From Actinomycetota bacterium (lineage in GTDB: Bacteria; Actinomycetota; Thermoleophilia; Solirubrobacterales; 70-9): DNA of 64,000 bases. Of the stretch, positions 1 to 64,000 are shown piece after piece. The stretch covers positions 1 through 64,000 of the forward strand of contig JAFDWB010000077.1 of NCBI GenBank assembly GCA_018268675.1, in the 5' to 3' direction. The notes beneath the pieces are model-generated. The model saw only the letters and a program-made list of their open reading frames with translations, ran no database searches and was not told the origin of the DNA. The stretch's first letter is position 1. Every line of letters begins with the position of its first letter. The position numbers and the translations under genes were made by a program.

Positions 1-51
1 GCGAGGTCCCACTTCGGTGACGAAGCCATGACGCTTCCGTCACCGCCTCGC
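1..51. repeat. nested inverted repeat at window edge
   Basis: Bases 16-26 pair with 33-44 (one bulged C), and outer arms 1-6 and 46-51 (GCGAGG/CCTCGC) also pair, giving a stem-loop of about 50 bases. It lies past the stop of the minus-strand ligase operon, so it could act as a terminator, but there is no clear U-tract. The rest of 1-154 shows no convincing gene. Confidence 0.35.
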
Positions 52-154
52 GACCCTTCCTCCTCTCCCCGCACCCTCGGCCGTCTCGGCCACGGCCACA
101 GCCCGCCCGGGTCGTGGACGAGACGGCCCGTCCCTTGCGCCTCGGGCGGCGGCT

Positions 155-1105
155 TCAGTCCCCTTCGTCCAGCTGCTCGAACTTGCAGTCCCGCGGGGCT
201 TTGTCGTCGCGGAAGCGGTGGAACCTTGCGCCGTGGCGGATGCGGCCGGCGGCGGCGTGGTCGTAGCCGACCTCGATCACGAGCTCGGGGCGGAGGGCGA
301 CCCACTCGAGCTCGCGGCCGCCGGTCCAGCGGCTCGGCTCGGCGGTGCCGCTCTCGCCGGTCTCGAGCGGGGCAAGCATGGTGCGCATGCTGCGTTTGGC
401 GGCGGCGCTGAAGCCGGAGATGTGGCCGACGGTGCGCAGGAGCTCGCCGTCATAGAGACCGAGGATGAGCGAGCCGACCGTGCCCTCCTCTTTCCCCGGC
501 CGCCAGCCCATCACGACGCAGTCGATGGTCCGCTCGCGCTTCACCTTCGCCATCCCTTTGCGCTTGCCGGGGATGTAGGGGGCGTCGAGCTGCTTCGCCA
601 TCACGCCCTCGATGCTCCGCAGCCAGCGCTCCGCCTGGTCCTCGTCGGGAGTGAGCGGGGTCAGCTCGAGGCCCGCCTCGGCGGCGATCCGCTCGAGCCG
701 CTCGCGCCGCTCCCGCAGCGGCGCCTCGAGCAGCGACTCGTCACCCTCGGCGAGGAGGTCGAAGCCGATGAAGCTCGCCGGGATCTCCTCGGCGAGCAGC
801 TTGATCCGGCTCTCGGCCGGGTGGATGCGCTGCTGCAGCAGGTCGAAGGCGACCTCGCCCGCGTCGTCGCGGATCACCAGCTCGCCGTCGAGGACCCAGC
901 GCCCCGGCGCCCACTCGAGCTCCGGGAAGTAGCGCGCCAGCGGTTTGCCCGCCCGTGACTGCACGTAGGCCTCGCCGCCGTCGACGAAGACGATCGCACG
1001 GAAGCCGTCGAGCTTCGGCTCGTACGCCCACTCGGTGCCGGACGGCAGCGCTTTGCGGGTCAGCGCCAGCTGCGGCTTGATCGGCGGCGAGAGCGGCAGG
1101 GCCAC
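155..1105 (-). CDS. ligC: ATP-dependent DNA ligase, LigC type
   Basis: Nucleotidyltransferase that seals DNA nicks using ATP, of the kind used in actinobacterial non-homologous end joining or repair. The 316-residue length fits the stand-alone LigC group: an adenylation domain followed by an OB fold, with no polymerase or nuclease domain. Motif I is EPKLDGFR with the adenylated lysine at residue 31; a later GVMAKQLD segment and the lysine pair in MAKVKRERTIDCVV fit motifs IV and V. It is the last gene of the peptide-transport run, starting only 9 bases after the dppF stop, so it is probably cotranscribed. No Ku gene is visible nearby. Family assignment is firm; the cellular role is inferred. 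Confidence 0.9.
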   Translation of the reverse strand: MALPLSPPIKPQLALTRKALPSGTEWAYEPKLDGFRAIVFVDGGEAYVQSRAGKPLARYFPELEWAPGRWVLDGELVIRDDAGEVAFDLLQQRIHPAESRIKLLAEEIPASFIGFDLLAEGDESLLEAPLRERRERLERIAAEAGLELTPLTPDEDQAERWLRSIEGVMAKQLDAPYIPGKRKGMAKVKRERTIDCVVMGWRPGKEEGTVGSLILGLYDGELLRTVGHISGFSAAAKRSMRTMLAPLETGESGTAEPSRWTGGRELEWVALRPELVIEVGYDHAAAGRIRHGARFHRFRDDKAPRDCKFEQLDEGD

Positions 1106-1114
1106 CCCGCCAGG

Positions 1115-1984
1115 CTACCCGGCGGTGGTGCGTTCGCGGCGGGCGCGGCTCTCGCGCGGGTCCGGGATCGGCACCGCGGCGAGCAGTTTCTTCGTGTAGG
1201 CGTCGCGCGGGTGCTCGCAGACCTGGTCGGCGTCGCCCGTCTCGACGATCTTGCCGTGGTTCATCACCGCGATCCGGTCGGAGATGTGACGGACGACGCC
1301 GATGTCGTGGGCGACGAAGACGTAGGTGAGCCCGAGTTCGTCCTGCAGGTCGTCGAGCAGGTTGACGATCTGCGCCTGGATCGAGACGTCGAGCGCCGAG
1401 ACCGGCTCGTCGCAGAACACCAGCTTCGGCTCCAACGCCAGCGCCCGGGCGATGCCGATCCGCTGCCGCTGCCCACCGGAGAATTCGTGCGGGAACCGGT
1501 TGTAGTGCTCGGGGGAGAGGCCGACCCGCTCGAGCAGGGCTTCGACCCTGGTGCGCAGCTCCTTGCCGCTCGCGATCTTCTGGATCTTCAGTTGGTCGCC
1601 GACGATCTGGCCCACCCGCTTGCGCGGGTTGAGCGATGCGTAGGGGTCCTGGAAGATCATCTGCATCTCGCGCCGCAGCGGCCGCAGCTCCCGCCGCCCG
1701 AGCCCGGCGATCTCCTGTCCTTCGAACTTGACCGAGCCGGAGGTGGGCTTCAGCAGTTGCAGCACCGCCCGGCAGGCGGTCGACTTGCCGGAGCCCGACT
1801 CGCCGACCAGACCCATCGTTTCGCCCTTGTTGACGCTGAAGCTGATGCCGTCCACGGCGCGCACCTGGTCGACCTCGCGGTCGAACAACAGGCCGCTCTT
1901 GATCGGGAAGTGCTTGACCAGGTCGGCGACCTCGAGCAGCGGGCCGCCGCCGTTGGTCGTCGCGCTCGCGCCGAGGTCGCTCAT
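1115..1984 (-). CDS. dppF: oligopeptide/dipeptide ABC transporter ATPase (DppF/OppF)
   Basis: One of the two cytoplasmic ATPases that power peptide uptake. At 289 residues it carries a Walker A (GESGSGKST, about residue 60), Q-loop region (IFQDPYASLNP), ABC signature (FSGGQRQR), Walker B ending in FCDEP, and the switch His in FVAHD. The C-terminal PIPDP segment is typical of the oligopeptide/dipeptide C-terminal extension. I start it at the ATG whose last bases overlap the dppD stop (ATGA), which indicates translational coupling; the open frame extends further upstream but that part is only a shadow of dppD. Substrate specificity cannot be read from the sequence. Confidence 0.93.
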   Translation of the reverse strand: MSDLGASATTNGGGPLLEVADLVKHFPIKSGLLFDREVDQVRAVDGISFSVNKGETMGLVGESGSGKSTACRAVLQLLKPTSGSVKFEGQEIAGLGRRELRPLRREMQMIFQDPYASLNPRKRVGQIVGDQLKIQKIASGKELRTRVEALLERVGLSPEHYNRFPHEFSGGQRQRIGIARALALEPKLVFCDEPVSALDVSIQAQIVNLLDDLQDELGLTYVFVAHDIGVVRHISDRIAVMNHGKIVETGDADQVCEHPRDAYTKKLLAAVPIPDPRESRARRERTTAG

Positions 1985-3057
1985 GCCGGCTCCTCCAGCC
2001 CGATCCGGCCCCCGATCTCGCGCAGCTTGCGCTTCTGCTCGGGCGGCAGCCAGCAGCGGTCGCGGTGGCCCGGTTCGCCGGGGAGCCGCGCCTCGAGCCC
2101 CGGCACCTCCGCGCACTTGGCGAACTCGTGCGGGCAGCGGGGGCGGAACGCGCAGCCCTTCGGCAGGTTCAGCAGCGACGGCGGCGCGCCGCTGATCTGC
2201 GGCAACCGGTGCGGCCGCGGCTGGTCGAGCCGGGTCAGCGAGCCGAGCAGCCCCCACGTGTAGGGGTGCTGCGGGTCGTAGAAGATGTCGTCGAGCGTCC
2301 CCTCCTCCACCACCTTCCCCCCGTACATCACCAGCACCCGGTCGGCGACTTCGGCGACGACGCCGAGATCGTGCGTGATCAGGATCGTCGCCAGGCCGCG
2401 GCTGCGGTTGAGGTCCTGGATCAGGTGGAGGATCTGTGCCTGGATCGTCACGTCGAGCGCGGTGGTCGGCTCGTCGGCGATCAGCACGCTCGGCTCCAGC
2501 GCCAACCCCATCGCGATCATCGCGCGCTGCCGCATGCCGCCGGAGAATTCGTGCGGGTAGTCGTCGACGCGCCGCTCGGCGTCGGGGATCCCGACCGCGC
2601 CGAGGAGCTCGGCTGCCTGCGCGTGGGCGGACTTGCGGTCGATCGAGGAATCGTGTGCGCGGATCGCCTCGACGATCTGCCTGCCCACCGTGTAGACCGG
2701 GTTCAGCGACGTCATCGGGTCCTGGAAGATCATCGCGATCTTCGAGCCGCGGACGCTCTGCAGGTCCGATTCGCTCTGCGTCGTCAACTCCTCGCCGCTC
2801 AGCCTCACCGAGCCCTCGATGTGGGAGTTGGGCGAGCGGGTGAGGCCGATGATCGTCTGCGCGGTGACGCTCTTGCCCGAGCCGGACTCGCCGACGATCG
2901 CCAGCACTTCGCCCGCTTCGAGCTCGAAGCTGACGCCGTCCACCGCCTGCAGGCGACCGTCTTCGGTGGCGAACCCCACCCGCAGGTCGTCCACCGCGAG
3001 CAGCGGGCCGCCGCCGGCGCCCGGGGTGACGGGTGCGGTCTCCGGGGTGGCGCTCAC
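1981..3057 (-). CDS. dppD: oligopeptide/dipeptide ABC transporter ATPase (DppD/OppD)
   Basis: Second ATPase of the peptide importer, 358 residues. It has Walker A (GESGSGKSV), Q-loop (IFQDPMTSLNP), signature (FSGGMRQR), Walker B/DEP (LIADEPTTALD) and H-loop (LITHD). The C-terminal third contains the four-cysteine pattern of OppD/DppF-type ATPases (CAFRPRCPHEFAKC, then C in DRCW), which in relatives can bind an iron-sulfur cluster. The start is a GTG overlapping the dppB stop (GTGA). It heterodimerises with DppF under the DppB/DppC permease. Confidence 0.93.
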   Translation of the reverse strand: MSATPETAPVTPGAGGGPLLAVDDLRVGFATEDGRLQAVDGVSFELEAGEVLAIVGESGSGKSVTAQTIIGLTRSPNSHIEGSVRLSGEELTTQSESDLQSVRGSKIAMIFQDPMTSLNPVYTVGRQIVEAIRAHDSSIDRKSAHAQAAELLGAVGIPDAERRVDDYPHEFSGGMRQRAMIAMGLALEPSVLIADEPTTALDVTIQAQILHLIQDLNRSRGLATILITHDLGVVAEVADRVLVMYGGKVVEEGTLDDIFYDPQHPYTWGLLGSLTRLDQPRPHRLPQISGAPPSLLNLPKGCAFRPRCPHEFAKCAEVPGLEARLPGEPGHRDRCWLPPEQKRKLREIGGRIGLEEPA

Positions 3058-4010
3058 GCCGCCGCGGTCCCCAGTCGGATGCGCGGGTCGAGGTAGGCGT
3101 AGGCGACGTCGACGAGGGTGTTGAAGAGGACGATGAAGAAGGCGCCGAAGATCGCCACCGCCATGATCGAGGGGAAGTCCTGCTGCTTCAGCGCTTCCGC
3201 CGTGAACAGCCCCACCCCTTCGATGTTGAACATGTACTCGGTGACGATCGCGCCGCCGCCGATCACCGCGCCGAAGTCGAGCCCGAACAGGGTGACGATC
3301 GGGATCAGCGAGTTGCGCAGCACGTGGCGGGTCATCACCCGCCGGCTGCTCAACCCCTTGGCCCGCGCCGTGCGCACGTAGTCCTCGTTCATCACGTCGA
3401 GCATGCTGGAGCGCAACACCCGGCTGTAGAAGCCGACGAAGAGGACGGCGAGCGTGATCCACGGCAGGATCAGATGGCTGAACCATTCGCGCGGTTCGGA
3501 GAGCGGCTTGTAGCCGCTCGGCGGGAACAGTTCGATTTTGTAGGTGAAGTAGTAGAGCAGGATCGAGGCTAACCAGAACACCGGCATCGAGATCCCGATC
3601 AGGGCCACCACGGTGAGCACGCGGTCGGTCAGCCCGCCCGCCCGGATCGCCGATAAGTACCCGAACAGGATCCCGAACGAGAGCCAGATGATCGCCGCGC
3701 CGATACACAGTGAAGCGGTCGCCGGGATCCCTTCCAGGATCCGCTTGTCGATGTTGATATGAGAGTTGTAGGACACCACCTTGCCGGTGAAGATCAGCTT
3801 CATCTGCGTCCAGTACTGCGCCGGCAGGGACTTGTTGAAGCCCCATTCTTCTTCGACGTTCTTGATCAGCTGAGGGGTCGCGTTCTTGCCTGCGATCCGC
3901 TGCGCGGGGTTGGTCGCGGGCACCACGTTGAAGATCAGGAACACGAGGACCGAGATCGCGAAGAGGACGGCGATCGCGCCGATCAGCCGGCGGACGAGGA
4001 AGCGTGCCAC
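3054..4010 (-). CDS. dppB: peptide ABC transporter permease (DppB/OppB)
   Basis: Integral membrane permease of the peptide importer, 318 residues with about six membrane helices. The N-terminus (RFLVRRLIGAIAVLFAISV) is the typical first helix of the OppB/DppB group, followed by a long external loop. The EAA-type coupling motif is visible near VRTARAKGLSSRRVMTRHVLRNSL. It starts with GTG directly adjoining the dppC stop and overlaps dppD by four bases. The order here is binding protein-C-B-D-F, with the C-type permease before the B-type, the reverse of the classic opp order. Confidence 0.92.
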   Translation of the reverse strand: MARFLVRRLIGAIAVLFAISVLVFLIFNVVPATNPAQRIAGKNATPQLIKNVEEEWGFNKSLPAQYWTQMKLIFTGKVVSYNSHINIDKRILEGIPATASLCIGAAIIWLSFGILFGYLSAIRAGGLTDRVLTVVALIGISMPVFWLASILLYYFTYKIELFPPSGYKPLSEPREWFSHLILPWITLAVLFVGFYSRVLRSSMLDVMNEDYVRTARAKGLSSRRVMTRHVLRNSLIPIVTLFGLDFGAVIGGGAIVTEYMFNIEGVGLFTAEALKQQDFPSIMAVAIFGAFFIVLFNTLVDVAYAYLDPRIRLGTAAA

Positions 4011-5150
4011 CTAGACCCCCTCCGGCTCGGCGGCGGTGGTGCCGGCACGGGCCTCGTAGCGGACTTTCGATTTCGGGTCGAGCGCGTCGCGCAGGCCGTC
4101 GCCGAAGACGTTCACCGAGAGCACCGTGAGGAGGATCGCGGTGCCCGGGATGATCGTCAGGATCGGCTGGCTGTAAAGCGCTTCGAAGCCTTCCGAGATC
4201 ATCGTTCCCCAAGAGGAGTTCGGCGGTTGGACGCCGGCGCCGAGGAACGAGAGCGTCGCCTCCAACAGCATGTTGTTGGCGATGTTGAGGGTGAAGAAGA
4301 CGATGATCGTCGAGACCATGTTGGGGAGGAGTTCGACGAACATGATCCGCCAGGCGCTCGCCCCCTGCGCCACCGCCGCCTCGATGAACTCTTTCTCGCG
4401 CAGGCCGAGCACTTCACCGCGCAGTGGTCTCGCCATATAGGGGGTGGTGACGAAGCCGATGATCAGGGTTGGGATCCAGAGCGAGCTCGACTTGAGGTGG
4501 ATCGGCCCGATCTGCAGGCCCCCCACGGCGAGCGCGATGCCGAGCGCGATCCCTAACAACACCACCGGGAAGGACCAGATCACGTCGAGCGCACGTGAGA
4601 TGATGGCGTCGGCCCAGCCGCCGTAGTAACCGGCCAGCAGGCCGAGGACCACCGCCAGGATCGTCGTGATCACGGCCGCGGTGATGCCGATGAAGAGCGA
4701 GGCGCGGCCACCGTAGAGGAGGCGGACCATCTCGTCGCGGCCGAGGTGGCCGTCGGCGCCGAGGAAGAACCTGCCGCCCGCGGCGAAGAACTGTGGCCCG
4801 ATCGCCTTGCCGCTCGGTTCGACGACTTCCTTGGTTTCGCTCCCCTCGTGGAGTTTCTCCAGCGTGTGGGTGGTGTTCGGGCCGGTGTGGGCGACGTGGT
4901 TGGCCCAGACCGGCGCGAGCAGACAGCAGGCGACGATCAGGAGGAAGACGGTGAGCGCGAACAGCGCCATCTTGTCGCGGCGCAGGCGCCGCCAGGCGAT
5001 CGTCCATGGGCCGGCCCCCTGGCGACCGTCGCCCCCGTCGGCGGCGATGATCCGGGTGCCGTCGGCCTCGAGGCCCAGGCCGGCTTCCGGAGCACCGGCC
5101 CCCGTGGGGACTGGTGCTCCGGTGCCTGGATTATCGAATTCGGGGGGCAC
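4011..5150 (-). CDS. dppC: peptide ABC transporter permease (DppC/OppC)
   Basis: Second permease subunit, 379 residues. After about 55 low-complexity Pro/Gly/Ala-rich cytoplasmic residues comes the OppC_N pattern (WRRLRRDKMALFALTVFLLI), then a long periplasmic-side loop containing the LGADGHLGRDEMVRLLYGGR segment typical of the family, then five further helices with an EAA loop (REKEFIEAAVAQGASAWRIM). The N-terminal tail is longer than usual for DppC, and a later start inside it cannot be excluded. It lies 21 bases after the binding-protein gene. Confidence 0.92.
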   Translation of the reverse strand: MPPEFDNPGTGAPVPTGAGAPEAGLGLEADGTRIIAADGGDGRQGAGPWTIAWRRLRRDKMALFALTVFLLIVACCLLAPVWANHVAHTGPNTTHTLEKLHEGSETKEVVEPSGKAIGPQFFAAGGRFFLGADGHLGRDEMVRLLYGGRASLFIGITAAVITTILAVVLGLLAGYYGGWADAIISRALDVIWSFPVVLLGIALGIALAVGGLQIGPIHLKSSSLWIPTLIIGFVTTPYMARPLRGEVLGLREKEFIEAAVAQGASAWRIMFVELLPNMVSTIIVFFTLNIANNMLLEATLSFLGAGVQPPNSSWGTMISEGFEALYSQPILTIIPGTAILLTVLSVNVFGDGLRDALDPKSKVRYEARAGTTAAEPEGV

Positions 5151-5171
5151 TGCGGTGCCTGCTGAGTCGAC

Positions 5172-6857
5172 CTATTCCTTGAATTCGAGACTCGTGAGTT
5201 CGGTCTCGAAGGTCGGGTTCCAGATCGCCGTTTCCAGGTTGATGTTTTCCGATACGAACAGCGACAGGGTCCGGGTCCCGTACGGAGCCCACACCGCCTT
5301 TTCCATGAATTCCTTGTCAAGCCCGGCGTATTCCTTTTCCTGCTGTGGGCCGAGCTGTTCGCCCGCCAGTTTGCTGATTTTTTCGTTCAGCGGCGGGATG
5401 TTCGTCTGCGAGAAATTCTGGTTGTTCGTGGACTGGATGCTTTCGCCGTTGAGCAGGATGTCGAAGAAATCGTTCGGGTGCGGGTAGTCCTCGAACCAGT
5501 CGGAGAACCCGGTGTCCAGGTTCGGGGTCGACGTGTTCCCGATCACGGTGAAGTAGTTGTCGGGGTTGAGGATTTTCAATTCGACGTTGAAGCCGAGTTC
5601 TTTGAGGACGCCCGCGTAGTACGTGCCCGCGTCGTTGTTCGGGCTCTCGGAGTCCGTCCAGACGGTGATTTCTTTGTCTTTGATCCCGGATTCGGCGATC
5701 AGTTCCTTCGCCTTCTTCATGTTGTGCGGGAACAGTTCGAATTTCTGGTAGCCAGGCATCCCGGGCGGCAGAATCTGCTGCGTGCCTTTGATCTGGCCGG
5801 TGTAGATCCGTTCCAGCGCCGCCGGGTCGATCGCGTAGTTGACCGCTTCACGCACTTTCTGGTTGCTGAACGGTTCGGTTTTCATGTTCATCCAGAAGTA
5901 GTAGGTGGAGATCGTCGGCTCCTCGCGGAACTGGGTGCCTTCGAATTTTTCTTTGACTTCCTGGTAGCGGTCGGTGGGGGGCGGGTCGAAGATCCAGTTC
6001 AGCTGGCCCGATTCGATCTCGTTGACCTGGGTCGACTGGTTGCGGAGGATCTGGATTTCGATCTTGTTGACGTGGCCCGAAGGGATTTCCGGCATCTGTT
6101 TGCCGTTGTCTTTGGCCCAGTACGGGTTCCGTTCGTATTCCCAACCGCTGCCCGGCTGTGATTTGGTGATCATGTAGGGGCCCGACGCCGGGATCGGGTG
6201 CGCCGACTGGTCTTCGGCCGGCGTTTTCTGCGGAATCGGGGCGACGAACATCAGCGCGAGCTCGTTGTTGAACGTGCCTCGCGGTTTGACCAGGTTGATG
6301 ACGATTTCGCCGGTCTTTTCGTTGACCTTGATGCCGGAGATGCCGCCCTTCTTCGTTTTCGCGAACTGTTCGGCGCCGACGATGTCGGTGTAGAAGGGCG
6401 AGCCGCCCGAATTGGTCAGGAAGCAGCGTTCGACGGCGTATTTGAAGTCACCGGCTTTGATCGGTTCGCCGTTCGAGTATTTGAGCCCGCTGCGGAGGAA
6501 GAGCGTGTAGGTCTTGCCGCCGTTGGTGACTTTCGGCAGTTCTTTGGCGAGGCCCGGGATGATTTCCGCGCCTTCTTCGCCCGACGCGTGTTTGTAGGTG
6601 ATCAGCGGGATGTAGACAGGCCGCATCGCGGTCCATCCCTCCGCCGTGTAGGAGATCTGCGGATCCATGTAGTCCGGGAAGGACGTGTAGGCCCCTTTCA
6701 GGGTGCCGCCTTCTTTCCCTTCGCTTTCGGCGCCGCCCCCTCCGCCTTCAGAGGTCGTGGGCGAGGTGGAACCGCTCCCACCGCCACACGCGGCGAGCCC
6801 GACCGCGAGGACCGCGGCAATCGCAGCGACCAGTATGAAAAACGGCAACTTCTTCAC
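5172..6857 (-). CDS. peptide-binding lipoprotein, ABC transporter solute-binding family 5
   Basis: Extracytoplasmic substrate-binding lipoprotein of the peptide importer. It is 561 residues with a short lipoprotein signal (MKKLPFFILVAAIAAV, lipobox LAAC with the lipidated Cys at about residue 24), a Gly/Ser-rich tether, then the SBP_bac_5 fold; the REAVNYAIDPAALERI segment is characteristic. It starts at a GTG overlapping the MFS stop (GTGA). Codon use is visibly richer in TTC/TTT and GAA/AAG than in the neighbours, in line with a lysine-rich secreted protein. The ligand could be peptides, nickel complexes or opines; the sequence does not decide. Confidence 0.92.
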   Translation of the reverse strand: MKKLPFFILVAAIAAVLAVGLAACGGGSGSTSPTTSEGGGGGAESEGKEGGTLKGAYTSFPDYMDPQISYTAEGWTAMRPVYIPLITYKHASGEEGAEIIPGLAKELPKVTNGGKTYTLFLRSGLKYSNGEPIKAGDFKYAVERCFLTNSGGSPFYTDIVGAEQFAKTKKGGISGIKVNEKTGEIVINLVKPRGTFNNELALMFVAPIPQKTPAEDQSAHPIPASGPYMITKSQPGSGWEYERNPYWAKDNGKQMPEIPSGHVNKIEIQILRNQSTQVNEIESGQLNWIFDPPPTDRYQEVKEKFEGTQFREEPTISTYYFWMNMKTEPFSNQKVREAVNYAIDPAALERIYTGQIKGTQQILPPGMPGYQKFELFPHNMKKAKELIAESGIKDKEITVWTDSESPNNDAGTYYAGVLKELGFNVELKILNPDNYFTVIGNTSTPNLDTGFSDWFEDYPHPNDFFDILLNGESIQSTNNQNFSQTNIPPLNEKISKLAGEQLGPQQEKEYAGLDKEFMEKAVWAPYGTRTLSLFVSENINLETAIWNPTFETELTSLEFKE

Positions 6858-8161
6858 GACTCGACCTCCGAATTAGGTATTGGCATGCCTCCTGGAATCA
6901 ACTCCAGCACAACGTCCTGGCTTTCGTCAAGCGGAAATCCTTTCGACGATCCCGCGTTCCGCGGAGGCCGCCAACTGCGGGCCAGCGGGACGATCAGGAG
7001 GGCGATCGCGAGGACCCCGAAACCGGAGACCGCGAAGGTCGCGCGGGTCGAGGCGGTGGCCGCCAGGACGCCGCCCAGAGCGAAGCCCACCCCCGGCATG
7101 GCGGATGCGACCGATTCCAGGACGGCCATGATCCGCGCCTGCATACCCGCCTCGGTCAACTCTTGAACCGCGCTGATCGCCGTGACCCACTCGACCCCGT
7201 TGCCGACCCCGCCGAGGACCGAGAAGGCGCAGGCGACGGCGAGACTCGGGGCGATGCTCATCCCCAGGTAGCTGATCCCGACGGTCACCGTCGAGAGCAG
7301 CAGCAGCACGATCAGCGGGGTCTTCTTGGCCGAGGCGAAGATCAGGCTGCCGCCGACCATGCCGACGCCCCAGGTGGTCAGCAAGATCCCGTAGCCGGTG
7401 TCGCTGGCGCCGAGCGTCTCCTTCGCGTAGACGACCTCGAGCGGCACGACGGCGGAGAAGAAGATGAACGCCAGCCCTTGGGCGACCAGCACCCGCCGCA
7501 GCCGCGCCTGCTCGCGCAGGTAGGCGACCCCCGCCTTGACCCGGGCCCAGGTGCTGCCCTCTTCCGGCTCGGCGCGGGGGAGGACGCCCGCGGTGACCAC
7601 GATCACCGCCACCGCGTAGAAGGAGGCGGCGTTGAGGAAGAGGGCCGCCTGGACCCCGATCCCGGCGACGACGAGGCCGGCCAGGGCGGGGCCGACCGCG
7701 GCGCCGGCGGTGAAGGCGACGTTGAGGAGCGCGTTGCCGCCGCGCAGCTCGCCGGTCGGCTCGAGCAGGGCGACGACGATCGCCCGGGTCAGCGAGCGCC
7801 CGGCCAGCGCCATCGTGCCGTCGACCGTGGCGACGACGATCACCAGCGGCAGCGAGAAGTTCGAGGCGAGCAGCGCCAGGGCGCCGAAGGCCGCGGTCTC
7901 GACGCAATAGATCACCGGTAGGACGACGCGCGGGCGCAGCCGCTCGACCCGCGTCACCAGCAGGGGAGCCAGAAAAGCCGGCAGAAACCTGGTGCCGAGG
8001 AAGAGCCCGGCGGTCGCCAGAGGGCTGTTCGTCGCTTCGAAGACGAGCACCGAGAGGGCGACGATCCCCATCCAGTCGCCCATCTCGTTGATCGAGTAGG
8101 TCGCCAGGAGGCGCCGGAACAGGGAATGCCGGAGCGGCCCCTTCAGTCGCGATTCCTGCAC
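6854..8161 (-). CDS. MFS transporter, MFS_3/EntS-like
   Basis: Twelve-helix major facilitator exporter of about 435 residues. The opening RRLLATYSINEMGDWMGIVA and the following FEATNSPLATAGLFL match the MFS_3 group that exports siderophores, macrolides and other small molecules. I prefer the GTG at 8161 over the GTG at 8167 because the AGGAGG at 8172-8167 sits five bases before the former and overlaps the latter. It is the first gene of the peptide-transport operon and overlaps the binding-protein start by four bases, an uncommon pairing of an exporter with an importer. The substrate is unknown. Confidence 0.85.
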   Translation of the reverse strand: MQESRLKGPLRHSLFRRLLATYSINEMGDWMGIVALSVLVFEATNSPLATAGLFLGTRFLPAFLAPLLVTRVERLRPRVVLPVIYCVETAAFGALALLASNFSLPLVIVVATVDGTMALAGRSLTRAIVVALLEPTGELRGGNALLNVAFTAGAAVGPALAGLVVAGIGVQAALFLNAASFYAVAVIVVTAGVLPRAEPEEGSTWARVKAGVAYLREQARLRRVLVAQGLAFIFFSAVVPLEVVYAKETLGASDTGYGILLTTWGVGMVGGSLIFASAKKTPLIVLLLLSTVTVGISYLGMSIAPSLAVACAFSVLGGVGNGVEWVTAISAVQELTEAGMQARIMAVLESVASAMPGVGFALGGVLAATASTRATFAVSGFGVLAIALLIVPLARSWRPPRNAGSSKGFPLDESQDVVLELIPGGMPIPNSEVES

Positions 8162-8187
8162 GGGCACCTCCTCTCTCTACCTAGTTT

Positions 8188-8270
8188 ATGCACAAGTTTT
8201 CCTGCAGATGCACAAGTTTCCGCAAGGTTGTGCTACAACTTCCACGTCGCTGTTGGAAGTTTTTTCAACC
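8188..8270. promoter_or_regulatory. operator-like repeats upstream of the transport operon
   Basis: Two exact 12-base direct repeats, ATGCACAAGTTT at 8188-8199 and 8208-8219, lie 20 bases apart, close to two helical turns. Next to them is a perfect palindrome GTTGT-GCT-ACAAC at 8227-8239, and AACTTCC/GGAAGTT arms at 8237-8243 and 8255-8261. On the minus strand TTGTGC-N17-TGCATA can be drawn as a promoter inside the direct repeats. I read this as the promoter/operator of the MFS-dpp-ligC operon; no adjacent regulator gene exists, so the binding protein is unknown. Confidence 0.55.
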
Positions 8271-8317
8271 CCGTGCGCAGAGTTGCGGGCTTCAACCACC
8301 ACGGAAGGGGATTCAAC

Positions 8318-8338
8318 ATGACTTTTCGCACGAACTAA
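8318..8338 (+). other. possible six-codon leader ORF (MTFRTN)
   Basis: An ATG with a good Shine-Dalgarno-like GGAAGGGG (8303-8310) opens a six-codon frame ending in TAA. A 13-codon frame starts at 8344. Both precede a terminator-like hairpin at 8387-8414. The arrangement recalls a short transcribed leader or small RNA, but translation is unproven. The rest of the 8162-8575 gap holds the operator repeats and no longer gene. Confidence 0.25.
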
Positions 8339-8386
8339 TTTCATGATCGGTGGACCCTCGTCGTTCGCCGAGCAAAGCTTCTGAGA

Positions 8387-8414
8387 GGGCGTCCAAACTG
8401 GGGCGCCCTTTCTT
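8387..8414 (+). terminator. rho-independent-type terminator or attenuator
   Basis: GGGCGTCC (8387-8394) pairs with GGGGCGCCC (8400-8408) through eight pairs including one G-U, with a short loop and then TTTCTT (8409-8414). It reads on the plus strand, ends a short transcription unit after the leader-like ORF, and lies 160 bases before the HD-GYP gene. Confidence 0.55.
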
Positions 8415-8575
8415 GTTCCAGGCATGGGCGAAATTCCCGCTGCAATTAGAAGGTCATCTGGCCACGACCGCTTGTGGGGCCTGATACACGGCTTTATCCT
8501 CCATCTCGTCTGAATTGTCGACCTGCTTCGCAGCAGGGCAGCCCGAACCCAGCGAGAAACCACCTCTCCATTCCC

Positions 8576-9997
8576 ATGCCCGCGGAAGACAAGCGCCTCA
8601 CCGGGCAGGCAGCCGTCGCCCAGACCGTGGGCCTGATCCTGCTGGCCGCCGTGCTCGTGGCGGCGGTGGTCGCCGCGCCGTCGGCGAACTGGGACTTCGC
8701 CCTGCTCGCGGTCCTGCTCGGCTTCGCCGGCTTCAGCGACCTGACCGCCAAGGTCGTCGCCGAACGGCTCAACATCTCCGGCAGCTTCCCGGCGCTGGTC
8801 CTCGCGATGGTCTTCCTCGGCGGCTCGCCGGCCGCGCTGATGGGCCTCGCGACCGCGTTCATGGGCTACCTGCGCTGGCGCGAACCGACGTCGTCGTTCG
8901 TGCAGAACCTGCTCAACTACTCGCTCTTCTCGCTGGTCGGCGGGCTCGTCTTCCAGGGGATGGTCAAAGCCACCGGGGTGACCGACAGTGAGGTCGGCTT
9001 CTACGTCCTGATCTTCGGCGTCTTCATGTTGGCGCTGGCGATCAACTTCTCCCTCGCGGCGATCTACATCCGCTACGTCCAGGGCACGTCGATCCTGCAC
9101 CAGATCGAGAACGCCCTCCTGCCGCTGCTGCCCTCGGAGCTCATGGCCGCCCTGATGGCGGTCGGGGTCGCCTTCCTCTACGTCCAGGTCGGGATCGCCT
9201 CGGTCGCGCTCTTCGGCGTCGTCCTGATCACCTTCCAGTACCTGCTCGGCGCCTTGCTCATCTCCCAGCAGCGGGCGGAGGAGCTGGAGCGGCGCTCGAA
9301 CGAGCTCGCCAGCTTCCAGGTCGGGATGTTGAGCGCGCTGCTGCGGACGCTCGACCTGCGCGACCAGATGACGGCGCGGCACTCGGCGGCGGTGGCGCGG
9401 TACTCGCGGGCGATCGCCCAGCGGGCCGGCTTCTCGCGCCAGGAGGAGGAGCTCGTCCACATCGCCGCGCTGCTCCACGACATCGGCAAGTTCATCCTCC
9501 CCGACCGGATCCTGAAGGCCAACGTGCCGCTCACCGACGAGGACTGGATGCTGATCAAGCGCCACCCGCAGCAGGGGGCGCGCGTGGTGTCCTCGCTCGA
9601 CGGCTACGGGCCGGTCGCCGACATCATCCTCGCCCACCACGAGCGGATCGACGGCAAAGGCTATCCGCGCGGGCTGAAGGGGGACGAGATCCCGGAGCTG
9701 GCGCGCATCATCTCGGTGTCGGACACCTATGACGTGATGACCGCGCGCGACTCCTACCGCACGCCGATGTCGAGCCAGGACGCGATCGACGAGCTCCGCC
9801 GGGTCGCCGGCGCCCAGCTCGACGAGCGCTTCGTCGAGGTCTTCATCGAGCTGTTGGAGGGCAAAGACGTCTCCTTCCAGCACGGCGAGGCGGCCGACTT
9901 CGAGAAGGAGCTGGCGCTGGAGGCGAGGATCGCCGAGACCGCCAGCCCCGACGGCGCGGGCAATCGGTTCCAGGTCGCGGGCGTCCAGTCGTCGTAG
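8576..9997 (+). CDS. membrane-anchored HD-GYP domain phosphohydrolase
   Basis: Putative cyclic-di-GMP phosphodiesterase, 473 residues from the ATG at 8576; the open frame has an upstream GTG at 8474 but its extra 34 residues look non-coding. The N-terminal half has about seven hydrophobic helices resembling a MASE-type sensor, followed by a short coiled linker (QQRAEELERRSNELA). The C-terminal HD-GYP domain shows HDIGKFILPDRIL, HHERIDGKGYPRGLKGDEIP and SDTYDVMTARDSYR, so HD and GYP signatures are both intact. It probably links a membrane signal to c-di-GMP turnover. No cyclase gene lies nearby. Confidence 0.9.
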   Translation: MPAEDKRLTGQAAVAQTVGLILLAAVLVAAVVAAPSANWDFALLAVLLGFAGFSDLTAKVVAERLNISGSFPALVLAMVFLGGSPAALMGLATAFMGYLRWREPTSSFVQNLLNYSLFSLVGGLVFQGMVKATGVTDSEVGFYVLIFGVFMLALAINFSLAAIYIRYVQGTSILHQIENALLPLLPSELMAALMAVGVAFLYVQVGIASVALFGVVLITFQYLLGALLISQQRAEELERRSNELASFQVGMLSALLRTLDLRDQMTARHSAAVARYSRAIAQRAGFSRQEEELVHIAALLHDIGKFILPDRILKANVPLTDEDWMLIKRHPQQGARVVSSLDGYGPVADIILAHHERIDGKGYPRGLKGDEIPELARIISVSDTYDVMTARDSYRTPMSSQDAIDELRRVAGAQLDERFVEVFIELLEGKDVSFQHGEAADFEKELALEARIAETASPDGAGNRFQVAGVQSS

Positions 9998-10026
9998 CGC
10001 GGGGGCGGATCGCGGCGGGCCCACGG

Positions 10027-10032
10027 TAGGTT
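10027..10032 (+). promoter_or_regulatory. leaderless-type -10 element for the alcohol dehydrogenase
   Basis: TAGGTT lies exactly six bases before the ATG at 10039, matching the TANNNT-N6/7-start pattern of leaderless actinobacterial genes; no Shine-Dalgarno sequence is present. Confidence 0.5.
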
Positions 10033-10038
10033 GGGCCG

Positions 10039-11073
10039 ATGCGGGCGGTGACTTTTCAGGCGCCGGGGGAGGTGCGGGTCGAGGAGCGGGAGGAGCCGCG
10101 GCTCGAGCATCCCGACGAGGCGATCGTCGCGATCGAGGCGAGCGGCATCTGCGGCTCGGACCTGCACATCTTCCACGGGCGGGTGCCGGTCGAGCCGGGG
10201 ACGACGATCGGGCACGAGTACGTCGGCAAGGTGCTGGCGGTCGGCGACGCGGTGAGCAGGGTGGCCGTCGGCGACCGCGTCCTCGGCTGCTTTCACGTCG
10301 CCTGCGGCAGCTGCACCGCCTGCCTGCGCGGCGACTATCACCGCTGCGAGCGGGGGCGGACCTTCGGCCACGGCTCGACCCTCGGGTCGCTGCCCGGCAC
10401 CCAGGCCGAGCAGGCCCTGGTTCCCTTCGCCGACGTGGTCCTGCGCAAGATCCCGGAGGGGATGGCGGCGGAGACGGCGCTCTTCGCCGGCGACGTGATG
10501 GGGACCGGGTACCACGCGGTCGCCCACGCCGGGATGAGGATGGGGGACACGGTCGCGGTGCTGGGGCTCGGCCCGGTCGGACTCTGCGCGGTGCAGGCGG
10601 CGCTGGCGGGCGGCGCCGCGCACGTCTTCGCGGTCGACTCGGTGGAGGCGCGGCTCGACCTCGCGGCGCGGTTCGGCGCCACGGCGGTCCACCTCACCGA
10701 GGGCGACCCGAAGGCGGAGGTGCGCGGCGCGAGCGGCGGGCGCGGCGCCGATGTGGTGGTCGAGGCGGTCGGCGCGCCCGCGGCGACCGAGGCGGCGATC
10801 GGGCTGGCCCGCAACACCGGCGTCGTCTCCGGGATCGGCGTCCAGGTCGGGCGCGCCGAGCTGAACCTCGGGCTGGCCTGGCTGAAGGGCCTCGACCTGC
10901 GCCTCGGCCTCGCCAACGTGATCGCCCACGTCGATCGCGTCCTGGCCCTGCTCGAGGCCGGGAAGCTCGACCCGGCCCCGCTGGTCACCCACCGGATGAA
11001 GCTCGACGACGCGGTCGAGGCCTACGACCTCTACGACCGCCGCGAGGCGCTGAAGATCGTCCTCACCCCGTGA
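10039..11073 (+). CDS. zinc-dependent alcohol dehydrogenase (MDR family)
   Basis: Oxidises an alcohol or polyol with NAD(P). It is 344 residues, a normal length. Catalytic zinc ligands are visible as Cys38 (GICGSD) and His59-Glu60 (GHE); structural zinc cysteines are at 89, 92, 95 and 103 (CGSCTACLRGDYHRC). The Rossmann glycine motif is GLGPVG around residue 177. The substrate could be a secondary alcohol, a sugar alcohol or glutathione-independent formaldehyde; the context does not decide. The pterin dehydratase gene follows after 20 bases, with its own promoter-like element. Confidence 0.88.
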   Translation: MRAVTFQAPGEVRVEEREEPRLEHPDEAIVAIEASGICGSDLHIFHGRVPVEPGTTIGHEYVGKVLAVGDAVSRVAVGDRVLGCFHVACGSCTACLRGDYHRCERGRTFGHGSTLGSLPGTQAEQALVPFADVVLRKIPEGMAAETALFAGDVMGTGYHAVAHAGMRMGDTVAVLGLGPVGLCAVQAALAGGAAHVFAVDSVEARLDLAARFGATAVHLTEGDPKAEVRGASGGRGADVVVEAVGAPAATEAAIGLARNTGVVSGIGVQVGRAELNLGLAWLKGLDLRLGLANVIAHVDRVLALLEAGKLDPAPLVTHRMKLDDAVEAYDLYDRREALKIVLTP

Positions 11074-11081
11074 CCCGTCGC

Positions 11082-11087
11082 TAGGCT
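11082..11087 (+). promoter_or_regulatory. leaderless-type -10 element for phhB
   Basis: TAGGCT stands six bases before the GTG at 11094, the same spacing as at 10027 and 21397. Confidence 0.5.
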
Positions 11088-11093
11088 TGTCTG

Positions 11094-11372
11094 GTGGCGT
11101 TGCTGGGAAACGACGAGATCGAGGCGAGGCTCGGCGAGCTCGACGGCTGGGAGCACCGCGGAGAGGCGATCGTCAAGGCCTTCGACCGTGGCGATTTCGT
11201 CGGCTCGGTCCGCTTCGTCGACTCCCTCGTCGCCCCGGCGGAGGACCTGGGCCACCACCCCGACCTGGAGATCTCCTGGTGCACGGTGACCGTGACGATC
11301 TCCACCCACTCAGAGGGCGGCCTCACCGCCGCCGACTTCGAGCTGGCAGCGAGGATCGACGCGCTGGCCTGA
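11094..11372 (+). CDS. phhB: 4a-hydroxytetrahydrobiopterin dehydratase
   Basis: Pterin-4a-carbinolamine dehydratase, which recycles the pterin cofactor of aromatic amino acid hydroxylases or acts in molybdopterin-related metabolism. At 92 residues it has normal length. The active-site signature is clear: HHPDLEISW, with the paired histidines and a Trp, then THSEGG and AADFELA carrying the later His and Asp. No phenylalanine hydroxylase gene is in the window, so its partner is unknown. Confidence 0.9.
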   Translation: MALLGNDEIEARLGELDGWEHRGEAIVKAFDRGDFVGSVRFVDSLVAPAEDLGHHPDLEISWCTVTVTISTHSEGGLTAADFELAARIDALA

Positions 11373-11432
11373 GGGGTGGGCTGGCCGCGCCTTGGCCTGC
11401 GCCGGGCCGGGGCGCCTGCGGGGTCCTCGGTC

Positions 11433-11665
11433 GGCTGTTCCTTAAGCCGGAGGGGTCGGCAAAAGGAACAGCCAGCGGGCCTGCCTCCCGGTGAGTTCGC
11501 ACTTATCCACGCTATGTGTGGGTAACTGCGAACGCACCGGGGGGTCGCCTGCTTCCGTGGCGAGAAACTTCGCCCATATCGAAGTAACTAACCACGGAAG
11601 GTCGGGGCTCCCCGGTCCGGCGCAGGCCGGGGCGCGCCGCGAGGCGGCAGCCAGCCCGGCCCCGA
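11433..11665. repeat. cluster of long inverted repeats between convergent genes
   Basis: Four successive stem-loops fill the gap between convergent genes. (a) GGCTGTTCCTT 11433-11443 with 11463-11473, perfect 11 pairs. (b) 11495-11510 with 11518-11533, 14 of 16 pairs around GCTATGT. (c) CTTCCGTGG 11552-11560 with 11592-11600, enclosing ACTTCG/CGAAGT (11567-11572, 11580-11585). (d) TCGGGGC 11602-11608 with 11659-11665. They may be bidirectional terminators, a REP/BIME-like element or a structured RNA. No protein gene is credible between 11373 and 11671. Confidence 0.7.
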
Positions 11666-11671
11666 ACCGAA

Positions 11672-12544
11672 TCAATCTCCGAGCGCCGCCACCAGCCGCC
11701 GCCCACACTCCAGCCCCGGGTCCTTGTCCGGGTTGTAGCAGGCGAGCGAGGCGCCGAGCAGGGCTTCGGAGGCGGCCAGGGGGGCGAGCAGCACGGCGAG
11801 GTCGTCCCAGCCGAGGCCGCCGGGCTGGAGGTAGTCGGTGGCGGGGAAGATGGCTTCGTCGAGGACGTCGACGTCGAGGTGGAGCCAGAACGGGCCGGCG
11901 GCGGTGAGGCGCGCCGCCAGTTCGGCGCCGGACGCGGCGACGCCGCGGGCGCGGAGTTCCTCGGCCCCGCAGAGGAGCGGCGACCGCACGAGGTCCTCCG
12001 GCTGGCGCATCCCGTGGGCGATCGATTCGGCGCGGTCGCGGAAACCGACGAGGGCGGTGCGCTCGGGGATCGCGGTGGCGCCACCGGCCGCCTCGACCCA
12101 GGCCGCCGGACCGATCCCGAGGGCGACGGCGATCGGCATGTCGGCGGCCTCGCCGGTGGTCGAGGTGTTGCCGTCGTAGAGGTCGAGGTGGCCGTCGACG
12201 TGGGCCAGGCCGAGCGGCACGCCGAGCGCGTCGCGCGCCCCGGCCAGAGCGCCGGGCAGCTCCGCGCAGCAGCCGCCGATCAGGAACGGGCGCTCGCCGG
12301 CGGCCAGCGAGGCGGCGACCGCGGCGCGGATCATGGTCGTCGTCGCGAGGACGTCCGCGCTCGCCAGCAGGCCGGTGGCGGGGTCGCGGTCCTCGCCGCG
12401 GATCCGCACTGCGAGGTCGCCCTCGTCGCGGGCGCCGAGTGCCGCGGGCAGGCCGAGCTCGCGCAGGGCCGCCGGGGCCTTCTCGGTGCCGCCGGAGCGG
12501 CCGACCGAGTCGACCGGCACACCGATCGTCACTGTGGCATCCAC
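11672..12544 (-). CDS. arginase/agmatinase-fold protein with altered metal site
   Basis: Ureohydrolase-fold protein, 290 residues, GTG start. Typical motifs are HVDGHLDLY (metal-binding D-x-H-x-D region, about residue 125) and HLDVDVLDEAIFPA (second Asp cluster, about residue 222). The first metal-ligand motif, normally GGDHS, reads GGCCAE here, so the first His ligand is missing and two cysteines take its place. The enzyme may therefore bind one metal, use another amidine or guanidine substrate, or be inactive. Members with such changes are often called arginase family proteins without proven activity. It converges on phhB. Confidence 0.8.
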   Translation of the reverse strand: MDATVTIGVPVDSVGRSGGTEKAPAALRELGLPAALGARDEGDLAVRIRGEDRDPATGLLASADVLATTTMIRAAVAASLAAGERPFLIGGCCAELPGALAGARDALGVPLGLAHVDGHLDLYDGNTSTTGEAADMPIAVALGIGPAAWVEAAGGATAIPERTALVGFRDRAESIAHGMRQPEDLVRSPLLCGAEELRARGVAASGAELAARLTAAGPFWLHLDVDVLDEAIFPATDYLQPGGLGWDDLAVLLAPLAASEALLGASLACYNPDKDPGLECGRRLVAALGD

Positions 12545-12571
12545 CCGGCGGAGACTGGCAAACTCAGATTA

Positions 12572-12922
12572 ATGGCCAAGCGCAGAAGAGAATCGAGGCG
12601 GGCGCGCGAGAAGGCGCCGACCGTCGCCTACACCGACCCGGAGGGGAACGTGCTGGTGCTGCGGGAAACGCTCAGTGCCGCGACGATCCGCAAGCTCGGC
12701 GAGCCGCCGAGGAGCCGGGCCGCGTCGCTGGAGGACGCCTGGGCGCGGCGCGAAGAGGCGGTGTTCGAGCGGCTCGCGGTGTCGTGGGAGATCGCCGGGC
12801 TGCCGCTCTCCGACCAGAAGATGCTGCTCGGCCGCTACCGGATGGCCGACGCGGACACGCGCGCCTGGGTGCGGCGGACGATCGCCTCCCACCTCGAGCG
12901 CCACATCCCCGAGCTGGCCTGA
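12572..12922 (+). CDS. conserved hypothetical protein, basic N-terminus
   Basis: A 116-residue cytoplasmic protein starting with a very basic stretch (MAKRRRESRRAREK). It continues with a short beta-like segment (YTDPEGNVLVLRETLS) and an alpha-helical second half rich in Arg/Glu ending HLERHIPELA. I do not recognise a named family. It is divergent from the arginase-like gene 27 bases away and lies two bases before the GGQ-protein gene, so the two are probably cotranscribed; the basic tail would suit binding to RNA or the ribosome, but that is speculation. Confidence 0.7.
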   Translation: MAKRRRESRRAREKAPTVAYTDPEGNVLVLRETLSAATIRKLGEPPRSRAASLEDAWARREEAVFERLAVSWEIAGLPLSDQKMLLGRYRMADADTRAWVRRTIASHLERHIPELA

Positions 12923-12924
12923 CC

Positions 12925-13338
12925 GTGGCCGAGGAGCTGCGGATCGACGAGCGGCTGGCGATCCCGCTGAGCGAGATCGAGCTGCGCGCGAGCCGCTCCT
13001 CGGGCCCCGGCGGCCAGCACGCAAACGTCACCGCGTCGCGGGTCGAAGCGGTCTTCGACGCCGCCGCCTCGCGCTCCCTCGACGAGGCCCGGCGCGCCCG
13101 CCTGATCGACCGCCTCGGCCCGGTCGTCACCGCGGTCGCCCAGGACGCCCGCGGCCAGTCGCGCAACCGCGAGCTGGCACTGGGACGGCTGGCGGCGAAG
13201 CTCGCCGCCGCGCTCCGCACCCCGCGCCGCCGCCGTCCGACCAGGCCGACCGCAGCCTCGCGCCGGCGCCGCCTCGAGCAGAAGCGGCGCGCGGGCGAGC
13301 GCAAGCAGGGGCGGCGGCGCTGGAGTCCCGAGGACTGA
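12925..13338 (+). CDS. arfB: ArfB/YaeJ-like peptidyl-tRNA hydrolase (GGQ protein)
   Basis: Release-factor-like ribosome rescue protein that hydrolyses peptidyl-tRNA on stalled ribosomes. It is 137 residues from a GTG two bases after the previous stop. The catalytic GGQ is in SSGPGGQHANVTASRVE at about residues 26-42, and the C-terminal tail is a long Arg/Lys-rich extension (RRRRLEQKRRAGERKQGRRR), as ArfB uses to enter the empty mRNA channel. There is no stop-codon recognition domain, which separates it from RF1/RF2. Confidence 0.88.
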   Translation: MAEELRIDERLAIPLSEIELRASRSSGPGGQHANVTASRVEAVFDAAASRSLDEARRARLIDRLGPVVTAVAQDARGQSRNRELALGRLAAKLAAALRTPRRRRPTRPTAASRRRRLEQKRRAGERKQGRRRWSPED

Positions 13339-13344
13339 ACGGCC

Positions 13345-14385
13345 CTACGCCGCCGGGGCGGGGCTCAGCTCGCGGCGCACGGCGGGGGCGACCTCGGTGC
13401 CGAAGAGCTCGATCGAGCGCATCACCTCGGCGTGGGGGAGGGTGCCGACGCTGAACTGGATCAGGAAGCGGTCGTGGCCGAAGATCGCGTGCTGGGCGAG
13501 GATCTTCTCGGTGACCTCGGCCGGGGAGCCGACGAAGTTGGCGCCGTCGGGGAGGCGGCTCGCTTCGAAGGCGGCGCGGCTCATCGGCGGCCAGCCGCGC
13601 TCGCGACCGATCCGGTCCATCATCAGGGCGAAGGCGGGGAAGGCGGTGTCGGCGGCCTTCTGTGACGTCGGCGCGACGAAGCCGTGTGAGTTGATGCTGA
13701 GGGCAGGGCGGGGCGCGCCGACCTCGGCCGCCGCCGCGGCGTGGAGCTCGGCGAAGGGCTTGAAGCGGGCCGGCTGCCCGCCGATGATCGCCAGCGCCAT
13801 CGGCAGGCCGAGGCGGCCGGTGCGGATCGCCGACTCCGGTGCCCCGCCGACCGCGACCCAGACCGGCAGCGGGTCCTGCAGCGGGCGCGGGTAGACGCCG
13901 CGCCGGTCGATCGGCGGCCGCAGGCGCCCGTCCCAGCTGACCTCGGTCGAGCCGCGCACCGCGAGGAGCAGTTCGAGCTTCTCGGCGAACAGCTCGTCGT
14001 AATCGTCGAGGTCGTGGCCGAAGAGCGGGAAGGACTCGACGAAGGAGCCGCGGCCGGCCATGATCTCGGCGCGGCCGCCGGAGAGGAGGTCGAGCATGGC
14101 GAAGTCCTGGAAGACGCGGACCGGATCGTCGGAGCTGATCACCGAGACGGCGCTGGTGAGGCGGATGCGCTCGGTGCGCTCGGCGCCGGCGGCGAGCGCC
14201 ACGGCGGGGGCGGAGACGGCGAAGTCCGGGCGGTGGTGCTCGCCGACGCCGAAGACGTCGAGCCCGACCTGGTCGGCCAGCTCGATCTCCTCGATCAGGT
14301 CGCGCAGGCGGCGCGCGGCGTCGACGACCGGCCCGCCCTCGACCTCGGGGGTCAGCTCCGCGAAGGTGTAGACGCCGAGTTCCAC
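13345..14385 (-). CDS. luciferase-like FMN-dependent monooxygenase
   Basis: TIM-barrel flavin-dependent oxidoreductase of the bacterial luciferase superfamily, 346 residues, GTG start. Motifs include the [20 protein letters not shown] opening and [20 protein letters not shown], with [18 protein letters not shown], as in the group of LLM proteins near alkanal monooxygenases. The start was chosen at ELGVYTF because the frame further upstream only mirrors the plus-strand epimerase. It converges on arfB with six bases between stops. Substrate unknown. Confidence 0.86.
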
Positions 14386-14412
14386 TCGACGCCGGATCCT
14401 ACGTCGGTCAAG

Positions 14413-15369
14413 ATGCCGGCCATGGTCGGCGAGCGCAGCGAGGAGGGCTTCGCCGCCCTCACCCTGGAAAGCGACGCGCGCGGCGGGCTGGCGGCGGTCT
14501 TCGTCCCCGAGGCGGGGATGATCTGCTGCTCGCTGCGGCACCGGGGCGAGGAGCTGCTCGGGCAGCGGAGTGGCCTGCGCGCCTATGTCGACCGCGCGGC
14601 GACGATGGGGATCCCGTTCCTGCACCCGTGGGCGAACCGGCTCGGCGCCGACCGCTTCTCGCCGGCCGGGAGGGAGGTGGACCTGACGCTCCCCGGCCTG
14701 CCAGTGAAGCGCGACGGGGCGGGGCTGCCGATCCACGGCCTGCTCGCGGCGGCGCCCGGCTGGCGGGTGGAGCGCCACGTCGAGCTGGACGCCGGCGGCG
14801 CGCTCGCCGCGAGCTTCGACTTCGCCGCCCACCCGCACCTGCTCGAGGCCTTCCCGTTCCCGCACCGGGTGGAGATCGAGGCGACCCTGCTCGAGGGCTC
14901 GTTGGAGATCGCAACCAGCGTCACCGCCACCGGCGAGGTCGCCGTCCCGATCGCGTTCGGCTTCCACCCATACCTGCGCCTGCCGGGCGTGTCCCGCGCC
15001 GACTGGGTGCTGGAGGCGCCCGTCCACGAGCGCCTCCTGCTCGACGAACGCGGTCTGCCGACCGGCGCGCGCGAGCCGACCGCGATCGAGCCCGGGCCCC
15101 TCGGCGAGCGCACCTACGACGACGCCTTCCGCGCCCCGCCGCCCGGCACCGCCTTCGCCCTCTCCGGCCCCGATCGCCGCCTCGAGCTGCGCCTGGACCG
15201 CGGCTATCCGTTCACCCAGATCTACGCCCCGGCCGACACCGACGCGGTCGCGATCGAGCCGATGACCGCCCCCACCAACGCCCTCCTCACCGCCGGGCCC
15301 GAGCTCACCCTCGTCCCGCCCGGCGAGACCTTCGCCGCCGCCTTCTCGATCCAGGTCTTCGAGCGCTGA
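14413..15369 (+). CDS. galM: aldose 1-epimerase
   Basis: Mutarotase-fold enzyme interconverting alpha and beta sugar anomers, 318 residues from the ATG at 14413; an ATG at 14422 is also possible. Conserved residues are visible: NRLG near residue 75, the catalytic His in IHGLL (about 110), the second His in [11 protein letters not shown] (about 180) and the catalytic Glu in [11 protein letters not shown] (about 282). It is divergent from the luciferase-like gene (27 bases) and converges on the beta-helix gene. Its real substrate may be another hexose. Confidence 0.88.
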
Positions 15370-15397
15370 CCTCGCAGCGTCCCGCGGTGCGCCTGGC

Positions 15398-17338
15398 TCA
15401 GCCGGGGCTCGCCGGCGCGAGGACCCGGAACCGCCGCGTCGCCGGGTGCGGGCTGAGGAGGCCGGTCGGACCGATCGCCTCGACCGCGAAGACGTGCGCG
15501 CCGACACTCAGCCTGGGGGTGGTGTAGGGGGAACGGCAACTCCGCCACCTGCGGCCGTCGAGCTTGCACCGGAAGGTGGAGCCAGCCTGGTTCGCCGCGA
15601 AGCGAATCTTCACGCGCCGCTTCGTCGTGCGTGGGGGGACGGCGCCGATGCGCACCCGTGGCGCCTTCTTCGCCTTGGTCTGCGTCGGCGGCGGGGGAGC
15701 CTGGACTTTCGAGGGGCCTCGGAGGTCGACCCTGAACGTCCGGGTCGAAGCAGGGCCCACGTACCCGTCTTCGTCGATCGCGAAGACCGAGAACGTGTGG
15801 GCGCCTTCGCTCAGTTCGGGTGATCTGAGCGGGCTCGAGCAGGGGCTCGGCGCGGCGCCGTCGAAGGCGCAGCGAAATTCCGCGCCGGCGCGATCGGCGC
15901 GGAATTCGAACGTCGGCGCGGCTTCGGCGATCGTCTGGCCCTCGCCCGGGCCGCCGGTGATCGTCACCCGGGGGAGCTGGACCTCGAAGGCGCCGATGTC
16001 GGTGCCGTCGCTGCCGACCGCGTTCGGCACGCTCGCGATGTCGACCGGCCGTTCGAAGCCGCGCTGGTCGGTCGCTTCGCCGGGCGCGAGGCCACTGTCG
16101 ATCGCCGGGCTCCCGCGCAGCAGCGCCAGCGTCTGGGTCGGCCCGCCGTTGTCGGCGAGGGTCGTGGCGAGCCGCGGGTCGACGCCGCTCTGATCGCCCG
16201 GCTGGGCGAAGCCGCAGCTCGAGCCTTCGTCGAGGTTGAAGCCCAAGGAGGTGAGCGCGCCGATGCAGCTCACGCCGACCGCCGGCCTGGCGACGATCGT
16301 GTTGGTGAAGCTGACCGGGACCGTGGCGAACACGTTGGAGCCGGTCGTCGCCGAGTTGTCGGCGAGGGTCGAGCTCTTGACCGTGGCCGGCAGGCCGAGT
16401 CCGGCGACCCCGCCGCCCTCGCTGAGGCTTTCCGCGGTCGCCGTGTTGCCCGCGATCGTGCTGCCTTCGATCGTGGTTTCGAGCTTCGGCCCTTCGAATT
16501 CGAACAGGATGCCGCCGCCGACGGCGGTGTTCGTCGGCGCGTCGGCGACCTTCGCTTCGTTCCCGGTCAGCGCGCTGTCGCGCACGCGCAGGTTCGCCAG
16601 GTTGTAGATCCCGCCGCCTTTGGCGGTCGAGTCCGAGGTCGATTCGGTGACGATCGCGGAGTTGCCGCTCACCGTCGAACGGTCGAGCAGGAGCCGGCCC
16701 TCGCCGTTCGCGATCCCGCCGCCGAGCGCGTGCGCTTCGGCCACCGTGGCCGCGTTGCGGGCGACGTTGCCGGTGACGCTCGATTCGGTCAGGGTCAGGT
16801 CCCCCTCGTTCATGATCGCCCCGCCGGCGGCATATTTCGGGTTCGTCGAGACCGACGTCGCTTCGACTTCGTTGCCGCGGAGCGCCACGCGGTCGAGGGC
16901 GACCGTGGCGCCGGACTGGACGTACATCCCGCCTCCCAATTCGGTCGTCCTGCCGTCGGTCACCGTCAGATCGTCGATCGAGATCGTTCCGCTCAGCGCT
17001 TCGAAGATGCGGGTGGTGGAACCGCCGGAGACGGTCAGCTGGCCGGCCCCTGGTCCGAGGATTTCGACGTCACCCGCGATCTGCAGCTTCGAGGCCAGAG
17101 TGATCGTCGCCGGCAGCGAGGGCAGATCGAACACGATCCGGTCGACCGTGCCAGCTTCCCCCGCCGGGCAGCCGGCGTGATGTTCGTTGGAGTCCGCCGC
17201 GGCCACCGCGTTGGTCAGCCCACAGGCCGGGCCCGGCGCTTCCGGCAGCGTGGTGTCGACCACGATCGTCGTCGCCTGGGCGGTGGCGGGAAGGACGAGC
17301 GCCGCGAGCGCGACGAGGAAGATGGGAAGGCGAGACAC
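15398..17338 (-). CDS. secreted right-handed beta-helix protein (choice-of-anchor Q type)
   Basis: Extracellular protein of 646 residues, GTG start. The signal peptide is [17 protein letters not shown] with cleavage near AQA/TT. Residues about 80-400 form repeated beta-helix rungs with GGGI and LTGN/VSGNSA motifs, followed by the choice-of-anchor Q pattern ([21 protein letters not shown]). Two Ig-like or chitinase-associated repeats follow, each with an FRCxxDG...C motif (about 490-545 and 585-640). No LPxTG or membrane anchor is visible. Related proteins are common and numerous in soil actinobacteria; a cell-surface or polysaccharide-binding role is only inferred. Confidence 0.85.
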
Positions 17339-17393
17339 GAGGGGGCGGACCGTATCGACCGCAGGGTCCCCCGCGCAATGCCCGACGGCAGGT

Positions 17394-17819
17394 TCAGCCG
17401 GCGAGCCGACGGCGAAGGGCCTCCTCGAAGTCGGGGAGCATCGACTTCGCGATCCCCTTGACCCGCATCGCGCCCTCCGGCCAGGTCAGCCTCAACTCGC
17501 GCTTGCCGACCTCGACGATCTCCATCCCGTCGTAGGCGATCGCGGTGTGGTCGCGCGGCGCGCCCCCGGCGCCCGTGGCGATCAGCAGCAGGCGCCGGTC
17601 CGTCGCGGCGAGGACGACGTTGGTGCTCTGGGTCAGCTCGAGCAGGCCGCCGGCGAGGGTGATCGAGCGGTGCTCGAAGGTCGGGTTCAGGCCGACGCAG
17701 GCGGCGAGCAGCTCCTCGCCTGGCTCGGCGACCTCGGCGATCTGGTCGAGGGACTTGCCGAACCGTCCCCAGCCGAAGGGCAGGAGCTTCTTTTCGCGCT
17801 CGATCGCCGTTGGCGCCAC
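17394..17819 (-). CDS. hypothetical protein, PH-like fold possible
   Basis: A 141-residue cytoplasmic protein, GTG start. The central part (AATDRRLLLIATGAGG, then a TAIAYDGMEIVEVGKRELRL strand pattern) resembles bacterial PH-like domains that start with a DRRLL strand. The N-terminus (EREKKLLPFGWGRFGKSLD) is charged and the C-terminus ends in a helix. No catalytic motif is visible. It is divergent from the CitE-like gene with 48 bases between starts. The open frame extends upstream antisense to that gene; this was ignored. Confidence 0.65.
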   Translation of the reverse strand: MAPTAIEREKKLLPFGWGRFGKSLDQIAEVAEPGEELLAACVGLNPTFEHRSITLAGGLLELTQSTNVVLAATDRRLLLIATGAGGAPRDHTAIAYDGMEIVEVGKRELRLTWPEGAMRVKGIAKSMLPDFEEALRRRLAG

Positions 17820-17854
17820 CGGGCAAGTCTCGCAGGCCGGATCGGATTTGTTGT

Positions 17855-17860
17855 TAGCTT
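17855..17860 (+). promoter_or_regulatory. leaderless-type -10 element for the CitE-like operon
   Basis: TAGCTT precedes the ATG at 17868 by seven bases. This would make the lyase-hydratase-transferase operon leaderless at its first gene. Confidence 0.45.
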
Positions 17861-17867
17861 GCGGCGG

Positions 17868-18770
17868 ATGAGCGATGGGAGCGAAAGGGTCACGGCCCTC
17901 GGCAGACGGTCGTGCCTCTCGGTCCCCGGGTCTTCCTCGAGGAAGCTCGAGAAGGCCGCGGCACTGGCCGCCGACGAGTTCGTGCTCGACCTCGAGGACG
18001 CGGTCGCCGCGGCGGAGAAGGCCGACGCGCGGCGGGGCGTCGTCGATTTCCTCGCCGGCGGCGGGCTGAACGGCCGCGGGGTGGCGGTCCGGGTCAACGC
18101 GCTCGGGTCGCCCTGGTTCGAGGAGGACGTGAGGGCGCTCGGGGCGCTGGCGCGGCGCCCGTTCTCGCTGGTCGTGCCGAAGGTGGAGGGGACGGCGGAG
18201 ATCGACGTCGTCGCCGGGCTGCTGGGGGAGGCGGAAGCGGACGACCGGGGCGAGCCGATCCGCGTCCAGGCATTGGTCGAGACCGCGGCCGGGGTCGCGC
18301 GGGCAGGCGCGATCGCGACCGCCTCCGAGCGCCTCGACGCGCTGATCATCGGTTATGCCGACCTTGCCGCCTCGCTCGGGCGCTCGCCGGCCCTCGCCCG
18401 CGACCCCGACAGCTGGCTGGCGGTGCAGGACGCGGTCCTGATCGCGGCGCGCGCGGCCGGCTGCCAGGCGATCGACGGGCCCTGGCTCGGGGTCGAGGTC
18501 GACGAGGGGTTCACGCGGGCGGCCCGGCGCGCCGCCGAGCTCGGCTTCGACGGCAAGTGGGCGATCCATCCCGCGCAGATCGACGCCCTGAACGCGCTCT
18601 TCACCCCCGACGAGGCCGAAGTCGACCGGGCCGAACGGGTCCTCGCCGCGCTCGACGAGGCGGCGCGGGCGGGCGCCGGCGCGGCCGCCCTCGACGGCGA
18701 GATGATCGACGAGGCACTTGCGGTCGGCGCCCGGCGGATCCTCGCCAAGGCACAGGGGTCGCGCGCGTGA
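17868..18770 (+). CDS. CitE-like CoA-ester lyase (malyl/beta-methylmalyl-CoA lyase candidate)
   Basis: HpcH/HpaI-CitE family enzyme, 300 residues, which reversibly splits beta-hydroxyacyl-CoA thioesters in a Mg-dependent TIM barrel. Motifs: CLSVPGSSSRKLEKA at the N-terminus, LDLEDAV (metal region), VRVNALGSPWFEED, the Glu in ALVETAAGV and the Asp in GYADLAASLG. It overlaps the MaoC gene by four bases and that gene overlaps a Mct-like CoA-transferase. This order points to malyl-CoA or beta-methylmalyl-CoA chemistry with glyoxylate rather than to citrate lyase, since no CitD/CitF is present. The specificity is inferred from context. Confidence 0.82.
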   Translation: MSDGSERVTALGRRSCLSVPGSSSRKLEKAAALAADEFVLDLEDAVAAAEKADARRGVVDFLAGGGLNGRGVAVRVNALGSPWFEEDVRALGALARRPFSLVVPKVEGTAEIDVVAGLLGEAEADDRGEPIRVQALVETAAGVARAGAIATASERLDALIIGYADLAASLGRSPALARDPDSWLAVQDAVLIAARAAGCQAIDGPWLGVEVDEGFTRAARRAAELGFDGKWAIHPAQIDALNALFTPDEAEVDRAERVLAALDEAARAGAGAAALDGEMIDEALAVGARRILAKAQGSRA

Positions 18771-19786
18771 GCGGGGCGCCGGCCATCGGGCGGGCCGCCA
18801 CCGAAGGCCCGTACTTCGAGGACCTCGAGGTCGGCCAGGTCGGCCCGGCGGCGCCGGCGCTGACCCTGACCGAGGGCCACGCCGCCCTCCACCAGGCGAT
18901 CCTCGGCGACCGCCTGCGCCTGGCGCTCGACGCCACGCTCGCCGCGCGGGTCTGCGGTGAGGGTGCGGCAATCGCGCACCCGGGCCTGGTCTGGGACGTC
19001 GCGATCGGCCAGTCGACGCTGCTCACCAGGCGGGTGATCGGCAACCTCTTCTACCGCGGGCTGGCGTTGCGCCGGGCGCCGCGGATCGGCGACACGCTCC
19101 GCACCGTCACCGAGGTCGTCGCCCTGCGCCAGAACCGCGCCAAGCCCGGGCGGGCGGCCACCGGCGTCGCCGCGCTCCACATCCGCACCGTCGACCAGGA
19201 AGAGCGCCCGGTCCTCGACTTCTGGCGCGCCGCGATGCTGCCGCTGCGCGATCCCGCCGGGGAGACCGGCCACGCCGACGACCTGGCCGCGGTCGGCGGC
19301 GAGCTCGAGGGGGCGACGCTCGCGGCGCCCTTCGCCGGCTGGGACCTCGCCGCCTACCGCGAGCTCGTCCCCGGCCCGCACTTCGCCGACCTCCAGGCGC
19401 CGCGCACCTGGGCGGTCGAGGGTGGCGACGTGGTCAGCTCGGCGCCGGAGCTCGCCCGGCTCTCGCTCAACGTCGCCGGCACCCACCACGACGCCGCCGC
19501 GGGCGGCCACGGGCAGCGCCTCGTCTACGGCGGCCACACGATCGGCATCGCCGCCGCCCAGCTCACCCGCGCGCTGCCGAGCCTCGTCTCGATCGTCGCC
19601 TGGCACTCGTGCGACCACCTCGGCCCGGTCTTCGAGGGCGACACCCTGCGCAGCGAGGTCGAGCTCGAGCGGGCCGAGCCGCTGCCGGGCGGCGGCCTCG
19701 TCCACCTCCGCTCGCGGGTCCGCGCCGACCGCGACGCCGCCCCCGCCGAGGTGCTCGACTGGCGCCTGATCGGACTGCTGGCGTGA
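18767..19786 (+). CDS. MaoC-type hydratase (mesaconyl-CoA hydratase candidate)
   Basis: Two-hotdog MaoC-like enoyl-CoA hydratase, 339 residues, close to the length of mesaconyl-C1-CoA hydratases (Mch/MeaC). The first hotdog contains GLVWDVAIGQST and LFYRGLALRRAPRIGDTL; the second contains LNVAGTHHDAAAG, YGGHTIGIAAAQL and WHSCDHLGPVFEGDTL. Such an enzyme adds water to mesaconyl-CoA to give beta-methylmalyl-CoA. The GTG start overlaps the lyase stop (GTGA) and its own stop overlaps the next GTG. Family assignment is secure; the exact substrate is inferred from neighbours. Confidence 0.82.
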   Translation: MSGAPAIGRAATEGPYFEDLEVGQVGPAAPALTLTEGHAALHQAILGDRLRLALDATLAARVCGEGAAIAHPGLVWDVAIGQSTLLTRRVIGNLFYRGLALRRAPRIGDTLRTVTEVVALRQNRAKPGRAATGVAALHIRTVDQEERPVLDFWRAAMLPLRDPAGETGHADDLAAVGGELEGATLAAPFAGWDLAAYRELVPGPHFADLQAPRTWAVEGGDVVSSAPELARLSLNVAGTHHDAAAGGHGQRLVYGGHTIGIAAAQLTRALPSLVSIVAWHSCDHLGPVFEGDTLRSEVELERAEPLPGGGLVHLRSRVRADRDAAPAEVLDWRLIGLLA

Positions 19787-21006
19787 GCGGCGGGGTGCTG
19801 GCCGGGCTGCGCGTGGTCGAGGGATCGGCCTTCGTCGCGGCGCCGCTCGGCGGGATGACGCTGGCCCAGCTCGGTGCCGACGTGATCCGCTTCGACCAGA
19901 TCGGCGGCGGCCTCGACCAGCACCGCTGGCCGCTCGCCGCCGACGGCCAGAGCCTCTTCTGGGCGGGCCTCAACAAGGGCAAGCGCTCGATCCAGATCGA
20001 CCTCCACGGCGAGGAGGGGCGCGAGCTGGCGCGCGACCTGATCGCCGCGAGCGGCGCCGAGGCGGGCCTCTTCCTGACCAACTTCCCGGCCCGCGGCTGG
20101 CTCTCCTACGAGCGCCTGCGCGAGGCCCGCGAGGACCTGATCATGGTCGCCCTGACCGGCAACCCGGACGGCTCGAGCGAGGTCGACTACACGGTCAACC
20201 CGGCGACCGGCTTCCCCTGGGCGACCGGGCCGCGCAACCTCGCCGAGCCGCTCAACTCGGTGCTGCCGGCCTGGGACGTGGCGATGGGGACGCTCGCCGC
20301 GGTCGGCCTGCTCGCCGCCGAGCGCCGGCGTACCCGCACCGGCGAGGGCCAGCTGGTCCGCCTCTCGCTGTCGGACGTCGCCTTCGCGATGGTCGGCAAC
20401 CTCGGCCGGATCGCCGAGGCGACGCTCGGCGGCCGCGACCAGCCGAAGGACGGCAACTACCTCTACGGCGCCTTCGGCCACGACTTCGAGACGCGCGAGG
20501 GCCGCCGGGTGATGGTCGTCGCGCTGACCGCGCGCCAGTGGCAGGCGCTCCAGGACGCCACCGGGATCGCCGAGGCCTGCCGCGGGGTCGAGGCGGCGAC
20601 CGGCCACGACCTCTCCACCGAGACCGGCCGCTTCGAGGCGCGCGACCTGATCGCGGCGCTCCTGCGCCCCTGGTTCGCGGCCCGCGACCTGGCCGAGATC
20701 CGCACCGTCTTCGAGGGCACCGGCGTCTCCTGGGGCCCCTACCAGACATTCCGCCAGCTGGTCGAGGAGGACCCCCGCGTCTCCACCGCCAACCCGATGT
20801 TCGAGCCGGTCGAGCACCCCGGCGTCGGCACCTACCTGATGCCCGCCTCGCCGCTCGACCTCTCCCTCGACGGGCGCCTCCCGGTCCGCCGCGCGCCGCG
20901 CCTGGGCGAGCACACCGACGAGGTCCTCGCCGACGTGCTCGGCCTCGGGGAGACCGAGATCGGTCGGCTGCACGACCGTGGCCTGGTCGCCGGCTCTTCG
21001 CAGTGA
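19783..21006 (+). CDS. mct: class III CoA-transferase, mesaconyl-CoA C1-C4 transferase-like
   Basis: CaiB/BaiF family enzyme of 407 residues, the length typical of Mct (2-methylfumaryl-CoA isomerase), which moves CoA from C1 to C4 of mesaconate. Residues about 7-40 (VVEGSAFVAAPLGGMTLAQLGADVIRFD, given here as its parts VAAPLGGMTL and GADVIRFD) and FWAGLNKGKRSI, FLTNFPARGWLSY and DYTVNPATGFPWATGP match what I recall of that subgroup. The class III catalytic Asp position is occupied by Asn or Asp in different relatives and needs alignment. It is the third gene of the triad, coupled by a GTGA overlap. Confidence 0.8.
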   Translation: MSGGVLAGLRVVEGSAFVAAPLGGMTLAQLGADVIRFDQIGGGLDQHRWPLAADGQSLFWAGLNKGKRSIQIDLHGEEGRELARDLIAASGAEAGLFLTNFPARGWLSYERLREAREDLIMVALTGNPDGSSEVDYTVNPATGFPWATGPRNLAEPLNSVLPAWDVAMGTLAAVGLLAAERRRTRTGEGQLVRLSLSDVAFAMVGNLGRIAEATLGGRDQPKDGNYLYGAFGHDFETREGRRVMVVALTARQWQALQDATGIAEACRGVEAATGHDLSTETGRFEARDLIAALLRPWFAARDLAEIRTVFEGTGVSWGPYQTFRQLVEEDPRVSTANPMFEPVEHPGVGTYLMPASPLDLSLDGRLPVRRAPRLGEHTDEVLADVLGLGETEIGRLHDRGLVAGSSQ

Positions 21007-21013
21007 CGGTGCC

Positions 21014-21388
21014 ATGCACCGGGTCGTCGACGCGATGAACGTGATCGGGTCGCGCCCGGACGGTTGGTGGCGCGATCGCGACGGGGCAATCGAGCGCCTG
21101 GTGGGCCGGCTGGAGCGCTGGGCCCTGCGGAGCGGGGAGAGGGTGACGGTGATGCTCGAGCGCGAGCCGCGCCAGGCCCTCCGGGCGGAGGGCGTCGAGG
21201 TCGCCTGGGCGCGCGCCGGTGGTGCCGACGCCGCCGACCGCGAGATCCTCGCCCGGCTCGGCGAGTGGCTGGCCGACGAGAAGGTGGTCGTGGTCACCTC
21301 CGACCGGGACCTGGCGAGGAAGGCCCGCGCCGCCGGCGCCGAGATCGCGCCCAGCCGCCCCTTTCGCGCCGCGCTCGACTCCCTCTGA
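21014..21388 (+). CDS. YacP-like NYN domain protein
   Basis: PIN-like NYN ribonuclease fold, 124 residues. The opening RVVDAMNVIGSRPDGWW carries the first catalytic Asp and the N of the family; DAADREILARL and VVVTSDRDLARKARAAGAEI carry the later acidic residues. Homologues are thought to process RNA and are close to YacP/Rae1, which in Bacillus cleaves mRNA on the ribosome. It starts seven bases after mct and may be cotranscribed with it by accident of position. Confidence 0.8.
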   Translation: MHRVVDAMNVIGSRPDGWWRDRDGAIERLVGRLERWALRSGERVTVMLEREPRQALRAEGVEVAWARAGGADAADREILARLGEWLADEKVVVVTSDRDLARKARAAGAEIAPSRPFRAALDSL

Positions 21389-21396
21389 CCCGGGGC

Positions 21397-21402
21397 TAGG
21401 AT
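21397..21402 (+). promoter_or_regulatory. leaderless-type -10 element for the DUF2277 gene
   Basis: TAGGAT stands six bases before the ATG at 21409. Confidence 0.5.
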
Positions 21403-21408
21403 CGGGGC

Positions 21409-21678
21409 ATGTGCAGAAACATCAGGACCCTCCACAATTTCGATCCACCCGCGACCGCCGACGAGGTTCACGCCTCCGCCCTCCAGTACGTGCGCAAGAT
21501 CAGCGGCTCCACCAAGCCCTCGCAGGCGAACGCCTCCGCCTTCGAGGAGGCCGTGGCCGCGGTCGAGGCCGCGACCCGGAGGCTGCTCGACCAACTGGTC
21601 ACCGCCGCGCCGCCGAAGAACCGCGAGGTCGAGGCCGCCAAGGCCCGCGCGCGCTCGGAACGCCGCTTCGCCGCCTAG
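21409..21678 (+). CDS. DUF2277 family protein
   Basis: An 89-residue protein with the diagnostic DUF2277 opening MCRNIRTLHNFDPPAT and the LQYVRKISG segment, followed by a helical tail. Function unknown; the family is widespread in actinobacteria and other soil bacteria as a single small gene. An invariant Cys at position 2 is present. There is no credible operon partner. Confidence 0.9.
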   Translation: MCRNIRTLHNFDPPATADEVHASALQYVRKISGSTKPSQANASAFEEAVAAVEAATRRLLDQLVTAAPPKNREVEAAKARARSERRFAA

Positions 21679-21829
21679 GCCGAGCTCCTCGCGCGCGTCG
21701 CCTCGACGTTCGTCGGCCGAGCGACCCGTCTCGCATCGAGGATTACGATCATCGGATGGCCCAGCCACCCGCCGCGTTCCGTCGCCGCGGAATCTTCCTG
21801 CCCGAGCGCTCCCTGCATCGGGTCTGACG

Positions 21830-21940
21830 GTGAACCGGGAGGAGATCATCGCCGCCCTTCGCGCCCTCGCGGCCGAGCTCGAGAGCCGCGGCGTCAGCGC
21901 CGAGATGTATGTGGTTCGAGGAGCTATTGGGCAGGGTTGA
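21830..21940 (+). pseudogene. truncated nucleotidyltransferase-like remnant (DUF6036 type)
   Basis: A 36-codon frame beginning at a GTG reads REEIIAALRALAAELESRG then SAEMYVVRGAIGQG and stops. Its first 30 residues look like the N-terminus of MNT/DUF6036-like nucleotidyltransferases, in which the text continues VVGGAAMAL and goes on for 150 residues or more. Here the GG motif is RG and a stop follows, so I read it as a decayed antitoxin-type gene cut off by a deletion just before the MTHFR-like gene. No other gene is seen in 21679-21959. Confidence 0.55.
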
Positions 21941-21959
21941 CTCGGTTACGGTTCCGCGC

Positions 21960-22880
21960 GTGAATCTGCACCGGAGCATCGCTGTTCGGTCGGGCGAGCT
22001 CCTGCTCTTCGCGGTGACGCCGCCGCGGCTGACCACCAGCCGGCAGGAGGCCGCGGAGATCGCCCGCGTCACCCTGGAGCGGTTGCGGTCGCTGCCGATC
22101 GACGGCCTCGTCCTCTACGACATCGACGACGAAGGCGACCGCAACCCCGACGAGCGGCCGTTCCCGTTCCTGCCGACGATGGACCCGGCCGAGTATCTCG
22201 TCCGTGATCTTGTCGATCTGGAGGTCCCCGCCGTCGTCTACCGCGCGGTGGGCAAGTACCGGGAGGATCGTCTCCGCTCCTGGTTGGAGGAGCAGGATCC
22301 GTCGCGGGCGCTGGCGGTGTTCGTCGGGTCCTCCTCGCGCGAGAAGACCGTTCTCACCTCGCTCGCCCGCGCCTACGAGTTGCGCGACGAGGTGCAACCA
22401 GGGCTGCCGCTCGGCGGGGTCGCGATCGCCGAGCGACACGCGCGCCAGGGCGACGAGCATCTGCGGCTGATCGCGAAGCAGGAGGCGGGCTGCTCCTTCT
22501 TCATCACGCAGATCGTCTACGACGTCAACGCGGCGAAGAACCTGATCTCCGATTACCACCACGAGTGCGCCGTGCGGGCGCTCGCGCCGGTGCCGATCAT
22601 CCTCAGCTTCTCGGTCTGCGGGTCGCTCAAGACCCTCGAGTTCCTCCGCTGGCTCGGCGTGACCGTGCCGCGGTGGATCGAGAACGAGCTGCGCTACGCC
22701 GACGACACCCTCGATGCCTCCTACGAGCAGGCGGTCGCGACGGCTGTCGACCTGATCGCGTTCTGCCGCCGGCTCGGGGTCCCCTTCGGGCTCAACGTCG
22801 AGAGCGTCTCGATCCGCAAGGTCGAGATCGAGGCCTCGGTCCGGCTTGCCGCCCGGCTCGGAGCCGCGCTGCGCCGCTGA
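21960..22880 (+). CDS. methylenetetrahydrofolate reductase-like protein
   Basis: FAD-linked TIM-barrel protein related to MTHFR, 306 residues from the GTG at 21960; 17 further upstream codons are open but overlap the remnant gene. Key segments are LVLYDIDDEGDRNPDERPFP, VYRAVGKY, GGVAIAERHARQGDEHLRL, then AKQEAGCSFFITQIVYD, the last typical of MTHFR barrels, and FGLNVESVSIRKVEIEASV near the C-terminus. True MetF enzymes differ in the N-terminal part, so this is a separate subfamily whose substrate is not established. Confidence 0.78.
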   Translation: MNLHRSIAVRSGELLLFAVTPPRLTTSRQEAAEIARVTLERLRSLPIDGLVLYDIDDEGDRNPDERPFPFLPTMDPAEYLVRDLVDLEVPAVVYRAVGKYREDRLRSWLEEQDPSRALAVFVGSSSREKTVLTSLARAYELRDEVQPGLPLGGVAIAERHARQGDEHLRLIAKQEAGCSFFITQIVYDVNAAKNLISDYHHECAVRALAPVPIILSFSVCGSLKTLEFLRWLGVTVPRWIENELRYADDTLDASYEQAVATAVDLIAFCRRLGVPFGLNVESVSIRKVEIEASVRLAARLGAALRR

Positions 22881-22923
22881 GGCGCGGGCGGCTCGACGCG
22901 CTCCTGCGGGTCAGGGCAGGCCC

Positions 22924-22985
22924 ATGTCAACGCGCGTGGCAGCGAGACGATGTCGACGTACGTGGCGAAAGGCGATGTCGACGCG
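22924..22985. repeat. three tandem imperfect direct repeats
   Basis: ATGTCAACGCGCGTGGC at 22924, ATGTCGACGTACGTGGC at 22950 and ATGTCGACGCGGGCGCC at 22975 recur at 26 and 25 base intervals. They lie in the 223-base gap before the antitoxin-sulfatase pair. They could be operator sites or the relic of a small duplication; no gene is visible in the gap. Confidence 0.5.
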
Positions 22986-23103
22986 GGCGCCCCCTGAGTC
23001 TGCAGCACAGGATTGCACTCACCGGGGATTCATCAACGCGGTGTTTGCTCCAGCTGCAGGTGGCGACGGCGCCGCCTGGACCCAACGCGATCGAGAGGAA
23101 AAG

Positions 23104-23349
23104 ATGGCGATCGGCGACACCTTGAAAGGGCTGAGCAAGAAAGCTCGCGACGAGGCGGCTGGACACAAGGACGAGTTGAAAAAAGCCGTCGAGAAGGCCG
23201 AGGCAATGGCCGACAAGCAGACCAAGGGCAAGTACCACGACAAGATCGAACAGGCGGGCGCGAAGGCGGACCAGTACATCGACGGCCTGCCCGCCCCCGA
23301 GGGCGGATCCGAACCGACGAAGGAAGCGGGGCCAGACAAGGCCGCATGA
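23104..23349 (+). CDS. MT0933/Rv0909-like antitoxin family protein
   Basis: An 81-residue, Lys/Glu/Asp-rich, helical protein: MAIGDTLKGLSKKARDEA, then repeated helices ending HDKIEQAGAKADQYIDG. This pattern matches the family annotated as antitoxin (MT0933-like), in which the KYxDKIxxAxxKADxxID segment is typical. A toxin partner is not adjacent: the next gene is a sulfatase whose ATG overlaps this stop (ATGA). The antitoxin name is therefore only a family label; a cell-envelope or stress role is equally possible. Confidence 0.72.
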   Translation: MAIGDTLKGLSKKARDEAAGHKDELKKAVEKAEAMADKQTKGKYHDKIEQAGAKADQYIDGLPAPEGGSEPTKEAGPDKAA

Positions 23350-25046
23350 CGACAGGGTTCCGCCGCTCCCTGCTGCTCGGGGTGACGGCGTCCTGGCTGG
23401 TCCTGGCCTGGACCGCGCAGCCGGCATCGGCGCGTGGACCGCGACCGGCGCAGGCGACGACGAGCAGGCCGAACGTCGTCGTCATCCAACTCGACGACAT
23501 GATCGTCTCGGATCTCTACGCCCGGTATCTGGCCTCGGCCGGGGTCGAAAGACCGAGGTGGTGGGGCCGGCTGCGGTGGAACTGGTGGGATCCGTCTTCC
23601 TACCGTCGACACTGGGAGCCGGTCCTGCCGAACATCCGCAGGCTGCTCATCGACAAGGGCTCGACCTTCGCCCGTTACTACGCGTCCGAGCCCCTCTGCT
23701 GCCCATCCCGGGCCGCGCTGCTCACCGGGCGCTACGCCCACGACAACAGCGTCCAGAACAACGGCGGCGAGCGCCGCGGCTTCGAAGCGTTCGAGCGGCA
23801 CGATTACCACAACAACCTGGCGGTCTGGCTCGAGCGAGCGGGCTACTACACGATCCACGTCGGCAAGTTCCTCAACGGCTACGAATCGAACCCTCCCACG
23901 CCGCCACCGGGCTGGCGCGACTGGCTGACGCTCGCCTCGAACCACAGCGACGGTGACTACTACGGTTACACGCTCAACGAAAACGGGACGGTGAGCGCCC
24001 CCTACGGCAGTCCGACCTACCTGCCCAAGGACCCGCGCAGCTGTCACGGTCAGCGTTCGGCCAGGTGCAAATACGTGACCGACGTGCTGACCCGGAAGGC
24101 GCTGCGGGCGATGGAAACCGCGCCGCGCTCACGGCCCTTCTACCTGCAGATCGACTACACGGCCCCGCACGTCGACGGTCGGGGTGAATTCGGCCCCGAA
24201 CCGCCGACCCGCTACACCGGCATGCTGCCGGGGATCAGCGTGCCGCGGGTGCCGGGGTTCAACGAAGCGAGCATGGCGGACAAGCCCGCCTTCCTGCGCG
24301 GGTTGCCGCTCTTGACCGCGCCGCAGATCGCCGGCATCCGCCGGACGCGCGAACTGCGCCTGGAGTCCGAGCGGGGCGTCGACGACGGCGTCAAGCGGTT
24401 GTTCGCGATGCTGGCACGGCTGGGGCGGCTGCGGAACACCTACGTGTTTCTCACCTCCGACAACGGTTGGTTCCAGGGTGAGCATCGGCTGGCGCAGGGC
24501 AAGTTCCTGCCGTTCGAGCCCTCGACCCACATGCCCCTGCTGGTCCGCGGCCCCGGCATCCCGGCCGGCAGCACCTCCCAGCAGCTGGCCGCCAACGTCG
24601 ATCTGGCGCCGACGATCCTGCAGATCGCGCACGCTCGCCCGAATCGCACCCTCGACGGGATCAGCCTGCTGCCCTACGCCAAGGATCCACACCACACCGT
24701 GCGGCGGGCGGTCCTGCTCGAGGGCTTCACCCGTGGCAAGGGCCTGCAGACACCGCGGGGGCCGGGCGGGGCGCCGCCCGTCGCCTACGAGGGTATCCGG
24801 GTGGGACCGTACAAGTACATCAAGTACTCGTTCGGGCCGGTCGAACTGTATGACATCACCCGTGATCCTTACGAGGTCCACTCCCTCGCCCACGACCCGC
24901 GCTACCACACCGTGGAATCTTGGCTTGGCGCGCACCTCAGGCGGCTCGAAGAGTGTGAAGGAGCGAGCTGTCACATGACGGTGGGCGCGATCCCGCGGCC
25001 GGGAACGTCGCCCCGCGCCCACAGAGAGCGATCCCGGGTTGGCTAG
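23346..25046 (+). CDS. secreted sulfatase (arylsulfatase family)
   Basis: Alkaline-phosphatase-fold sulfatase of 566 residues with a signal peptide (SLLLGVTASWLVLAW, cleavage near ASA/RG). The metal-binding start is NVVVIQLDDM with the paired Asp. The formylglycine motif is C-x-P-S-R in CCPSRAALLTGR at about residue 118, so activation by a formylglycine-generating enzyme is expected. Later motifs are HVGKFLNGY (Lys/His), TSDNGW and GKFLPFE. It would cleave sulfate esters outside the cell. It overlaps the preceding gene by four bases. Confidence 0.9.
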   Translation: MTTGFRRSLLLGVTASWLVLAWTAQPASARGPRPAQATTSRPNVVVIQLDDMIVSDLYARYLASAGVERPRWWGRLRWNWWDPSSYRRHWEPVLPNIRRLLIDKGSTFARYYASEPLCCPSRAALLTGRYAHDNSVQNNGGERRGFEAFERHDYHNNLAVWLERAGYYTIHVGKFLNGYESNPPTPPPGWRDWLTLASNHSDGDYYGYTLNENGTVSAPYGSPTYLPKDPRSCHGQRSARCKYVTDVLTRKALRAMETAPRSRPFYLQIDYTAPHVDGRGEFGPEPPTRYTGMLPGISVPRVPGFNEASMADKPAFLRGLPLLTAPQIAGIRRTRELRLESERGVDDGVKRLFAMLARLGRLRNTYVFLTSDNGWFQGEHRLAQGKFLPFEPSTHMPLLVRGPGIPAGSTSQQLAANVDLAPTILQIAHARPNRTLDGISLLPYAKDPHHTVRRAVLLEGFTRGKGLQTPRGPGGAPPVAYEGIRVGPYKYIKYSFGPVELYDITRDPYEVHSLAHDPRYHTVESWLGAHLRRLEECEGASCHMTVGAIPRPGTSPRAHRERSRVG

Positions 25047-25050
25047 GTCG

Positions 25051-25506
25051 ATGGCGCGCCGCCGCGGCGGCCTCCGGGCGATCGCGCCGGCGTTGCTCGC
25101 CGCCCTGGCGATCGCGGGTTGCGGCACCGACGCGATCGCGACCCCGACGACCCCGCCGTTGAGCCGGGCCCAGTTCGTGGCCGGGGCCGACGCGATCTGC
25201 AAGCGCTCCGGACAGCGCCAGAACCTCGCCGCCCAGAACCGGTTCCGCGGCCGGGAACCGACCGCGGCCCAGATCGCCGGCTTCACCCAGGAAGTCGCGA
25301 TCCCCGGCATGGAAGCCCAGGTCCGGGCCCTGCGGAGCCTGAACTTCTCCTCCCCGACCGTGACCAAGATCCTGGACCTCGCCGAAACCGACCTCCACCG
25401 CGTCCAGGCCGACCCGGCCCTGCTCGCGGGCGCCCGCAACCCGTTCGCCGACTTCGCGCGCCTGGCCCATTCCTACGGCCTGACCGCCTGCGCCCCCGCG
25501 GGGTAG
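25051..25506 (+). CDS. hypothetical lipoprotein
   Basis: A 151-residue exported protein with a basic start, hydrophobic core (APALLAALAIAG) and lipobox IAGC followed by G, so the Cys at about residue 24 is probably lipidated. The mature part is helical (FVAGADAICKRSGQRQNLAA and AQIAGFTQEVAIPGMEAQ), a pattern shared by many small actinobacterial lipoproteins with two conserved cysteines (ICK and TAC near the end). I use the ATG at 25051; a TTG at 25039 would overlap the sulfatase. Function unknown. Confidence 0.75.
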   Translation: MARRRGGLRAIAPALLAALAIAGCGTDAIATPTTPPLSRAQFVAGADAICKRSGQRQNLAAQNRFRGREPTAAQIAGFTQEVAIPGMEAQVRALRSLNFSSPTVTKILDLAETDLHRVQADPALLAGARNPFADFARLAHSYGLTACAPAG

Positions 25507-25534
25507 GTTGAAGAGGAAATCCCCGAGCGAAGAG

Positions 25535-25720
25535 CTAGTCCTCGTCTTCGATCGAGACGATGTGGGCGGCATTGACGAAGACCATCTCGTCCTTGCCGGC
25601 GAGCTTCAGGTCGACGATCGGGACGGCGCGCCCGGCGACGCGGACGACTTCCTCGTCGACTTTCTTGGCGCTCACCTCGACCTCGAGCTTGCGTTTGTCG
25701 CTGGTGCGGATGATCGCCAT
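25535..25720 (-). CDS. small hypothetical protein under a SigB-like promoter
   Basis: A 61-residue, mostly beta-strand protein (MAIIRTSDKRKLEVEVSAKK, ending FVNAAHIVSIEDED). I do not recognise it. Support for a real gene: codon pattern, an ATG located nine bases from GGGTAT (25730-25735, minus strand) that is itself 15 bases from GATT, and a divergent partner gene with the same promoter type. It would be leaderless. The acidic tail and short strands suggest a small barrel-like fold. Confidence 0.6.
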   Translation of the reverse strand: MAIIRTSDKRKLEVEVSAKKVDEEVVRVAGRAVPIVDLKLAGKDEMVFVNAAHIVSIEDED

Positions 25721-25729
25721 GCGACCGGG

Positions 25730-25770
25730 ATACCCGCTGCGCCGCGGGTGAATCGGCGAGCCCGGGGTAC
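25730..25770. promoter_or_regulatory. divergent SigB/SigF-type promoters with abutting -35 boxes
   Basis: Plus strand: GGGT (25746-25749), 15 bases, GGGTAC (25765-25770), driving the microprotein at 25804, which also has GAAAGGAG at 25788-25795. Minus strand: GATT (25754-25751), 15 bases, GGGTAT (25735-25730), nine bases before the 61-residue gene. Both match the actinobacterial SigB pattern GNNT-N14-16-GGGTAC/T, and the two -35 boxes are separated by one base. Confidence 0.65.
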
Positions 25771-25803
25771 CAGGGCGTTCGTCCAGAGAAAGGAGAACAC
25801 ACC

Positions 25804-25878
25804 GTGAGCATCGTTTGGATCCTCATCGTCATCATCCTCGTCCTGCTTGTCATCGGCGTGGCCAGGCGCGTTCTCTAA
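25804..25878 (+). CDS. 24-residue single-helix membrane microprotein
   Basis: GTG start, strong RBS GAAAGGAG at 25788-25795, TAA stop. The peptide is one hydrophobic helix (WILIVIILVLLVIGVA) with an RR near its C-terminal end, so it should span the membrane with the positive end inside. It sits behind a SigB-like promoter, as do many small stress-induced membrane proteins. Its stop overlaps the stop of the convergent DUF6328 gene (CTAA read both ways). Confidence 0.65.
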   Translation: MSIVWILIVIILVLLVIGVARRVL

Positions 25879-26381
25879 CGGCGACTGTCGAGACGAAGTC
25901 GGCGTAGCAGCGGCAGGACCGCCCAGAGCAGGGCGAACATCGCCAGCACCAGCGCCGTCGTCACCGCGGTCGTTGCGAACGTGCCGAAGAGGAAGTTGGT
26001 GACCAGCATGATCGCGCAGGTCATCGCCAGGGCCAGCGTCGCGAGGCCGGCGATCGCGAGTCGGTTCGCGGTGACGACGAGCCGGCCCTTCTGTTGATAT
26101 CGGAAGGTCAGCCGGTGATAGGCCGAGGGCGCGATCAGGAGGGCCGCCGAGAGCGCGGTGAGCAGCAGCGTGGCGAAGTAGATCTTTTTGTCGAACCCAC
26201 TGGTCTTCGTGAAATTTTTCTGGAACGGGACCGCGAGCAGGAAGGCGAACAGCACCTGGACGCCGGGCAGGGCGACCCGCAGCTCCTGCAGCAGCTCGGA
26301 GAGGTTGCGGTCGAGCCGCTCCTCCTCGGTCTCCTCGCGCCCGGAGGGTCGGTCCTCGGGCTCGCCGTCTTGATCGGGCAT
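25875..26381 (-). CDS. DUF6328 family membrane protein
   Basis: A 168-residue protein with an acidic Glu/Arg-rich N-terminus (MPDQDGEPEDRPSGREETEE), then LQELRVALPGVQVLFAFLL, which is diagnostic for this family, and four membrane helices. The motif PSAYHRLTFRYQQKGRLV follows helix two. Function unknown; frequent next to stress genes in actinobacteria. The ATG lies ten bases from GTACCC (minus-strand GGGTAC at 26397-26392). The frame stays open upstream because a broken cation-efflux gene happens to be in phase. Confidence 0.82.
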   Translation of the reverse strand: MPDQDGEPEDRPSGREETEEERLDRNLSELLQELRVALPGVQVLFAFLLAVPFQKNFTKTSGFDKKIYFATLLLTALSAALLIAPSAYHRLTFRYQQKGRLVVTANRLAIAGLATLALAMTCAIMLVTNFLFGTFATTAVTTALVLAMFALLWAVLPLLRRLRLDSRR

Positions 26382-26391
26382 CGTTTCGTAG

Positions 26392-26397
26392 GTACCC
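26392..26397 (-). promoter_or_regulatory. GGGTAC element before the DUF6328 gene
   Basis: Minus-strand GGGTAC ends ten bases before the ATG at 26381. No good GNNT box lies 14-16 bases upstream, so only the -10 part supports a SigB-type promoter. Confidence 0.4.
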
Positions 26398-26425
26398 CGC
26401 GCGATGGGTTTCCTCCGCGAGGCAT

Positions 26426-26826
26426 TCAGCGGCAGCGCTCGTCCGGCCGCGCCGCGGCGCCGACCAGCATGTAGCGGGCGTCGCGCGCCATCCAGACGGC
26501 GACCGCCCATCTTCACGTTCGGGTCGCGGCTCATCCGCACGTGCTCGGCGTAGGCGAGGAGCGACAGTCCCAGTACGGCGAAGGGGAGGACGATGTCGGT
26601 CTCGGCGGCCGGTGGCCTGACCAGCTCGTAGACGCCCCAGCCGATCGCGAACACCGCTCCGGCGAGGAAGGTGCCGACCGCGGCGACGAAGGTCCAGAGG
26701 AAGCGCTCGCGGCCGGAGCCGAACGGGTGTGCCTCGTCGGGCGGCCGCTCGGCGAGCCCGATCGAGATCAGGAGGAAGGTCTGGTCGGCGGTGTCGCCGA
26801 CGGGGAGGTTGGCACGATGACCTGCT
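26426..26826 (-). pseudogene. decayed cation diffusion facilitator (CDF) transporter
   Basis: The minus strand from 26826 reads ADQTFLLISIGLAERPPDEA, then HPFGSGRERFLWTFVAAVGTF and LLAYAEHVRMSRDPNVK, the helix 2-4 region of CDF metal exporters (typical text RPPDxxHPFGYGRERYFW). The N-terminus and first helix are missing. After RDPNVK the frame changes, and another frame gives ARDARYMLVGAAARPDERC then TGA at 26428-26426, which looks like the later VLAREARxLLVGExAxPE region. A start loss plus an internal deletion of roughly 60 codons would explain this. Codon use is like the neighbours. Confidence 0.65.
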
Positions 26827-26833
26827 TGTACCC

Positions 26834-26839
26834 GGGTAC
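26834..26839 (+). promoter_or_regulatory. GGGTAC element before the enolase-superfamily gene
   Basis: GGGTAC lies eight bases before the GTG at 26848, predicting a leaderless transcript. It is part of a palindrome (TACCCGGGTACC) and so can be read on both strands. The upstream box is weak (CGAT at 15 bases). Confidence 0.45.
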
Positions 26840-26847
26840 CCGAGGGG

Positions 26848-27984
26848 GTGATCGAAACGGTTCGTGCTCACGCCTTTACGGTGCCCGCCGAGAAGCCGGA
26901 GTCCGACGGCACGCTCGAGTGGGAGGCGACGACGATCGTCGTCGTCAAGCTGGCGGCGAACGACGTGCGCGGCCTCGGGTACACCTACTGCGACGCCGCC
27001 GCCGCGCGGGTCGTCGACTCGGTGCTGGCACCGCTGGTCGAGGGCAGCGATCCGCTGGCGCCGGCGGCGACCTGGGAGCGGATGCGCCGCGCGGTCCGCA
27101 ACCTCGGCGGCCAGGGGATCGCGGCGATGGCGATCGCCGCCGTCGACATCGCGATCTGGGACCTGCGGGCGAAGCTGCTCGGTTGTTCCCTCGCCGACAG
27201 CCTCGGCCGCCGGCGGGACGCGATCGACGCCTACGGCAGCGGCGGCTTCACCTCGCTCGCCGGCGACGAGCTCGCCGCGCAGCTCGGCGGCTGGGTCGAG
27301 GAAGGCTTCCGCGGGGTGAAGATGAAGGTCGGCCGCGATCCGGCCCGCGACCGCGAACGGCTCGCCACCGCGCGCGAGGCGATCGGCCCGCTGACGAGAC
27401 TGATGGTCGACGCCAACGGTGCGTTCGCCCGGCGTGAGGCGCTCCGCCAGGCCGAGCTCTACGCGGCCTTCGACGTCAGTTGGCTCGAGGAGCCGGTCTC
27501 CTCCGAGGACCTCGACGGCCTCGCCTGGCTGCGCGACCAGGTCCCCGCCGTGATCGAGATCGCCGCCGGCGAGTACCTCTGGGACGCCGCCGAAGCGGCG
27601 CGGATGGCGGCCTGTGTCGACGTCCTGCAGGTGGACCCGACGCGCTGCCTCGGGATCACCGGCGCCCGTCTGCTCGACGGCGTCTGCGCCGCCCGCGGGA
27701 TGCCCCTCTCCGCCCACTGCGCGCCCCAGGTCTCGGCTCATCTCCTCTGTGCGCTCGACCGCGCCGTCCACCTCGAGTACTTCCACGACCACGTCCGCGT
27801 CGAGCGGCTCCTGTTCGACGGCGCGATCGAACCGATCGACGGGCGCCTGCGGCCCGACCGGAATCGGCTCGGCCTCGGCCTCTCCCTACGCGAGGACGCC
27901 GGACGATGGTGCGTCGCCGCCAACCTGGGTACCCCTGCCCGGACCGAACTCGAAAGGAGCGGCGATGAGCGAAAAGGTCGGTGA
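26848..27984 (+). CDS. enolase superfamily enzyme (mandelate racemase/muconate lactonizing type)
   Basis: A 378-residue acid-sugar dehydratase or racemase candidate. Catalytic and metal motifs: VKMKVG (K-x-K base, about residue 163), MVDANGAF (Asp ligand), WLEEPVSSED (Glu ligand), IAAGEYLWD (Glu ligand) and LSAHCAPQV (the catalytic His). The capping-domain part near the N-terminus is shorter than in many homologues. The gene leads a six-gene overlapping run that includes pyruvate-oxidase-like and GMC dehydrogenase genes, so an oxidative sugar-acid route is possible. The last 20 bases overlap the next gene. Confidence 0.87.
   Translation: MIETVRAHAFTVPAEKPESDGTLEWEATTIVVVKLAANDVRGLGYTYCDAAAARVVDSVLAPLVEGSDPLAPAATWERMRRAVRNLGGQGIAAMAIAAVDIAIWDLRAKLLGCSLADSLGRRRDAIDAYGSGGFTSLAGDELAAQLGGWVEEGFRGVKMKVGRDPARDRERLATAREAIGPLTRLMVDANGAFARREALRQAELYAAFDVSWLEEPVSSEDLDGLAWLRDQVPAVIEIAAGEYLWDAAEAARMAACVDVLQVDPTRCLGITGARLLDGVCAARGMPLSAHCAPQVSAHLLCALDRAVHLEYFHDHVRVERLLFDGAIEPIDGRLRPDRNRLGLGLSLREDAGRWCVAANLGTPARTELERSGDERKGR
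27927..27932 (+). promoter_or_regulatory. internal GGGTAC element before the TPP enzyme
   Basis: GGGTAC sits inside the end of the preceding gene, 32 bases before the ATG at 27965, which also has AAAGGAG at 27953-27959. This would allow separate stress expression of the TPP enzyme. The -35 box is not a good GNNT match. Confidence 0.4.
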
Positions 27985-29755
27985 CCAACTGCTCGCCCGC
28001 CTCGCCGGCGAGTGGGGCGTGGAGCGGATCTACGGCTATCCCGGCGACGGGATCAACGGGCTGATGGGAGCCTTCGAACGCGACGGCCCGCGGCCCGAGT
28101 TCGTCCAGGTCCGCCACGAGGAGATGGCCGCCTTCATGGCCTGTGCCCACGCCAAGTTCACGGGCGAGGTCGGGGTCTGCATGGCGACCTCGGGCCCCGG
28201 TGCGATCCACCTGCTGAACGGCCTCTACGACGCCAAACTCGACCACCAGCCGGTGGTCGCGATCGTCGGCCAGCAGGCACGCGCCTCGCTCGGTGGCAAC
28301 TACCAGCAGGAGGTCGACCTGGTCAGCCTCTTCAAGGATGTCGCCCACGAGTTCGTCGAGATGGCGACCGAGCCCGAGCAGATCCGCCACCTGGTCGACC
28401 GCGCGATGCGGATCGCGGCCTCGACCAAGAGCGTCACCTGCGTGATCGTCCCCAACGACCTGCAGGAGGAAGACGCGCTCGAGGCGCCGCCCCACAAACA
28501 CGGCACGGTCCACTCCGGGCCCGGCTGGGAGCGGCCCGAGATCACGCCCTCGCGCGAGCAGCTCGCCCGCGCCGCCGAGATCCTCAATGCCGGCGAGCGG
28601 GTCGCGATGCTGATCGGGGCCGGCGCGATCGGCGCCCACGAGGAGGTGACCCAGGTCGCCGACGCGCTCGGCGCCGGGGTCGCCAAGGCGCTGCTCGGCA
28701 AGGCGGCGCTGGCCGACGACGTGCCGTGGGTGACCGGCTCGATCGGCCTCCTCGGCACCAAGCCGAGCTGGGACCTGATGCGGGACTGCGACACGCTCCT
28801 GATGGTCGGCTCCAGCTTCCCCTACTCGGAGTTCCTGCCCGAAGAGGGCCAGGCCCGCGGGATCCAGATCGACATCGACGGCCGCGTGCTCGGCATCCGT
28901 TACCCGATGGAGCTGAACCTGGTGGGCGACGCGCGGCGGACGCTGCGCGAGCTGGCGCCGCTGCTCGCGTACAAGGGCGACAGATCCTGGCGCGAAGCCA
29001 TCGAAGCAAACGTCGCCGAGTGGTGGGAGACGATCAAGGCGCGTGCCCACGAGCCGGCCGATCCGATCAACCCGCAACTGGTCTTCACGGAGCTGTCGGC
29101 GCGGCTTCCCGACGGCGCGATCCTCACCTCCGACTCCGGCTCCGCCGCCAATTGGTACGCGCGCGACGTGAAACTGCGGCCCGGGATGCAGGCCTCGCTC
29201 TCGGGCACGTTGGCGACGATGGGCGCCGGCGTGCCCTACGCGATCGCCGCCAAGTTCGCCCACCCGGGGACGCCGGTGATCGCCCTGGTCGGTGACGGGG
29301 CGATGCAGATGAACGGGATGGCCGAGCTGATCACGATCGCCAAATACCGGCACCGATGGCCCGACCAGCGGCTGGTCGTGCTGGTCCTCAACAACCGCGA
29401 CCTGAACCAGGTGACCTGGGAGCAGCGAGCGATGGAGGGAGACCCGAAATTCGAGGGCTCACAATCGCTGCCCGACGTCCACTACGCGCAGTTCGCCGAG
29501 TTGATCGGGCTGCAGGGGATCCGGGTCGAGTACCCGGTCGATCTCGGTCTCGCGTGGGACCGGGCGCTCGCCGCCGACCGGCCGACCGTGCTCGACGTCG
29601 TCACCGACCCCGAGGTGCCGCCGCTGCCCCCGCACATCACGCTCGAACAGGCGAAGAACTTCGCCTCGGCGGTGCTCGGCGGCGACCCGTCCTCGACCCG
29701 GCTGATCGCCGAGTCGCTGCGCCAGAAGGTCGCCGAGGCGCTGCCGGGCAAATGA
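27965..29755 (+). CDS. thiamine-diphosphate enzyme, pyruvate oxidase/PoxB-like
   Basis: A 596-residue three-domain TPP enzyme. The N-terminal Pyr domain has YGYPGDGINGLMGAF and the activating Glu in RHEEMAAFMA; the middle domain has AMLIGAGAIGA; the C-terminal PP domain has GDGAMQMNG followed by LNNRDLNQ (GDG...NN motif). Length and the DLNQVTWEQR segment favour pyruvate:quinone oxidoreductase or pyruvate oxidase over acetolactate synthase, and no small subunit gene is present. PoxB-type enzymes are classic general-stress products. A membrane-binding C-terminal helix is not obvious. Confidence 0.85.
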   Translation: MSEKVGDQLLARLAGEWGVERIYGYPGDGINGLMGAFERDGPRPEFVQVRHEEMAAFMACAHAKFTGEVGVCMATSGPGAIHLLNGLYDAKLDHQPVVAIVGQQARASLGGNYQQEVDLVSLFKDVAHEFVEMATEPEQIRHLVDRAMRIAASTKSVTCVIVPNDLQEEDALEAPPHKHGTVHSGPGWERPEITPSREQLARAAEILNAGERVAMLIGAGAIGAHEEVTQVADALGAGVAKALLGKAALADDVPWVTGSIGLLGTKPSWDLMRDCDTLLMVGSSFPYSEFLPEEGQARGIQIDIDGRVLGIRYPMELNLVGDARRTLRELAPLLAYKGDRSWREAIEANVAEWWETIKARAHEPADPINPQLVFTELSARLPDGAILTSDSGSAANWYARDVKLRPGMQASLSGTLATMGAGVPYAIAAKFAHPGTPVIALVGDGAMQMNGMAELITIAKYRHRWPDQRLVVLVLNNRDLNQVTWEQRAMEGDPKFEGSQSLPDVHYAQFAELIGLQGIRVEYPVDLGLAWDRALAADRPTVLDVVTDPEVPPLPPHITLEQAKNFASAVLGGDPSSTRLIAESLRQKVAEALPGK

Positions 29756-30201
29756 GCGGGCGAAAGGAGCTGCGCCAGGTCGGCCGCAGGGCGGTCCGCA
29801 ACCTGCGCCGCGGTCGCGTCCAACGCAGCCTCGCCGCGGCGACCGCGGCGAGCGCCCTGCCGCTCGGCCTGGAGATCTATCTCGAGCACTTCCGCGGGTC
29901 CTTCGGCGACAAGTGGATGTGGACGCCGGTGGTGCTCTCGCCGGCGTTGAGCGCGGCCGGGCTCGCCGCGACGCGCTCCGAGCGGGCGGCGACGACGGTG
30001 CTGCCCGCGATCTCGGCGCTCTACTGCCTCGACGGCCTGATCGGCGTCTATACCCACGTGCAGGGTGTGCGCAAGCGTCCCGGCGGGTTCTCCGAGCCAC
30101 TCTACAACATCGTCATGGGACCGCCGCTGTTGGCCCCGGGCTCGCTGGCGCTGGTCGGTGGCATGGGCCTGGTCGCGGCGCTCGCCCGGCGCGAGCGCTG
30201 A
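29752..30201 (+). CDS. hypothetical membrane protein in the dehydrogenase operon
   Basis: A 149-residue protein with a basic N-terminus (RQVGRRAVRNLRRGRVQRS) and three or four hydrophobic helices, the last being LVGGMGLVAALARRER. It overlaps the TPP-enzyme stop by four bases and its stop shares one base with the next ATG (TGATG). The position between a quinone-linked enzyme and gluconate-dehydrogenase-like subunits suggests a membrane anchor or electron-transfer partner, but no haem or metal motif is visible. Confidence 0.72.
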   Translation: MSGRKELRQVGRRAVRNLRRGRVQRSLAAATAASALPLGLEIYLEHFRGSFGDKWMWTPVVLSPALSAAGLAATRSERAATTVLPAISALYCLDGLIGVYTHVQGVRKRPGGFSEPLYNIVMGPPLLAPGSLALVGGMGLVAALARRER

Positions 30202-30920
30202 TGTCGGAGTCGGTCGGCCATCTGCCCCATCACGGTGGCCCGGGCCCGCACGAGGACCGGCGACCGGGCCTGCCGCGCCAACGCCGCGGCACGAGCCCGC
30301 AGGGCTTCGGCCGCTACCCGGACTTCGACATCCTCGAGCAGGCCGACCACTGGGACCCGGTGACGCGCCGCGTGGTGCTCGACCGGGTCGAACGGGTGCC
30401 GCCGATCCGCCTCTTCGACGAACGCGAGGCGGCGACGCTCGGGGCCTTCTGCGACACCGTCCTCGCGCAGGACCGCGAGCCGCGGATCCCGGTGCTGGCG
30501 ATGGTCGACGCAAAGCTCCATGCCCGCCGGCTCGACGGTTACCGCCACGCCGACATGCCGAGCGATCCGCAGACCTGGCGGCAGGTCGCGCGGCGCCTCG
30601 ACGAGGAGGCGGTCCGGTTGCGCGCCGACGATTTCGCCGCCGCCTCCCAGGGCATCCGCGACACGATCGTCGGCCGCTTCGCCGCGGGCGAGCTCGAGTG
30701 GGAGGGCCTGCCGGTCGAGAAAGCCTGGTCGGTGGTGATGCGGATGGTCCTCTCGGCCTTCTACTCGCACCCCTGGGCCTGGAACGAGATCGGCTTCGGC
30801 GGCCCCGCCTACCCGCGTGGCTTTGCCCGCCTCGACGCGGGAGAACGCGAGCATTGGGAGCGCCCAGCCGAGTTCGAGGTCGATCCGGTCGCCGACGTCA
30901 AGGAGCGCGGGCTCGAGTGA
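30201..30920 (+). CDS. gluconate 2-dehydrogenase subunit 3-like protein
   Basis: A 239-residue protein of the small-subunit family that pairs with GMC flavoproteins. The family pattern is seen in FDEREAATLGAFCDTVLAQD and in the C-terminal FYSHPWAWNEIGFGGPAYPRG, which is typical. The N-terminal 35 residues are His/Pro/Arg-rich; no twin-arginine signal is clear. It overlaps the GMC oxidoreductase gene by four bases, as expected for subunits of one complex. Confidence 0.83.
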   Translation: MSESVGHLPHHGGPGPHEDRRPGLPRQRRGTSPQGFGRYPDFDILEQADHWDPVTRRVVLDRVERVPPIRLFDEREAATLGAFCDTVLAQDREPRIPVLAMVDAKLHARRLDGYRHADMPSDPQTWRQVARRLDEEAVRLRADDFAAASQGIRDTIVGRFAAGELEWEGLPVEKAWSVVMRMVLSAFYSHPWAWNEIGFGGPAYPRGFARLDAGEREHWERPAEFEVDPVADVKERGLE

Positions 30921-32599
30921 GCACCGGCCTCGCCACCCTGCTGCGCGGCTCTCGCCGCCCGCCCGCCAACGACTCGGCCTTCCTCCTCGACCGCCACCGT
31001 CGCGCCGTCCCCGGACGCGAGACGATGGCCCGCTACCCCGAGCGGGACGAGGTCGACATGGTGATCGTCGGTTGCGGCGCCGGCGGGGCGACGCTGGCCC
31101 AGCGGCTGGGGCGGCGCGGCTGGCGGGTGGTCGTGCTCGAGGCGGGCCCGTTCTGGGACCCCGACGAGGACTGGGTGTCCGACGAGGCCGGTTCGCACAA
31201 GCTCTTCTGGAACGAGCCGCGGGTGATCGGCGGCACGGATCCGGTCGAGCTCGGGAAGAACAACTCGGGACGCGGGGTGGGCGGCTCGATGGTCCACTTC
31301 GCGGGCTTCGTGCCGCGTTTCCACCCGTCCGACTTCGAGGTGCGGACCCGCGACGGGGTCGCCGCCGACTGGCCGATCTCCTACTCCGACCTGAAGCGCC
31401 ACTACGAACTCGTCGAGCGTGAGCTGCCCGCGGCGGGCGAGCACTGGCCCTGGGGCGATCCGCACGGCTACCCCCACGCCCCCCACCCGGTGGGGGGCGG
31501 GGCACTGCGGGCGATGGAAGGGGCGCGCGAGCTGGGGATCGAGTTCAAGGTCGGCCCGGTCGCGATCGCCAACGGCTCCTTCGGCAACCGTCCCCACTGC
31601 ATCTATCGCGGTCTCTGCCTGCAGGGCTGCAAGGTGAACGCGAAGGGCTCGCCGCTCGTCACCCACGTCCCCGACGCCCTCGCCCACGGGGTCGAGGTCC
31701 GCGACGGCGCGATGGCGACCAGGATCGAGATCGACGAGGCAGGGCGCTGCACGGGCGTCACCTATAGGAGCGACGACGTCGAGCACCACCAGCGCGCCGC
31801 GACCGTCGCCGTCGCCGGCTACTCGATCGAGACGCCTCGGCTGCTGCTGCACTCGACCAGCGGCCGCTTCCCGCGCGGGCTCGCCAACGGCAGCGATCTG
31901 GTCGGCCGGGGGGTGATGGTGCAGGGCGCGCCGCAGGTCGCCGGTCGCTTCCCGGAAGAGATGCGGATGTACAAGGCACCGCCGCCGGAGATCTGCTGCG
32001 AGCAGTTCTACGAGACCGACCCCGACCGCGGCTTCGCCCGTGGCTTCTCCTTGCAGACGGTCGGGCCACTGCCGATCGCCTGGGCCGAGCACGTCCTCGC
32101 CGACGGCCACTGGGGCCAGGCGCTGCGCGAGTACATGCGCGACTACAACCATTGGTACACGCTCGGCGCGCTCTCGGAGCTCCTGCCGCTGCCCGGGAAC
32201 CGGGTGACGCTCGCCGACGAGGTGGACGCCAACGGGATGCCGGTCGCCCGCATGGACTACGGCCAGTGCGACAACGACCGCGCCAACATCGCCTGCGCCA
32301 AGCAGCGCCTCCACGACATCCTCGCGGCGGCGGGCGCCCAGGACGTGCTGACGATCGACCGCTACGCGCACCTGGTCGGCGGCTGCGCGATGTCGGCCGC
32401 GCCGGAGAGCGGCGTGGTCGACGCCGACCACCGCTGCTGGGAGGTGCCGAATCTCTTCATCGCCGACGGCAGCGTGATGCCGACCCAGGGCTCGGCCAAT
32501 CCGGCGCTGACGATCATGGCGCTGGCTTCGCGGTTGGCGGAACGGCTCGGGGACAAGCGGGTGGGGGCGGACGGTAGGCGCCGAGTGGAGGTCGGGTAG
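30917..32599 (+). CDS. GMC oxidoreductase, gluconate/sugar dehydrogenase large subunit
   Basis: FAD-dependent glucose-methanol-choline oxidoreductase, 560 residues from the GTG overlapping the previous stop; an ATG at 31025 is a possible alternative. FAD site MVIVGCGAGGATLAQRL and VVVLEAGPFW; GRGVGGSMVHFAGFVPRF; a cysteine-bearing segment CIYRGLCLQGCKVNAKG; C-terminal HLVGGCAMS (catalytic His) and LFIADGSVMPTQGSANPALT. With subunit 3 it probably passes electrons from a sugar, sugar acid or alcohol to the quinone pool. It ends directly before the cyclase gene. Confidence 0.88.
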   Translation: MSTGLATLLRGSRRPPANDSAFLLDRHRRAVPGRETMARYPERDEVDMVIVGCGAGGATLAQRLGRRGWRVVVLEAGPFWDPDEDWVSDEAGSHKLFWNEPRVIGGTDPVELGKNNSGRGVGGSMVHFAGFVPRFHPSDFEVRTRDGVAADWPISYSDLKRHYELVERELPAAGEHWPWGDPHGYPHAPHPVGGGALRAMEGARELGIEFKVGPVAIANGSFGNRPHCIYRGLCLQGCKVNAKGSPLVTHVPDALAHGVEVRDGAMATRIEIDEAGRCTGVTYRSDDVEHHQRAATVAVAGYSIETPRLLLHSTSGRFPRGLANGSDLVGRGVMVQGAPQVAGRFPEEMRMYKAPPPEICCEQFYETDPDRGFARGFSLQTVGPLPIAWAEHVLADGHWGQALREYMRDYNHWYTLGALSELLPLPGNRVTLADEVDANGMPVARMDYGQCDNDRANIACAKQRLHDILAAAGAQDVLTIDRYAHLVGGCAMSAAPESGVVDADHRCWEVPNLFIADGSVMPTQGSANPALTIMALASRLAERLGDKRVGADGRRRVEVG

Positions 32600-33271
32600 A
32601 TGCGGGTGCGCCACGAGCGGATCTGGGACCTGAGCCAGCCCGTGTGCCACGACGGGCCCTGCTGGCCCGACCACCAGCCGCCGCAGGTCCGCCGTCTGGA
32701 GCGCCGCGCGGTCGAGGGGGCCAACACCGAGTGGATCGCGATGAACACCCACACCGGGACGCACGTCGACGCCCCGTTCCATTTCGTCGAGGACGGTCCG
32801 ACCGTCGACCGGCTGCCGCTGGGGGCCTTCTGCGGCCCGGCCCTCTTCGTGGATCTCCGCGAGCGGGTCGAGCCCGCCGCGGAGATCGGCCCCGACCAGC
32901 TCGACAGCTGGGTCGGCGCCCTGCGCCCCGGAGACTTCGCCGTCCTCGTCACCGGCTGGGGTGACAGGCGCGCCCTCACCGACGAGTTCATGCACCGCTA
33001 CCCCTACCTGGGCGGCGAGGGCGCCCGCCTCCTGCTCGACCACGGTGTCGCCGGCGTCGGCATCGACGCGCTCAGCATCGGTGGCTGGGGCGGCCCGGAG
33101 GTCGGCGATCCGTCCCACGAGGTCCTTCTCGGCGCCGGCAAGGTCATCGTCGAGGAGCTTCATATCCCCGACGAGCTCTGTGGCCGCCGCGCCTTCCTCA
33201 CCGCCTTTCCGATCCTCCTGGCCGGCGCCGGCGGCGCCCCTGCCCGCGCCGTGGCCTGGGAAGTCGAATGA
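32600..33271 (+). CDS. cyclase family protein (kynurenine formamidase-like)
   Basis: Metal-dependent hydrolase, 223 residues. The signature HTGTHVDAPFHF at about residues 50-61 carries the zinc-binding HxGTHxD motif, and the start DLSQPVCHDGPCWP is the typical first strand with its metal-site neighbours. Related enzymes hydrolyse N-formylkynurenine, isatin or lactones. In this operon a lactonase or amidase acting on an oxidised sugar acid would fit, but no kynurenine genes are near and the substrate remains open. It begins one base after the GMC stop. Confidence 0.85.
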   Translation: MRVRHERIWDLSQPVCHDGPCWPDHQPPQVRRLERRAVEGANTEWIAMNTHTGTHVDAPFHFVEDGPTVDRLPLGAFCGPALFVDLRERVEPAAEIGPDQLDSWVGALRPGDFAVLVTGWGDRRALTDEFMHRYPYLGGEGARLLLDHGVAGVGIDALSIGGWGGPEVGDPSHEVLLGAGKVIVEELHIPDELCGRRAFLTAFPILLAGAGGAPARAVAWEVE

Positions 33272-33344
33272 TTGACCCGCTGCGGTCACGGAGCGCGCAC
33301 ACGGACTCCAAGCTCACCGCCACGAATTCATCCTGGTCCCCCGT

Positions 33345-33350
33345 GGGTAC
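33345..33350 (+). promoter_or_regulatory. GGGTAC element before the SDR gene
   Basis: GGGTAC followed by nine bases and the ATG at 33360, predicting a leaderless transcript. The upstream box is imperfect (GAAT at 17 bases). Confidence 0.5.
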
Positions 33351-33359
33351 CCCTCGGGC

Positions 33360-34448
33360 ATGGATAAAGCTCGACGTCACCGTCGTCGTTTTGCGGCGCG
33401 AGCACGTCGCCGCCGGACCGGCGAGGTACCGACGGTGAGCCGTGAGCATCGGCGGGTGGTCGTGATCACCGGCGCCGGTGCGGGCATCGGGCGCGCGACG
33501 GCGCGGCGGTTCGCCGCCGACGGCGACCGGGTCGCATTGTTGGCGCGCGGCGAGGAGGAGCTCGAGGGCGCCGCCCGTGAGATCGAGGCGGCGGGCGGGA
33601 CGCCGTTGGTCGTCCCCACCGACGTCGCCGACCCCGCTGCGGTCGAGGATGCGGCCGCGCGGGTGGAGCGAGAGCTGGGGCCGATCGACATCTGGGTCTC
33701 CAACGCGATGGCCACGGTCTTCGCCCGGTTCCCCGACATCACCCCCGAGGAGTTCCGCCGCGCCACCGACGTCACCTACCACGGCGCGGTCTGGTCGACG
33801 CGCTCGGCCCTGTGCCGCATGGAAGCTCGCGATCGCGGGACGATCGTCCTGGTCGGGTCCGCGTTGGCCTATCAGGGCATCCCGCTCCAGTCTCCGTACT
33901 GCGGCGCCAAGCACGCGATCAAGGGATTCTTCGATTCGGTTCGCACCGAGCTGCGCAGCAGGGGCTCGAAGGTGCAGGTGACGATGGTGCAACTGCCCGG
34001 CCTCAACACGCCGCAGTTCGACCACGGCCGCTCGAAGGTGCCGGGGCACCCGCGGCCGGTGGCGCCGGTCTACCAGCCGGAGGTGGCAGCCGAGGCGATC
34101 CACTTCGCGGCCTGCCACCGCCGGCGGCAGATCTACGTCGGCATCTCCACCTACTACACGGTGCTCGGCAGCAAACTCGCGCCCTGGATCGCCGAGCGCT
34201 ACCTGGCGAAGACCGCCGTCTCCGGCCAGCAGACCGACGCGCCGCCGGGCCCCCAGAACCGCGAGGGGAACCTGATGCGGCCACCGCCCGGCGACCCCGG
34301 CGCGCACGGCCCCTTCGACGGGCAGGCGCACGGGCGGAGCGCCGCCTGGTTCGCCACCCGCCACCGGACGGCGCTCGCCGCCGGCGCCCTCGCCGGCGTC
34401 GCCGCCCTCGCCGCCGCGCGGGCCCGACGCTTGTCACCCAGAGGGTGA
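33360..34448 (+). CDS. short-chain dehydrogenase/reductase
   Basis: NAD(P)-dependent SDR of 362 residues, longer than classical members. Cofactor motif ITGAGAGIGRA, ARGEEELE after strand two, active-site Ser in VLVGSALAYQG and YCGAKHA as Y-x-x-x-K. The C-terminal 80 residues end in a hydrophobic helix (TALAAGALAGVAALAAA) before RARRLSPRG, so it may be membrane-attached. The ATG at 33360 agrees with the upstream -10 element; a GTG at 33435 would remove the basic Arg-rich first 25 residues and is the main alternative. Its stop overlaps the GH15 start. Confidence 0.83.
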   Translation: MDKARRHRRRFAARARRRRTGEVPTVSREHRRVVVITGAGAGIGRATARRFAADGDRVALLARGEEELEGAAREIEAAGGTPLVVPTDVADPAAVEDAAARVERELGPIDIWVSNAMATVFARFPDITPEEFRRATDVTYHGAVWSTRSALCRMEARDRGTIVLVGSALAYQGIPLQSPYCGAKHAIKGFFDSVRTELRSRGSKVQVTMVQLPGLNTPQFDHGRSKVPGHPRPVAPVYQPEVAAEAIHFAACHRRRQIYVGISTYYTVLGSKLAPWIAERYLAKTAVSGQQTDAPPGPQNREGNLMRPPPGDPGAHGPFDGQAHGRSAAWFATRHRTALAAGALAGVAALAAARARRLSPRG

Positions 34449-34454
34449 CAAGCG
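34428..34454 (+). promoter_or_regulatory. 12-bp hairpin enclosing the GH15 start codon
   Basis: CGCTTGTCACCC (34428-34439), loop AGA, GGGTGACAAGCG (34443-34454): a perfect 12-pair stem with a three-base loop. The GTG start of the GH15 gene (34445) and the TGA stop of the SDR gene lie inside the right arm. In the mRNA it would hide the start until a ribosome translating the SDR gene melts it, a simple translational coupling. No U-tract follows, so a terminator is less likely. Confidence 0.55.
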
Positions 34455-36226
34455 TGAGTGAGGGCGGCCCGGTGCTCGCCCCGCACGCTCTGCGCGATTA
34501 CGCGCTGCTCGCCGACGGCGAGCGCGGGGTCCTCGTCGGCCCGCGTGGCGACTTTGCCTGGATGTGCTTCCCCCGCTGGCACGACGACGCCGTGTTCAGC
34601 GCCTTGATCGGCGGTGCCGCCTGTTACACGGTCACCCCGGTCGGCCGCTTCGTCTGGGGCGGGCACTACGAGGACGGCACCCTGATCTGGCGCAGTCGCT
34701 GGGTCACCGAGGGCGGCGGGATCGTCGAATGCCGCGAGGCGCTGGCGCTGCCCGGCCGCGCCGATCGGGCGACCCTGCTGCGGCGCGTGGTCGCGGTCCG
34801 CGGCCCCGCCTTGGTGGCGGTCTCGCTCGCCGCGGGCGCGGGCTTCGACCGCCACGGGATGGCGCGCTTGAAGCGCCGTGACGACGGCGTCTGGACGGCG
34901 GCGCTCGGCGAGGAGAGCATGCGCTGGTACGGCGGCGCCCGCGCCAAGCCCGCCGGGGACGGTGTCCACGGTCCCTCACTCGCTCTCGATCTCCGTCTGG
35001 AGGAGGACGAAGCCCACGACCTGGTGCTGGTCCTCGACCACGGCGACGCCGACGCCGAGGCGGTGCTCCCCGCCGGTCTCTGGGAGGCGACCGAGGCGGG
35101 CTGGGCGGAACGCCTGCCGGACCTCGGCGGGCTCGACCTCGCCGCCCGCGACGCGCGCCACAGCTACGCGGTGATGAGCGGCCTGACCTCGGCGACCGGC
35201 GCGACGGTCGCCGCCGCGACCACCTCGCTGCCGGAGCGCGCCGACCGCGCCCGCAACTACGACTACCGCTATGCCTGGGTCCGCGACCAGGCCTACGTGG
35301 GCCAGGCGGTCGCCGCCGCCGGCCCGTACCCGCTGCTCGACGACGCGGTCCGCTTCCTCACCGGTCGGCTGCTCGCCGACGGCTCCGACCTGATGCCCGC
35401 CTACACCACCGCCGGCGATCCCATCCCCGGCGAACGCCGACTCGACCTGCCGGGCTATCCGGGTGGCGCCGACATCGTCGGCAACCGGGTCCGGGAACAG
35501 TTCCAGCTCGACGTCTTCGGCGAGGCGCTCCTGCTGTTCGCCGCCGCCGCGGGGCATGACCGGCTCGACGCCGACAGCTGGCGCGCGGCCGAGGCGGCTG
35601 TCGGGTCGATCGAGGCCCGCGGCGACGATCCGGAGGCGGGGATCTGGGAGCTCGAGCCGCGGCGCTGGACCCACAGCCGGCTGGTCTGCGCGGCAGGCCT
35701 GCGGGCGATCGCCGCCCACGCCCCGGGGCGCGAGCGCGGCCCGCGCTGGCTGGCGCTCGCCGACCAGCTGGTGGCCGCCGCGGCCGCCGAAGGCGTCGCC
35801 CGCGAGGGCCATTGGCAACGCACCCCTGACGACCCCCGGATCGACGCCGCCCTTCTCCTCGCGCAGGTCCGCGGTGCCGTCCCCGCCGCCGACCCGCGCT
35901 CGCGCGCCACCCTCGAGGCGGTGCTCGCCGGCCTCACCGAAGATGGCTACTGCTACCGCTTCCGCGCCGAAGGGCTGGCGCTCGGCGACGCCGAGGGCGC
36001 CTTCCTCGTCTGCGGCTTCTGGCTTGCACTGGCCCTTGCCGGGCAAGGCGATCGCGAGGCGGCCCTTGCCGTCTTCCAGCGCAACCGGGGCGCCTGCGGC
36101 ACGCCCGGGCTCTTCGCCGAGGAGTTCGACGTCACCCAGCGCCAGCTGCGCGGCAACCTGCCACAGGCCTTCGTCCACGCGTTGCTGCTGGAGTGCGCGG
36201 CGCGGCTCTCGGATCGATCCGGTTAG
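34445..36226 (+). CDS. glycoside hydrolase family 15 (glucoamylase/trehalase-like)
   Basis: A 593-residue cytoplasmic GH15 enzyme. The N-terminal beta domain opens with RDYALLADGERGVLVGPRGD and FAWMCFPRWHDDAVF; the (alpha/alpha)6 barrel contains RNYDYRYAWVRDQAYV, GIWELEPRRWTHSRLVCAAG (first catalytic Glu region) and GLFAEEFDVTQRQLRGN (second catalytic Glu). Without a signal peptide it probably acts on internal glycogen-type glucans or trehalose; actinobacterial GH15 members include trehalases. The stop codon overlaps the predicted -35 box of the sigma-factor promoter. Confidence 0.88.
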   Translation: MTSVSEGGPVLAPHALRDYALLADGERGVLVGPRGDFAWMCFPRWHDDAVFSALIGGAACYTVTPVGRFVWGGHYEDGTLIWRSRWVTEGGGIVECREALALPGRADRATLLRRVVAVRGPALVAVSLAAGAGFDRHGMARLKRRDDGVWTAALGEESMRWYGGARAKPAGDGVHGPSLALDLRLEEDEAHDLVLVLDHGDADAEAVLPAGLWEATEAGWAERLPDLGGLDLAARDARHSYAVMSGLTSATGATVAAATTSLPERADRARNYDYRYAWVRDQAYVGQAVAAAGPYPLLDDAVRFLTGRLLADGSDLMPAYTTAGDPIPGERRLDLPGYPGGADIVGNRVREQFQLDVFGEALLLFAAAAGHDRLDADSWRAAEAAVGSIEARGDDPEAGIWELEPRRWTHSRLVCAAGLRAIAAHAPGRERGPRWLALADQLVAAAAAEGVAREGHWQRTPDDPRIDAALLLAQVRGAVPAADPRSRATLEAVLAGLTEDGYCYRFRAEGLALGDAEGAFLVCGFWLALALAGQGDREAALAVFQRNRGACGTPGLFAEEFDVTQRQLRGNLPQAFVHALLLECAARLSDRSG

Positions 36227-36245
36227 GATCCTCGCCGCGGGGTAC
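36221..36245 (+). promoter_or_regulatory. SigB-type promoter of the sigma-factor gene
   Basis: GGTT (36221-36224), 15 bases, GGGTAC (36240-36245) fits GNNT-N14-16-GGGTAC exactly. It lies about 130 bases before the sigma gene, suggesting that the sigma factor transcribes its own gene. The 36227-36374 gap holds this promoter, a leader without a gene, and an RBS (GGGAGGA at 36364-36370). Confidence 0.65.
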
Positions 36246-36374
36246 AGGAGCGGTGGGCCAGAGAGCGGTGCCTTCGCAACGCTCGGCGGTCCGACCACAT
36301 ACACCGCACGCATCCGCACGCCTACGGGCCAAGGGCGGCTGAGTCGGGAGACGTCCCACGAACGGGAGGACCCG

Positions 36375-37157
36375 ATGACCCTGACCCTGACCCCGGGCGA
36401 CATGCTGCACGAGAAGCAACTGTGGCGGCGCCTCGAACGCGACCGCGACCAGGCGGCGCGCACGGAGCTGATCGAGCGGTATATGCCGATGGCGCGTCGG
36501 ATGGCGCGTCGCTACGCGGGGGTCGTCGAGCCCTATGACGATCTCGTGCAGGTCGCCAGCGTCGGCCTCCTGAATGCGGTCGACCGCTACCAGACAGATC
36601 GCGGCACGCCCTTCGTCGGCTTCGCCAAGCCGACGATCATGGGCGAGCTGAAGCGATACTTCCGCGACAAGGTCTGGGCGATCCGGGTGCCGCGTGCGCT
36701 CCACGATCGGATGGCGGCGATCGAGACCGCCACCGAGGAGCTGACCGAGGAGCTGTCGCGCCCGCCGGCCCCGGCGGAGATCGCCGATCGCCTGAGGCTC
36801 GAAGTAAACGAGGTGTTGGAGGCGCTGGAGGCGGAGGAGAACCGGCGGCCGCTGGGGATCGACGCGCCGATCCAAACCGACGACGACGGCCCGGTGACGG
36901 GCGAATGGCTCGGTCGGGTCGACGACGGCTACGAGTTGGTCGAGGACCGGCTGGCGGTTGAATCGGTGCTGCCCAGCCTCGACGCGCGCGAGCGCGAGGT
37001 GCTGCGGATGCGCTTCGTCGAGGAACTGCCGCAGTCGCAGATCGCCGCCCGGATCGGCTGCTCCCAGATGCACGTCTCGCGTCTCCTTCGCTCGACCCTG
37101 GAGCGTCTGCGCGCCGAAACCGATCAACGGGGTTCGGCGACCCGGTCCACGGGGTAG
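36375..37157 (+). CDS. RNA polymerase sigma factor, SigB/SigF/SigG type
   Basis: Group 3 sigma-70 factor of 260 residues with ATG and RBS GGGAGGA. Region 2 runs from RTELIERYMPMARRMARRYA through EPYDDLVQVASVGLLNAVDR and GTPFVGFAKPTIMGELKRYF (2.3-2.4); region 3 is AMAAIE-type helices to about residue 160; region 4 has LPSLDAREREVLRMRFVEEL and SQSQ-like helix-turn-helix QIAARIGCSQMHVSRLLR. This is the SigB/SigF general-stress and sporulation group. No anti-sigma (RsbW) or antagonist (RsbV) gene is adjacent, which is unusual for the group. Confidence 0.93.
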   Translation: MTLTLTPGDMLHEKQLWRRLERDRDQAARTELIERYMPMARRMARRYAGVVEPYDDLVQVASVGLLNAVDRYQTDRGTPFVGFAKPTIMGELKRYFRDKVWAIRVPRALHDRMAAIETATEELTEELSRPPAPAEIADRLRLEVNEVLEALEAEENRRPLGIDAPIQTDDDGPVTGEWLGRVDDGYELVEDRLAVESVLPSLDAREREVLRMRFVEELPQSQIAARIGCSQMHVSRLLRSTLERLRAETDQRGSATRSTG

Positions 37158-37538
37158 GTGCGGTGCGTGGCCGAGCTGACCGGTGAGAGGCGGGAGGGGG
37201 AGGGCCGTGTGGATGCCGAGATCTCGCGCGAGGTCGTCGGCATCCACGCCCACTATTACGGCCGCGGCCCGACCAAGGCGAAGACGTACGTCAACGACGA
37301 GGCGGCGCTCTGTCTGCTCGGCGAGATCTACACGCCGTCCGAGTCGATGCTGATCGAAGGCGGTCGGTTCGCCGAGGTCCGCGCGAACCGCATGGCCTTC
37401 CAGGACACCGTGGAGCCGATCATGCGGGCGGCCGTGGAACGGATCACCGGCCGTGCCGTGCAGTCCTTCCTCAGCCAGATCAGCCCCGACGGCCTGGCGA
37501 GCGAGGTTTTCGTCTTCGCCAAAGAGGTGGGAGACTGA
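37158..37538 (+). CDS. DUF2294 family protein
   Basis: A 126-residue protein directly abutting the sigma-factor stop (TAG then GTG). The family pattern is seen in SREVVGIHAHYYGRGPTKAK, LGEIYTPSESMLIEGG and AVERITGRAVQSFLSQISPD. DUF2294 members are found next to stress and Na/electron-transfer genes; function unknown. A second GTG at 37167 could be the real start. Cotranscription with the sigma gene is very likely, so it may be a modulator of the stress response, but that is speculation. Confidence 0.82.
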   Translation: MRCVAELTGERREGEGRVDAEISREVVGIHAHYYGRGPTKAKTYVNDEAALCLLGEIYTPSESMLIEGGRFAEVRANRMAFQDTVEPIMRAAVERITGRAVQSFLSQISPDGLASEVFVFAKEVGD

Positions 37539-37616
37539 GCGGGCGAGCCCGGTGGGCGTCGCGGGCGTGAATCTTCCGGGTCTTTGGTAGTTGCGAGGTG
37601 CCGCCCGCGGGTTCGC

Positions 37617-37622
37617 GGGTAC
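37617..37622 (+). promoter_or_regulatory. GGGTAC element before the respiratory operon
   Basis: GGGTAC is eight bases before the GTG at 37631, again predicting a leaderless start. No clean GNNT box is seen at 14-16 bases. Confidence 0.45.
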
Positions 37623-37630
37623 CACGGTGC

Positions 37631-38266
37631 GTGACCACGCCCGGTCCCGCGAGCACGCGCAACGACTTCTCCAACGTCTGGTCGGTCTACCTCTGGATCG
37701 GGCTCGCGGTCGCCGTCCTCGTCTTCGCCGCGGTCGCCTTCGCGTTGGTCCGCTACCGGGCGCGGCCGGGGCGGGCGCCGTCGCGGCTCGCCGAGCGCAA
37801 CGCACTCGAGGTCGGCGCCGCCGCCTCGATCGCCGCGGTCGTCGCCTTCCTCGTCTTCACCACCTTCCGTACCGAGGCCAAGGAGGACGAATCTTCGCGG
37901 CCCGACGCGGTGAGGGTGAACGTCGACGCCTTCCAGTGGGGTTGGAAGTTCACCTACCCCGGCGCGGGCGTCACCGTGATCGGGGACAACAACGACGAAC
38001 CGAACTTCGCCGTCCCGGTCGGGCGCCCGATCGCCTTCGCGCTCACCTCGAGCGACGTGATCCACGCGATGTGGATCCCGGAACAGCGCTTCAAGCGCGA
38101 CGCGATCCCCTACCGCGTCAACCGGTTCGAGATGGAATTCGACGCGCTCGGCCGCGAACAGGGTCTCTGCTCGGAATTCTGCGGCTTCCGTCACAGCGGC
38201 ATGCGCTTCGGCGTCCTCGTCCTCACCGAGAAGGGGTATGAACGGTGGCTGGCGGCGCACCGATAG
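37631..38266 (+). CDS. ctaC: cytochrome c oxidase subunit II
   Basis: CuA-bearing subunit, 211 residues from the GTG at 37631. Two membrane helices (SVYLWIGLAVAVLVFAAVAF and an IAAVVAFLVF helix) precede the cupredoxin domain. CuA ligands are complete: His in SDVIHAMWIPE, then CSEFCGFRHSGM with Cys, Glu, Cys, His and Met. VDAFQWGWKF is the typical aromatic electron-entry patch. There is no fused cytochrome c domain, so electrons would come from the di-haem QcrC. Its end overlaps the subunit I start by 22 bases. Confidence 0.92.
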   Translation: MTTPGPASTRNDFSNVWSVYLWIGLAVAVLVFAAVAFALVRYRARPGRAPSRLAERNALEVGAAASIAAVVAFLVFTTFRTEAKEDESSRPDAVRVNVDAFQWGWKFTYPGAGVTVIGDNNDEPNFAVPVGRPIAFALTSSDVIHAMWIPEQRFKRDAIPYRVNRFEMEFDALGREQGLCSEFCGFRHSGMRFGVLVLTEKGYERWLAAHR

Positions 38267-39852
38267 CCATTGACGATGCCCGTGGCGCGGCGCTCGAACG
38301 CGGCCTCGCCTGGCTCGCGGCCACCGACCACAAGAAGACGGCGGCGAAGATCGGGATCGCCTCGCTCTTCTTCTTCCTGCTGAGCGGCCTGCTGGCGTTG
38401 ACGATGCGGGCGGAGCTCGCCCAGCCTGGCCTCCAGTTCGTCTCCGACCACACCTACGACGAGCTCTTCTCGATGCACGGCTCGGGGATGATCTACCTCT
38501 TCCTGACCCCGGCGGCGCTGGCCCTGGGGCTCTACCTGGTGCCGCTGCAGGTCGGCGCCTCGCAGATCGCGGCGCCGCGGCTCGCCCTCTTCGGCTTCTG
38601 GATCTACCTGATCGGCGGTCTCGCGATGTACGCGGGGTTCCTCACCGACAACGGCGCCGGCTCAGCCACCTGGACGGCGACGATCCCGCTCTCCGACAGC
38701 GCCGGGACGCCGGGCGTGGGGATGGACCTGTGGGTGATCGGCGTCGCCCTGGCGACGCTCGGCTCGCTCCTGATCGCGATCACCATCCTCCTGACGATCG
38801 TGCGATTGCGGGCGCCGGGGATGACGATGCTGCGGCTGCCCGTCTTCAGTTGGACGATGCTGGCGACCACCTTCATGGTGGTCGCCGCCTTCCCGGTGCT
38901 GATCGGGGCGATGTGCCTGCTGCTCGCCGAACGTCACATCGGCGGCGTCTTCACCGGCTCGACCGGCTCGATCGCCTACCAGCACATCTTCTGGTTCTAC
39001 GGCCATCCGGTGGTGTACGTGATGTTCTTCCCCTTCGTCGGCGCGGTCGGCGAGACGGTCGCCACCTTCGCCCGCAAACGGTTCTTCGGCTACAGGGCGC
39101 TGGTCGTCTCGCTGCTCTTCTTCACCGCGCTCTCGATGGCGGTGTGGGGGCACCACATGTTCGTCACCGGGGCGGTGCCGAACCAGTACTACTCGCTCAC
39201 CTCGACGATGCTGGCGATCCCGGCCGGGATCGAGTACCTCGACCTGGTCGGCACGATGGTCGGCGGCTCGATCGTGTTCCGCGCCCCGATGCTGTTCGCG
39301 CTCGGCTTCATCCTCCAGTTTCTGATCGGCGGGCTGACCGGGATCATCCTCGCCTCGCCGCCGCTCGACTACCACGTCAACGGCACCTACTTCGTCGTCG
39401 CCCATTTCCACTACACCCTGTTCGCGGGCAGCCTCTTCGGCTTCCTCGCCGGGCTCCACTACTGGTATCCGAAGGCGACCGGCGCGATGCTGCGCGAACG
39501 GCTCGCGAAGGCGAGCTTCTGGGTTCTGGTCCTGGGGGCGAACCTGACCTTCTTCCCGATGTTCTTCCTCGGCTACGACGGGATGCCGCGCCGGGTAGCC
39601 GACTACGAACCGCGCTTCGGCAACCTCAACCTGCTCTCCTCGATCGGCGCCGGGGTGATCGCGATCGGCGTCGCCATGGTGCTCGCCAACATGTTCGTCT
39701 CCTGGCGGCGCAAGGTGCCGGCCGGCGACGATCCCTGGGAGGCCCACACGCTCGAGTGGGCGACGACCTCGCCGCCGCCCCTGCGCAACTTCACCACGCT
39801 TCCGCCGATCACCTCCTACGCACCGCTGCTCGACCGACGGGAGGCGGCGTGA
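38245..39852 (+). CDS. ctaD: cytochrome c oxidase subunit I, lacking the D-channel glutamate
   Basis: Haem-copper oxidase catalytic subunit, 535 residues, twelve helices. Haem a ligand His in FSMHGSGMIYLF, CuB His pair in WGHHMFVTGA, haem a and a3 histidines in VAHFHYTLFAG. The helix VI motif reads FYGHPVVYVMFFP, whereas A1 oxidases have GHPEVY; the proton-channel Glu is therefore absent. A2-type oxidases replace it with a Tyr-Ser pair (YSHPxV), and here Tyr-Gly is found, so this is closest to A2. The Tyr cross-linked to His is kept. No subunit III gene follows. Confidence 0.92.
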   Translation: MAGGAPIAIDDARGAALERGLAWLAATDHKKTAAKIGIASLFFFLLSGLLALTMRAELAQPGLQFVSDHTYDELFSMHGSGMIYLFLTPAALALGLYLVPLQVGASQIAAPRLALFGFWIYLIGGLAMYAGFLTDNGAGSATWTATIPLSDSAGTPGVGMDLWVIGVALATLGSLLIAITILLTIVRLRAPGMTMLRLPVFSWTMLATTFMVVAAFPVLIGAMCLLLAERHIGGVFTGSTGSIAYQHIFWFYGHPVVYVMFFPFVGAVGETVATFARKRFFGYRALVVSLLFFTALSMAVWGHHMFVTGAVPNQYYSLTSTMLAIPAGIEYLDLVGTMVGGSIVFRAPMLFALGFILQFLIGGLTGIILASPPLDYHVNGTYFVVAHFHYTLFAGSLFGFLAGLHYWYPKATGAMLRERLAKASFWVLVLGANLTFFPMFFLGYDGMPRRVADYEPRFGNLNLLSSIGAGVIAIGVAMVLANMFVSWRRKVPAGDDPWEAHTLEWATTSPPPLRNFTTLPPITSYAPLLDRREAA

Positions 39853-40199
39853 AAGGCGGAGGTGGACCGCTGCTCGCCTGGGGGTGCCTCCTGATCGCGC
39901 TCGGCGCGATGCTGGCGATCTGGTCAGGCGGCAGCGCCGCGGCGCTGCTCTTCCTGGTCGGCGCGATCCCGCTGCTCCTGGCCTCGGCCTGGAACCGGGC
40001 GTGGCCGCCGCACGACCGGCCACGGCTGCTGTCGCGGGTCAGCGTCCCGGTGGTGGTGATCGCGATCGGCGGCGGCCTCGGCGCGATCGGCCTCACCGGG
40101 GGGCTCTGGCTCTGTCTGATCGGCGCCGAGATCGGCCTCTTCGGCCTGGTCTGGCTGGTGCGCGAGATCGTCCTCGAGCGACGGGCGGTGGGGCGGTGA
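39849..40199 (+). CDS. small four-helix membrane protein in the oxidase operon
   Basis: A 116-residue protein with four predicted helices (LLAWGCLLIALGAMLAIW, AAALLFLVGAIPLLLASA, VPVVVIAIGGGLGAIGL, LCLIGAEIGLFGLVWLV). It overlaps both neighbours by four bases (GTGA). I do not recognise it; its place is where subunit III or IV genes are often found, so an accessory oxidase subunit is plausible, but the helix count and length do not fit subunit III. Confidence 0.72.
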   Translation: MKGGGGPLLAWGCLLIALGAMLAIWSGGSAAALLFLVGAIPLLLASAWNRAWPPHDRPRLLSRVSVPVVVIAIGGGLGAIGLTGGLWLCLIGAEIGLFGLVWLVREIVLERRAVGR

Positions 40200-40909
40200 G
40201 CCAGACGCTCCGGATCGCCGTCCCCGCGCTGGTCCTGCTCGCCGGGTACCTTCGGCTCGCCCGCCGGAGCCAGTGGCCGTGGACGCGGACCGCCTGCTTC
40301 GTCGCCGGGCTGGCGGTGGTCGGCGCCGGGGTCGGCTTCGACGACATCTCGCTCGCCGTCCACATGGCCGGCCACGGTGCGATCGTCGCGATCGGCGCAC
40401 CGTTGCTGGTCCTCTCGCGACCGGTCACGCTCCTGCTGCGGGCGCTGCCGCGATCGGCGGCGCGCGGCCTCGCCGCTTCCCTCCGCTCCCCCTGGCTGCG
40501 CCGCGCGCTCCGGCCACCGCTCGCCTTCGCCGCCTTCGTCGGCGCCCAGCTCGCCTTCCACCTGACGCCGCTTTTCTGGAGCGCCTTGCACGAGGAAGGC
40601 CTGCACGCCGCCGAGCACCTGATCTTCCTCGTCACCGCGCTCTGGCTCTGGTCGGCCTGCCTCGCGGTCGAGCCGCTGCCGGGACGGTGGTCGCCGTGGG
40701 CGCGGGCGGGGCTTCTGATGGCGGCGATGTCGGCGAGCGACCTCGCCGCGGTGAAGCTGATGCTCGACGGCCACCAGGGCGCGGGGGTGGCGATGCTCGC
40801 CTCGATGCTGCCGCTCGGCGCAGGCGCGGCGGCGGTCGCGTGGACGGCGGTGCTGCGGGAAGAGCGGCGCGCGCGCCGCCGGGAAGGGGTCGTCCATGCT
40901 GCGGGCTAG
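40196..40909 (+). CDS. ctaG: cytochrome c oxidase assembly factor CtaG (caa3_CtaG)
   Basis: Integral membrane assembly protein of 237 residues with about seven helices, of the Bacillus-type CtaG family (DUF1404-like). Typical segments: DDISLAVHMAGHGAIVAIGA with the conserved His pair, LLVLSRPVTLLLRALP, and FHLTPLFWSALHEEGLHAAE with further histidines likely to handle copper, then HLIFLVTALWLW. GTG start overlapping the previous stop. It is needed for oxidase maturation, in line with its position. Confidence 0.88.
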   Translation: MSQTLRIAVPALVLLAGYLRLARRSQWPWTRTACFVAGLAVVGAGVGFDDISLAVHMAGHGAIVAIGAPLLVLSRPVTLLLRALPRSAARGLAASLRSPWLRRALRPPLAFAAFVGAQLAFHLTPLFWSALHEEGLHAAEHLIFLVTALWLWSACLAVEPLPGRWSPWARAGLLMAAMSASDLAAVKLMLDGHQGAGVAMLASMLPLGAGAAAVAWTAVLREERRARRREGVVHAAG

Positions 40910-41678
40910 ACGAGCGACGGTAGCCGCGGCGCTGCTCCTCGGTGTCTTCGCGGTCACCTCCTGGGCGAACCCCCCGACCGCCAAGGGTCCCGCCGCCGCC
41001 CGCCAGCTCGAAGCCGGCCGCGAACTCTTCGAGGAACACTGCTCGAGCTGCCACGGGCTGCACGGCGAAGGCACGAAGGGCCAAGCGCCATCCCTGCGCG
41101 CAGCCGGCGAAGGCGCCGCCGACTTCTACCTGCGGACCGGGCGGATGCCGCTCGGCCAGGTCGGCGACGAGCCGCTGCCCGGCGAACCGCGCCTCGACAA
41201 CGCCGAGATCGAAGCGCTCGTCCGCTACGTCGGCGGGCTCGGCAAAGGCCCGCCGATCCCGAAGGTCGATCCCGCCAAGGGCTCGGTTGGCGAAGGGATG
41301 GAACTGTTTACCGAATCCTGCGCCGGCTGCCACGCGATCAGCGGCAAGGGGGGCGTCGCGATCGGCGGCTACGCGCCGCCGCTTGACGAAGCGACGCCGA
41401 CCGAGGTCGGCGAGGCGATCCGCACCGGCCCCTACATCATGCCGCGCTTCTCGGCATCGCTGATCAGCCCGGCGCAGGTCGATTCGATCGCCCGCTACGT
41501 CCAGCTCACCCAGGAACCCGAAGACGCGGGGGGCTTCGGCATCGGCAACATCGGCCCGGTCCCCGAGGGCCTCGTCGCCTGGCTCGCCGCGCTGGTCGCG
41601 ATCCTGCTCGTCGCCCGCCTGATCGGCGAGCGGCTCGGCGGCAGCCGCGCCGACGACGAGGCCGAGGAGCCACGATGA
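40896..41678 (+). CDS. qcrC: di-haem cytochrome c, QcrC-like subunit of the bc complex
   Basis: A 260-residue protein with an N-terminal signal or anchor (ATVAAALLLGVFAVTSW), two haem c domains (CSSCHG at about residue 49 and CAGCHA at about 145) with axial Met candidates in GRMPLG and YIMPRFS, and a C-terminal membrane helix (GLVAWLAALVAILLVARLI). Two-haem QcrC subunits let actinobacterial bc and aa3 complexes work as one supercomplex without soluble cytochrome c. It overlaps ctaG by 14 bases and qcrA by four. Confidence 0.92.
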   Translation: MLRARRATVAAALLLGVFAVTSWANPPTAKGPAAARQLEAGRELFEEHCSSCHGLHGEGTKGQAPSLRAAGEGAADFYLRTGRMPLGQVGDEPLPGEPRLDNAEIEALVRYVGGLGKGPPIPKVDPAKGSVGEGMELFTESCAGCHAISGKGGVAIGGYAPPLDEATPTEVGEAIRTGPYIMPRFSASLISPAQVDSIARYVQLTQEPEDAGGFGIGNIGPVPEGLVAWLAALVAILLVARLIGERLGGSRADDEAEEPR

Positions 41679-42652
41679 GGAACCTCTGGCGCTGGATCGT
41701 CGCCGGTCTCGTCCTGCGCCTCTCGAAGAAGCGGGAGGTCCACCGCGAGGTCGACCTGCCCGCCGACCCCGGCGCCGAGACCTGGACCGCGGCGCTCCTC
41801 TTCGCCGCCGCACTCGCGGGCCTCGCCTTCGTCGCGATCTACGCCTTCGACGACGCCGACACGCAGCTCCTCGGCCTCTCGATCGCGGCCGCCCTTGCCC
41901 TGATCGCCGCGGCGCTGATCCTCGCCGCCGTCCGGGTCGTCCCGCAGGAGACCCTCGAAGAGGAGCGCCCGCGCTTCGCCGATCCGTACCGCGACGAGGA
42001 GAATCGGGAGGACGCGGTCGAGGGCGCCGCGCTGAGCTTCCGCGAAGGCACCGACGGGGTGACCCGACGGCGTCTCCTCGGGGCGGCCGGGGCCGCCGCC
42101 GGAGTCGGCCTCGGCGCCGCGGCGCTCGCGCCGCTCGCCTCGCTCGGCCCCGCGGTCGGCGACCGCCTCGCCGCCTCGCCCTGGAAGGCAGGCGTCCACC
42201 TCGTCGACGAGAACGACCTCCCGGTCAAGGCCTCCGACCTCGAGGTCGGCTCCTTCCTCACCGCCTTCGCCAAGGGCGCCGACAAAGGGGAACTCGCCAC
42301 CCCGCTCGTCGTCGTCCGGGTCAAACCCGAGGAACTCGAACTGCCCGCCGAACGCGCCGACTGGGCGCCGGAAGGGATCCTCGCCTTCTCCAAGATCTGC
42401 ACCCACGCCCAGTGCGCGATCAGCCTCTTCCGCTATCCGCTGTTCGCCGAACGCTCGCCCGGGCCGGCGCTGGTCTGCCCCTGCCACTACTCGACCTTCG
42501 ACGTCCTCGACGGCGGCGAACGGATCTTCGGCCCCGCCGTCCGCCCGCTGCCGCAGCTGCCGCTGCGGATCGAGGCCGGCGAGCTGGTCGCCGCCGGCCC
42601 GCTCTCCGGGGCGGTCGGCGCCTCCTGGTCGCGGGTCCGGGAAGAGGGCTGA
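41675..42652 (+). CDS. qcrA: Rieske iron-sulfur protein QcrA
   Basis: Rieske subunit of 325 residues with the long actinobacterial N-terminal region: two helices (AALLFAAALAGLAFVAIYAF and SIAAALALIAAALILAAV) and then TRRRLLGAAGAAAG, a twin-arginine-like third anchor. The 2Fe-2S ligands are CTHAQC and CPCHYS, with the cluster-proximal GP loop as FGPAVRPLP. It overlaps qcrC by four bases and precedes qcrB by seven. Confidence 0.92.
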   Translation: MRNLWRWIVAGLVLRLSKKREVHREVDLPADPGAETWTAALLFAAALAGLAFVAIYAFDDADTQLLGLSIAAALALIAAALILAAVRVVPQETLEEERPRFADPYRDEENREDAVEGAALSFREGTDGVTRRRLLGAAGAAAGVGLGAAALAPLASLGPAVGDRLAASPWKAGVHLVDENDLPVKASDLEVGSFLTAFAKGADKGELATPLVVVRVKPEELELPAERADWAPEGILAFSKICTHAQCAISLFRYPLFAERSPGPALVCPCHYSTFDVLDGGERIFGPAVRPLPQLPLRIEAGELVAAGPLSGAVGASWSRVREEG

Positions 42653-42659
42653 AGGCTCG

Positions 42660-44039
42660 ATGACGACCCGCCGCGTCTTCCGCTTCCTCGACAGCCGCAC
42701 CGGCGGCGGCTCGGTGCTCGGCAAGGCCCTCCGCTACGTCTTCCCCGATCACTGGACCTTCCTCTTCGGCGAGATCGCGATGTACACGTTCCTGATCCTC
42801 GTCGCGACCGGGACCTACCTGGCGCTCTTCTACGAACCGAGCACCGCCCAGGTCGTCTACCACGGGGCCTACGCGCCCTTACGGGGCCAGGAGATGTCCA
42901 CGGCCTACGCCTCGGCGGTCGACCTCTCCTTCGAAGTCCAGGCGGGGCTCCTGATCCGCCAGGTCCACCACTGGGCGGCCGACGTCTTCCTCGCCGCGAT
43001 CACCGTCCACCTGATGCGGATCTTCTTCACCGGCGCCTTCCGCAAGCCGCGCGACGTCAACTACTACGTCGGTCTCACGATGTTGGTGCTGGCGGTGGTC
43101 GAGGGCTACGTCGGCTACTCGCTGCTCGACGACCTGCTCTCCGGCATGGGCCTGGCGATCGGCAACGCGGTGGCGCTCTCGGTGCCGGTGATCGGCGGCC
43201 AACTCGGGAGCCTCATATGGGGAGGGCGGTTCCCGGGCGCCCCCAACTTCTTCGGTCGCCTCTTCTTCGTCCACGTCTTCGTCCTGCCGATCTTGATCGC
43301 CACCCTGATGGCGGTCCACCTGGTCCTGATCGCGACGCCTCGCCATACCCAGTTCCGCGGCCGGGGCCGCGGGGAGCGCAACGTCCTCGGCACCCCGATG
43401 TGGCCCGCCTACGCGCTGCGCAGCCTCGGCCTCTTCTTCGCCACCACCGCCGTCCTCTTCGCCCTCGGCGGCCTCGTCCAGATCAACCCGATCTGGCAGT
43501 GGGGACCGTATGAGCCCTGGCTCGGGACGAACGGCGCCCAGCCCGACTGGTACCTCGGCTGGCTGATCGGCGCGCTTCGCCTGATGCCCAGCTTCGACGT
43601 CGTGATCGGCAACTACACGCTGGTCCCGAACCCGTTCTGGGGCGGCGTCGCGTTCCCCGGTCTCATCTTCGGGTTCCTCTACCTGTGGCCCACGATCGAG
43701 CGCCGCTGGACCGGCGACCGCCGCGCCCACAACCTGCTCGACCGTCCGCGCGACAACCCGACCCGGACCGCGGTCGGCGCCGCCGTCTTCAGCCTGGTCG
43801 CGACGGTCTTCTTCGCCGGCGCCGCCGACCGCGCCTTCGTCCAGTTCGGGGTCCCCTACGAAGACCAGCTGTGGGGGTATCGGGCGCTGACCGTGTTGGC
43901 GCCGATCGTCGTCTTCTTCCTCACCCGGGCGCTCGCCCGGCGCCTGCGCGAGAGCGGCGCCCATCCGGCGCGTGACTCCGGCGCCCGCCTGGTCGAGCGC
44001 CCCGGCGCAATCAGTCGTCCGACCTCCGGACGAAGCTGA
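42660..44039 (+). CDS. qcrB: cytochrome b subunit QcrB
   Basis: Menaquinol-oxidising cytochrome b of 459 residues. Haem ligands lie in RQVHHWAADVF and ITVHLMRIFF and in the FVHVFVLPI and AVHLVLIATPRH helices. The Qo-site motif PEWY reads PDWY here (QPDWYLGWL), a variant seen in some actinobacteria. A C-terminal extension of about 40 residues reaches into the convergent DUF421 gene, overlapping by 29 bases. Last gene of the cox-qcr operon. Confidence 0.92.
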   Translation: MTTRRVFRFLDSRTGGGSVLGKALRYVFPDHWTFLFGEIAMYTFLILVATGTYLALFYEPSTAQVVYHGAYAPLRGQEMSTAYASAVDLSFEVQAGLLIRQVHHWAADVFLAAITVHLMRIFFTGAFRKPRDVNYYVGLTMLVLAVVEGYVGYSLLDDLLSGMGLAIGNAVALSVPVIGGQLGSLIWGGRFPGAPNFFGRLFFVHVFVLPILIATLMAVHLVLIATPRHTQFRGRGRGERNVLGTPMWPAYALRSLGLFFATTAVLFALGGLVQINPIWQWGPYEPWLGTNGAQPDWYLGWLIGALRLMPSFDVVIGNYTLVPNPFWGGVAFPGLIFGFLYLWPTIERRWTGDRRAHNLLDRPRDNPTRTAVGAAVFSLVATVFFAGAADRAFVQFGVPYEDQLWGYRALTVLAPIVVFFLTRALARRLRESGAHPARDSGARLVERPGAISRPTSGRS

Positions 44040-44457
44040 TCCGCCCGTTCGCCTCGAGGATCGCCCAGCGCACGTCCTCGATCGAGGCGATGTCGTTGAG
44101 GCGCGCCTCGGCGCCGATCTCCTCCGGCGTCAGTCGCTGGCGGCGCAGGTTGGCCTCGATCACCTCGCCGTCCTCTACCAGCACGATCGGTTCGCCGCCG
44201 AGCATCGGGCGCAACCGTTTGAAACGGAAGCTGAGGTAGGAGAGGCCGACCGTCAGCAGTCCGATCGTCGAGATCGCCAGCAGCGCCCCGGTGATCGACT
44301 GGTCGTTCTGGGTGACGCCCTGCTGGACGAGATCGCCGACCACCACGAGCAGGATCAGGTCGAAGGGCTCGAGCGAGCTGAGCTCCCGCCGTCCCAGCAT
44401 CCTGGTCAGCAGATAGACGAAGGCGAAGATGATCGCGGCGCGGATGACGATGTCCAT
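44011..44457 (-). CDS. DUF421/YetF family membrane protein
   Basis: A 148-residue protein with three N-terminal helices (IVIRAAIIFAFVYLLTRMLG, then LEPFDLILLVVVGDLVQQGV) and a cytoplasmic domain containing MLGGEPIVLVEDGEVIEANL and RLTPEEIGAEARLNDIAS. RELSSLEPFD is the family signature. YetF-like proteins are linked to spore and stress phenotypes in Bacillus but have no known reaction. It is the second gene after the type II membrane protein below, with six bases between. Confidence 0.88.
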   Translation of the reverse strand: MDIVIRAAIIFAFVYLLTRMLGRRELSSLEPFDLILLVVVGDLVQQGVTQNDQSITGALLAISTIGLLTVGLSYLSFRFKRLRPMLGGEPIVLVEDGEVIEANLRRQRLTPEEIGAEARLNDIASIEDVRWAILEANGRISFVRRSDD

Positions 44458-44463
44458 CGCTGC

Positions 44464-44880
44464 CTACGGGAAGTCGAACTGGCTCCGGGGGATCGAGGCG
44501 ATGAAGTGCCCGCCGTCATAGAGCGAGACGCCGCCTTCGTGGGGACCGACGTTCAGCGGGTTCGCCTGGAACTGGCCGTAGACGACCAGCGTGCGGCCGG
44601 CCCGCATCGGCGCGAAGCGCAGCTTCAAATCGCCTTCGCCGTTGGTGGTCGAGCCGGCCGGTTCGGGCTGGAGCGTGTTGATCGTCGTCTGGTCGACCCA
44701 ACCGCGGTCGAGGACCAGGGTCGGCGCGCGGAGATCGCGTTTGGCGTGGATGACGAATTCGCTCTGGTAGGTGAGGCCGCCGCGGACGCGGCTCGGCGCT
44801 TTGACGCTCAGCGTGCCGGCGGCGCCGCTCGCCGTGTCGGTCGCGTCGGCCTGGCCGAAGGCGTTGGCGAGTGCCGCCAC
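44464..44880 (-). CDS. membrane-anchored exported protein, possible frameshift at its start
   Basis: The clear part is 138 residues: AALANAFGQADATDTASG, then a beta-rich extracytoplasmic domain (SRVRGGLTYQSEFVIHAKRD, APTLVLDRGWVDQTTINTL). The same frame continues upstream of the GTG at 44880 as IDLVRHRDLAGRGPGQW, IRRGFVALLVAFVV, a convincing cytoplasmic tail and membrane helix, but has no start codon before a TGA. The ATG at 45007 lies in another frame (MNDARPPDLPAE) and would join after a +1 shift near 44973. A frameshift, a sequencing error or a non-standard start are all possible. Function unknown; partner of the DUF421 gene. Confidence 0.62.
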   Translation of the reverse strand: MAALANAFGQADATDTASGAAGTLSVKAPSRVRGGLTYQSEFVIHAKRDLRAPTLVLDRGWVDQTTINTLQPEPAGSTTNGEGDLKLRFAPMRAGRTLVVYGQFQANPLNVGPHEGGVSLYDGGHFIASIPRSQFDFP

Positions 44881-45066
44881 GACGAAGGCGACCAGCAGGG
44901 CGACGAACCCGCGCCTGATCCACTGCCCCGGCCCTCGCCCGGCGAGGTCGCGGTGCCGGACGAGGTCGATTTTCGGCCGGCAGGTCGGGCGGGCGGGCGT
45001 CGTTCATCTCGGCCCGTGGGCACCCGCGGACCGGGTCGGGAACCTACTGGCGAGGAATCCGAGGAT

Positions 45067-47265
45067 TCACGTGGTCGAGTTGCCGGCACGCTCGGTGCTC
45101 GCGCCGAAGAGCCCCACCAGCGCGGGCACCAGCAGCGGCCTCGCCACCCAGGTGTCGAGCATCAGCCCGACGAACAGGGCGAAGGCGAGCTCGCGGAAGG
45201 CGGCGATCGGGATCAGCCAGACCGCGGTGAAGGAGAGGGCGAGGATCAGCCCGGCGACGGCGATGGCGCTCGAGGCGCGCGAGCCGGCCGTGCGGATCGC
45301 CGCACGCAGGTCGCGTCGCTCGGCCTCGCGCCAGATGCGACTGATCAGGAAGACGTTGTAGTCGGCACCCAGCGCCAGCATCAGGATCGCGGTGGCCACC
45401 GGGACGAAGAAGGCGAGCTCGTTGTAGCCGAGCATCCCCTGGAAGACGTAGACGGTGAGCCCGAGCGAGGCGGCCGTGACGAGCAGGCTCGAGCCGACCA
45501 GGTAGAGGGGCGCGGCGCGGCTGCGCAGGAGCGCCCAGAGCAGGAGCAGGAGCACCGCGAGGGCCACGGGCGCGACCTTCAGCCCCGCCTGCCAGGTGTC
45601 TTCGGTCAGTTCGTGGCCGACCGAGGTGTCGCCGGCGAGGCCGAAGCTCGCCCCGTGCAGGCCGCTCTGGGCGATCATCCTCGGCAGCCTCGATTCGAGG
45701 CGCGAGAGGATTTCCGGCGCGACCGGCCCGTCGGGGTCGGCTTCGAGGACGATCAGGAACCGGGCCGCGCTGTGGTCCGGGGCGACGAAGACGCCAGGTG
45801 GCAGGGATGCGGGCTGCTGGGCCGGGCCGAGCACCCGCGCGATCCCCGGCTGCGCTTCGATCCGGCCCTGCAACGAGCCGAGCGCCGCTTCTTCGCCACC
45901 CACCCCTTCGCCTTCGACGACCAGCATGGCCGGGCCGACGACCCCGGGGCCGAGGGCCTGGCTCGCCTCGTCGTATCCCTGTCTGCTCTGGGTCGAGGTG
46001 GGGAGGCCGCGGATGATCGGGTTGCCGAGCTCCAGGCTCCGCAGGCCGCTCGCCGCGGCCAGCAGCGCCACCAGACAAAGGGCGACGACGGGCAAGGGAT
46101 GGCGGGCGACGAGGCCGAGGACCTTGCGGCGCGCCTTCGGCGGCCCGGCGTCCCCCGACGGCGCCTCGCCTTCCTTGGTGCTTCCGACGCGGCGGGGCAG
46201 GAAGACGAAGCGGCCGAGGAGCGCCAGGATGGCCGGCAGCAAGGTCAGCGAGACGACGGCCGCGACCAGCACCGAGATCGCCATCGCCGGGCCGAAGGCG
46301 GCGAGGAAGTCGACGCCGGAGAGGGAGAGCGTGATCGTCGCGCCGGCGATCATCAGCGCCGCGGTCGAGACGACCGGCAGAAGCTCGCCGGTCACCGCGC
46401 TCGCCGCGTCGCGAGCCCGTTCGCCGCGCTCGAGTCGAGTGCGGAATCCCGAGAGGAAGAAGACCAGATAGTCGGTGAGGACGCCGAAGAGGAGGGCGAT
46501 GACGACCGGCTCCACCTCTTCCGGGACGATCAGGCCGAAGCGTTCGGCGATCAGGCCGAGCAGCCGATCGGAGATGACGTAGGCGAGCCCGACGGCGGCG
46601 ACGCAGAGGAGCGGGATGACCAGTGAGCGGTAGTAGGCGAGGAGGATCCCGACCACGAGGACGACGGTTGCGATCTCGACCCAGGGGAGGTTTTCTTCGA
46701 CCAGATCCCGTTCGGCGGTCGCGGCCGGGATCGCCCCGGTGACGTGGGTGGTTTCGGCGCCGCTCGCCCGCCGCAGCCCGGCGGCGAAATGTTCGCTCGC
46801 GGTCGTCGCTTCGTCTTCCGTCGAGGGACCGACGTAGAGATAGACCAGCAGGGTGTCGCCGATCGGCCCGCCTTCGAGGGGCCTGCCTTCGGCGGCGAAC
46901 GGGACGGCCTTCAGACCACTTTCGGACCGGTCGGTGCGGCCGATGAAGCGGAGGGCCGCCGCGCCCGCGGCGGCGTCGAAGCCGCCGTCCTTGCGGGCGA
47001 CGACCATCGAGCGACTGATCAGCGGGAAGCCGAAGGTCCGCAGCGACCGGGCTTCGACCGCGAGCGCCTTCGACGAGCGGGGCAGGAGGCTGCCGAGCTG
47101 CGCCCCTTCTTGGCCGAGGCCGGAGGGCAGGCGGCTGGTGGCGAGGAGCGCCGCCGCGATCCAGGCGGCGACGACCAGGAACCGCGCCCAGACGATCGCG
47201 CGTCCGAGCCCCCAGGCGACACCGTGGCCCGGCGCGGCGATTGGATCGGGATCTCCGTCTGACAT
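45067..47265 (-). CDS. MMPL family membrane transporter
   Basis: RND-superfamily MMPL protein of 732 residues with two halves of about six helices each. Signatures: AFALFVGLMLDTWVARPLLVPAL and LGADYNVFLISRIWRE (second half), VIALLFGVLTDYLVFFLSGF with Asp-Tyr proton relay residues (first half). Large extracytoplasmic loops follow helices 1 and 7. MMPL proteins export lipids or other hydrophobic molecules using the proton gradient. The start is the ATG at 47265, eight bases from a minus-strand GGGTAC; the frame is open further upstream. Confidence 0.88.
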   Translation of the reverse strand: MSDGDPDPIAAPGHGVAWGLGRAIVWARFLVVAAWIAAALLATSRLPSGLGQEGAQLGSLLPRSSKALAVEARSLRTFGFPLISRSMVVARKDGGFDAAAGAAALRFIGRTDRSESGLKAVPFAAEGRPLEGGPIGDTLLVYLYVGPSTEDEATTASEHFAAGLRRASGAETTHVTGAIPAATAERDLVEENLPWVEIATVVLVVGILLAYYRSLVIPLLCVAAVGLAYVISDRLLGLIAERFGLIVPEEVEPVVIALLFGVLTDYLVFFLSGFRTRLERGERARDAASAVTGELLPVVSTAALMIAGATITLSLSGVDFLAAFGPAMAISVLVAAVVSLTLLPAILALLGRFVFLPRRVGSTKEGEAPSGDAGPPKARRKVLGLVARHPLPVVALCLVALLAAASGLRSLELGNPIIRGLPTSTQSRQGYDEASQALGPGVVGPAMLVVEGEGVGGEEAALGSLQGRIEAQPGIARVLGPAQQPASLPPGVFVAPDHSAARFLIVLEADPDGPVAPEILSRLESRLPRMIAQSGLHGASFGLAGDTSVGHELTEDTWQAGLKVAPVALAVLLLLLWALLRSRAAPLYLVGSSLLVTAASLGLTVYVFQGMLGYNELAFFVPVATAILMLALGADYNVFLISRIWREAERRDLRAAIRTAGSRASSAIAVAGLILALSFTAVWLIPIAAFRELAFALFVGLMLDTWVARPLLVPALVGLFGASTERAGNSTT

Positions 47266-47273
47266 TCCCCGGG

Positions 47274-47315
47274 GTACCCGCTCGCGCCCGGAGTGATCGT
47301 CGCGCTCGTGGGTAC
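47274..47315. promoter_or_regulatory. divergent GGGTAC promoters between MMPL and PfpI genes
   Basis: Minus strand: GGGTAC (47279-47274) eight bases before the MMPL ATG; upstream box GATC at 15 bases. Plus strand: GAGT (47291-47294), 15 bases, GGGTAC (47310-47315), then AAAGGAG (47337-47343) and the ATG at 47351. The plus promoter fits GNNT-N15-GGGTAC exactly. One side is leaderless, the other has a leader, the same arrangement as at 25730-25770. Confidence 0.6.
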
Positions 47316-47350
47316 CCCGGCGCACCATTCATCGCGAAAGGAGCCATCAG

Positions 47351-47932
47351 ATGGCAGAAGAGTTGAAGGGCAAGAGGATCGCGATCCTCGCCGCCGACGG
47401 GGTCGAGCAGGTCGAGCTGGACCGCCCGCGGCAGGCGGTCGAGGAGGCCGGTGCCGAGACCGAGCTGCTCTCGATCGAGGCGGGTGAGATCCAGGCGGTC
47501 GAACACGACATCCAGCCGACCGAGAAGATCGCGGTCGACAAGGCGGTCGTCGACGCCTCGCTCGACGACTACGACGGGCTGATCCTGCCGGGCGGCGTCG
47601 GCAACCCGGACAAACTGCGCAAAGAGGGTGCGGTGATCGACTTCCTCCAGGGCTGGTTCAGGGAGGGCAAGCCGGTCGGCGTGATCTGCCACGGGCCCTG
47701 GACCCTGGTCGAGGCCGACCTCGTCCGCGGGCGCACCTTGACCTCCTATCCGAGCATCCGCACCGACATCCGCAACGCCGGCGGCGAGGTCGTCGACGAG
47801 GAAGTCGTGACCGACCACGGGCTCGTGTCCAGCCGCAGCCCGAAGGACCTCGACGGATTCTGCGCCAAGATCGTCGAGGAGTTCGCCGAGGGACCGCACG
47901 AGGTGGCGCATACGGGCGCCGCCGCCGGCTGA
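47351..47932 (+). CDS. DJ-1/PfpI family protein
   Basis: A 193-residue class I glutamine-amidotransferase-like protein. Strand-loop LKGKRIAILAADGVEQVEL with the conserved Glu, LPGGVGNPDKLR, and the nucleophile elbow VICHGPWTLVEADL with Cys at about 115 and adjacent His. These proteins act as glyoxalase III-type deglycases or chaperones, often under stress control (YraA/YfkM in Bacillus). RBS AAAGGAG and a SigB-type promoter precede it. Confidence 0.9.
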   Translation: MAEELKGKRIAILAADGVEQVELDRPRQAVEEAGAETELLSIEAGEIQAVEHDIQPTEKIAVDKAVVDASLDDYDGLILPGGVGNPDKLRKEGAVIDFLQGWFREGKPVGVICHGPWTLVEADLVRGRTLTSYPSIRTDIRNAGGEVVDEEVVTDHGLVSSRSPKDLDGFCAKIVEEFAEGPHEVAHTGAAAG

Positions 47933-47941
47933 CGGACAGCG

Positions 47942-47980
47942 GGCGCCGGGCGGATCTCCCGGCGGGCGGTCCCCGGCGCC
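47942..47980 (+). terminator. hairpin after the PfpI gene
   Basis: GGCGCCGG (47942-47949) pairs with CCGGCGCC (47973-47980), with a second GCCGGG/CCCGGC pairing inside. No U-tract. It may end PfpI transcription. The 47933-48668 gap contains this hairpin, the tRNA scar and repeats below, and no credible protein gene. Confidence 0.4.
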
Positions 47981-48270
47981 ACGGCGGTGCCAGACTCACA
48001 CCGGGAGATGGCAACCGAACCGGACGAGCCGCGGTTCCTCCCGGCCCGCGCCCCGAGGGCGCCTCGCTCCACCCCGGGATGGTCCGAGGGGTTGGTCGTT
48101 TGACCCCGAGCGGGAACCGGAGATCGGCCGGTGAAAGCCGCAGGGGCCCATGGTCGCGGGCACGCGTCATATACCCCGACGACCTGGTGCCACTCATCGC
48201 GAACAAATGACGGCCTGTGGTCCAAGGCCGGTGATCAGCCTCCGGCCTCTCGCTTGGCGAAATGGATCCA

Positions 48271-48312
48271 TGGGCACGGCTGGTTTCGAACCAGCGACCT
48301 CTCGCGTGTGAA
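48271..48312 (-). tRNA. 3' half of tRNA-Val(CAC), attachment-site scar
   Basis: On the minus strand bases 48312-48271 read as tRNA positions 32-73: loop TTCACAC (U33, anticodon CAC), 3' anticodon strand GCGAG, variable AGGTC, T-arm GCTGG-TTCGAAA-CCAGC, acceptor strand CGTGCCC and discriminator A. The five bases before the loop (CGGAT) cannot pair with GCGAG, and no D-arm or 5' acceptor strand follows. No CCA is encoded. It is therefore a non-functional 3' fragment, as left by integration of a mobile element into a tRNA gene. Confidence 0.75.
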
Positions 48313-48430
48313 ATCCGCTCGGAAAACGCTGATCGGTAGGCAAAAAACACCATTTGCAGGGATTTCATGGGTAGGATTTTCGGCCTCGGAATCCCCGATG
48401 TGCGGCGATATGCGCGGATATGTCGTCGAG

Positions 48431-48458
48431 TCAGGCAGTTTTGGCGAGAACTGCCTGA
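48431..48458. repeat. 10-bp inverted repeat near the tRNA scar
   Basis: TCAGGCAGTT (48431-48440) and AACTGCCTGA (48449-48458) form a perfect stem with an eight-base loop. Just left are GATATG direct repeats (48407-48422). Such sites near an attachment core can bind an integrase or excisionase; a terminator is the other option. Confidence 0.45.
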
Positions 48459-48668
48459 GATCCGCAGGGGCGGTTCGAAAATCCAAAGACCTCTCGCTTG
48501 GTGATGTCGCCGACCAGCGCCTGTCGGCGTGGTTCGAACCGTTCTGGAGGATCGCCCCGACCGGGCATCTCGTCGAGCGCCGAGGCGACGAGCCAAGGCC
48601 CCTTCCGATCCTGCGCAAGGTCTCGGCGGTACGCGGCTTTTAGGCCCGGGAGAGTTCCCAGGCTTGCC

Positions 48669-49214
48669 TCAGGCTTTCAGGTGTCGAGTGCCGGAGACCA
48701 GGTGGAGAACGCGGTTCATGCGATCCACCGCCAGAAGGTCGACGAGGCGCTCGAGGTCGTACCGCATCTCCTCCAGCGTCCCCTCGGTCGTGACCGACGC
48801 GCTCGGGGCCTTCTGCTTCGGCACCGCTCTCCAGCCGAACAGTCTTCCCCCGCCCTGGACGGGCCAGAGGTTGTGGACGTAGTCGTTCCGCTTCTCGGTG
48901 ATCGCCTTCGCGTCCAGCAGAAAATCCTCCGCGAGCTGGCGATCTTCTGGCGGGAGCCGGTGAAGCTCCTGCCGGGCCTTGGCGATCAGTCGCCCCACGG
49001 GCATTCCGGTGTGTTCGTCCTGGCTGCCTCCGACGAGGTGCTGGTAGAAGACGAGGATCTTGTTCTCGAGGATCGCGGACAGCGCGACGATGCGCCCGAG
49101 GATCGAGAAGAACTCCTCCGGATGTCGACCCATGAGGTTCGGCGGGACCCCGAACCGGTCTGGGTCGCCGCGGTCGATGACGAAGTCCTCGTCGTCGGCC
49201 CAGTCCTCGATCAT
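48669..49214 (-). CDS. hypothetical protein with HEPN-like Rx4H motif
   Basis: A 181-residue, largely helical protein. I do not recognise a named family, but the segment ITEKRNDYVHNLWPV (about residues 107-121) contains R-N-x3-H, the Rx4-6H pattern of HEPN ribonucleases with the usual polar residue after Arg. An earlier helix (SAILENKILVFYQHLVGG) and a helix pair around LAEDFLLDAKA would suit a HEPN bundle. It is divergent from the methyltransferase gene by 278 bases in which I see no gene. A toxin or RNase role in the island is possible but inferred from one motif. Confidence 0.65.
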   Translation of the reverse strand: MIEDWADDEDFVIDRGDPDRFGVPPNLMGRHPEEFFSILGRIVALSAILENKILVFYQHLVGGSQDEHTGMPVGRLIAKARQELHRLPPEDRQLAEDFLLDAKAITEKRNDYVHNLWPVQGGGRLFGWRAVPKQKAPSASVTTEGTLEEMRYDLERLVDLLAVDRMNRVLHLVSGTRHLKA

Positions 49215-49492
49215 GTCCGCAGCCTAGAAGAACGCCCCGGGCTGCTGGCGATTTTCGTACGGTCTGACTCGGCGAGCATCTGAACTGGGCCGGTCGGCGA
49301 GCCTGCCTCGTCGACCAGTACATTGCACCGCGCATCGGCGTCAAAGTCAGGGTGGCCGGCTCGGTGGCCGCAGGGGCAGGGCCCCGGCGAGCGAGAATAA
49401 GCCGCGTGGGTGCATCCAAACCGAAAGGGAGCGCAGACCGCCGCCGCGCCGAGGAGGGGGAGTCGGGGAGGTCGAGGCGAAGTCCACGACCA

Positions 49493-50749
49493 ATGCCGAC
49501 CGAGCAGGCGACGCGCATCCGCTACATGGGTAACAAGTTCGATCTCGCCCGTGAGGTCGCGGGACTGATCGAGCGATTCGATCCCGCGAGGCCGCTGGTG
49601 GACCTGTTCGGGGGGATGTGCTCAGTCGCCGGCGCAGTATCCGGTTCGGGTCGGCGGGTCTGGGTCAACGATGCCCAGAATTACGCCCGGCTCGTCGCCC
49701 GATGTCTTCTGCAGAGTCAGGACTACCCGCCCGGCCGTGAGCGGAGTGTCCCCGCCCTCACGCCCGCCTATCGGGCGAACCTCAAGGAGCTCAACGCGAG
49801 GTTTGAGCGCGAGCTTGCCGCGGAACGGCGACTGGTCGCCGCCGGGGGCTCCGCCTCCGCATTTCGCCAGGCGCAGGAGAAATGGCGACACGTCGGAAAC
49901 GACAGGCAGCTCGCACATGAGGCCCGCGCGCTCAGGGACGGGACCGTCGAGTCCCAGCCTTACCGACTTGCCACGATCACGTTCGCCTGGGGCTATTTCG
50001 GTCTGCGCCAGGCCGTCGAAATCGACAGTATGCGAGCCGCGATCGACGCGGCAGGGTCCCAGGGAGATTTGAGCGAGGACGAGGCGGCCTGGTGCCGGTT
50101 CGCCCTTCTTCAGACCTGCAGCCGGGTGGCCAGCGCGCCGGGACACTTCGCGCAGTTCCTCACCGGGGCGACGACCGCGAGCGTGGAGCGGATCCGAAGT
50201 GCCCGCAGACGGTCGGTGTGGGACGGCACGCTCGACGACCTGTCGACCCTCGCCCCTTTTGGCACCAAACGCTGGCGCCGGCGAAATCGGGTCCTCACCT
50301 GCGACACGTTGACGATCTGGCCCACCCTCGACGCAGAGGGGTTGGGCAAGGCGGTCTTCTACGCGGATCCGCCCTACTCGAAGGAGCAGTACTCCCGCTT
50401 CTACCACGTTCTGGAGACGCTCGAGCTGTACGACTATCCTGAGGCGGAAGGCACCGGCCGCTACCGGCCTGACCGCCTCAATACGCCCTTGGCTCGCAAG
50501 CGTGGTGTGCTCGATGCGACTCGGACGATCTGCGGGGCGATATCCGAGCGTGAAGGCGTGCTGTTGCTGAGCTACCCGTCGACCGGACTCCTGACCCGGG
50601 AGCTCGGGGTGGACATCTCGGCCCTTTTGGGAGAGTACTTTCAGAAGGTCGAAATGCCTATAAGTCGACCGAGTAAACACAGTACCCTCGGCGCCCGTCA
50701 CGGCGCGGCGGTCCGCGACGTGACCGAGTTCGTCTGGCTCGCCCAATAA
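49493..50749 (+). CDS. D12-class N6-adenine DNA methyltransferase
   Basis: Dam-type adenine methyltransferase, 418 residues from the ATG at 49493. The family start is RIRYMGNKFDLAREV (motif X), then VDLFGGMCSVAGAV (AdoMet motif I) and FYADPPYSKEQYSRFYH, the catalytic DPPY motif IV, at about residue 285. The region between is about 100 residues longer than in E. coli Dam, giving a large target-recognition part. An open frame reaches back to 49352 and a GTG at 49406 is an alternative start. It leads a run with the ParB-like and nuclease-like genes (23 and 9 base gaps). Confidence 0.87.
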   Translation: MPTEQATRIRYMGNKFDLAREVAGLIERFDPARPLVDLFGGMCSVAGAVSGSGRRVWVNDAQNYARLVARCLLQSQDYPPGRERSVPALTPAYRANLKELNARFERELAAERRLVAAGGSASAFRQAQEKWRHVGNDRQLAHEARALRDGTVESQPYRLATITFAWGYFGLRQAVEIDSMRAAIDAAGSQGDLSEDEAAWCRFALLQTCSRVASAPGHFAQFLTGATTASVERIRSARRRSVWDGTLDDLSTLAPFGTKRWRRRNRVLTCDTLTIWPTLDAEGLGKAVFYADPPYSKEQYSRFYHVLETLELYDYPEAEGTGRYRPDRLNTPLARKRGVLDATRTICGAISEREGVLLLSYPSTGLLTRELGVDISALLGEYFQKVEMPISRPSKHSTLGARHGAAVRDVTEFVWLAQ

Positions 50750-50772
50750 CTCACTCGGACAAGGGGACCGAA

Positions 50773-51723
50773 TTGGCCACGCAGCTGAAGGACATTCCTC
50801 CTGAGCAGATCCAGAGCAACCCGGAGAACCCGAGGATGTACTTCAGGGAGTCCGGGCTGAACAAACTCGCGGAGTCGATCGAGGAATCCGGCGGCGTGCT
50901 GGTGCCGGTCTACGTCTACCCCGACCCTGACGGTGACGCAGGCCAGTACATCCTGGTCGACGGGGAGCGGCGTTGGAGGACCGCCTTGCGGCTCGGGCTC
51001 GAGTCGGTCCCGGCCCTTGTCAGGGACGGTCCTCCTGACCCCGCCGAGAACATCGTCGAGATGTTCAACATCCACAAGGTCCGCGAGGACTGGGAGGACA
51101 TGCCGACCGCCCGTGCCCTTCAGGAGGTGATCGACCGCAAGGGGACCGAAGACCCCGACGAGCTGAAGCAGCTCACCGGCCTCTCCAAGGAGCAGATCTC
51201 GCGCTACCGACTGATCCTCGAACTGCCGAAGGGACAGCAGAAGCTGATCGAGGAAAACAAGGTCCCGATGAACTTCTTCGTCGAGCTCGACCGCAACGTG
51301 ATCAAGCCTCTGGGTCGCTCGCGTCATGTCCTGGCGAAAGAGTTCACCCCGGCGAAACTGCGAAAGTCGTTCCTCTCCAAGCGGGACACCGGCGCGCTCA
51401 AAGACCTGATCGACCTCCGTAAAGTCAAACCGATCATCGATCGCGCGGCCCGCGACGCCGGAGGCCCCGACGAACCCTCCGACCTGGATCCGTTCCTCCG
51501 CCAGCTCTTCACGGAGTCGACCGCCACCGTCGATGAGATCTACGATGCCTCGGTCGCCTTCGCCGTCGAGAGCGACAAGCTCGCCGAGCAAGCCCAGCAG
51601 CTCCCTCGGGCCTTCGCCCAGCTCCTCGGCCGGGCCGGCAACGAGGAGGAGCGGGAGAAGATCCTCGGCCAGCTCCGCTCGACCCGTGACGCGCTCTCGG
51701 CGCTGCTCGCCGAGCACGAGTAG
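50773..51723 (+). CDS. ParB/Srx-fold protein
   Basis: A 316-residue protein starting at TTG (upstream AAGGGG). The ParB N-terminal domain is clear: IPPEQIQSNPENPRMYF, LAESIEESGGVLVPVYVYP, YILVDGERRWRTALRLG (the GERR nucleotide-binding motif) and PALVRD. A helix-turn-helix follows (LKQLTGLSKEQISRYRLIL). The C-terminal third is helical and unlike plasmid ParB. There is no ParA and no parS-like array in the window, so a partition role is unlikely; in this setting a CTP- or ATP-dependent DNA clamp working with the methyltransferase is an attractive idea. Confidence 0.83.
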   Translation: MATQLKDIPPEQIQSNPENPRMYFRESGLNKLAESIEESGGVLVPVYVYPDPDGDAGQYILVDGERRWRTALRLGLESVPALVRDGPPDPAENIVEMFNIHKVREDWEDMPTARALQEVIDRKGTEDPDELKQLTGLSKEQISRYRLILELPKGQQKLIEENKVPMNFFVELDRNVIKPLGRSRHVLAKEFTPAKLRKSFLSKRDTGALKDLIDLRKVKPIIDRAARDAGGPDEPSDLDPFLRQLFTESTATVDEIYDASVAFAVESDKLAEQAQQLPRAFAQLLGRAGNEEEREKILGQLRSTRDALSALLAEHE

Positions 51724-51732
51724 GAGCTTTCG

Positions 51733-52674
51733 ATGGAGATCATCGGGAGCTTCGATCCCGAGGAGTTCGACCGGCTCTATGCCGGTCCCGGCGACGAGGA
51801 GTGCCTGAGGGCCCTCGCGGCGATCGAGGCGACGGGCGGGTGGAAGGCACCCGAGAAGGCCATCGCACTGGGTTCGGGACTCGGTTGGCGCCCCGACCTC
51901 GTCGCCGGGTCGAAGGATGCCCTGGCCTTGTCGCTGGAGGGCGCGTTCCCACAGGCACTGATCCGCCGGATGCAGGTGGCGACGGATCAGGGATACAAGC
52001 TCACCGTGGCACTCGGCTCCTTGCGGCTCGAGCTCTCGATCCTGTTGACCTTGCAGGCGCTGGACGCCCGGATCGTCGCGGTCGACTGGTTCGAGAGGGC
52101 GCAGCCGCGCGTGACCCGGTATCGATCGGTGGCGGACTGGATCGCGAGCGAAGGCATCGCCCTGAGCCCGGACGACCTGCGCGCGCTGGCGGAGGCGCGG
52201 CTTGAGGAGGCTCTCGCCGACCCGACCAACGTCAAAGGGCGCCTCTACGAGGAGGCCCTTTGCCTGGTCTTCAGCCAGGTGCCATGGATCACCGTCGACG
52301 AGCACGCTTATCGCAACGAGTCGGAGGAGATCGATCTCGTCCTCGGGGTCCACGCGACGGGCCACATCGCCGAACTGGCGCGGGGGCCTGTGGCGATCGC
52401 GACCGCGAAGAACGAGAGCAAGCCGACCGGATCGGCGACCGTGAAGTATCTGAAGGAGCAGATGGCCAACCGGAAGGGCCTATGCAAGCTCGGCTTTCTC
52501 TGCTCGGCGTCGACCATCTCGGACGATGCAGGCAAGGAGATCCTCCGCGGTTCGCAGTCGTCTGACGTCGTGCTGGTACAGATGGACCTTCACGATCTTC
52601 GGCACCTGCTCCAGGAACCATCCGACCTGGATGTCGGGGTACAGGACCTGATCCGGCGTGCGATCGCCGAGTGA
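51733..52674 (+). CDS. restriction-endonuclease-like protein with altered catalytic motif
   Basis: A 313-residue protein nine bases after the ParB-like gene. Residues about 1-160 are unrecognised. From about 170 the pattern is that of PD-(D/E)xK/Mrr-like nucleases: KGRLYEEALCLVF (helix Glu), NESEEIDLVLG (Asp), VAIATAKNESKP where relatives have V-E-A-K-N, then LGFLCSASTISDDAGKEI and VVLVQMDLHDLRHLL. The (D/E)xK position reads T-A-K, so the catalytic acidic residue is replaced. It may be an inactive sensor, use another residue, or cut poorly alone. Confidence 0.68.
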   Translation: MEIIGSFDPEEFDRLYAGPGDEECLRALAAIEATGGWKAPEKAIALGSGLGWRPDLVAGSKDALALSLEGAFPQALIRRMQVATDQGYKLTVALGSLRLELSILLTLQALDARIVAVDWFERAQPRVTRYRSVADWIASEGIALSPDDLRALAEARLEEALADPTNVKGRLYEEALCLVFSQVPWITVDEHAYRNESEEIDLVLGVHATGHIAELARGPVAIATAKNESKPTGSATVKYLKEQMANRKGLCKLGFLCSASTISDDAGKEILRGSQSSDVVLVQMDLHDLRHLLQEPSDLDVGVQDLIRRAIAE

Positions 52675-52820
52675 GGATCGCCCCGCCTGATGGGAAGTGC
52701 TGCCGGGGTAGGTCGGCGGCGGCCGGCTGTGATCGGCTTGTGTGCTGATCTTTCGGCTCCACTCGCAGGGGTCTGAGCAGTGTGACGCGGCGCGCCGGAG
52801 CTCATCGGCGGGTCCCCGAC

Positions 52821-52826
52821 TAACGT
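52821..52826 (+). promoter_or_regulatory. leaderless-type -10 element for the ASCH-like gene
   Basis: TAACGT is seven bases before the ATG at 52834. Confidence 0.45.
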
Positions 52827-52833
52827 TTCAGGC

Positions 52834-53130
52834 ATGGAGTTCAGTGCCGAGCTGCGCGAGGACGTATTGGCTGGCGACATCACGCTCTCGGTTCGTCTGT
52901 GGAAGCGGCCGAAGGTCAAGCGGGGCGGTCGGTACAGGGTCGGCCCGGGCGAGATCGAGGTCGACGCGATCGAGCTCGTCCCGTTTGCGACGATCACCGC
53001 GGCGGACGTCAGGCGGGCAGGCGAGCCCGACCGCGAGACGCTGCGCGGGCGCGCCGCCCACGCGGGCCCGATCGACGACGACACGCTCGTCTACCGGGTC
53101 GAGTTCCACGTGGTCGAGCCCGGCGACTGA
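52834..53130 (+). CDS. ASCH/PUA-like small protein
   Basis: A 98-residue beta-rich protein. LREDVLAGDITLSVRLWKRP, VKRGGRYRVGPGEIEV and VELVPFATITAADVRRAGEP resemble the ASCH fold: a basic strand pair, a GGRYRV turn and a helix with ADV. RGRAAHAGPIDDDTLVYRVEF ends the domain. ASCH proteins bind RNA or modified nucleotides and some are RNases or amidohydrolases. It has its own promoter-like element and converges on the reader-nuclease gene 39 bases away. The family is chromosomal in many actinobacteria, so it may not belong to the island. Confidence 0.7.
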   Translation: MEFSAELREDVLAGDITLSVRLWKRPKVKRGGRYRVGPGEIEVDAIELVPFATITAADVRRAGEPDRETLRGRAAHAGPIDDDTLVYRVEFHVVEPGD

Positions 53131-53169
53131 AGGGTCACCGATGGCGACGACCAGAGTGAGGTCCGCCGG

Positions 53170-54063
53170 TCAACGCTCCAGCCAGTCGGTGATCCTGTCG
53201 GGCAGGATCGAGCGACGTCCGAGCATGAAGTCGCAGAGCTCCTCGGTCTCGATGCAGCGCGTGTTCGGGCTCCGCTCGCCGGTGTACTTCCCGCTCACCG
53301 CGTAGGCGAAGGCCTCGTCGACGGTGTTGACCGGCAGGAGATCCAGATCGACCGGGGTGTCGCCGGACTTGACCGAGGCGACGGCGGTCTGGCCACCGTC
53401 CCGTTTGCGGAGCACGTACTCGTAGCCGGGGGTCGATCTGAACCTGCTCACGAGCAGGTAGTCGAACCGGTCCTGCAGGTAGACGGCGACCAGGTCCTCG
53501 AGATCTTCGGGACCGAGCAGCGACTCGATCACGGCCCGAGGATCGACTGCCACCCTCTCCTCGTCGGTGTCGGACCTTCTGTAGAGGCGATTGGAATAGG
53601 ACACCGCGCCCCGATCCTTGATGCGCTGCAGTGTCATCCGCGAACGGAAGGCGTTCACCACCCGGCCCGGCACCCGGTCCTCGGTCCCGACCTCCTTCCA
53701 GGCGGTCGGGCGCAGGTTGAAGAGGTCGAGCCGTTGCGCCACCTCGTCGTCGCGGTATCTCCACCTGCCTTCGATCCGGCCCAGCCAGTAGTTGCCGCTC
53801 CGCTCGCGCGTCCAGATCAGGGTCCCGACGTCGAGGTCGTGGAAGCGCCGGACGTTGGCGTCGACGGCGCCGTGCCGGTTCTCGTATCCCTCGACATAGC
53901 GCTCCCAGGTCCGCTCCCCGTTGCCGTCCCAGATGCCCCAACCGATGCCGACCAGCCCTTCACCCAGGCACCATCGCGTCGCGGCGTCATGGTCGACGCC
54001 GTCGACGGTCGAGCGGATGTGGATCCGCTGTACGTCGGTCTCCTCGTGGGGTCCGGCCGTCAT
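53170..54063 (-). CDS. putative reader-nuclease (PUA/EVE-like plus Mrr-like domain)
   Basis: A 297-residue protein. The N-terminal 140 residues (GEGLVGIGWGIWDGNGERTW, FHDLDVGTLIWTRERSGNYW, LGRIEGRWRYRD) have the G-W and small-barrel pattern of PUA/EVE-like modified-base readers. The C-terminal half has LEDLVAVYLQDRFDYLLVSR, PGYEYVLRKRDGGQTAVASV and KSGDTPVDLDL, like the Mrr-type core strand with VKSG, but the acidic residue two before Lys is Ser. A modification-dependent restriction factor is the best guess. The fold calls are by eye. Confidence 0.58.
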   Translation of the reverse strand: MTAGPHEETDVQRIHIRSTVDGVDHDAATRWCLGEGLVGIGWGIWDGNGERTWERYVEGYENRHGAVDANVRRFHDLDVGTLIWTRERSGNYWLGRIEGRWRYRDDEVAQRLDLFNLRPTAWKEVGTEDRVPGRVVNAFRSRMTLQRIKDRGAVSYSNRLYRRSDTDEERVAVDPRAVIESLLGPEDLEDLVAVYLQDRFDYLLVSRFRSTPGYEYVLRKRDGGQTAVASVKSGDTPVDLDLLPVNTVDEAFAYAVSGKYTGERSPNTRCIETEELCDFMLGRRSILPDRITDWLER

Positions 54064-54087
54064 CTCTGTGTGTGTCGGCGCGTCGAG

Positions 54088-54480
54088 CTAGCTCTTGCCG
54101 GGGAAGTACCGACGCCCGTCCTTCTTCACCCGTCCCTCCTTCTCGAGGTCGCCGAGGACCCGGTAGAGGTAGTTCGGTTTGATCTTCAGTTTCTTGGCGA
54201 TGTCGGAGGCACCGATGCCGGGCGATTTCTCGACCAGCGCCGCGGCCTGGTCCGCCCGCCCGCCGCTGCGTCGCCCGCGGCGTTTCCCGCCGCCGCGGCC
54301 CGCTGGTTTCGTCGCGGCTTTTGCTTTGCTCGCGCGTCGCCGTCCTGGCTGCCTCCCCGTCGCTTTGCCGCCGAGCGCCGCCAGCGCCCGCTCGAGTTTC
54401 TGCCGCTCCTCGTTCAGCTCCTCGAGCCGCCTGCTGATCAACTGATGCGCCTCGTCGAGTACCGCCGTCGCTTTCGGCAT
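54088..54480 (-). CDS. coiled-coil winged-helix DNA-binding protein
   Basis: A 130-residue protein from the ATG at 54480 (GGGAGC before it). The N-terminus is a coiled coil (ISRRLEELNEERQKLERAL), the middle an Arg/Lys/Gly-rich linker (about residues 45-75), and the C-terminus a winged helix: AAALVEKSPGIGASDIAKKL, KIKPNYLYRVLGDLEKEG and a wing RVKKDGRRYFPG. The basic linker recalls nucleoid proteins. It could regulate the island or be a common chromosomal regulator; it lies 24 bases before the reader-nuclease gene on the same strand. Confidence 0.75.
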   Translation of the reverse strand: MPKATAVLDEAHQLISRRLEELNEERQKLERALAALGGKATGRQPGRRRASKAKAATKPAGRGGGKRRGRRSGGRADQAAALVEKSPGIGASDIAKKLKIKPNYLYRVLGDLEKEGRVKKDGRRYFPGKS

Positions 54481-54620
54481 CCCGCTCCCTTCGGTTGTGG
54501 ACTGGTGAATGAGTCGCGCAGTCTCCCACAGTTCACTATGGGTGGATTCCGAGTGTGGAACCGTAGGCGTGGGCTGGTCCACGCCGCCTTACACACTCCC
54601 CAATTGGGAGACCCCGGGCC

Positions 54621-55955
54621 CTACCGCTTGGCCGCGGGGACGTCCCAGGTGTAGCGCGCGGCCCCGCTCGTCCGGGGGCCGAACGCCGTGGCGCTCGCCT
54701 GATGAACGAGCACCGTCCAGACTTCGAAGACCTTCTTGCCCGGCGCCAGGTGGGCGTAGCGTTTCGGCGAGGAGCAGGGTTGGTTCCAGCGTCTCAGCTT
54801 CTTCGGGACCCCGCGGCCATGCAGTCTGCATTCGAAGCCGGCCCCCTTCTGCCGGGAGGTGAACCGGAAGACGGCGCCGCCGTCCTTCGTCGTCCGGTGG
54901 GTGAGCTTCGGGCGCAGCGCCGGGACTTCGCCCCACTGCGCGACGAACCTGCCCTCGCCGGTGAATTTCTGCACCCGGGCGTAGCCGTCGTCGGGATATT
55001 CTTCGCTCGCGTCGGCGACGTAGACGTAGCCTGCCGGGTCGACCGCGACCGCGGTCGGCGTGTAGAGCTGTCCGGCACGCGGGCCGGGCTTGCCCCAGGC
55101 GCGGATGAAGGCGCCTTCGGCGCTGAACTCGACCACCCGGTCGCCGCCGGTGTCGGCGAGGTAGACGTCGCCGGTCGTTGGCGCGACGGCGATCCCGTAA
55201 GGGGTCGAGAGCTGCCTCCGCCCGTACCCGCCGGAGCCGAAGCTGCGCAGGAAGGCGCCTTCGGCGTCGAAGACGTCGACCCGATTGCCCCATGTTTCGG
55301 CGACGTAGACGTCGCCGTCCGGCCCGGTGGCGATCCCGTACGATTCCGCGAACTTGCCGCCGAGGCCGGATTGCAGGCCCCACTTGCCGATCAGGGTGCC
55401 GTCGGGGGTGAAGTGTTCGACTTCGTAGTGGTTCAGCAGGTAGACGTCGCCCTTCGGCCCGATCGCGATCGCGCCGTCGCCGGTCGCGTCCCAACTGCGG
55501 AGCACGCCGCCGTCGGGTCCGAACTCGACCACCTTGCCGCCGGCCTCGTCGGCGACCCAGAGATCGCCGGCCGCATCGGTGGCGATGCCGCGGCCGACGA
55601 AGCCGCTGGTCGCCTCGAAGTGCCCCCAGCTCGCCAGCAACGCGCCGGCGTCGGAGTAGCGGTAGATCGACGACATCCACTGGACGTTGGTCATGTAGAG
55701 GTGGCCGGAGGAGTCGGCCGCGAGCGCCAGCGGGATCGGCTCGTAGCCGATCGAGGCGTGCGCCGGGGGTCCGGCGGACGCCGGGGGTGACGGGTGCGCC
55801 GTGAACGCACCCGGCGCCGCGTCGGTGGGGCCGGCTGAGGTGAGTGCGAGCGCGAGCGCTGCAAGCAGCGCGGCGGCCGCGGCACGCGGCGATCGCGGGC
55901 TCGTCGCCTTCCCGCGCACTCCGTTCCTTCTTCCCGTGACGGCGCCCCGGATCAT
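54621..55955 (-). CDS. secreted NHL-repeat beta-propeller protein
   Basis: A 444-residue exported protein. Signal-like region AAAALLAALALALTSAG with cleavage after about residue 46. Six NHL blades follow, with repeats such as GIATDAAGDLWVADEAGGKV, GIATGPDGDVYVAETWGNRV, GIAVAPTTGDVYLADTGGDR and AVAVDPAGYVYVADAS. A C-terminal domain of about 85 residues with two Cys (FECRLHG, QPCSSP) resembles the FRC repeats of the beta-helix protein at 15.4 kb. Such proteins are common in Solirubrobacterales; ligand unknown. Confidence 0.85.
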   Translation of the reverse strand: MIRGAVTGRRNGVRGKATSPRSPRAAAAALLAALALALTSAGPTDAAPGAFTAHPSPPASAGPPAHASIGYEPIPLALAADSSGHLYMTNVQWMSSIYRYSDAGALLASWGHFEATSGFVGRGIATDAAGDLWVADEAGGKVVEFGPDGGVLRSWDATGDGAIAIGPKGDVYLLNHYEVEHFTPDGTLIGKWGLQSGLGGKFAESYGIATGPDGDVYVAETWGNRVDVFDAEGAFLRSFGSGGYGRRQLSTPYGIAVAPTTGDVYLADTGGDRVVEFSAEGAFIRAWGKPGPRAGQLYTPTAVAVDPAGYVYVADASEEYPDDGYARVQKFTGEGRFVAQWGEVPALRPKLTHRTTKDGGAVFRFTSRQKGAGFECRLHGRGVPKKLRRWNQPCSSPKRYAHLAPGKKVFEVWTVLVHQASATAFGPRTSGAARYTWDVPAAKR

Positions 55956-56000
55956 CGGCCGAGCATGACGCGGTCGGTCGGTGACTGCCGGCGAAATCGG

Positions 56001-56282
56001 TCAGAAGTCCGCTGGCTGCTCGGCGCCGTTGATGCGGCGAAGGGGAGGCTCGAGCGGCGCGAAGGCGTGATCAACGTCCTCGTCTTCGACCTCGACGTGC
56101 TCCAGTGGAGCGGGCCGTCGGCGGAGGTGAGGGAGGTCGAGCCGCGCGCACACGGAGGAGACGAACGCGACGATCTCGCCGCCCGTAAGCGCACCCGCGA
56201 GCTGGCGGTGGCCGAGCTGCGGGCGGTGATGCCGGGCCGGGCACAGCTTCGGGCGGCGGGGGCGGTGACTCCTCGTGTCCAC
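56001..56282 (-). CDS. uncertain small ORF after the PucR-type gene
   Basis: A 93-codon frame with a GTG start four bases after the PucR stop. The N-terminal part is Arg/His/Pro-rich and unconvincing; GGEIVAFVSSVCARLDLPHL and PLEHVEVEDEDVDHAFAPLE look more protein-like. A plus-strand frame (55965-56363) covers the same DNA. I cannot support a function for either, and 55956-56286 may be non-coding. Confidence 0.25.
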   Translation of the reverse strand: MDTRSHRPRRPKLCPARHHRPQLGHRQLAGALTGGEIVAFVSSVCARLDLPHLRRRPAPLEHVEVEDEDVDHAFAPLEPPLRRINGAEQPADF

Positions 56283-56286
56283 TGGC

Positions 56287-58047
56287 TCAACGGCGGATGT
56301 GGCCCAGCTTCACCGCAAGCTGCAGCGCGAGGAAGTCCTCATCCGCGATCTTCAGACCGGTGAGCTCCTCGATACGCTCGAGGCGCTGGCGCAAGGTGTT
56401 CACGTGTATGAAGAGTGAGCGCGAGGTGACGGCGATGTTTCCCCGGCTCGACAGATACTCGTCGAGGGTGTCGAGCAGCTGCGTCCCTCGCTCCCGGTCA
56501 TAGGCGACGATCTCATCGACCGCCGCGCGGAGATGGTCACCAGGGCCTCCTTCATCGAGGATGTCGATCAGGTAGCGGTAGGCGCCGGTGTCGCGATAGA
56601 GCAGCGGATCGGCGATGCGACCGAGGCGCGCCGCGATGGCCCCAGCGTCCCGTGCTTCCCGGAGGGCGGTGGCCATCCCCTCGACATCTATACGAGCCTC
56701 GCTGACCCCCACTGCGAAGTTCTCGAGCGCACCGGCATCCCTGATCTCGATCAGAACGGCCCGCACCGGCTCCATGCCGGCCGCGGCGACGGGCACGAGC
56801 GCACGGAGTAGTCCCGACGAAAGGTCGCAGAACGCCTGCGGGACGGCGGCTCTGATCTTCCTCTCGAGCTCGACGGCATCTTCCGACCAGGATCCACCTG
56901 ATTCGATCGGCCTTGCCTCGAGCACGAAGCGGGGCCGGGACCGTTCCAACCTGGCCGCCTCGACCTTCCGGGATGCCAGTTGGAGATCGCCGGCGCCGAG
57001 GGCGTCGAAGAGGTCCCGTGCGAGGTTCTCCTCCGTGAGGTGCTCGATCAGGCCGATCTTCTCCGCGGCCAGCGCCACCTGCTGGGCGGCGGCTCGTAAC
57101 ATCTCGGGAGTCGTCTCCTGCCAAGGGTGTCGCGATACGACAACCAGGGCGCCGTTCATCTCCCCCCCGACCGACAGCTCGACCGCATCGAGGGCCGCTT
57201 CGGGATCGTCGATCTCGAGGGCTGCCAACAACCGGGCACGGACTGTCCCGTCCACCAGTCCGCCGTCACCCAGGAGCGCGGTGACCAGGTCACCCTCCGT
57301 CGCGACGTCGGCCGGACCGACGCCCGGATCTGAGCTCACACGAACCAGCCTTCCCCCTGTTCCGCCGGCGGAGTAGATCCGGACCGCGTCGGCGTCGATC
57401 AGGGAGCGGACCCCACGTGCTGCGAGTTCGAAGAGAGCCTTCCGATCGCCCACGGCGGCGACCTCGCGGCCGAACTCCGCCAGGCGCGTCAATGCCGCGA
57501 CCCGCTCTTTCGCGTCCTCGTAGAGCCTCGCGTTCTCGATCGCCCCGGCGACCAAGGCGGCAGCGCGGGAGAGCACATTGAGGATCCGCTCGTCGAACTC
57601 ACGCGGGGCGACGGTGTGAAGGACGATCGCACCGATCGCGGTGCCGTCACGCGCCGGGATGGGTACCGCGACCATCGACTGGAAGCGCTCCTCTTCGAGC
57701 TCGGGCACGTAGTGGGTGCGCGGGTCCTCGATCGCGCCCTCGCGGATGAACGCGGCCTCGCAATTGCGGACGGCCCACCCTGCGAGGCCCTCGTCGACCC
57801 CGAATGAGATCCGCCCGACCAGGTGGGAGTAGATCGGCGAGGCGGCCCGCATCTCCAGCCGCTCGCCGGCCCGCAGATAGACGAAGCAGGCGTGGCAGTC
57901 GGTCGCCCTGGTGAGGAGGTCGACCACCCGGTCGAGGATGTGCGAGAGGTCGGGGCCCGAGCTGACGACCCCCACCACCGCCGAGAGCGTCTCGTTTTCG
58001 AGCCGCAGCCGCTCGATCTCCGCGCCGGCCGGCGCGTCGCTCGCCAC
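56287..58047 (-). CDS. GAF-PucR family transcriptional regulator
   Basis: A 586-residue regulator. A GAF domain occupies about residues 30-190 (DCHACFVYLRAGERLEMRAA, GRISFGVDEGLAGWAVRN, FQSMVAVPIPARDGTAIGAI), a second GAF-like stretch about 215-330, and the C-terminus has the PucR HTH: LLDTLDEYLSSRGNIAVTSR, LFIHVNTLRQRLERIEELTG. PucR-type proteins activate purine, amine or amino-acid catabolic genes. It starts (GTG 58047) 23 bases after the synthetase stop, so it is cotranscribed with it and most likely controls this divergent gene cluster. Confidence 0.88.
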   Translation of the reverse strand: MASDAPAGAEIERLRLENETLSAVVGVVSSGPDLSHILDRVVDLLTRATDCHACFVYLRAGERLEMRAASPIYSHLVGRISFGVDEGLAGWAVRNCEAAFIREGAIEDPRTHYVPELEEERFQSMVAVPIPARDGTAIGAIVLHTVAPREFDERILNVLSRAAALVAGAIENARLYEDAKERVAALTRLAEFGREVAAVGDRKALFELAARGVRSLIDADAVRIYSAGGTGGRLVRVSSDPGVGPADVATEGDLVTALLGDGGLVDGTVRARLLAALEIDDPEAALDAVELSVGGEMNGALVVVSRHPWQETTPEMLRAAAQQVALAAEKIGLIEHLTEENLARDLFDALGAGDLQLASRKVEAARLERSRPRFVLEARPIESGGSWSEDAVELERKIRAAVPQAFCDLSSGLLRALVPVAAAGMEPVRAVLIEIRDAGALENFAVGVSEARIDVEGMATALREARDAGAIAARLGRIADPLLYRDTGAYRYLIDILDEGGPGDHLRAAVDEIVAYDRERGTQLLDTLDEYLSSRGNIAVTSRSLFIHVNTLRQRLERIEELTGLKIADEDFLALQLAVKLGHIRR

Positions 58048-58070
58048 CTCGGTTGGTCCGACTCCTTGGC

Positions 58071-59453
58071 TCAGAAGAGCTGAAGGTAGCGCTCCAGCTC
58101 CCAGGCGGTGATCTGGTTCTGTGCCTCTGCCCATTCTGCCTGCTTCACCCCGACGTAGTAGTCGACGTAGTCCTCGCGCGCGCAGGCGCCGAGCGCCCGC
58201 CGCAGGACGTCGTCCTCGGCCAGCGCCCGGGTCGCGTCCAGCAGGTTCTCCGGCAGCACCCCGATGCCCAGCTCCTCGCGCCGCATGGCCGGCAGCTCGT
58301 GCAGGTTCAGCTCCGAGGTCGGCTCGCCCGGCTCGAGCCCGCGTTCGATCCCGTCGAAGCCCGCCGCGATCATCGCGGTCGCCCCGAGGTACGGGTTGCA
58401 GGAGCCGTCGACCGTGCGGTCCTCGATGCGACCAGGTGCGGGCACCCGCAGCATCTGGGTGCGGTTGTTGGCGCCGTAGCTGATGTAGATAGGCGCCCAT
58501 GCCGAGCCACTCTGCGAGCCGACGACGAGCCGTTTGTAGGAGTTGACACTGGGTGCGGTGAGCGCGATGTAGGCGCACGCGTGCTCCTTGAGCCCGCCGA
58601 TGAAGTTGTAGGCCGCGGGCGAGAGCCCGAGCCCTCGGGTGTCGCCGTTGTCGCCGAAGAGGTTCTCGCCGTCCTTCCAGAGGCTGACGTGGAAGTGGCA
58701 GCCGTTGCCGGTCAGATGGGCGAAGGGCTTCGGCATGAAGGTCGCGATCAGCCCGCGTTGTTGGGCGAGGCTCTCGACCATGTAGCGGAAGAAGATCGCC
58801 CGGTCGCAGGTGGTGAGGGCATCGGCGTAGTCGAAGTTCTGCTCGAACTGGCCGTTGGCGTCCTCGTGGTCGGTGGCGTAGTTGTCCCAGCCCAGCGCGT
58901 CTAGGTTGCCCGCGACCTCGGTGACGAAGTCGAGGCTGCGGGTCAGCGCCCGCATGTCATAACAGGGCTGGCCCTGGGTGTCGAGCGGGTCGGCGACGAC
59001 GAGCCGGCCGTCCTCCGTGCGGCGCAGGAGGAAGTACTCGAGCTCGGCGCCCAGCTTCAGCTCGTAGCCGAGCTCGGCGGCTCGGGCGATCTGGTTGCGC
59101 AGGATCGTCCGCGGACAGTAAGGCCAGGGCTCGCCCTCGACCGTGACGTCGCAGGCGAGGCGGGCGATGCCCGGGCGCCAGGGCAGCGGCGTATAGGTGG
59201 CCGGGTCGGGTATCGCGATCAGGTCGGGATCATTGGGGCGCTGGCCGATGTCGCCGGCGGCGAAGCCCGCGAAGCCGGCGCCGTCCTCGAGCAGGTCCTC
59301 TATATGGGAGGCGGGCACGAGCTTCGCGCTCGGCTTGCCGTGCATGTCGACGAATTGGGCGAATAGATATTCGATCCCCTGCTGCGCGACAAGGCGGACG
59401 ACGTCGTCCGCGGTGGTGGCGGTCGCGTCCAGGTCGATTGCAGTCGGCTCCAT
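58071..59453 (-). CDS. glnT: glutamine synthetase family, GlnT/gamma-glutamylmethylamide synthetase-like
   Basis: ATP-dependent glutamate-amine ligase, 460 residues, a type III/GlnT length. GS features: FAQFVDMHGKPSAKLVP near the N-terminus, LGAELEYFLLRR (metal Glu), DHEDANGQFEQNFDY, NGCHFHVSLWKDGENLF (His metal ligand), SVNSYKRLVVGSQSGSAWAP and the nucleotide-site ISYGANNRTQMLRVP. Next to GlxBCD and SoxAD homologues, the likely substrate is methylamine, giving gamma-glutamylmethylamide (GmaS); ordinary glutamine synthesis is the alternative. Confidence 0.85.
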   Translation of the reverse strand: MEPTAIDLDATATTADDVVRLVAQQGIEYLFAQFVDMHGKPSAKLVPASHIEDLLEDGAGFAGFAAGDIGQRPNDPDLIAIPDPATYTPLPWRPGIARLACDVTVEGEPWPYCPRTILRNQIARAAELGYELKLGAELEYFLLRRTEDGRLVVADPLDTQGQPCYDMRALTRSLDFVTEVAGNLDALGWDNYATDHEDANGQFEQNFDYADALTTCDRAIFFRYMVESLAQQRGLIATFMPKPFAHLTGNGCHFHVSLWKDGENLFGDNGDTRGLGLSPAAYNFIGGLKEHACAYIALTAPSVNSYKRLVVGSQSGSAWAPIYISYGANNRTQMLRVPAPGRIEDRTVDGSCNPYLGATAMIAAGFDGIERGLEPGEPTSELNLHELPAMRREELGIGVLPENLLDATRALAEDDVLRRALGACAREDYVDYYVGVKQAEWAEAQNQITAWELERYLQLF

Positions 59454-59492
59454 TGCAGGATCAAATGGGACCTCGGGCCGCAGTGCAATGGA
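59449..59492. promoter_or_regulatory. 9-bp inverted repeat at the glnT start, candidate operator
   Basis: TCCATTGCA (59449-59457) and TGCAATGGA (59484-59492) are perfect inverted copies 26 bases apart; ATTGCAG also recurs at 59437. The left arm overlaps the ATG of the synthetase. The 59454-59625 intergenic region must hold both divergent promoters, so this is a natural place for the PucR-type regulator to bind. Confidence 0.5.
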
Positions 59493-59625
59493 GAGACTCG
59501 CCGGCTCTTGCTATTCGGATATGTGCGGTCCAGACACTTCATGTGGGGACCATCCATATCGCCACGCCCGATGATGCAGCCTGGCCACATTGGAACCGGC
59601 GACAGGGTTTGGCACCTTGCGCTCC

Positions 59626-60528
59626 ATGTGTGGAATCGCAGGCATATTCGCCAAGTCCGAGGCCGTCGAACGCCAGCTCGGCGAGCTTGCGGCGTCGATG
59701 CTGACCCAGCTCGCCGACCGGGGTCCCGACAGCGCGGGGGTCGCCTTCTACCGCCGGCCCGTGGCCGATGACCACAGCAAGCTCTGCCTCCGCTTCGAGG
59801 ACGGCGGGGCGCGCGACCAGGCCGCGACGGCGATCGAGGCGGGGATCGGGATCGTCGAGTGGCGCCCGCTCGCCGACCGTCACGTGGTGCTCGTGGCCCC
59901 GGTCCCGGCGGCCGCGGCCGAAACCTGGATCGACCGTGAGCTGCCCGGCGTCGCGGTCGACAGCGCCGGCCAGGTCATCGAGATCTACAAGGACGCCGTC
60001 GCCCCTGGAGAGTTCATCGCGCGCTTCGACCTCGGGGCGTTGGAGGGCACCCACGTTCTCGGCCACACCCGGATGGCGACCGAGAGCCGCGTCACCCCTG
60101 CCGGTTCGCACCCCTTCTCGACCGGGCTCGACCTCTGTCTCGTCCACAACGGCTCGCTCTCCAACCACAATCGGCTGCGCGAGGAGCTCCGCCGGGAGGG
60201 GACGATTTTCCGAACCGTCAACGACTCCGAGGTAGCCGCCGCCTACCTCACCTCGCGGCTGCGCGCCGGTGCATCGCTGGAGAAGGCGCTCGAGTCCTGT
60301 CTCGACGACCTCGACGGCTTCTACACTTTCGCCGTCGGCACCGCCGACGGCTTCGCCGTCCTGCGCGACCCGATCGCCTGCAAGCCGGCGGTGATGGCCG
60401 AGACAGACGACTGGGTCGCGATCGCCTCCGAGTTCCGCGCCCTCGCCACCCTCCCCGGTGCCGCCGACGCGAGGGTCTGGGAGCCTGAGCCGGGCGTCGT
60501 CTACGGCTGGGGACGGGTGACGGCGTGA
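59626..60528 (+). CDS. glxB: class II glutamine amidotransferase, GlxB/MgsA-like
   Basis: N-terminal-nucleophile amidotransferase of 300 residues. The ATG at 59626 exposes Cys2 after Met removal (MCGIAGIFAKS), required for activity, so I chose it over the upstream codons. Conserved parts: ADRGPDSAGVAFYR, GHTRMATESRVTPAGSHPFS and LCLVHNGSLSNHNRLREEL. It is the separate glutaminase subunit of a glutamate-synthase-like complex; in the N-methylglutamate pathway the homologue is MgsA of N-methylglutamate synthase. Confidence 0.86.
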   Translation: MCGIAGIFAKSEAVERQLGELAASMLTQLADRGPDSAGVAFYRRPVADDHSKLCLRFEDGGARDQAATAIEAGIGIVEWRPLADRHVVLVAPVPAAAAETWIDRELPGVAVDSAGQVIEIYKDAVAPGEFIARFDLGALEGTHVLGHTRMATESRVTPAGSHPFSTGLDLCLVHNGSLSNHNRLREELRREGTIFRTVNDSEVAAAYLTSRLRAGASLEKALESCLDDLDGFYTFAVGTADGFAVLRDPIACKPAVMAETDDWVAIASEFRALATLPGAADARVWEPEPGVVYGWGRVTA

Positions 60529-61214
60529 GCGTCGAGCTCGCGGCGCTCCGGACCGTCGACCTCGCCGATAGCGGCGTGAGTTCGCTGAACGGCGAGCTCC
60601 ACGCGGCACCGGCGGGCCGCTGGGAGGTCTCCAACCCGGCGGGCCGGCATGCGATCGCGGTCGGACTGACCGTCCCCCACGAGGTCGTGATCGAGGGGCA
60701 CGTCGGCTACTACTGCGCCGGGATGAACCAGGAGGCCGCGGTCAGCGTGCGCGGCAACTGCGGGGTCGGCGTCGCCGAGAACATGATGTCGGGGACGGTC
60801 CGCATCGAGGGCGATGCCAGCCAGGCCGCGGGTGCCAGCGCCCACGGCGGCCTGATCGCGATCGACGGCAACGCCGCCGCCCGCTGCGGGATCTCGCTGA
60901 AGGGAGGCGACGTCGTCGTCCGCGGCTCGGTCGGTCACGCGACCGGCTTCATGGCGCAGAGCGGCCGCATCGTCGTCTGCGGCGACGCCGGAGAGGCGCT
61001 CGGCGACTCGATCTACGAGGCCCGGATCTACGTGCGAGGGGACATCGGAGGACTGGGTGCCGACTGCGTCGCCAAGGAGCTGCGCGAGGAGCATCGGATT
61101 GAGCTCGGCGAGCTGCTCGAACAGGCGGGTCTCGGGGACGCCGATCCGCGCGAGTTCCGCCGCTACGGCTCGGCCCGCCGCCTCTACAACTTCGACGTCG
61201 ACGACGCAGTCTGA
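60525..61214 (+). CDS. glxC: GXGXG beta-helix subunit, GlxC/MgsB-like
   Basis: A 229-residue protein with the glutamate-synthase C-terminal beta-helix (GXGXG) domain: GHVGYYCAGMNQEAAVSVRG, VAENMMSGTVRIEGDASQAA and LKGGDVVVRGSVGHATGFMA, with repeated G-x-G turns. In GOGAT this domain is the structural spacer between the glutaminase and FMN domains; here it is a separate chain. It overlaps glxB by four bases and shares one base with the glxD start. Confidence 0.87.
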   Translation: MSVELAALRTVDLADSGVSSLNGELHAAPAGRWEVSNPAGRHAIAVGLTVPHEVVIEGHVGYYCAGMNQEAAVSVRGNCGVGVAENMMSGTVRIEGDASQAAGASAHGGLIAIDGNAAARCGISLKGGDVVVRGSVGHATGFMAQSGRIVVCGDAGEALGDSIYEARIYVRGDIGGLGADCVAKELREEHRIELGELLEQAGLGDADPREFRRYGSARRLYNFDVDDAV

Positions 61215-62560
61215 TGACGGCGAAGAACGGCACCGATCGGGCGGGCTGGCGCGACGGCCTCCGCGAGTCGGCGACCTTCGACCGGCCGACGATCCACGAG
61301 ATCCGCCGTGCCGCCCGCGAGGGCGTCTACGACATCCGCGGCGGCGGCGCCAAGCGCCGGGTCCCGAACTTCGACGACCTGCTCTTCCTCGGCGCGAGCG
61401 TCTCCCGCTACCCGCTTGAGGGCTACCGCGAGCGCTGCGACACGGACGTCGTCCTCGGCACCCGCTTCGCGAAGAAGCCGCTCCATATCGACATTCCGGT
61501 GACGATCGCCGGGATGAGCTTCGGCGCCCTCTCGGCGCCGGCCAAGGAGGCGCTCGGCCGCGGCGCGACCGCGATGGGCACCTCGACCACCACCGGCGAC
61601 GGCGGGATGACCGAGGAGGAGCGCAGCCACTCGAACACGCTGGTCTACCAGCTGCTGCCCTCGCGCTACGGCATGAACCCCGACGACCTGCGTCGCGCCG
61701 ATGCGATCGAGGTCGTCGTCGGCCAGGGCGCGAAGCCGGGCGGCGGCGGCATGCTGATGGGGCAGAAGATCTCCGAGCGCGTCGCCGCGATGCGCGATCT
61801 CCCGGTCGGCATCGACCAGCGCAGCGCCTGTCGGCATCCCGACTGGACCGGGCCCGACGACCTCGAGATCAAGATCGAGGAGCTGCGCGAGATCACCGAC
61901 CGGGAGAAGCCGATCTTCGTCAAGGTCGGCGCCAGCCGGCCCTACTACGACGTCGCCCTGGCGGTGAAGTCCGGGGCGGACGTGGTCGTCCTCGACGGCA
62001 TGCAGGGCGGCACCGCCGCGAGCCAGGAGGTGTTCATCGAACACGTCGGCATCCCGACCCTGGCGGCTATCCCGCCCGCGGTGCAGGCGCTCGTCGAGCT
62101 CGGCATGCACCGCAAGGTCCAGTTGATCGTGTCCGGCGGGATCCGCTCCGGCGCCGATGTCGCCAAGGCGCTGGCACTGGGCGCCGACGCGGTCTCGATC
62201 GGCGTCGCGGCGTTGATCGCGATCGGCGACAACGACCCGACGCTCGAAGCCGAGTACGAGAAGATCGGCTCGGCCGCCGGTTTCTACGACGACTGGCACG
62301 AGGGCCGCGACCCGGCCGGGATCTTCACCCAGGACGAGGAGCTGGCGGCGCGGCTCGACCCCGAGCTCGGCGGCCGTCAGCTGGCCAACTACCTGCGCAC
62401 CCTGGTGCAGGAGACGCAGACCTTGGCCCGCGCCTGCGGCAAGTCGCGGGTCCAGAACCTCGAGCCGGAGGATCTCGTCGCGTTGACGGTCGAGGCGGCG
62501 GCGATGGCGCGGGTGCCGTTGGCCGGCACCGAATGGATCCCCGGCCAGGAGCGCTACTGA
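61214..62560 (+). CDS. glxD: FMN-binding glutamate synthase domain protein, GlxD/MgsC-like
   Basis: A 448-residue FMN TIM-barrel corresponding to the synthase domain of GOGAT. Key parts: PVTIAGMSFGALSAPAKEAL, ATAMGTSTTTGDGGMTEEER, YGMNPDDLRRADAIEVVVGQ, GAKPGGGGMLMGQKI, VVLDGMQGGTAAS and IVSGGIRSGADVAKALALGA. Three cysteines for a 3Fe-4S cluster, normal in GOGAT, are hard to place: only SACRHP and RACGKSR near the end are visible. With GlxB and GlxC it would form N-methylglutamate synthase or another glutamate-synthase-like enzyme. Confidence 0.87.
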   Translation: MTAKNGTDRAGWRDGLRESATFDRPTIHEIRRAAREGVYDIRGGGAKRRVPNFDDLLFLGASVSRYPLEGYRERCDTDVVLGTRFAKKPLHIDIPVTIAGMSFGALSAPAKEALGRGATAMGTSTTTGDGGMTEEERSHSNTLVYQLLPSRYGMNPDDLRRADAIEVVVGQGAKPGGGGMLMGQKISERVAAMRDLPVGIDQRSACRHPDWTGPDDLEIKIEELREITDREKPIFVKVGASRPYYDVALAVKSGADVVVLDGMQGGTAASQEVFIEHVGIPTLAAIPPAVQALVELGMHRKVQLIVSGGIRSGADVAKALALGADAVSIGVAALIAIGDNDPTLEAEYEKIGSAAGFYDDWHEGRDPAGIFTQDEELAARLDPELGGRQLANYLRTLVQETQTLARACGKSRVQNLEPEDLVALTVEAAAMARVPLAGTEWIPGQERY

Positions 62561-62862
62561 TGTCCTACGTCCTGACCTGCCCCAACTGCGGGCCGCGCGA
62601 GGTGACCGACTTCGGCTTCGGCGGCGAGGTGACGACGCGGCCGAGCGGACACCCCTCGCCGCGCGAGCTGAACACCTATATCTACTTCCGCCGCAACGTG
62701 GCCGGTCCGCAGCGCGAGTGGTGGGTGCACCGCTCGGGGTGCGGCGCCTGGTTCCTTGCCGAACGCGACACCCGCACCAACGAGGTGAAGTGGACGGCGC
62801 TGCCCGAGGACGCGCCGGGCGCGGCGACCCCCGATCCGGTCTCGAGCGGGGAGGCGAGATGA
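62560..62862 (+). CDS. soxD: sarcosine oxidase delta subunit-like protein (SoxD/MgdB)
   Basis: A 100-residue protein with the SoxD zinc motif CPNCGPREVTDFGFGGE near the N-terminus, the later Cys in RSGCGAWF, and YIYFRRNVAGPQREWWVHRS, which is diagnostic. It is the small structural subunit of heterotetrameric sarcosine oxidase or N-methylglutamate dehydrogenase. The ATG shares a base with the glxD stop (TGATG). The SoxB-type beta subunit that often precedes SoxD is not found between glxD and soxD. Confidence 0.9.
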   Translation: MSYVLTCPNCGPREVTDFGFGGEVTTRPSGHPSPRELNTYIYFRRNVAGPQREWWVHRSGCGAWFLAERDTRTNEVKWTALPEDAPGAATPDPVSSGEAR

Positions 62863-64000
62863 CCGATTCAGCCCGCCTCGCGCCCACTGCGGGGCAGCGG
62901 ATCGACCGTTCCCGCCCACTGCGCTTCAGCTTCGACGGCGACCAGGTTGACGGCTTCGACGGCGATACGATCGTCTCGGCGCTCTATGCGAGCGGTCGGC
63001 GCACCTTCTCGCGCAGCTTCAAGTACCACCGCCGCCGGGGCGAGCTTTGCGGCTGTGGCCAGTGCGCCAACTCGCTCTTCACCGTCGACGGCCATCCCGG
63101 CGTGCGCGGCTGTGGCGAGCCTTTGCGCGAGGGTATGGAGGTCACCCACCAGAACGCCTGGCCCTCGCTCGAGTTCGACGCGATGCGTGCCACCGACCTG
63201 GTCGGCGGCCCCTTCACCCCGCCCGGCTTCTACTACAAGACCTTCATCCGCCCGCGCAAGTTGTGGCCGGTCTACGAGAAAGTGCTGCGCCGCGCCGCCG
63301 GCCTCGGCAGGCTGGTCAGCCGCCAGGAGGAGCGCGAGTGGCGGACCGAATACCGCCGCCGCCACTGCGACGTACTGGTCGTCGGCGGCGGCGTCGCCGG
63401 ACTTTCGGCGGCGCTGCGGGCGGCCGAGCTGGGCGCCGACGTGGTCCTCTGCGACGAGGACTCGGAGCCCGGCGGCAGGCTCTTGATCGAAGGTCGCCAC
63501 GAGGAGGCGCGCGACCTCGCCGCCCGCTGCCGCGAGGCCGGGGTCGAGATCCTCTCCGGCGCCCCTGCCCTCGGCTTCTTCGATGAGCTCGTGCCGGTCT
63601 GGCAGGGCGACACGCTGCACCAGGTCCGTGCCGCTCGCCACGTCGCTGCGACCGGCTCGCTCGAGCAGCCGCTGATCTTCCCCGACAACGACCTGCCCGG
63701 CGTGATGCTGGCGACCGGGGCGCTCCGCCTAGCGGCCTTGCATGGTGTTCGCCCGGGGCAGCGCTGCGTGGTCGCCGGGGTCGACGACCGGGCGCTCGAG
63801 GCGGCCCTTGCCCTGCACCGGCTCGGCGTCACCGTCAGTGCCGTCGCCGACCTGCGCGAGGGGGCCGACGGCGAGGCGCAGGCGGAGCTCGAGGCGGCGG
63901 GCATCGAGCTGATCCGCGGCGCCATGCCGGTCCGCGCCGCCGGTCGCAAGGCGCTCGAGGGCGTCAGCCTCGCCTGCGTCGACGCAGGCGGCAGGGCGCT
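62859..64000 (+). CDS. soxA: sarcosine oxidase alpha subunit-like protein, partial (SoxA/MgdC)
   Basis: The first 380 codons of a large FAD/NAD protein that runs off the right end. Residues about 20-110 form a ferredoxin-like domain (LRFSFDGDQVDGFDGDTIVS, RTFSRSFKYHRRRGELCGCG) with Cys residues in ELCGCGQCAN and RGCGEPL able to bind 2Fe-2S, followed by a Rossmann site CDVLVVGGGVAGLSAALRAA and PGVMLATGALRLAALHGV. Relatives are 950-1000 residues with a folate-binding GcvT part at the C-terminus. It overlaps soxD by four bases. With the missing beta and gamma subunits it would oxidise N-methylglutamate or sarcosine. Confidence 0.87.
   Translation, partial: MTDSARLAPTAGQRIDRSRPLRFSFDGDQVDGFDGDTIVSALYASGRRTFSRSFKYHRRRGELCGCGQCANSLFTVDGHPGVRGCGEPLREGMEVTHQNAWPSLEFDAMRATDLVGGPFTPPGFYYKTFIRPRKLWPVYEKVLRRAAGLGRLVSRQEEREWRTEYRRRHCDVLVVGGGVAGLSAALRAAELGADVVLCDEDSEPGGRLLIEGRHEEARDLAARCREAGVEILSGAPALGFFDELVPVWQGDTLHQVRAARHVAATGSLEQPLIFPDNDLPGVMLATGALRLAALHGVRPGQRCVVAGVDDRALEAALALHRLGVTVSAVADLREGADGEAQAELEAAGIELIRGAMPVRAAGRKALEGVSLACVDAGGRA

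What the first reader, a model, noticed from the sequence alone, without database searches (positions are those of the whole stretch)
17868..21006. Overlapping mcl-mch-mct-like triad: part of the 3-hydroxypropionate bi-cycle
Seen: CitE-like lyase (300 aa), MaoC double-hotdog hydratase (339 aa) and class III CoA-transferase (407 aa) are joined by four-base overlaps; the transferase resembles mesaconyl-CoA C1-C4 transferase in length and motifs. Known: in Chloroflexus aurantiacus mch, mcl and mct are neighbours and convert propionyl-CoA-derived methylmalyl-CoA chemistry with glyoxylate into citramalyl-CoA, then acetyl-CoA and pyruvate. Inference: this actinobacterium may co-assimilate glyoxylate with propionyl-CoA. 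A fourth gene (meh, mesaconyl-C4-CoA hydratase) is not in the window.
Basis: partly seen in the sequence, partly recalled or inferred. Interest (0 to 1): 0.6.

Follow-up and report, generated by a model that had tools for sequence, protein, structure and literature searches.

The report
Mesaconyl-CoA-to-pyruvate three-gene operon
A soil actinobacterium carries three overlapping genes that most likely move coenzyme A from one end of a five-carbon acid to the other, add water and split the product into pyruvate and acetyl-CoA; together with its separate acetate-assimilation genes this would give a natural route from acetyl-CoA plus CO2 to pyruvate that we otherwise found only as a design on paper.

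Summary
The three ORFs and their 4-base overlaps are real. The transferase (19783-21006) is a close relative of Chloroflexus mesaconyl-CoA C1-C4 transferase (Mct): about 63% identity, with catalytic Asp165, Arg47, Tyr136 and the 'cork' Leu43 kept. The other two genes are not orthologues of Mcl and Mch. The lyase forms its own clade. The hydratase belongs to the Rv0216 family, although it keeps nearly all mesaconyl-binding residues of the known hydratase. The same genome encodes an ethylmalonyl-CoA (EMC) set elsewhere, including an Mcl 63.5% identical to Chloroflexi Mcl, and lacks detectable Chloroflexi-type Meh, isocitrate lyase and malate synthase. Near mct, the Rv0216-type hydratase (51 loci) and Meh (13 loci) never occur together. 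In 26 genomes of the order, the hydratase occurs in exactly the 8 that have Mct. Best reading: mesaconyl-C1-CoA (from EMC) goes to mesaconyl-C4-CoA, then citramalyl-CoA, then acetyl-CoA plus pyruvate, with the Rv0216-type enzyme in Meh's role. Function is inferred; no enzyme was assayed. New variant of a known kind.

The parts
17868..18770 (+). CitE/HpcH-HpaI lyase (P0001, 300 aa); proposed (S)-citramalyl-CoA lyase
   Evidence: PF03328 140 bits; best NCBIfam model RipC/Ccl 186 bits, below its cut-off of 375; its own clade apart from Mcl
18767..18770 (+). 4-base overlap GTGA, lyase stop / hydratase start
18767..19786 (+). Rv0216-type double-hotdog hydratase (P0002, 339 aa); proposed mesaconyl-C4-CoA hydratase
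   Evidence: 2bi0 (Rv0216) 329 bits, MeaC/Mch 92 bits; AlphaFold model pLDDT 94, top hits 2bi0, 8hgn, 4e3e
19469..19486 (+). stretch from Asn235 to His240 of the hydratase (MeaC catalytic Asn226 and His231)
   Evidence: 53 of 53 family members keep both; invariant in A1
19783..19786 (+). 4-base overlap GTGA, hydratase stop / transferase start
19783..21006 (+). [quoted passage not shown]
   Evidence: TIGR04253 579 bits, cut-off 725; 7xkg/8apq 569/554 bits, next CoA-transferase 96 bits; signature residues
20275..20277 (+). codon of the catalytic Asp165 of the transferase
   Evidence: alignment to 8apq; bases GAC read

Best explanation
The three genes form a catabolic/anaplerotic module that takes mesaconyl-C1-CoA to acetyl-CoA plus pyruvate. 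Mct moves CoA within the molecule from C1 to C4 of mesaconate; the Rv0216-type hydratase adds water to mesaconyl-C4-CoA, giving citramalyl-CoA; the CitE-like lyase splits that into acetyl-CoA and pyruvate. The mesaconyl-C1-CoA most likely comes from the ethylmalonyl-CoA pathway encoded elsewhere in the genome (Ccr, Ecm, Mcd). The sum would be acetyl-CoA + CO2 to pyruvate without forming glyoxylate. Shown here: gene structure, family placement, conserved active sites, the EMC gene set, linkage and co-occurrence. Inferred: each substrate, the C4 (not C1) specificity of the hydratase, the citramalyl-CoA specificity of the lyase, the source of mesaconyl-CoA and the direction of flux.
For: (1) Mct identity: far closer to 7xkg/8apq than to any other class III CoA-transferase; Leu43, Arg47, Asn100, Phe101, Arg104, Ser132, Glu133, Tyr136 and Asp165 kept (sites from PMC9813914 and PMC9196870). 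(2) Mct's product needs a C4 hydratase. Chloroflexi-type Meh is not found in this genome or in the 7 other Mct-positive genomes of the order, while the same query finds it in four genomes reached through other loci. Beside mct the Rv0216-type hydratase (51 loci) and Meh (13 loci) are mutually exclusive (P(0) about 4e-6 if independent), and five Meh loci have no Mch beside mct, so Meh's slot is the one filled. (3) In 26 genomes the Rv0216-type hydratase occurs in exactly the 8 with Mct, even on different contigs in G104. (4) All hydratases keep six mesaconyl/malate-binding residues. (5) The genome encodes Ccr, Ecm, Mcd, EMC MaoC and Mcl at 79-84% to a same-family EMC cluster, so the triad is not needed for beta-methylmalyl-CoA chemistry, and mesaconyl-C1-CoA should be made. 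(6) Parallel clusters: Paraburkholderia D15 has a methylsuccinyl-CoA dehydrogenase relative (8ciw, 686 bits) beside an Mct-like gene, with Meh and a CitE-like lyase close by.
Against: No enzyme of this clade is known to me to have been assayed. By sequence the hydratase is nearer to Mch (a C1 hydratase; 32%) than to Meh, with which it shares no significant similarity. The lyase scores about half the RipC/Ccl cut-off and also resembles malyl-CoA lyases; it is absent from the flanks of many mct-hydratase pairs and weak in G085 and G104. EMC genes are not linked to the triad, and most EMC-positive genomes of the order lack Mct, so the coupling is by logic, not linkage. Co-occurrence counts are not corrected for shared ancestry. 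P0003 is below the TIGR04253 cut-off.
Confidence: 0.58

Rival explanations
1. [quoted passage not shown] Gene-to-step assignment as in the best explanation, but another carbon source.
For: All five steps have a candidate gene in the genome; Mcl is 63.5% identical to Chloroflexi Mcl; no isocitrate lyase or malate synthase found to deal with glyoxylate. PMC9802188 proposes assimilation of organic substrates for Mct-bearing Actinobacteriota.
Against: In EMC organisms these two enzymes normally run towards glyoxylate; the triad is not linked to them.
Confidence: 0.17
2. One reading: P0001 is Mcl (beta-methylmalyl-CoA lyase) and P0002 is Mch (mesaconyl-C1-CoA hydratase), next to Mct.
For: P0002 shares fold, length and nearly all mesaconyl-binding residues with Mch; P0001 matches 5ugr malyl-CoA lyase at 198 bits.
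Against: A closer Mcl and an EMC hydratase lie elsewhere in the genome; P0001 is outside the Mcl clade; no C4 hydratase would then be known to use Mct's product; the hydratase alternates with Meh beside mct.
Confidence: 0.12
3. Breakdown of an external or catabolic C5/C6 branched acid (methylsuccinate, mesaconate, a branched keto acid, alicyclic ring products) whose CoA ester enters as a C1 thioester.
For: Relatives lie beside methylsuccinyl-CoA dehydrogenase, ABC or TRAP transporters and 2-oxoacid dehydrogenase E1/E2 genes; the genome's second mct sits in a caprolactamase-like/acyl-CoA dehydrogenase cluster.
Against: No transporter, CoA ligase or activating transferase of that kind was recognised directly beside the window triad.
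Confidence: 0.18
4. The triad runs in reverse: pyruvate + acetyl-CoA to mesaconyl-C1-CoA, then glyoxylate + propionyl-CoA, as in the proposed citramalate cycle.
For: Mct is described as reversible and EMC Mcl is present; a citramalate cycle is discussed in PMC8307300.
Against: It would generate glyoxylate although no malate synthase was found.
Confidence: 0.05

Closest known systems
Mct-Meh-Mcl segment of the 3-hydroxypropionate bi-cycle (Chloroflexus, Roseiflexus)
   Same: Mct about 63% identical with the same active site; the same net conversion proposed
   Different: Hydratase is Rv0216-type instead of Meh; lyase is outside the Mcl clade; the genome has an EMC gene set; gene order lyase-hydratase-mct instead of mct-mcl-mch
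Itaconate/methylsuccinate degradation cluster ict-ich-ccl (Pseudomonas, Cupriavidus; PMC12290011)
   Same: Ends in mesaconyl-C4-CoA or itaconyl-CoA to citramalyl-CoA to acetyl-CoA + pyruvate, with an (S)-citramalyl-CoA lyase
   Different: There CoA is loaded from succinyl-CoA directly at C4; here an intramolecular transferase takes a C1 ester; hydratase of another family (PaIch structures rank far below Rv0216 and MeaC)
Reductive citramalyl/ethylmalonyl-CoA module designed in silico (PMC10521678)
   Same: EMC to mesaconyl-C1-CoA, then citramalyl-CoA, then acetyl-CoA + pyruvate: the conversions inferred here
   Different: A computer design from parts of several organisms; here the candidate genes lie in one natural genome
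Rv0216 (2bi0), M. tuberculosis, double hotdog of unknown function
   Same: 53% identity in the structural alignment; same active-site residues
   Different: Its genomic setting was not examined here; substrate unknown

Membership tests
Mct (2-methylfumaryl-CoA isomerase, TIGR04253) | catalytic Asp165 with Arg47 and Tyr136 | tested here: met
Mct (2-methylfumaryl-CoA isomerase, TIGR04253) | Leu/Ile43 narrowing the mouth, the mark of intramolecular transfer | tested here: met
   criterion from PMC9813914
Mct (2-methylfumaryl-CoA isomerase, TIGR04253) | score over the curated equivalog cut-off (725 bits) | tested here: not met
   579 bits; none of 120 genomes of the class passes. Filed as 'Mct-like, works like Mct', not as a formal TIGR04253 member
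Mct (2-methylfumaryl-CoA isomerase, TIGR04253) | groups with Chloroflexi Mct, apart from other class III transferases | tested here: met
   (100* branch, FastTree, four outgroup rows)
Mct (2-methylfumaryl-CoA isomerase, TIGR04253) | C1-C4 transfer activity | not testable with these tools
   needs an assay
Mch/MeaC mesaconyl-C1-CoA hydratase | membership in the Mch clade or high identity (known ones share about 60%, PMC10164722) | tested here: not met
   32% to Mch, nearest is Rv0216
Mch/MeaC mesaconyl-C1-CoA hydratase | Asn226/His231 and mesaconyl-binding residues | tested here: met
   6 of 6 invariant, Ser79 kept as T/S, but Phe71 changed to Ile in 51 of 53
Meh mesaconyl-C4-CoA hydratase | sequence similarity to Chloroflexi Meh | tested here: not met
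   no significant match; proposed to work like it, not to be a member
Mcl (malyl/methylmalyl/citramalyl-CoA lyase) | groups with Chloroflexi/EMC Mcl | tested here: not met
   P0001 clade separate; a close Mcl homologue is at C83
RipC/Ccl (S)-citramalyl-CoA lyase | score over the NF038242 cut-off (375 bits) | tested here: not met
   186 bits, best of its NCBIfam hits; proposed to work like it
[quoted passage not shown]
   no query sequence or model was at hand
Ethylmalonyl-CoA pathway (genome context) | Ccr, Ecm, Mcd, hydratase, Mcl all encoded | tested here: met
   Ecm and Mcd named by place in the cluster and family, not by their own curated models

The most novel reading that the evidence does not exclude
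Some soil actinobacteria (and perhaps rhizobia) run a natural 'ethylmalonyl-CoA/citramalyl-CoA' cycle that makes pyruvate from acetyl-CoA and CO2 without glyoxylate, using a previously unassigned mesaconyl-C4-CoA hydratase family to which M. tuberculosis Rv0216 also belongs.
Probability: 0.35. Interest if true: 0.8.

Novelty: new variant of a known kind. Interest (0 to 1): 0.55.

Why it matters
Mct (TIGR04253) has been used as the marker of the 3-hydroxypropionate bi-cycle, also in Actinobacteriota where the cycle then looks incomplete (PMC9802188). The evidence here gives that orphan enzyme a partner set, a different hydratase and a plausible supply pathway, and warns against the marker. If the route runs, it is a natural version of a designed acetyl-CoA to pyruvate module (PMC10521678) that avoids glyoxylate, in genomes without detectable isocitrate lyase and mostly without malate synthase. 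It also suggests a substrate class for Rv0216, a protein of unknown function whose structure paper calls it essential for survival during infection (title of 2bi0).

Tried and rejected
Chloroflexi-type Meh in the own genome: not found, with a positive control later. Triad as Mcl-Mch-Mct orthologues: rejected for the lyase and hydratase. Glyoxylate cycle as the acetate route: isocitrate lyase over the cut-off in 0 of 26 genomes, malate synthase in 6 of 26 and not in this one. A wider operon: beyond mct, hydratase and in part the lyase, neighbours are not widely conserved. Sigma-70 and terminator scans gave nothing. Contamination as the reason for the EMC/triad combination: tetranucleotide profiles of the contigs correlate at 0.97-0.99, so no sign of it, though this cannot exclude a close relative. 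Mct co-occurrence with Ccr is uninformative because nearly all genomes have Ccr. A first reading of the Mct active sites was off by one residue and was redone.

Full report
Observation. The three genes exist as described: 17868-18770, 18767-19786 and 19783-21006 on the + strand, with two 4-base GTGA overlaps. Codon-position G+C is typical of coding sequence. A same-family genome (G005) and G035 carry the same trio in the same order, as do several public MAGs.

Transferase. P0003 matches the solved Mct structures 7xkg and 8apq at 569 and 554 bits, against 96 bits for the next class III CoA-transferase. Every residue named for catalysis or for the 'cork' in PMC9813914 and PMC9196870 was read from an alignment: Leu43, Arg47, Asn100, Phe101, Arg104, Ser132, Glu133, Tyr136 and Asp165 are kept, while Ile74, Arg75 and Arg314 differ (Leu, His, Gly), positions that also vary among relatives. 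In a tree of 96 sequences the window protein lies in a large, mostly actinobacterial clade near the one that holds Chloroflexi Mct, far from ordinary transferases. It does not reach the TIGR04253 cut-off (579 of 725 bits). In 120 genomes of the class the scores fall into two groups, above 490 or below 135 bits, so the family boundary is clear.

Hydratase. P0002 is closest to Rv0216 of M. tuberculosis (329 bits) and only distantly related to Mch/MeaC (92 bits); an AlphaFold model (pLDDT 94) ranks 2bi0, 8hgn and 4e3e first. Aligned to MeaC, whose pocket is described in PMC10164722, all 53 family members keep Asn85, Arg142, Asn226, His231, Tyr248 and Gly249, and Ser79 as Ser or Thr; Phe71 is Ile in 51 of 53. 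I infer a mesaconyl-like dicarboxyl-CoA substrate, with a changed pocket wall.

Lyase. P0001 scores best with the citramalyl-CoA lyase model RipC/Ccl (186 bits, below the cut-off). In a tree it falls in its own clade with the mct-linked lyases of other genomes; Chloroflexi Mcl and the Mcl of the EMC clusters form another. The tree has long branches for RipC and CLYBL, so it separates P0001 from Mcl better than it assigns a function.

Genome context. The genome (96.65% complete) encodes Ccr on C35 (505 bits, cut-off 379), Ecm running off the end of C35 onto C51 (83% and 80%), the EMC MaoC (81%) and Mcd (84%) on C51, and Mcl on C83 (79% to the same-family cluster, 63.5% to Chloroflexi Mcl). The cluster is thus probably one locus broken by contig ends. 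Isocitrate lyase over the cut-off was found in none of 26 genomes of the order, malate synthase in 6, not this one.

Why the hydratase is taken for the C4 enzyme. Mct yields mesaconyl-C4-CoA, which needs a C4 hydratase. Chloroflexi-type Meh is not detected in the 8 Mct-positive genomes of the order, while the same query finds it in four genomes reached through other loci. Near mct in 89 loci, 51 have the Rv0216-type enzyme, 13 have Meh, none has both (about 4e-6 under independence). Five of the Meh loci lack Mch nearby. In 26 genomes the Rv0216-type enzyme occurs in exactly the 8 that have Mct, and in G104 on another contig (Fisher p 6e-7). These numbers ignore shared ancestry.

Parallels. On several proteobacterial plasmids, Mct-like genes lie next to an acyl-CoA dehydrogenase gene or with one gene or so between; the one in Paraburkholderia D15 matches (2S)-methylsuccinyl-CoA dehydrogenase 8ciw at 686 bits, with Meh and a CitE-like lyase in the cluster. 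PMC12290011 describes the related itaconate/methylsuccinate clusters ending in citramalyl-CoA cleavage.

Conclusion. The best-supported reading is mesaconyl-C1-CoA to mesaconyl-C4-CoA to citramalyl-CoA to acetyl-CoA plus pyruvate. Fed by EMC this equals the 'reductive citramalyl/ethylmalonyl-CoA pathway' proposed as a design in PMC10521678 (acetyl-CoA + HCO3- + 2 NADPH + UQ to pyruvate). I found no paper in the library that reports it in nature; the library holds only open-licence papers, so this is weak evidence of novelty.

Noticed in passing
G000:C8:25326-26506 (L010:7265-8524) and C8:14052-14753: A second Mct-like gene (76% to P0003) and a CitE-like gene that looks frameshifted, in a cluster with caprolactamase/acetophenone-carboxylase-like subunits, pimeloyl-CoA dehydrogenase-like and luciferase-like genes.
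   Followed up: partly
L028, L030, L045, L055, L063, L074: 2-oxoacid dehydrogenase E1 (and E2 in L028) genes lie near mct in Solirubrobacterales and alphaproteobacteria.
   Followed up: partly
G000:C35 end, C51, C83 start: The EMC gene cluster appears to be split over three contigs, Ecm being cut between C35 and C51.
   Followed up: yes
L036, L042: MAGs titled Klebsiella pneumoniae and Bifidobacterium breve carry Mct genes that group with deltaproteobacterial and actinobacterial ones; the titles are probably wrong.
   Followed up: no
26 genomes of the window's order: Ccr is over the cut-off in 23 of 26 genomes while isocitrate lyase is over its cut-off in none: the order seems to rely on the EMC pathway.
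   Followed up: partly
window 21014-21388: A YacP-like NYN-domain gene appears to start within about 10 bases of the mct stop; it may be co-transcribed, with no evident link.
   Followed up: no
P0002 / 2bi0: Rv0216 of M. tuberculosis has the same residues as this hydratase at the MeaC mesaconyl-binding positions, so it may act on a similar CoA ester.
   Followed up: partly
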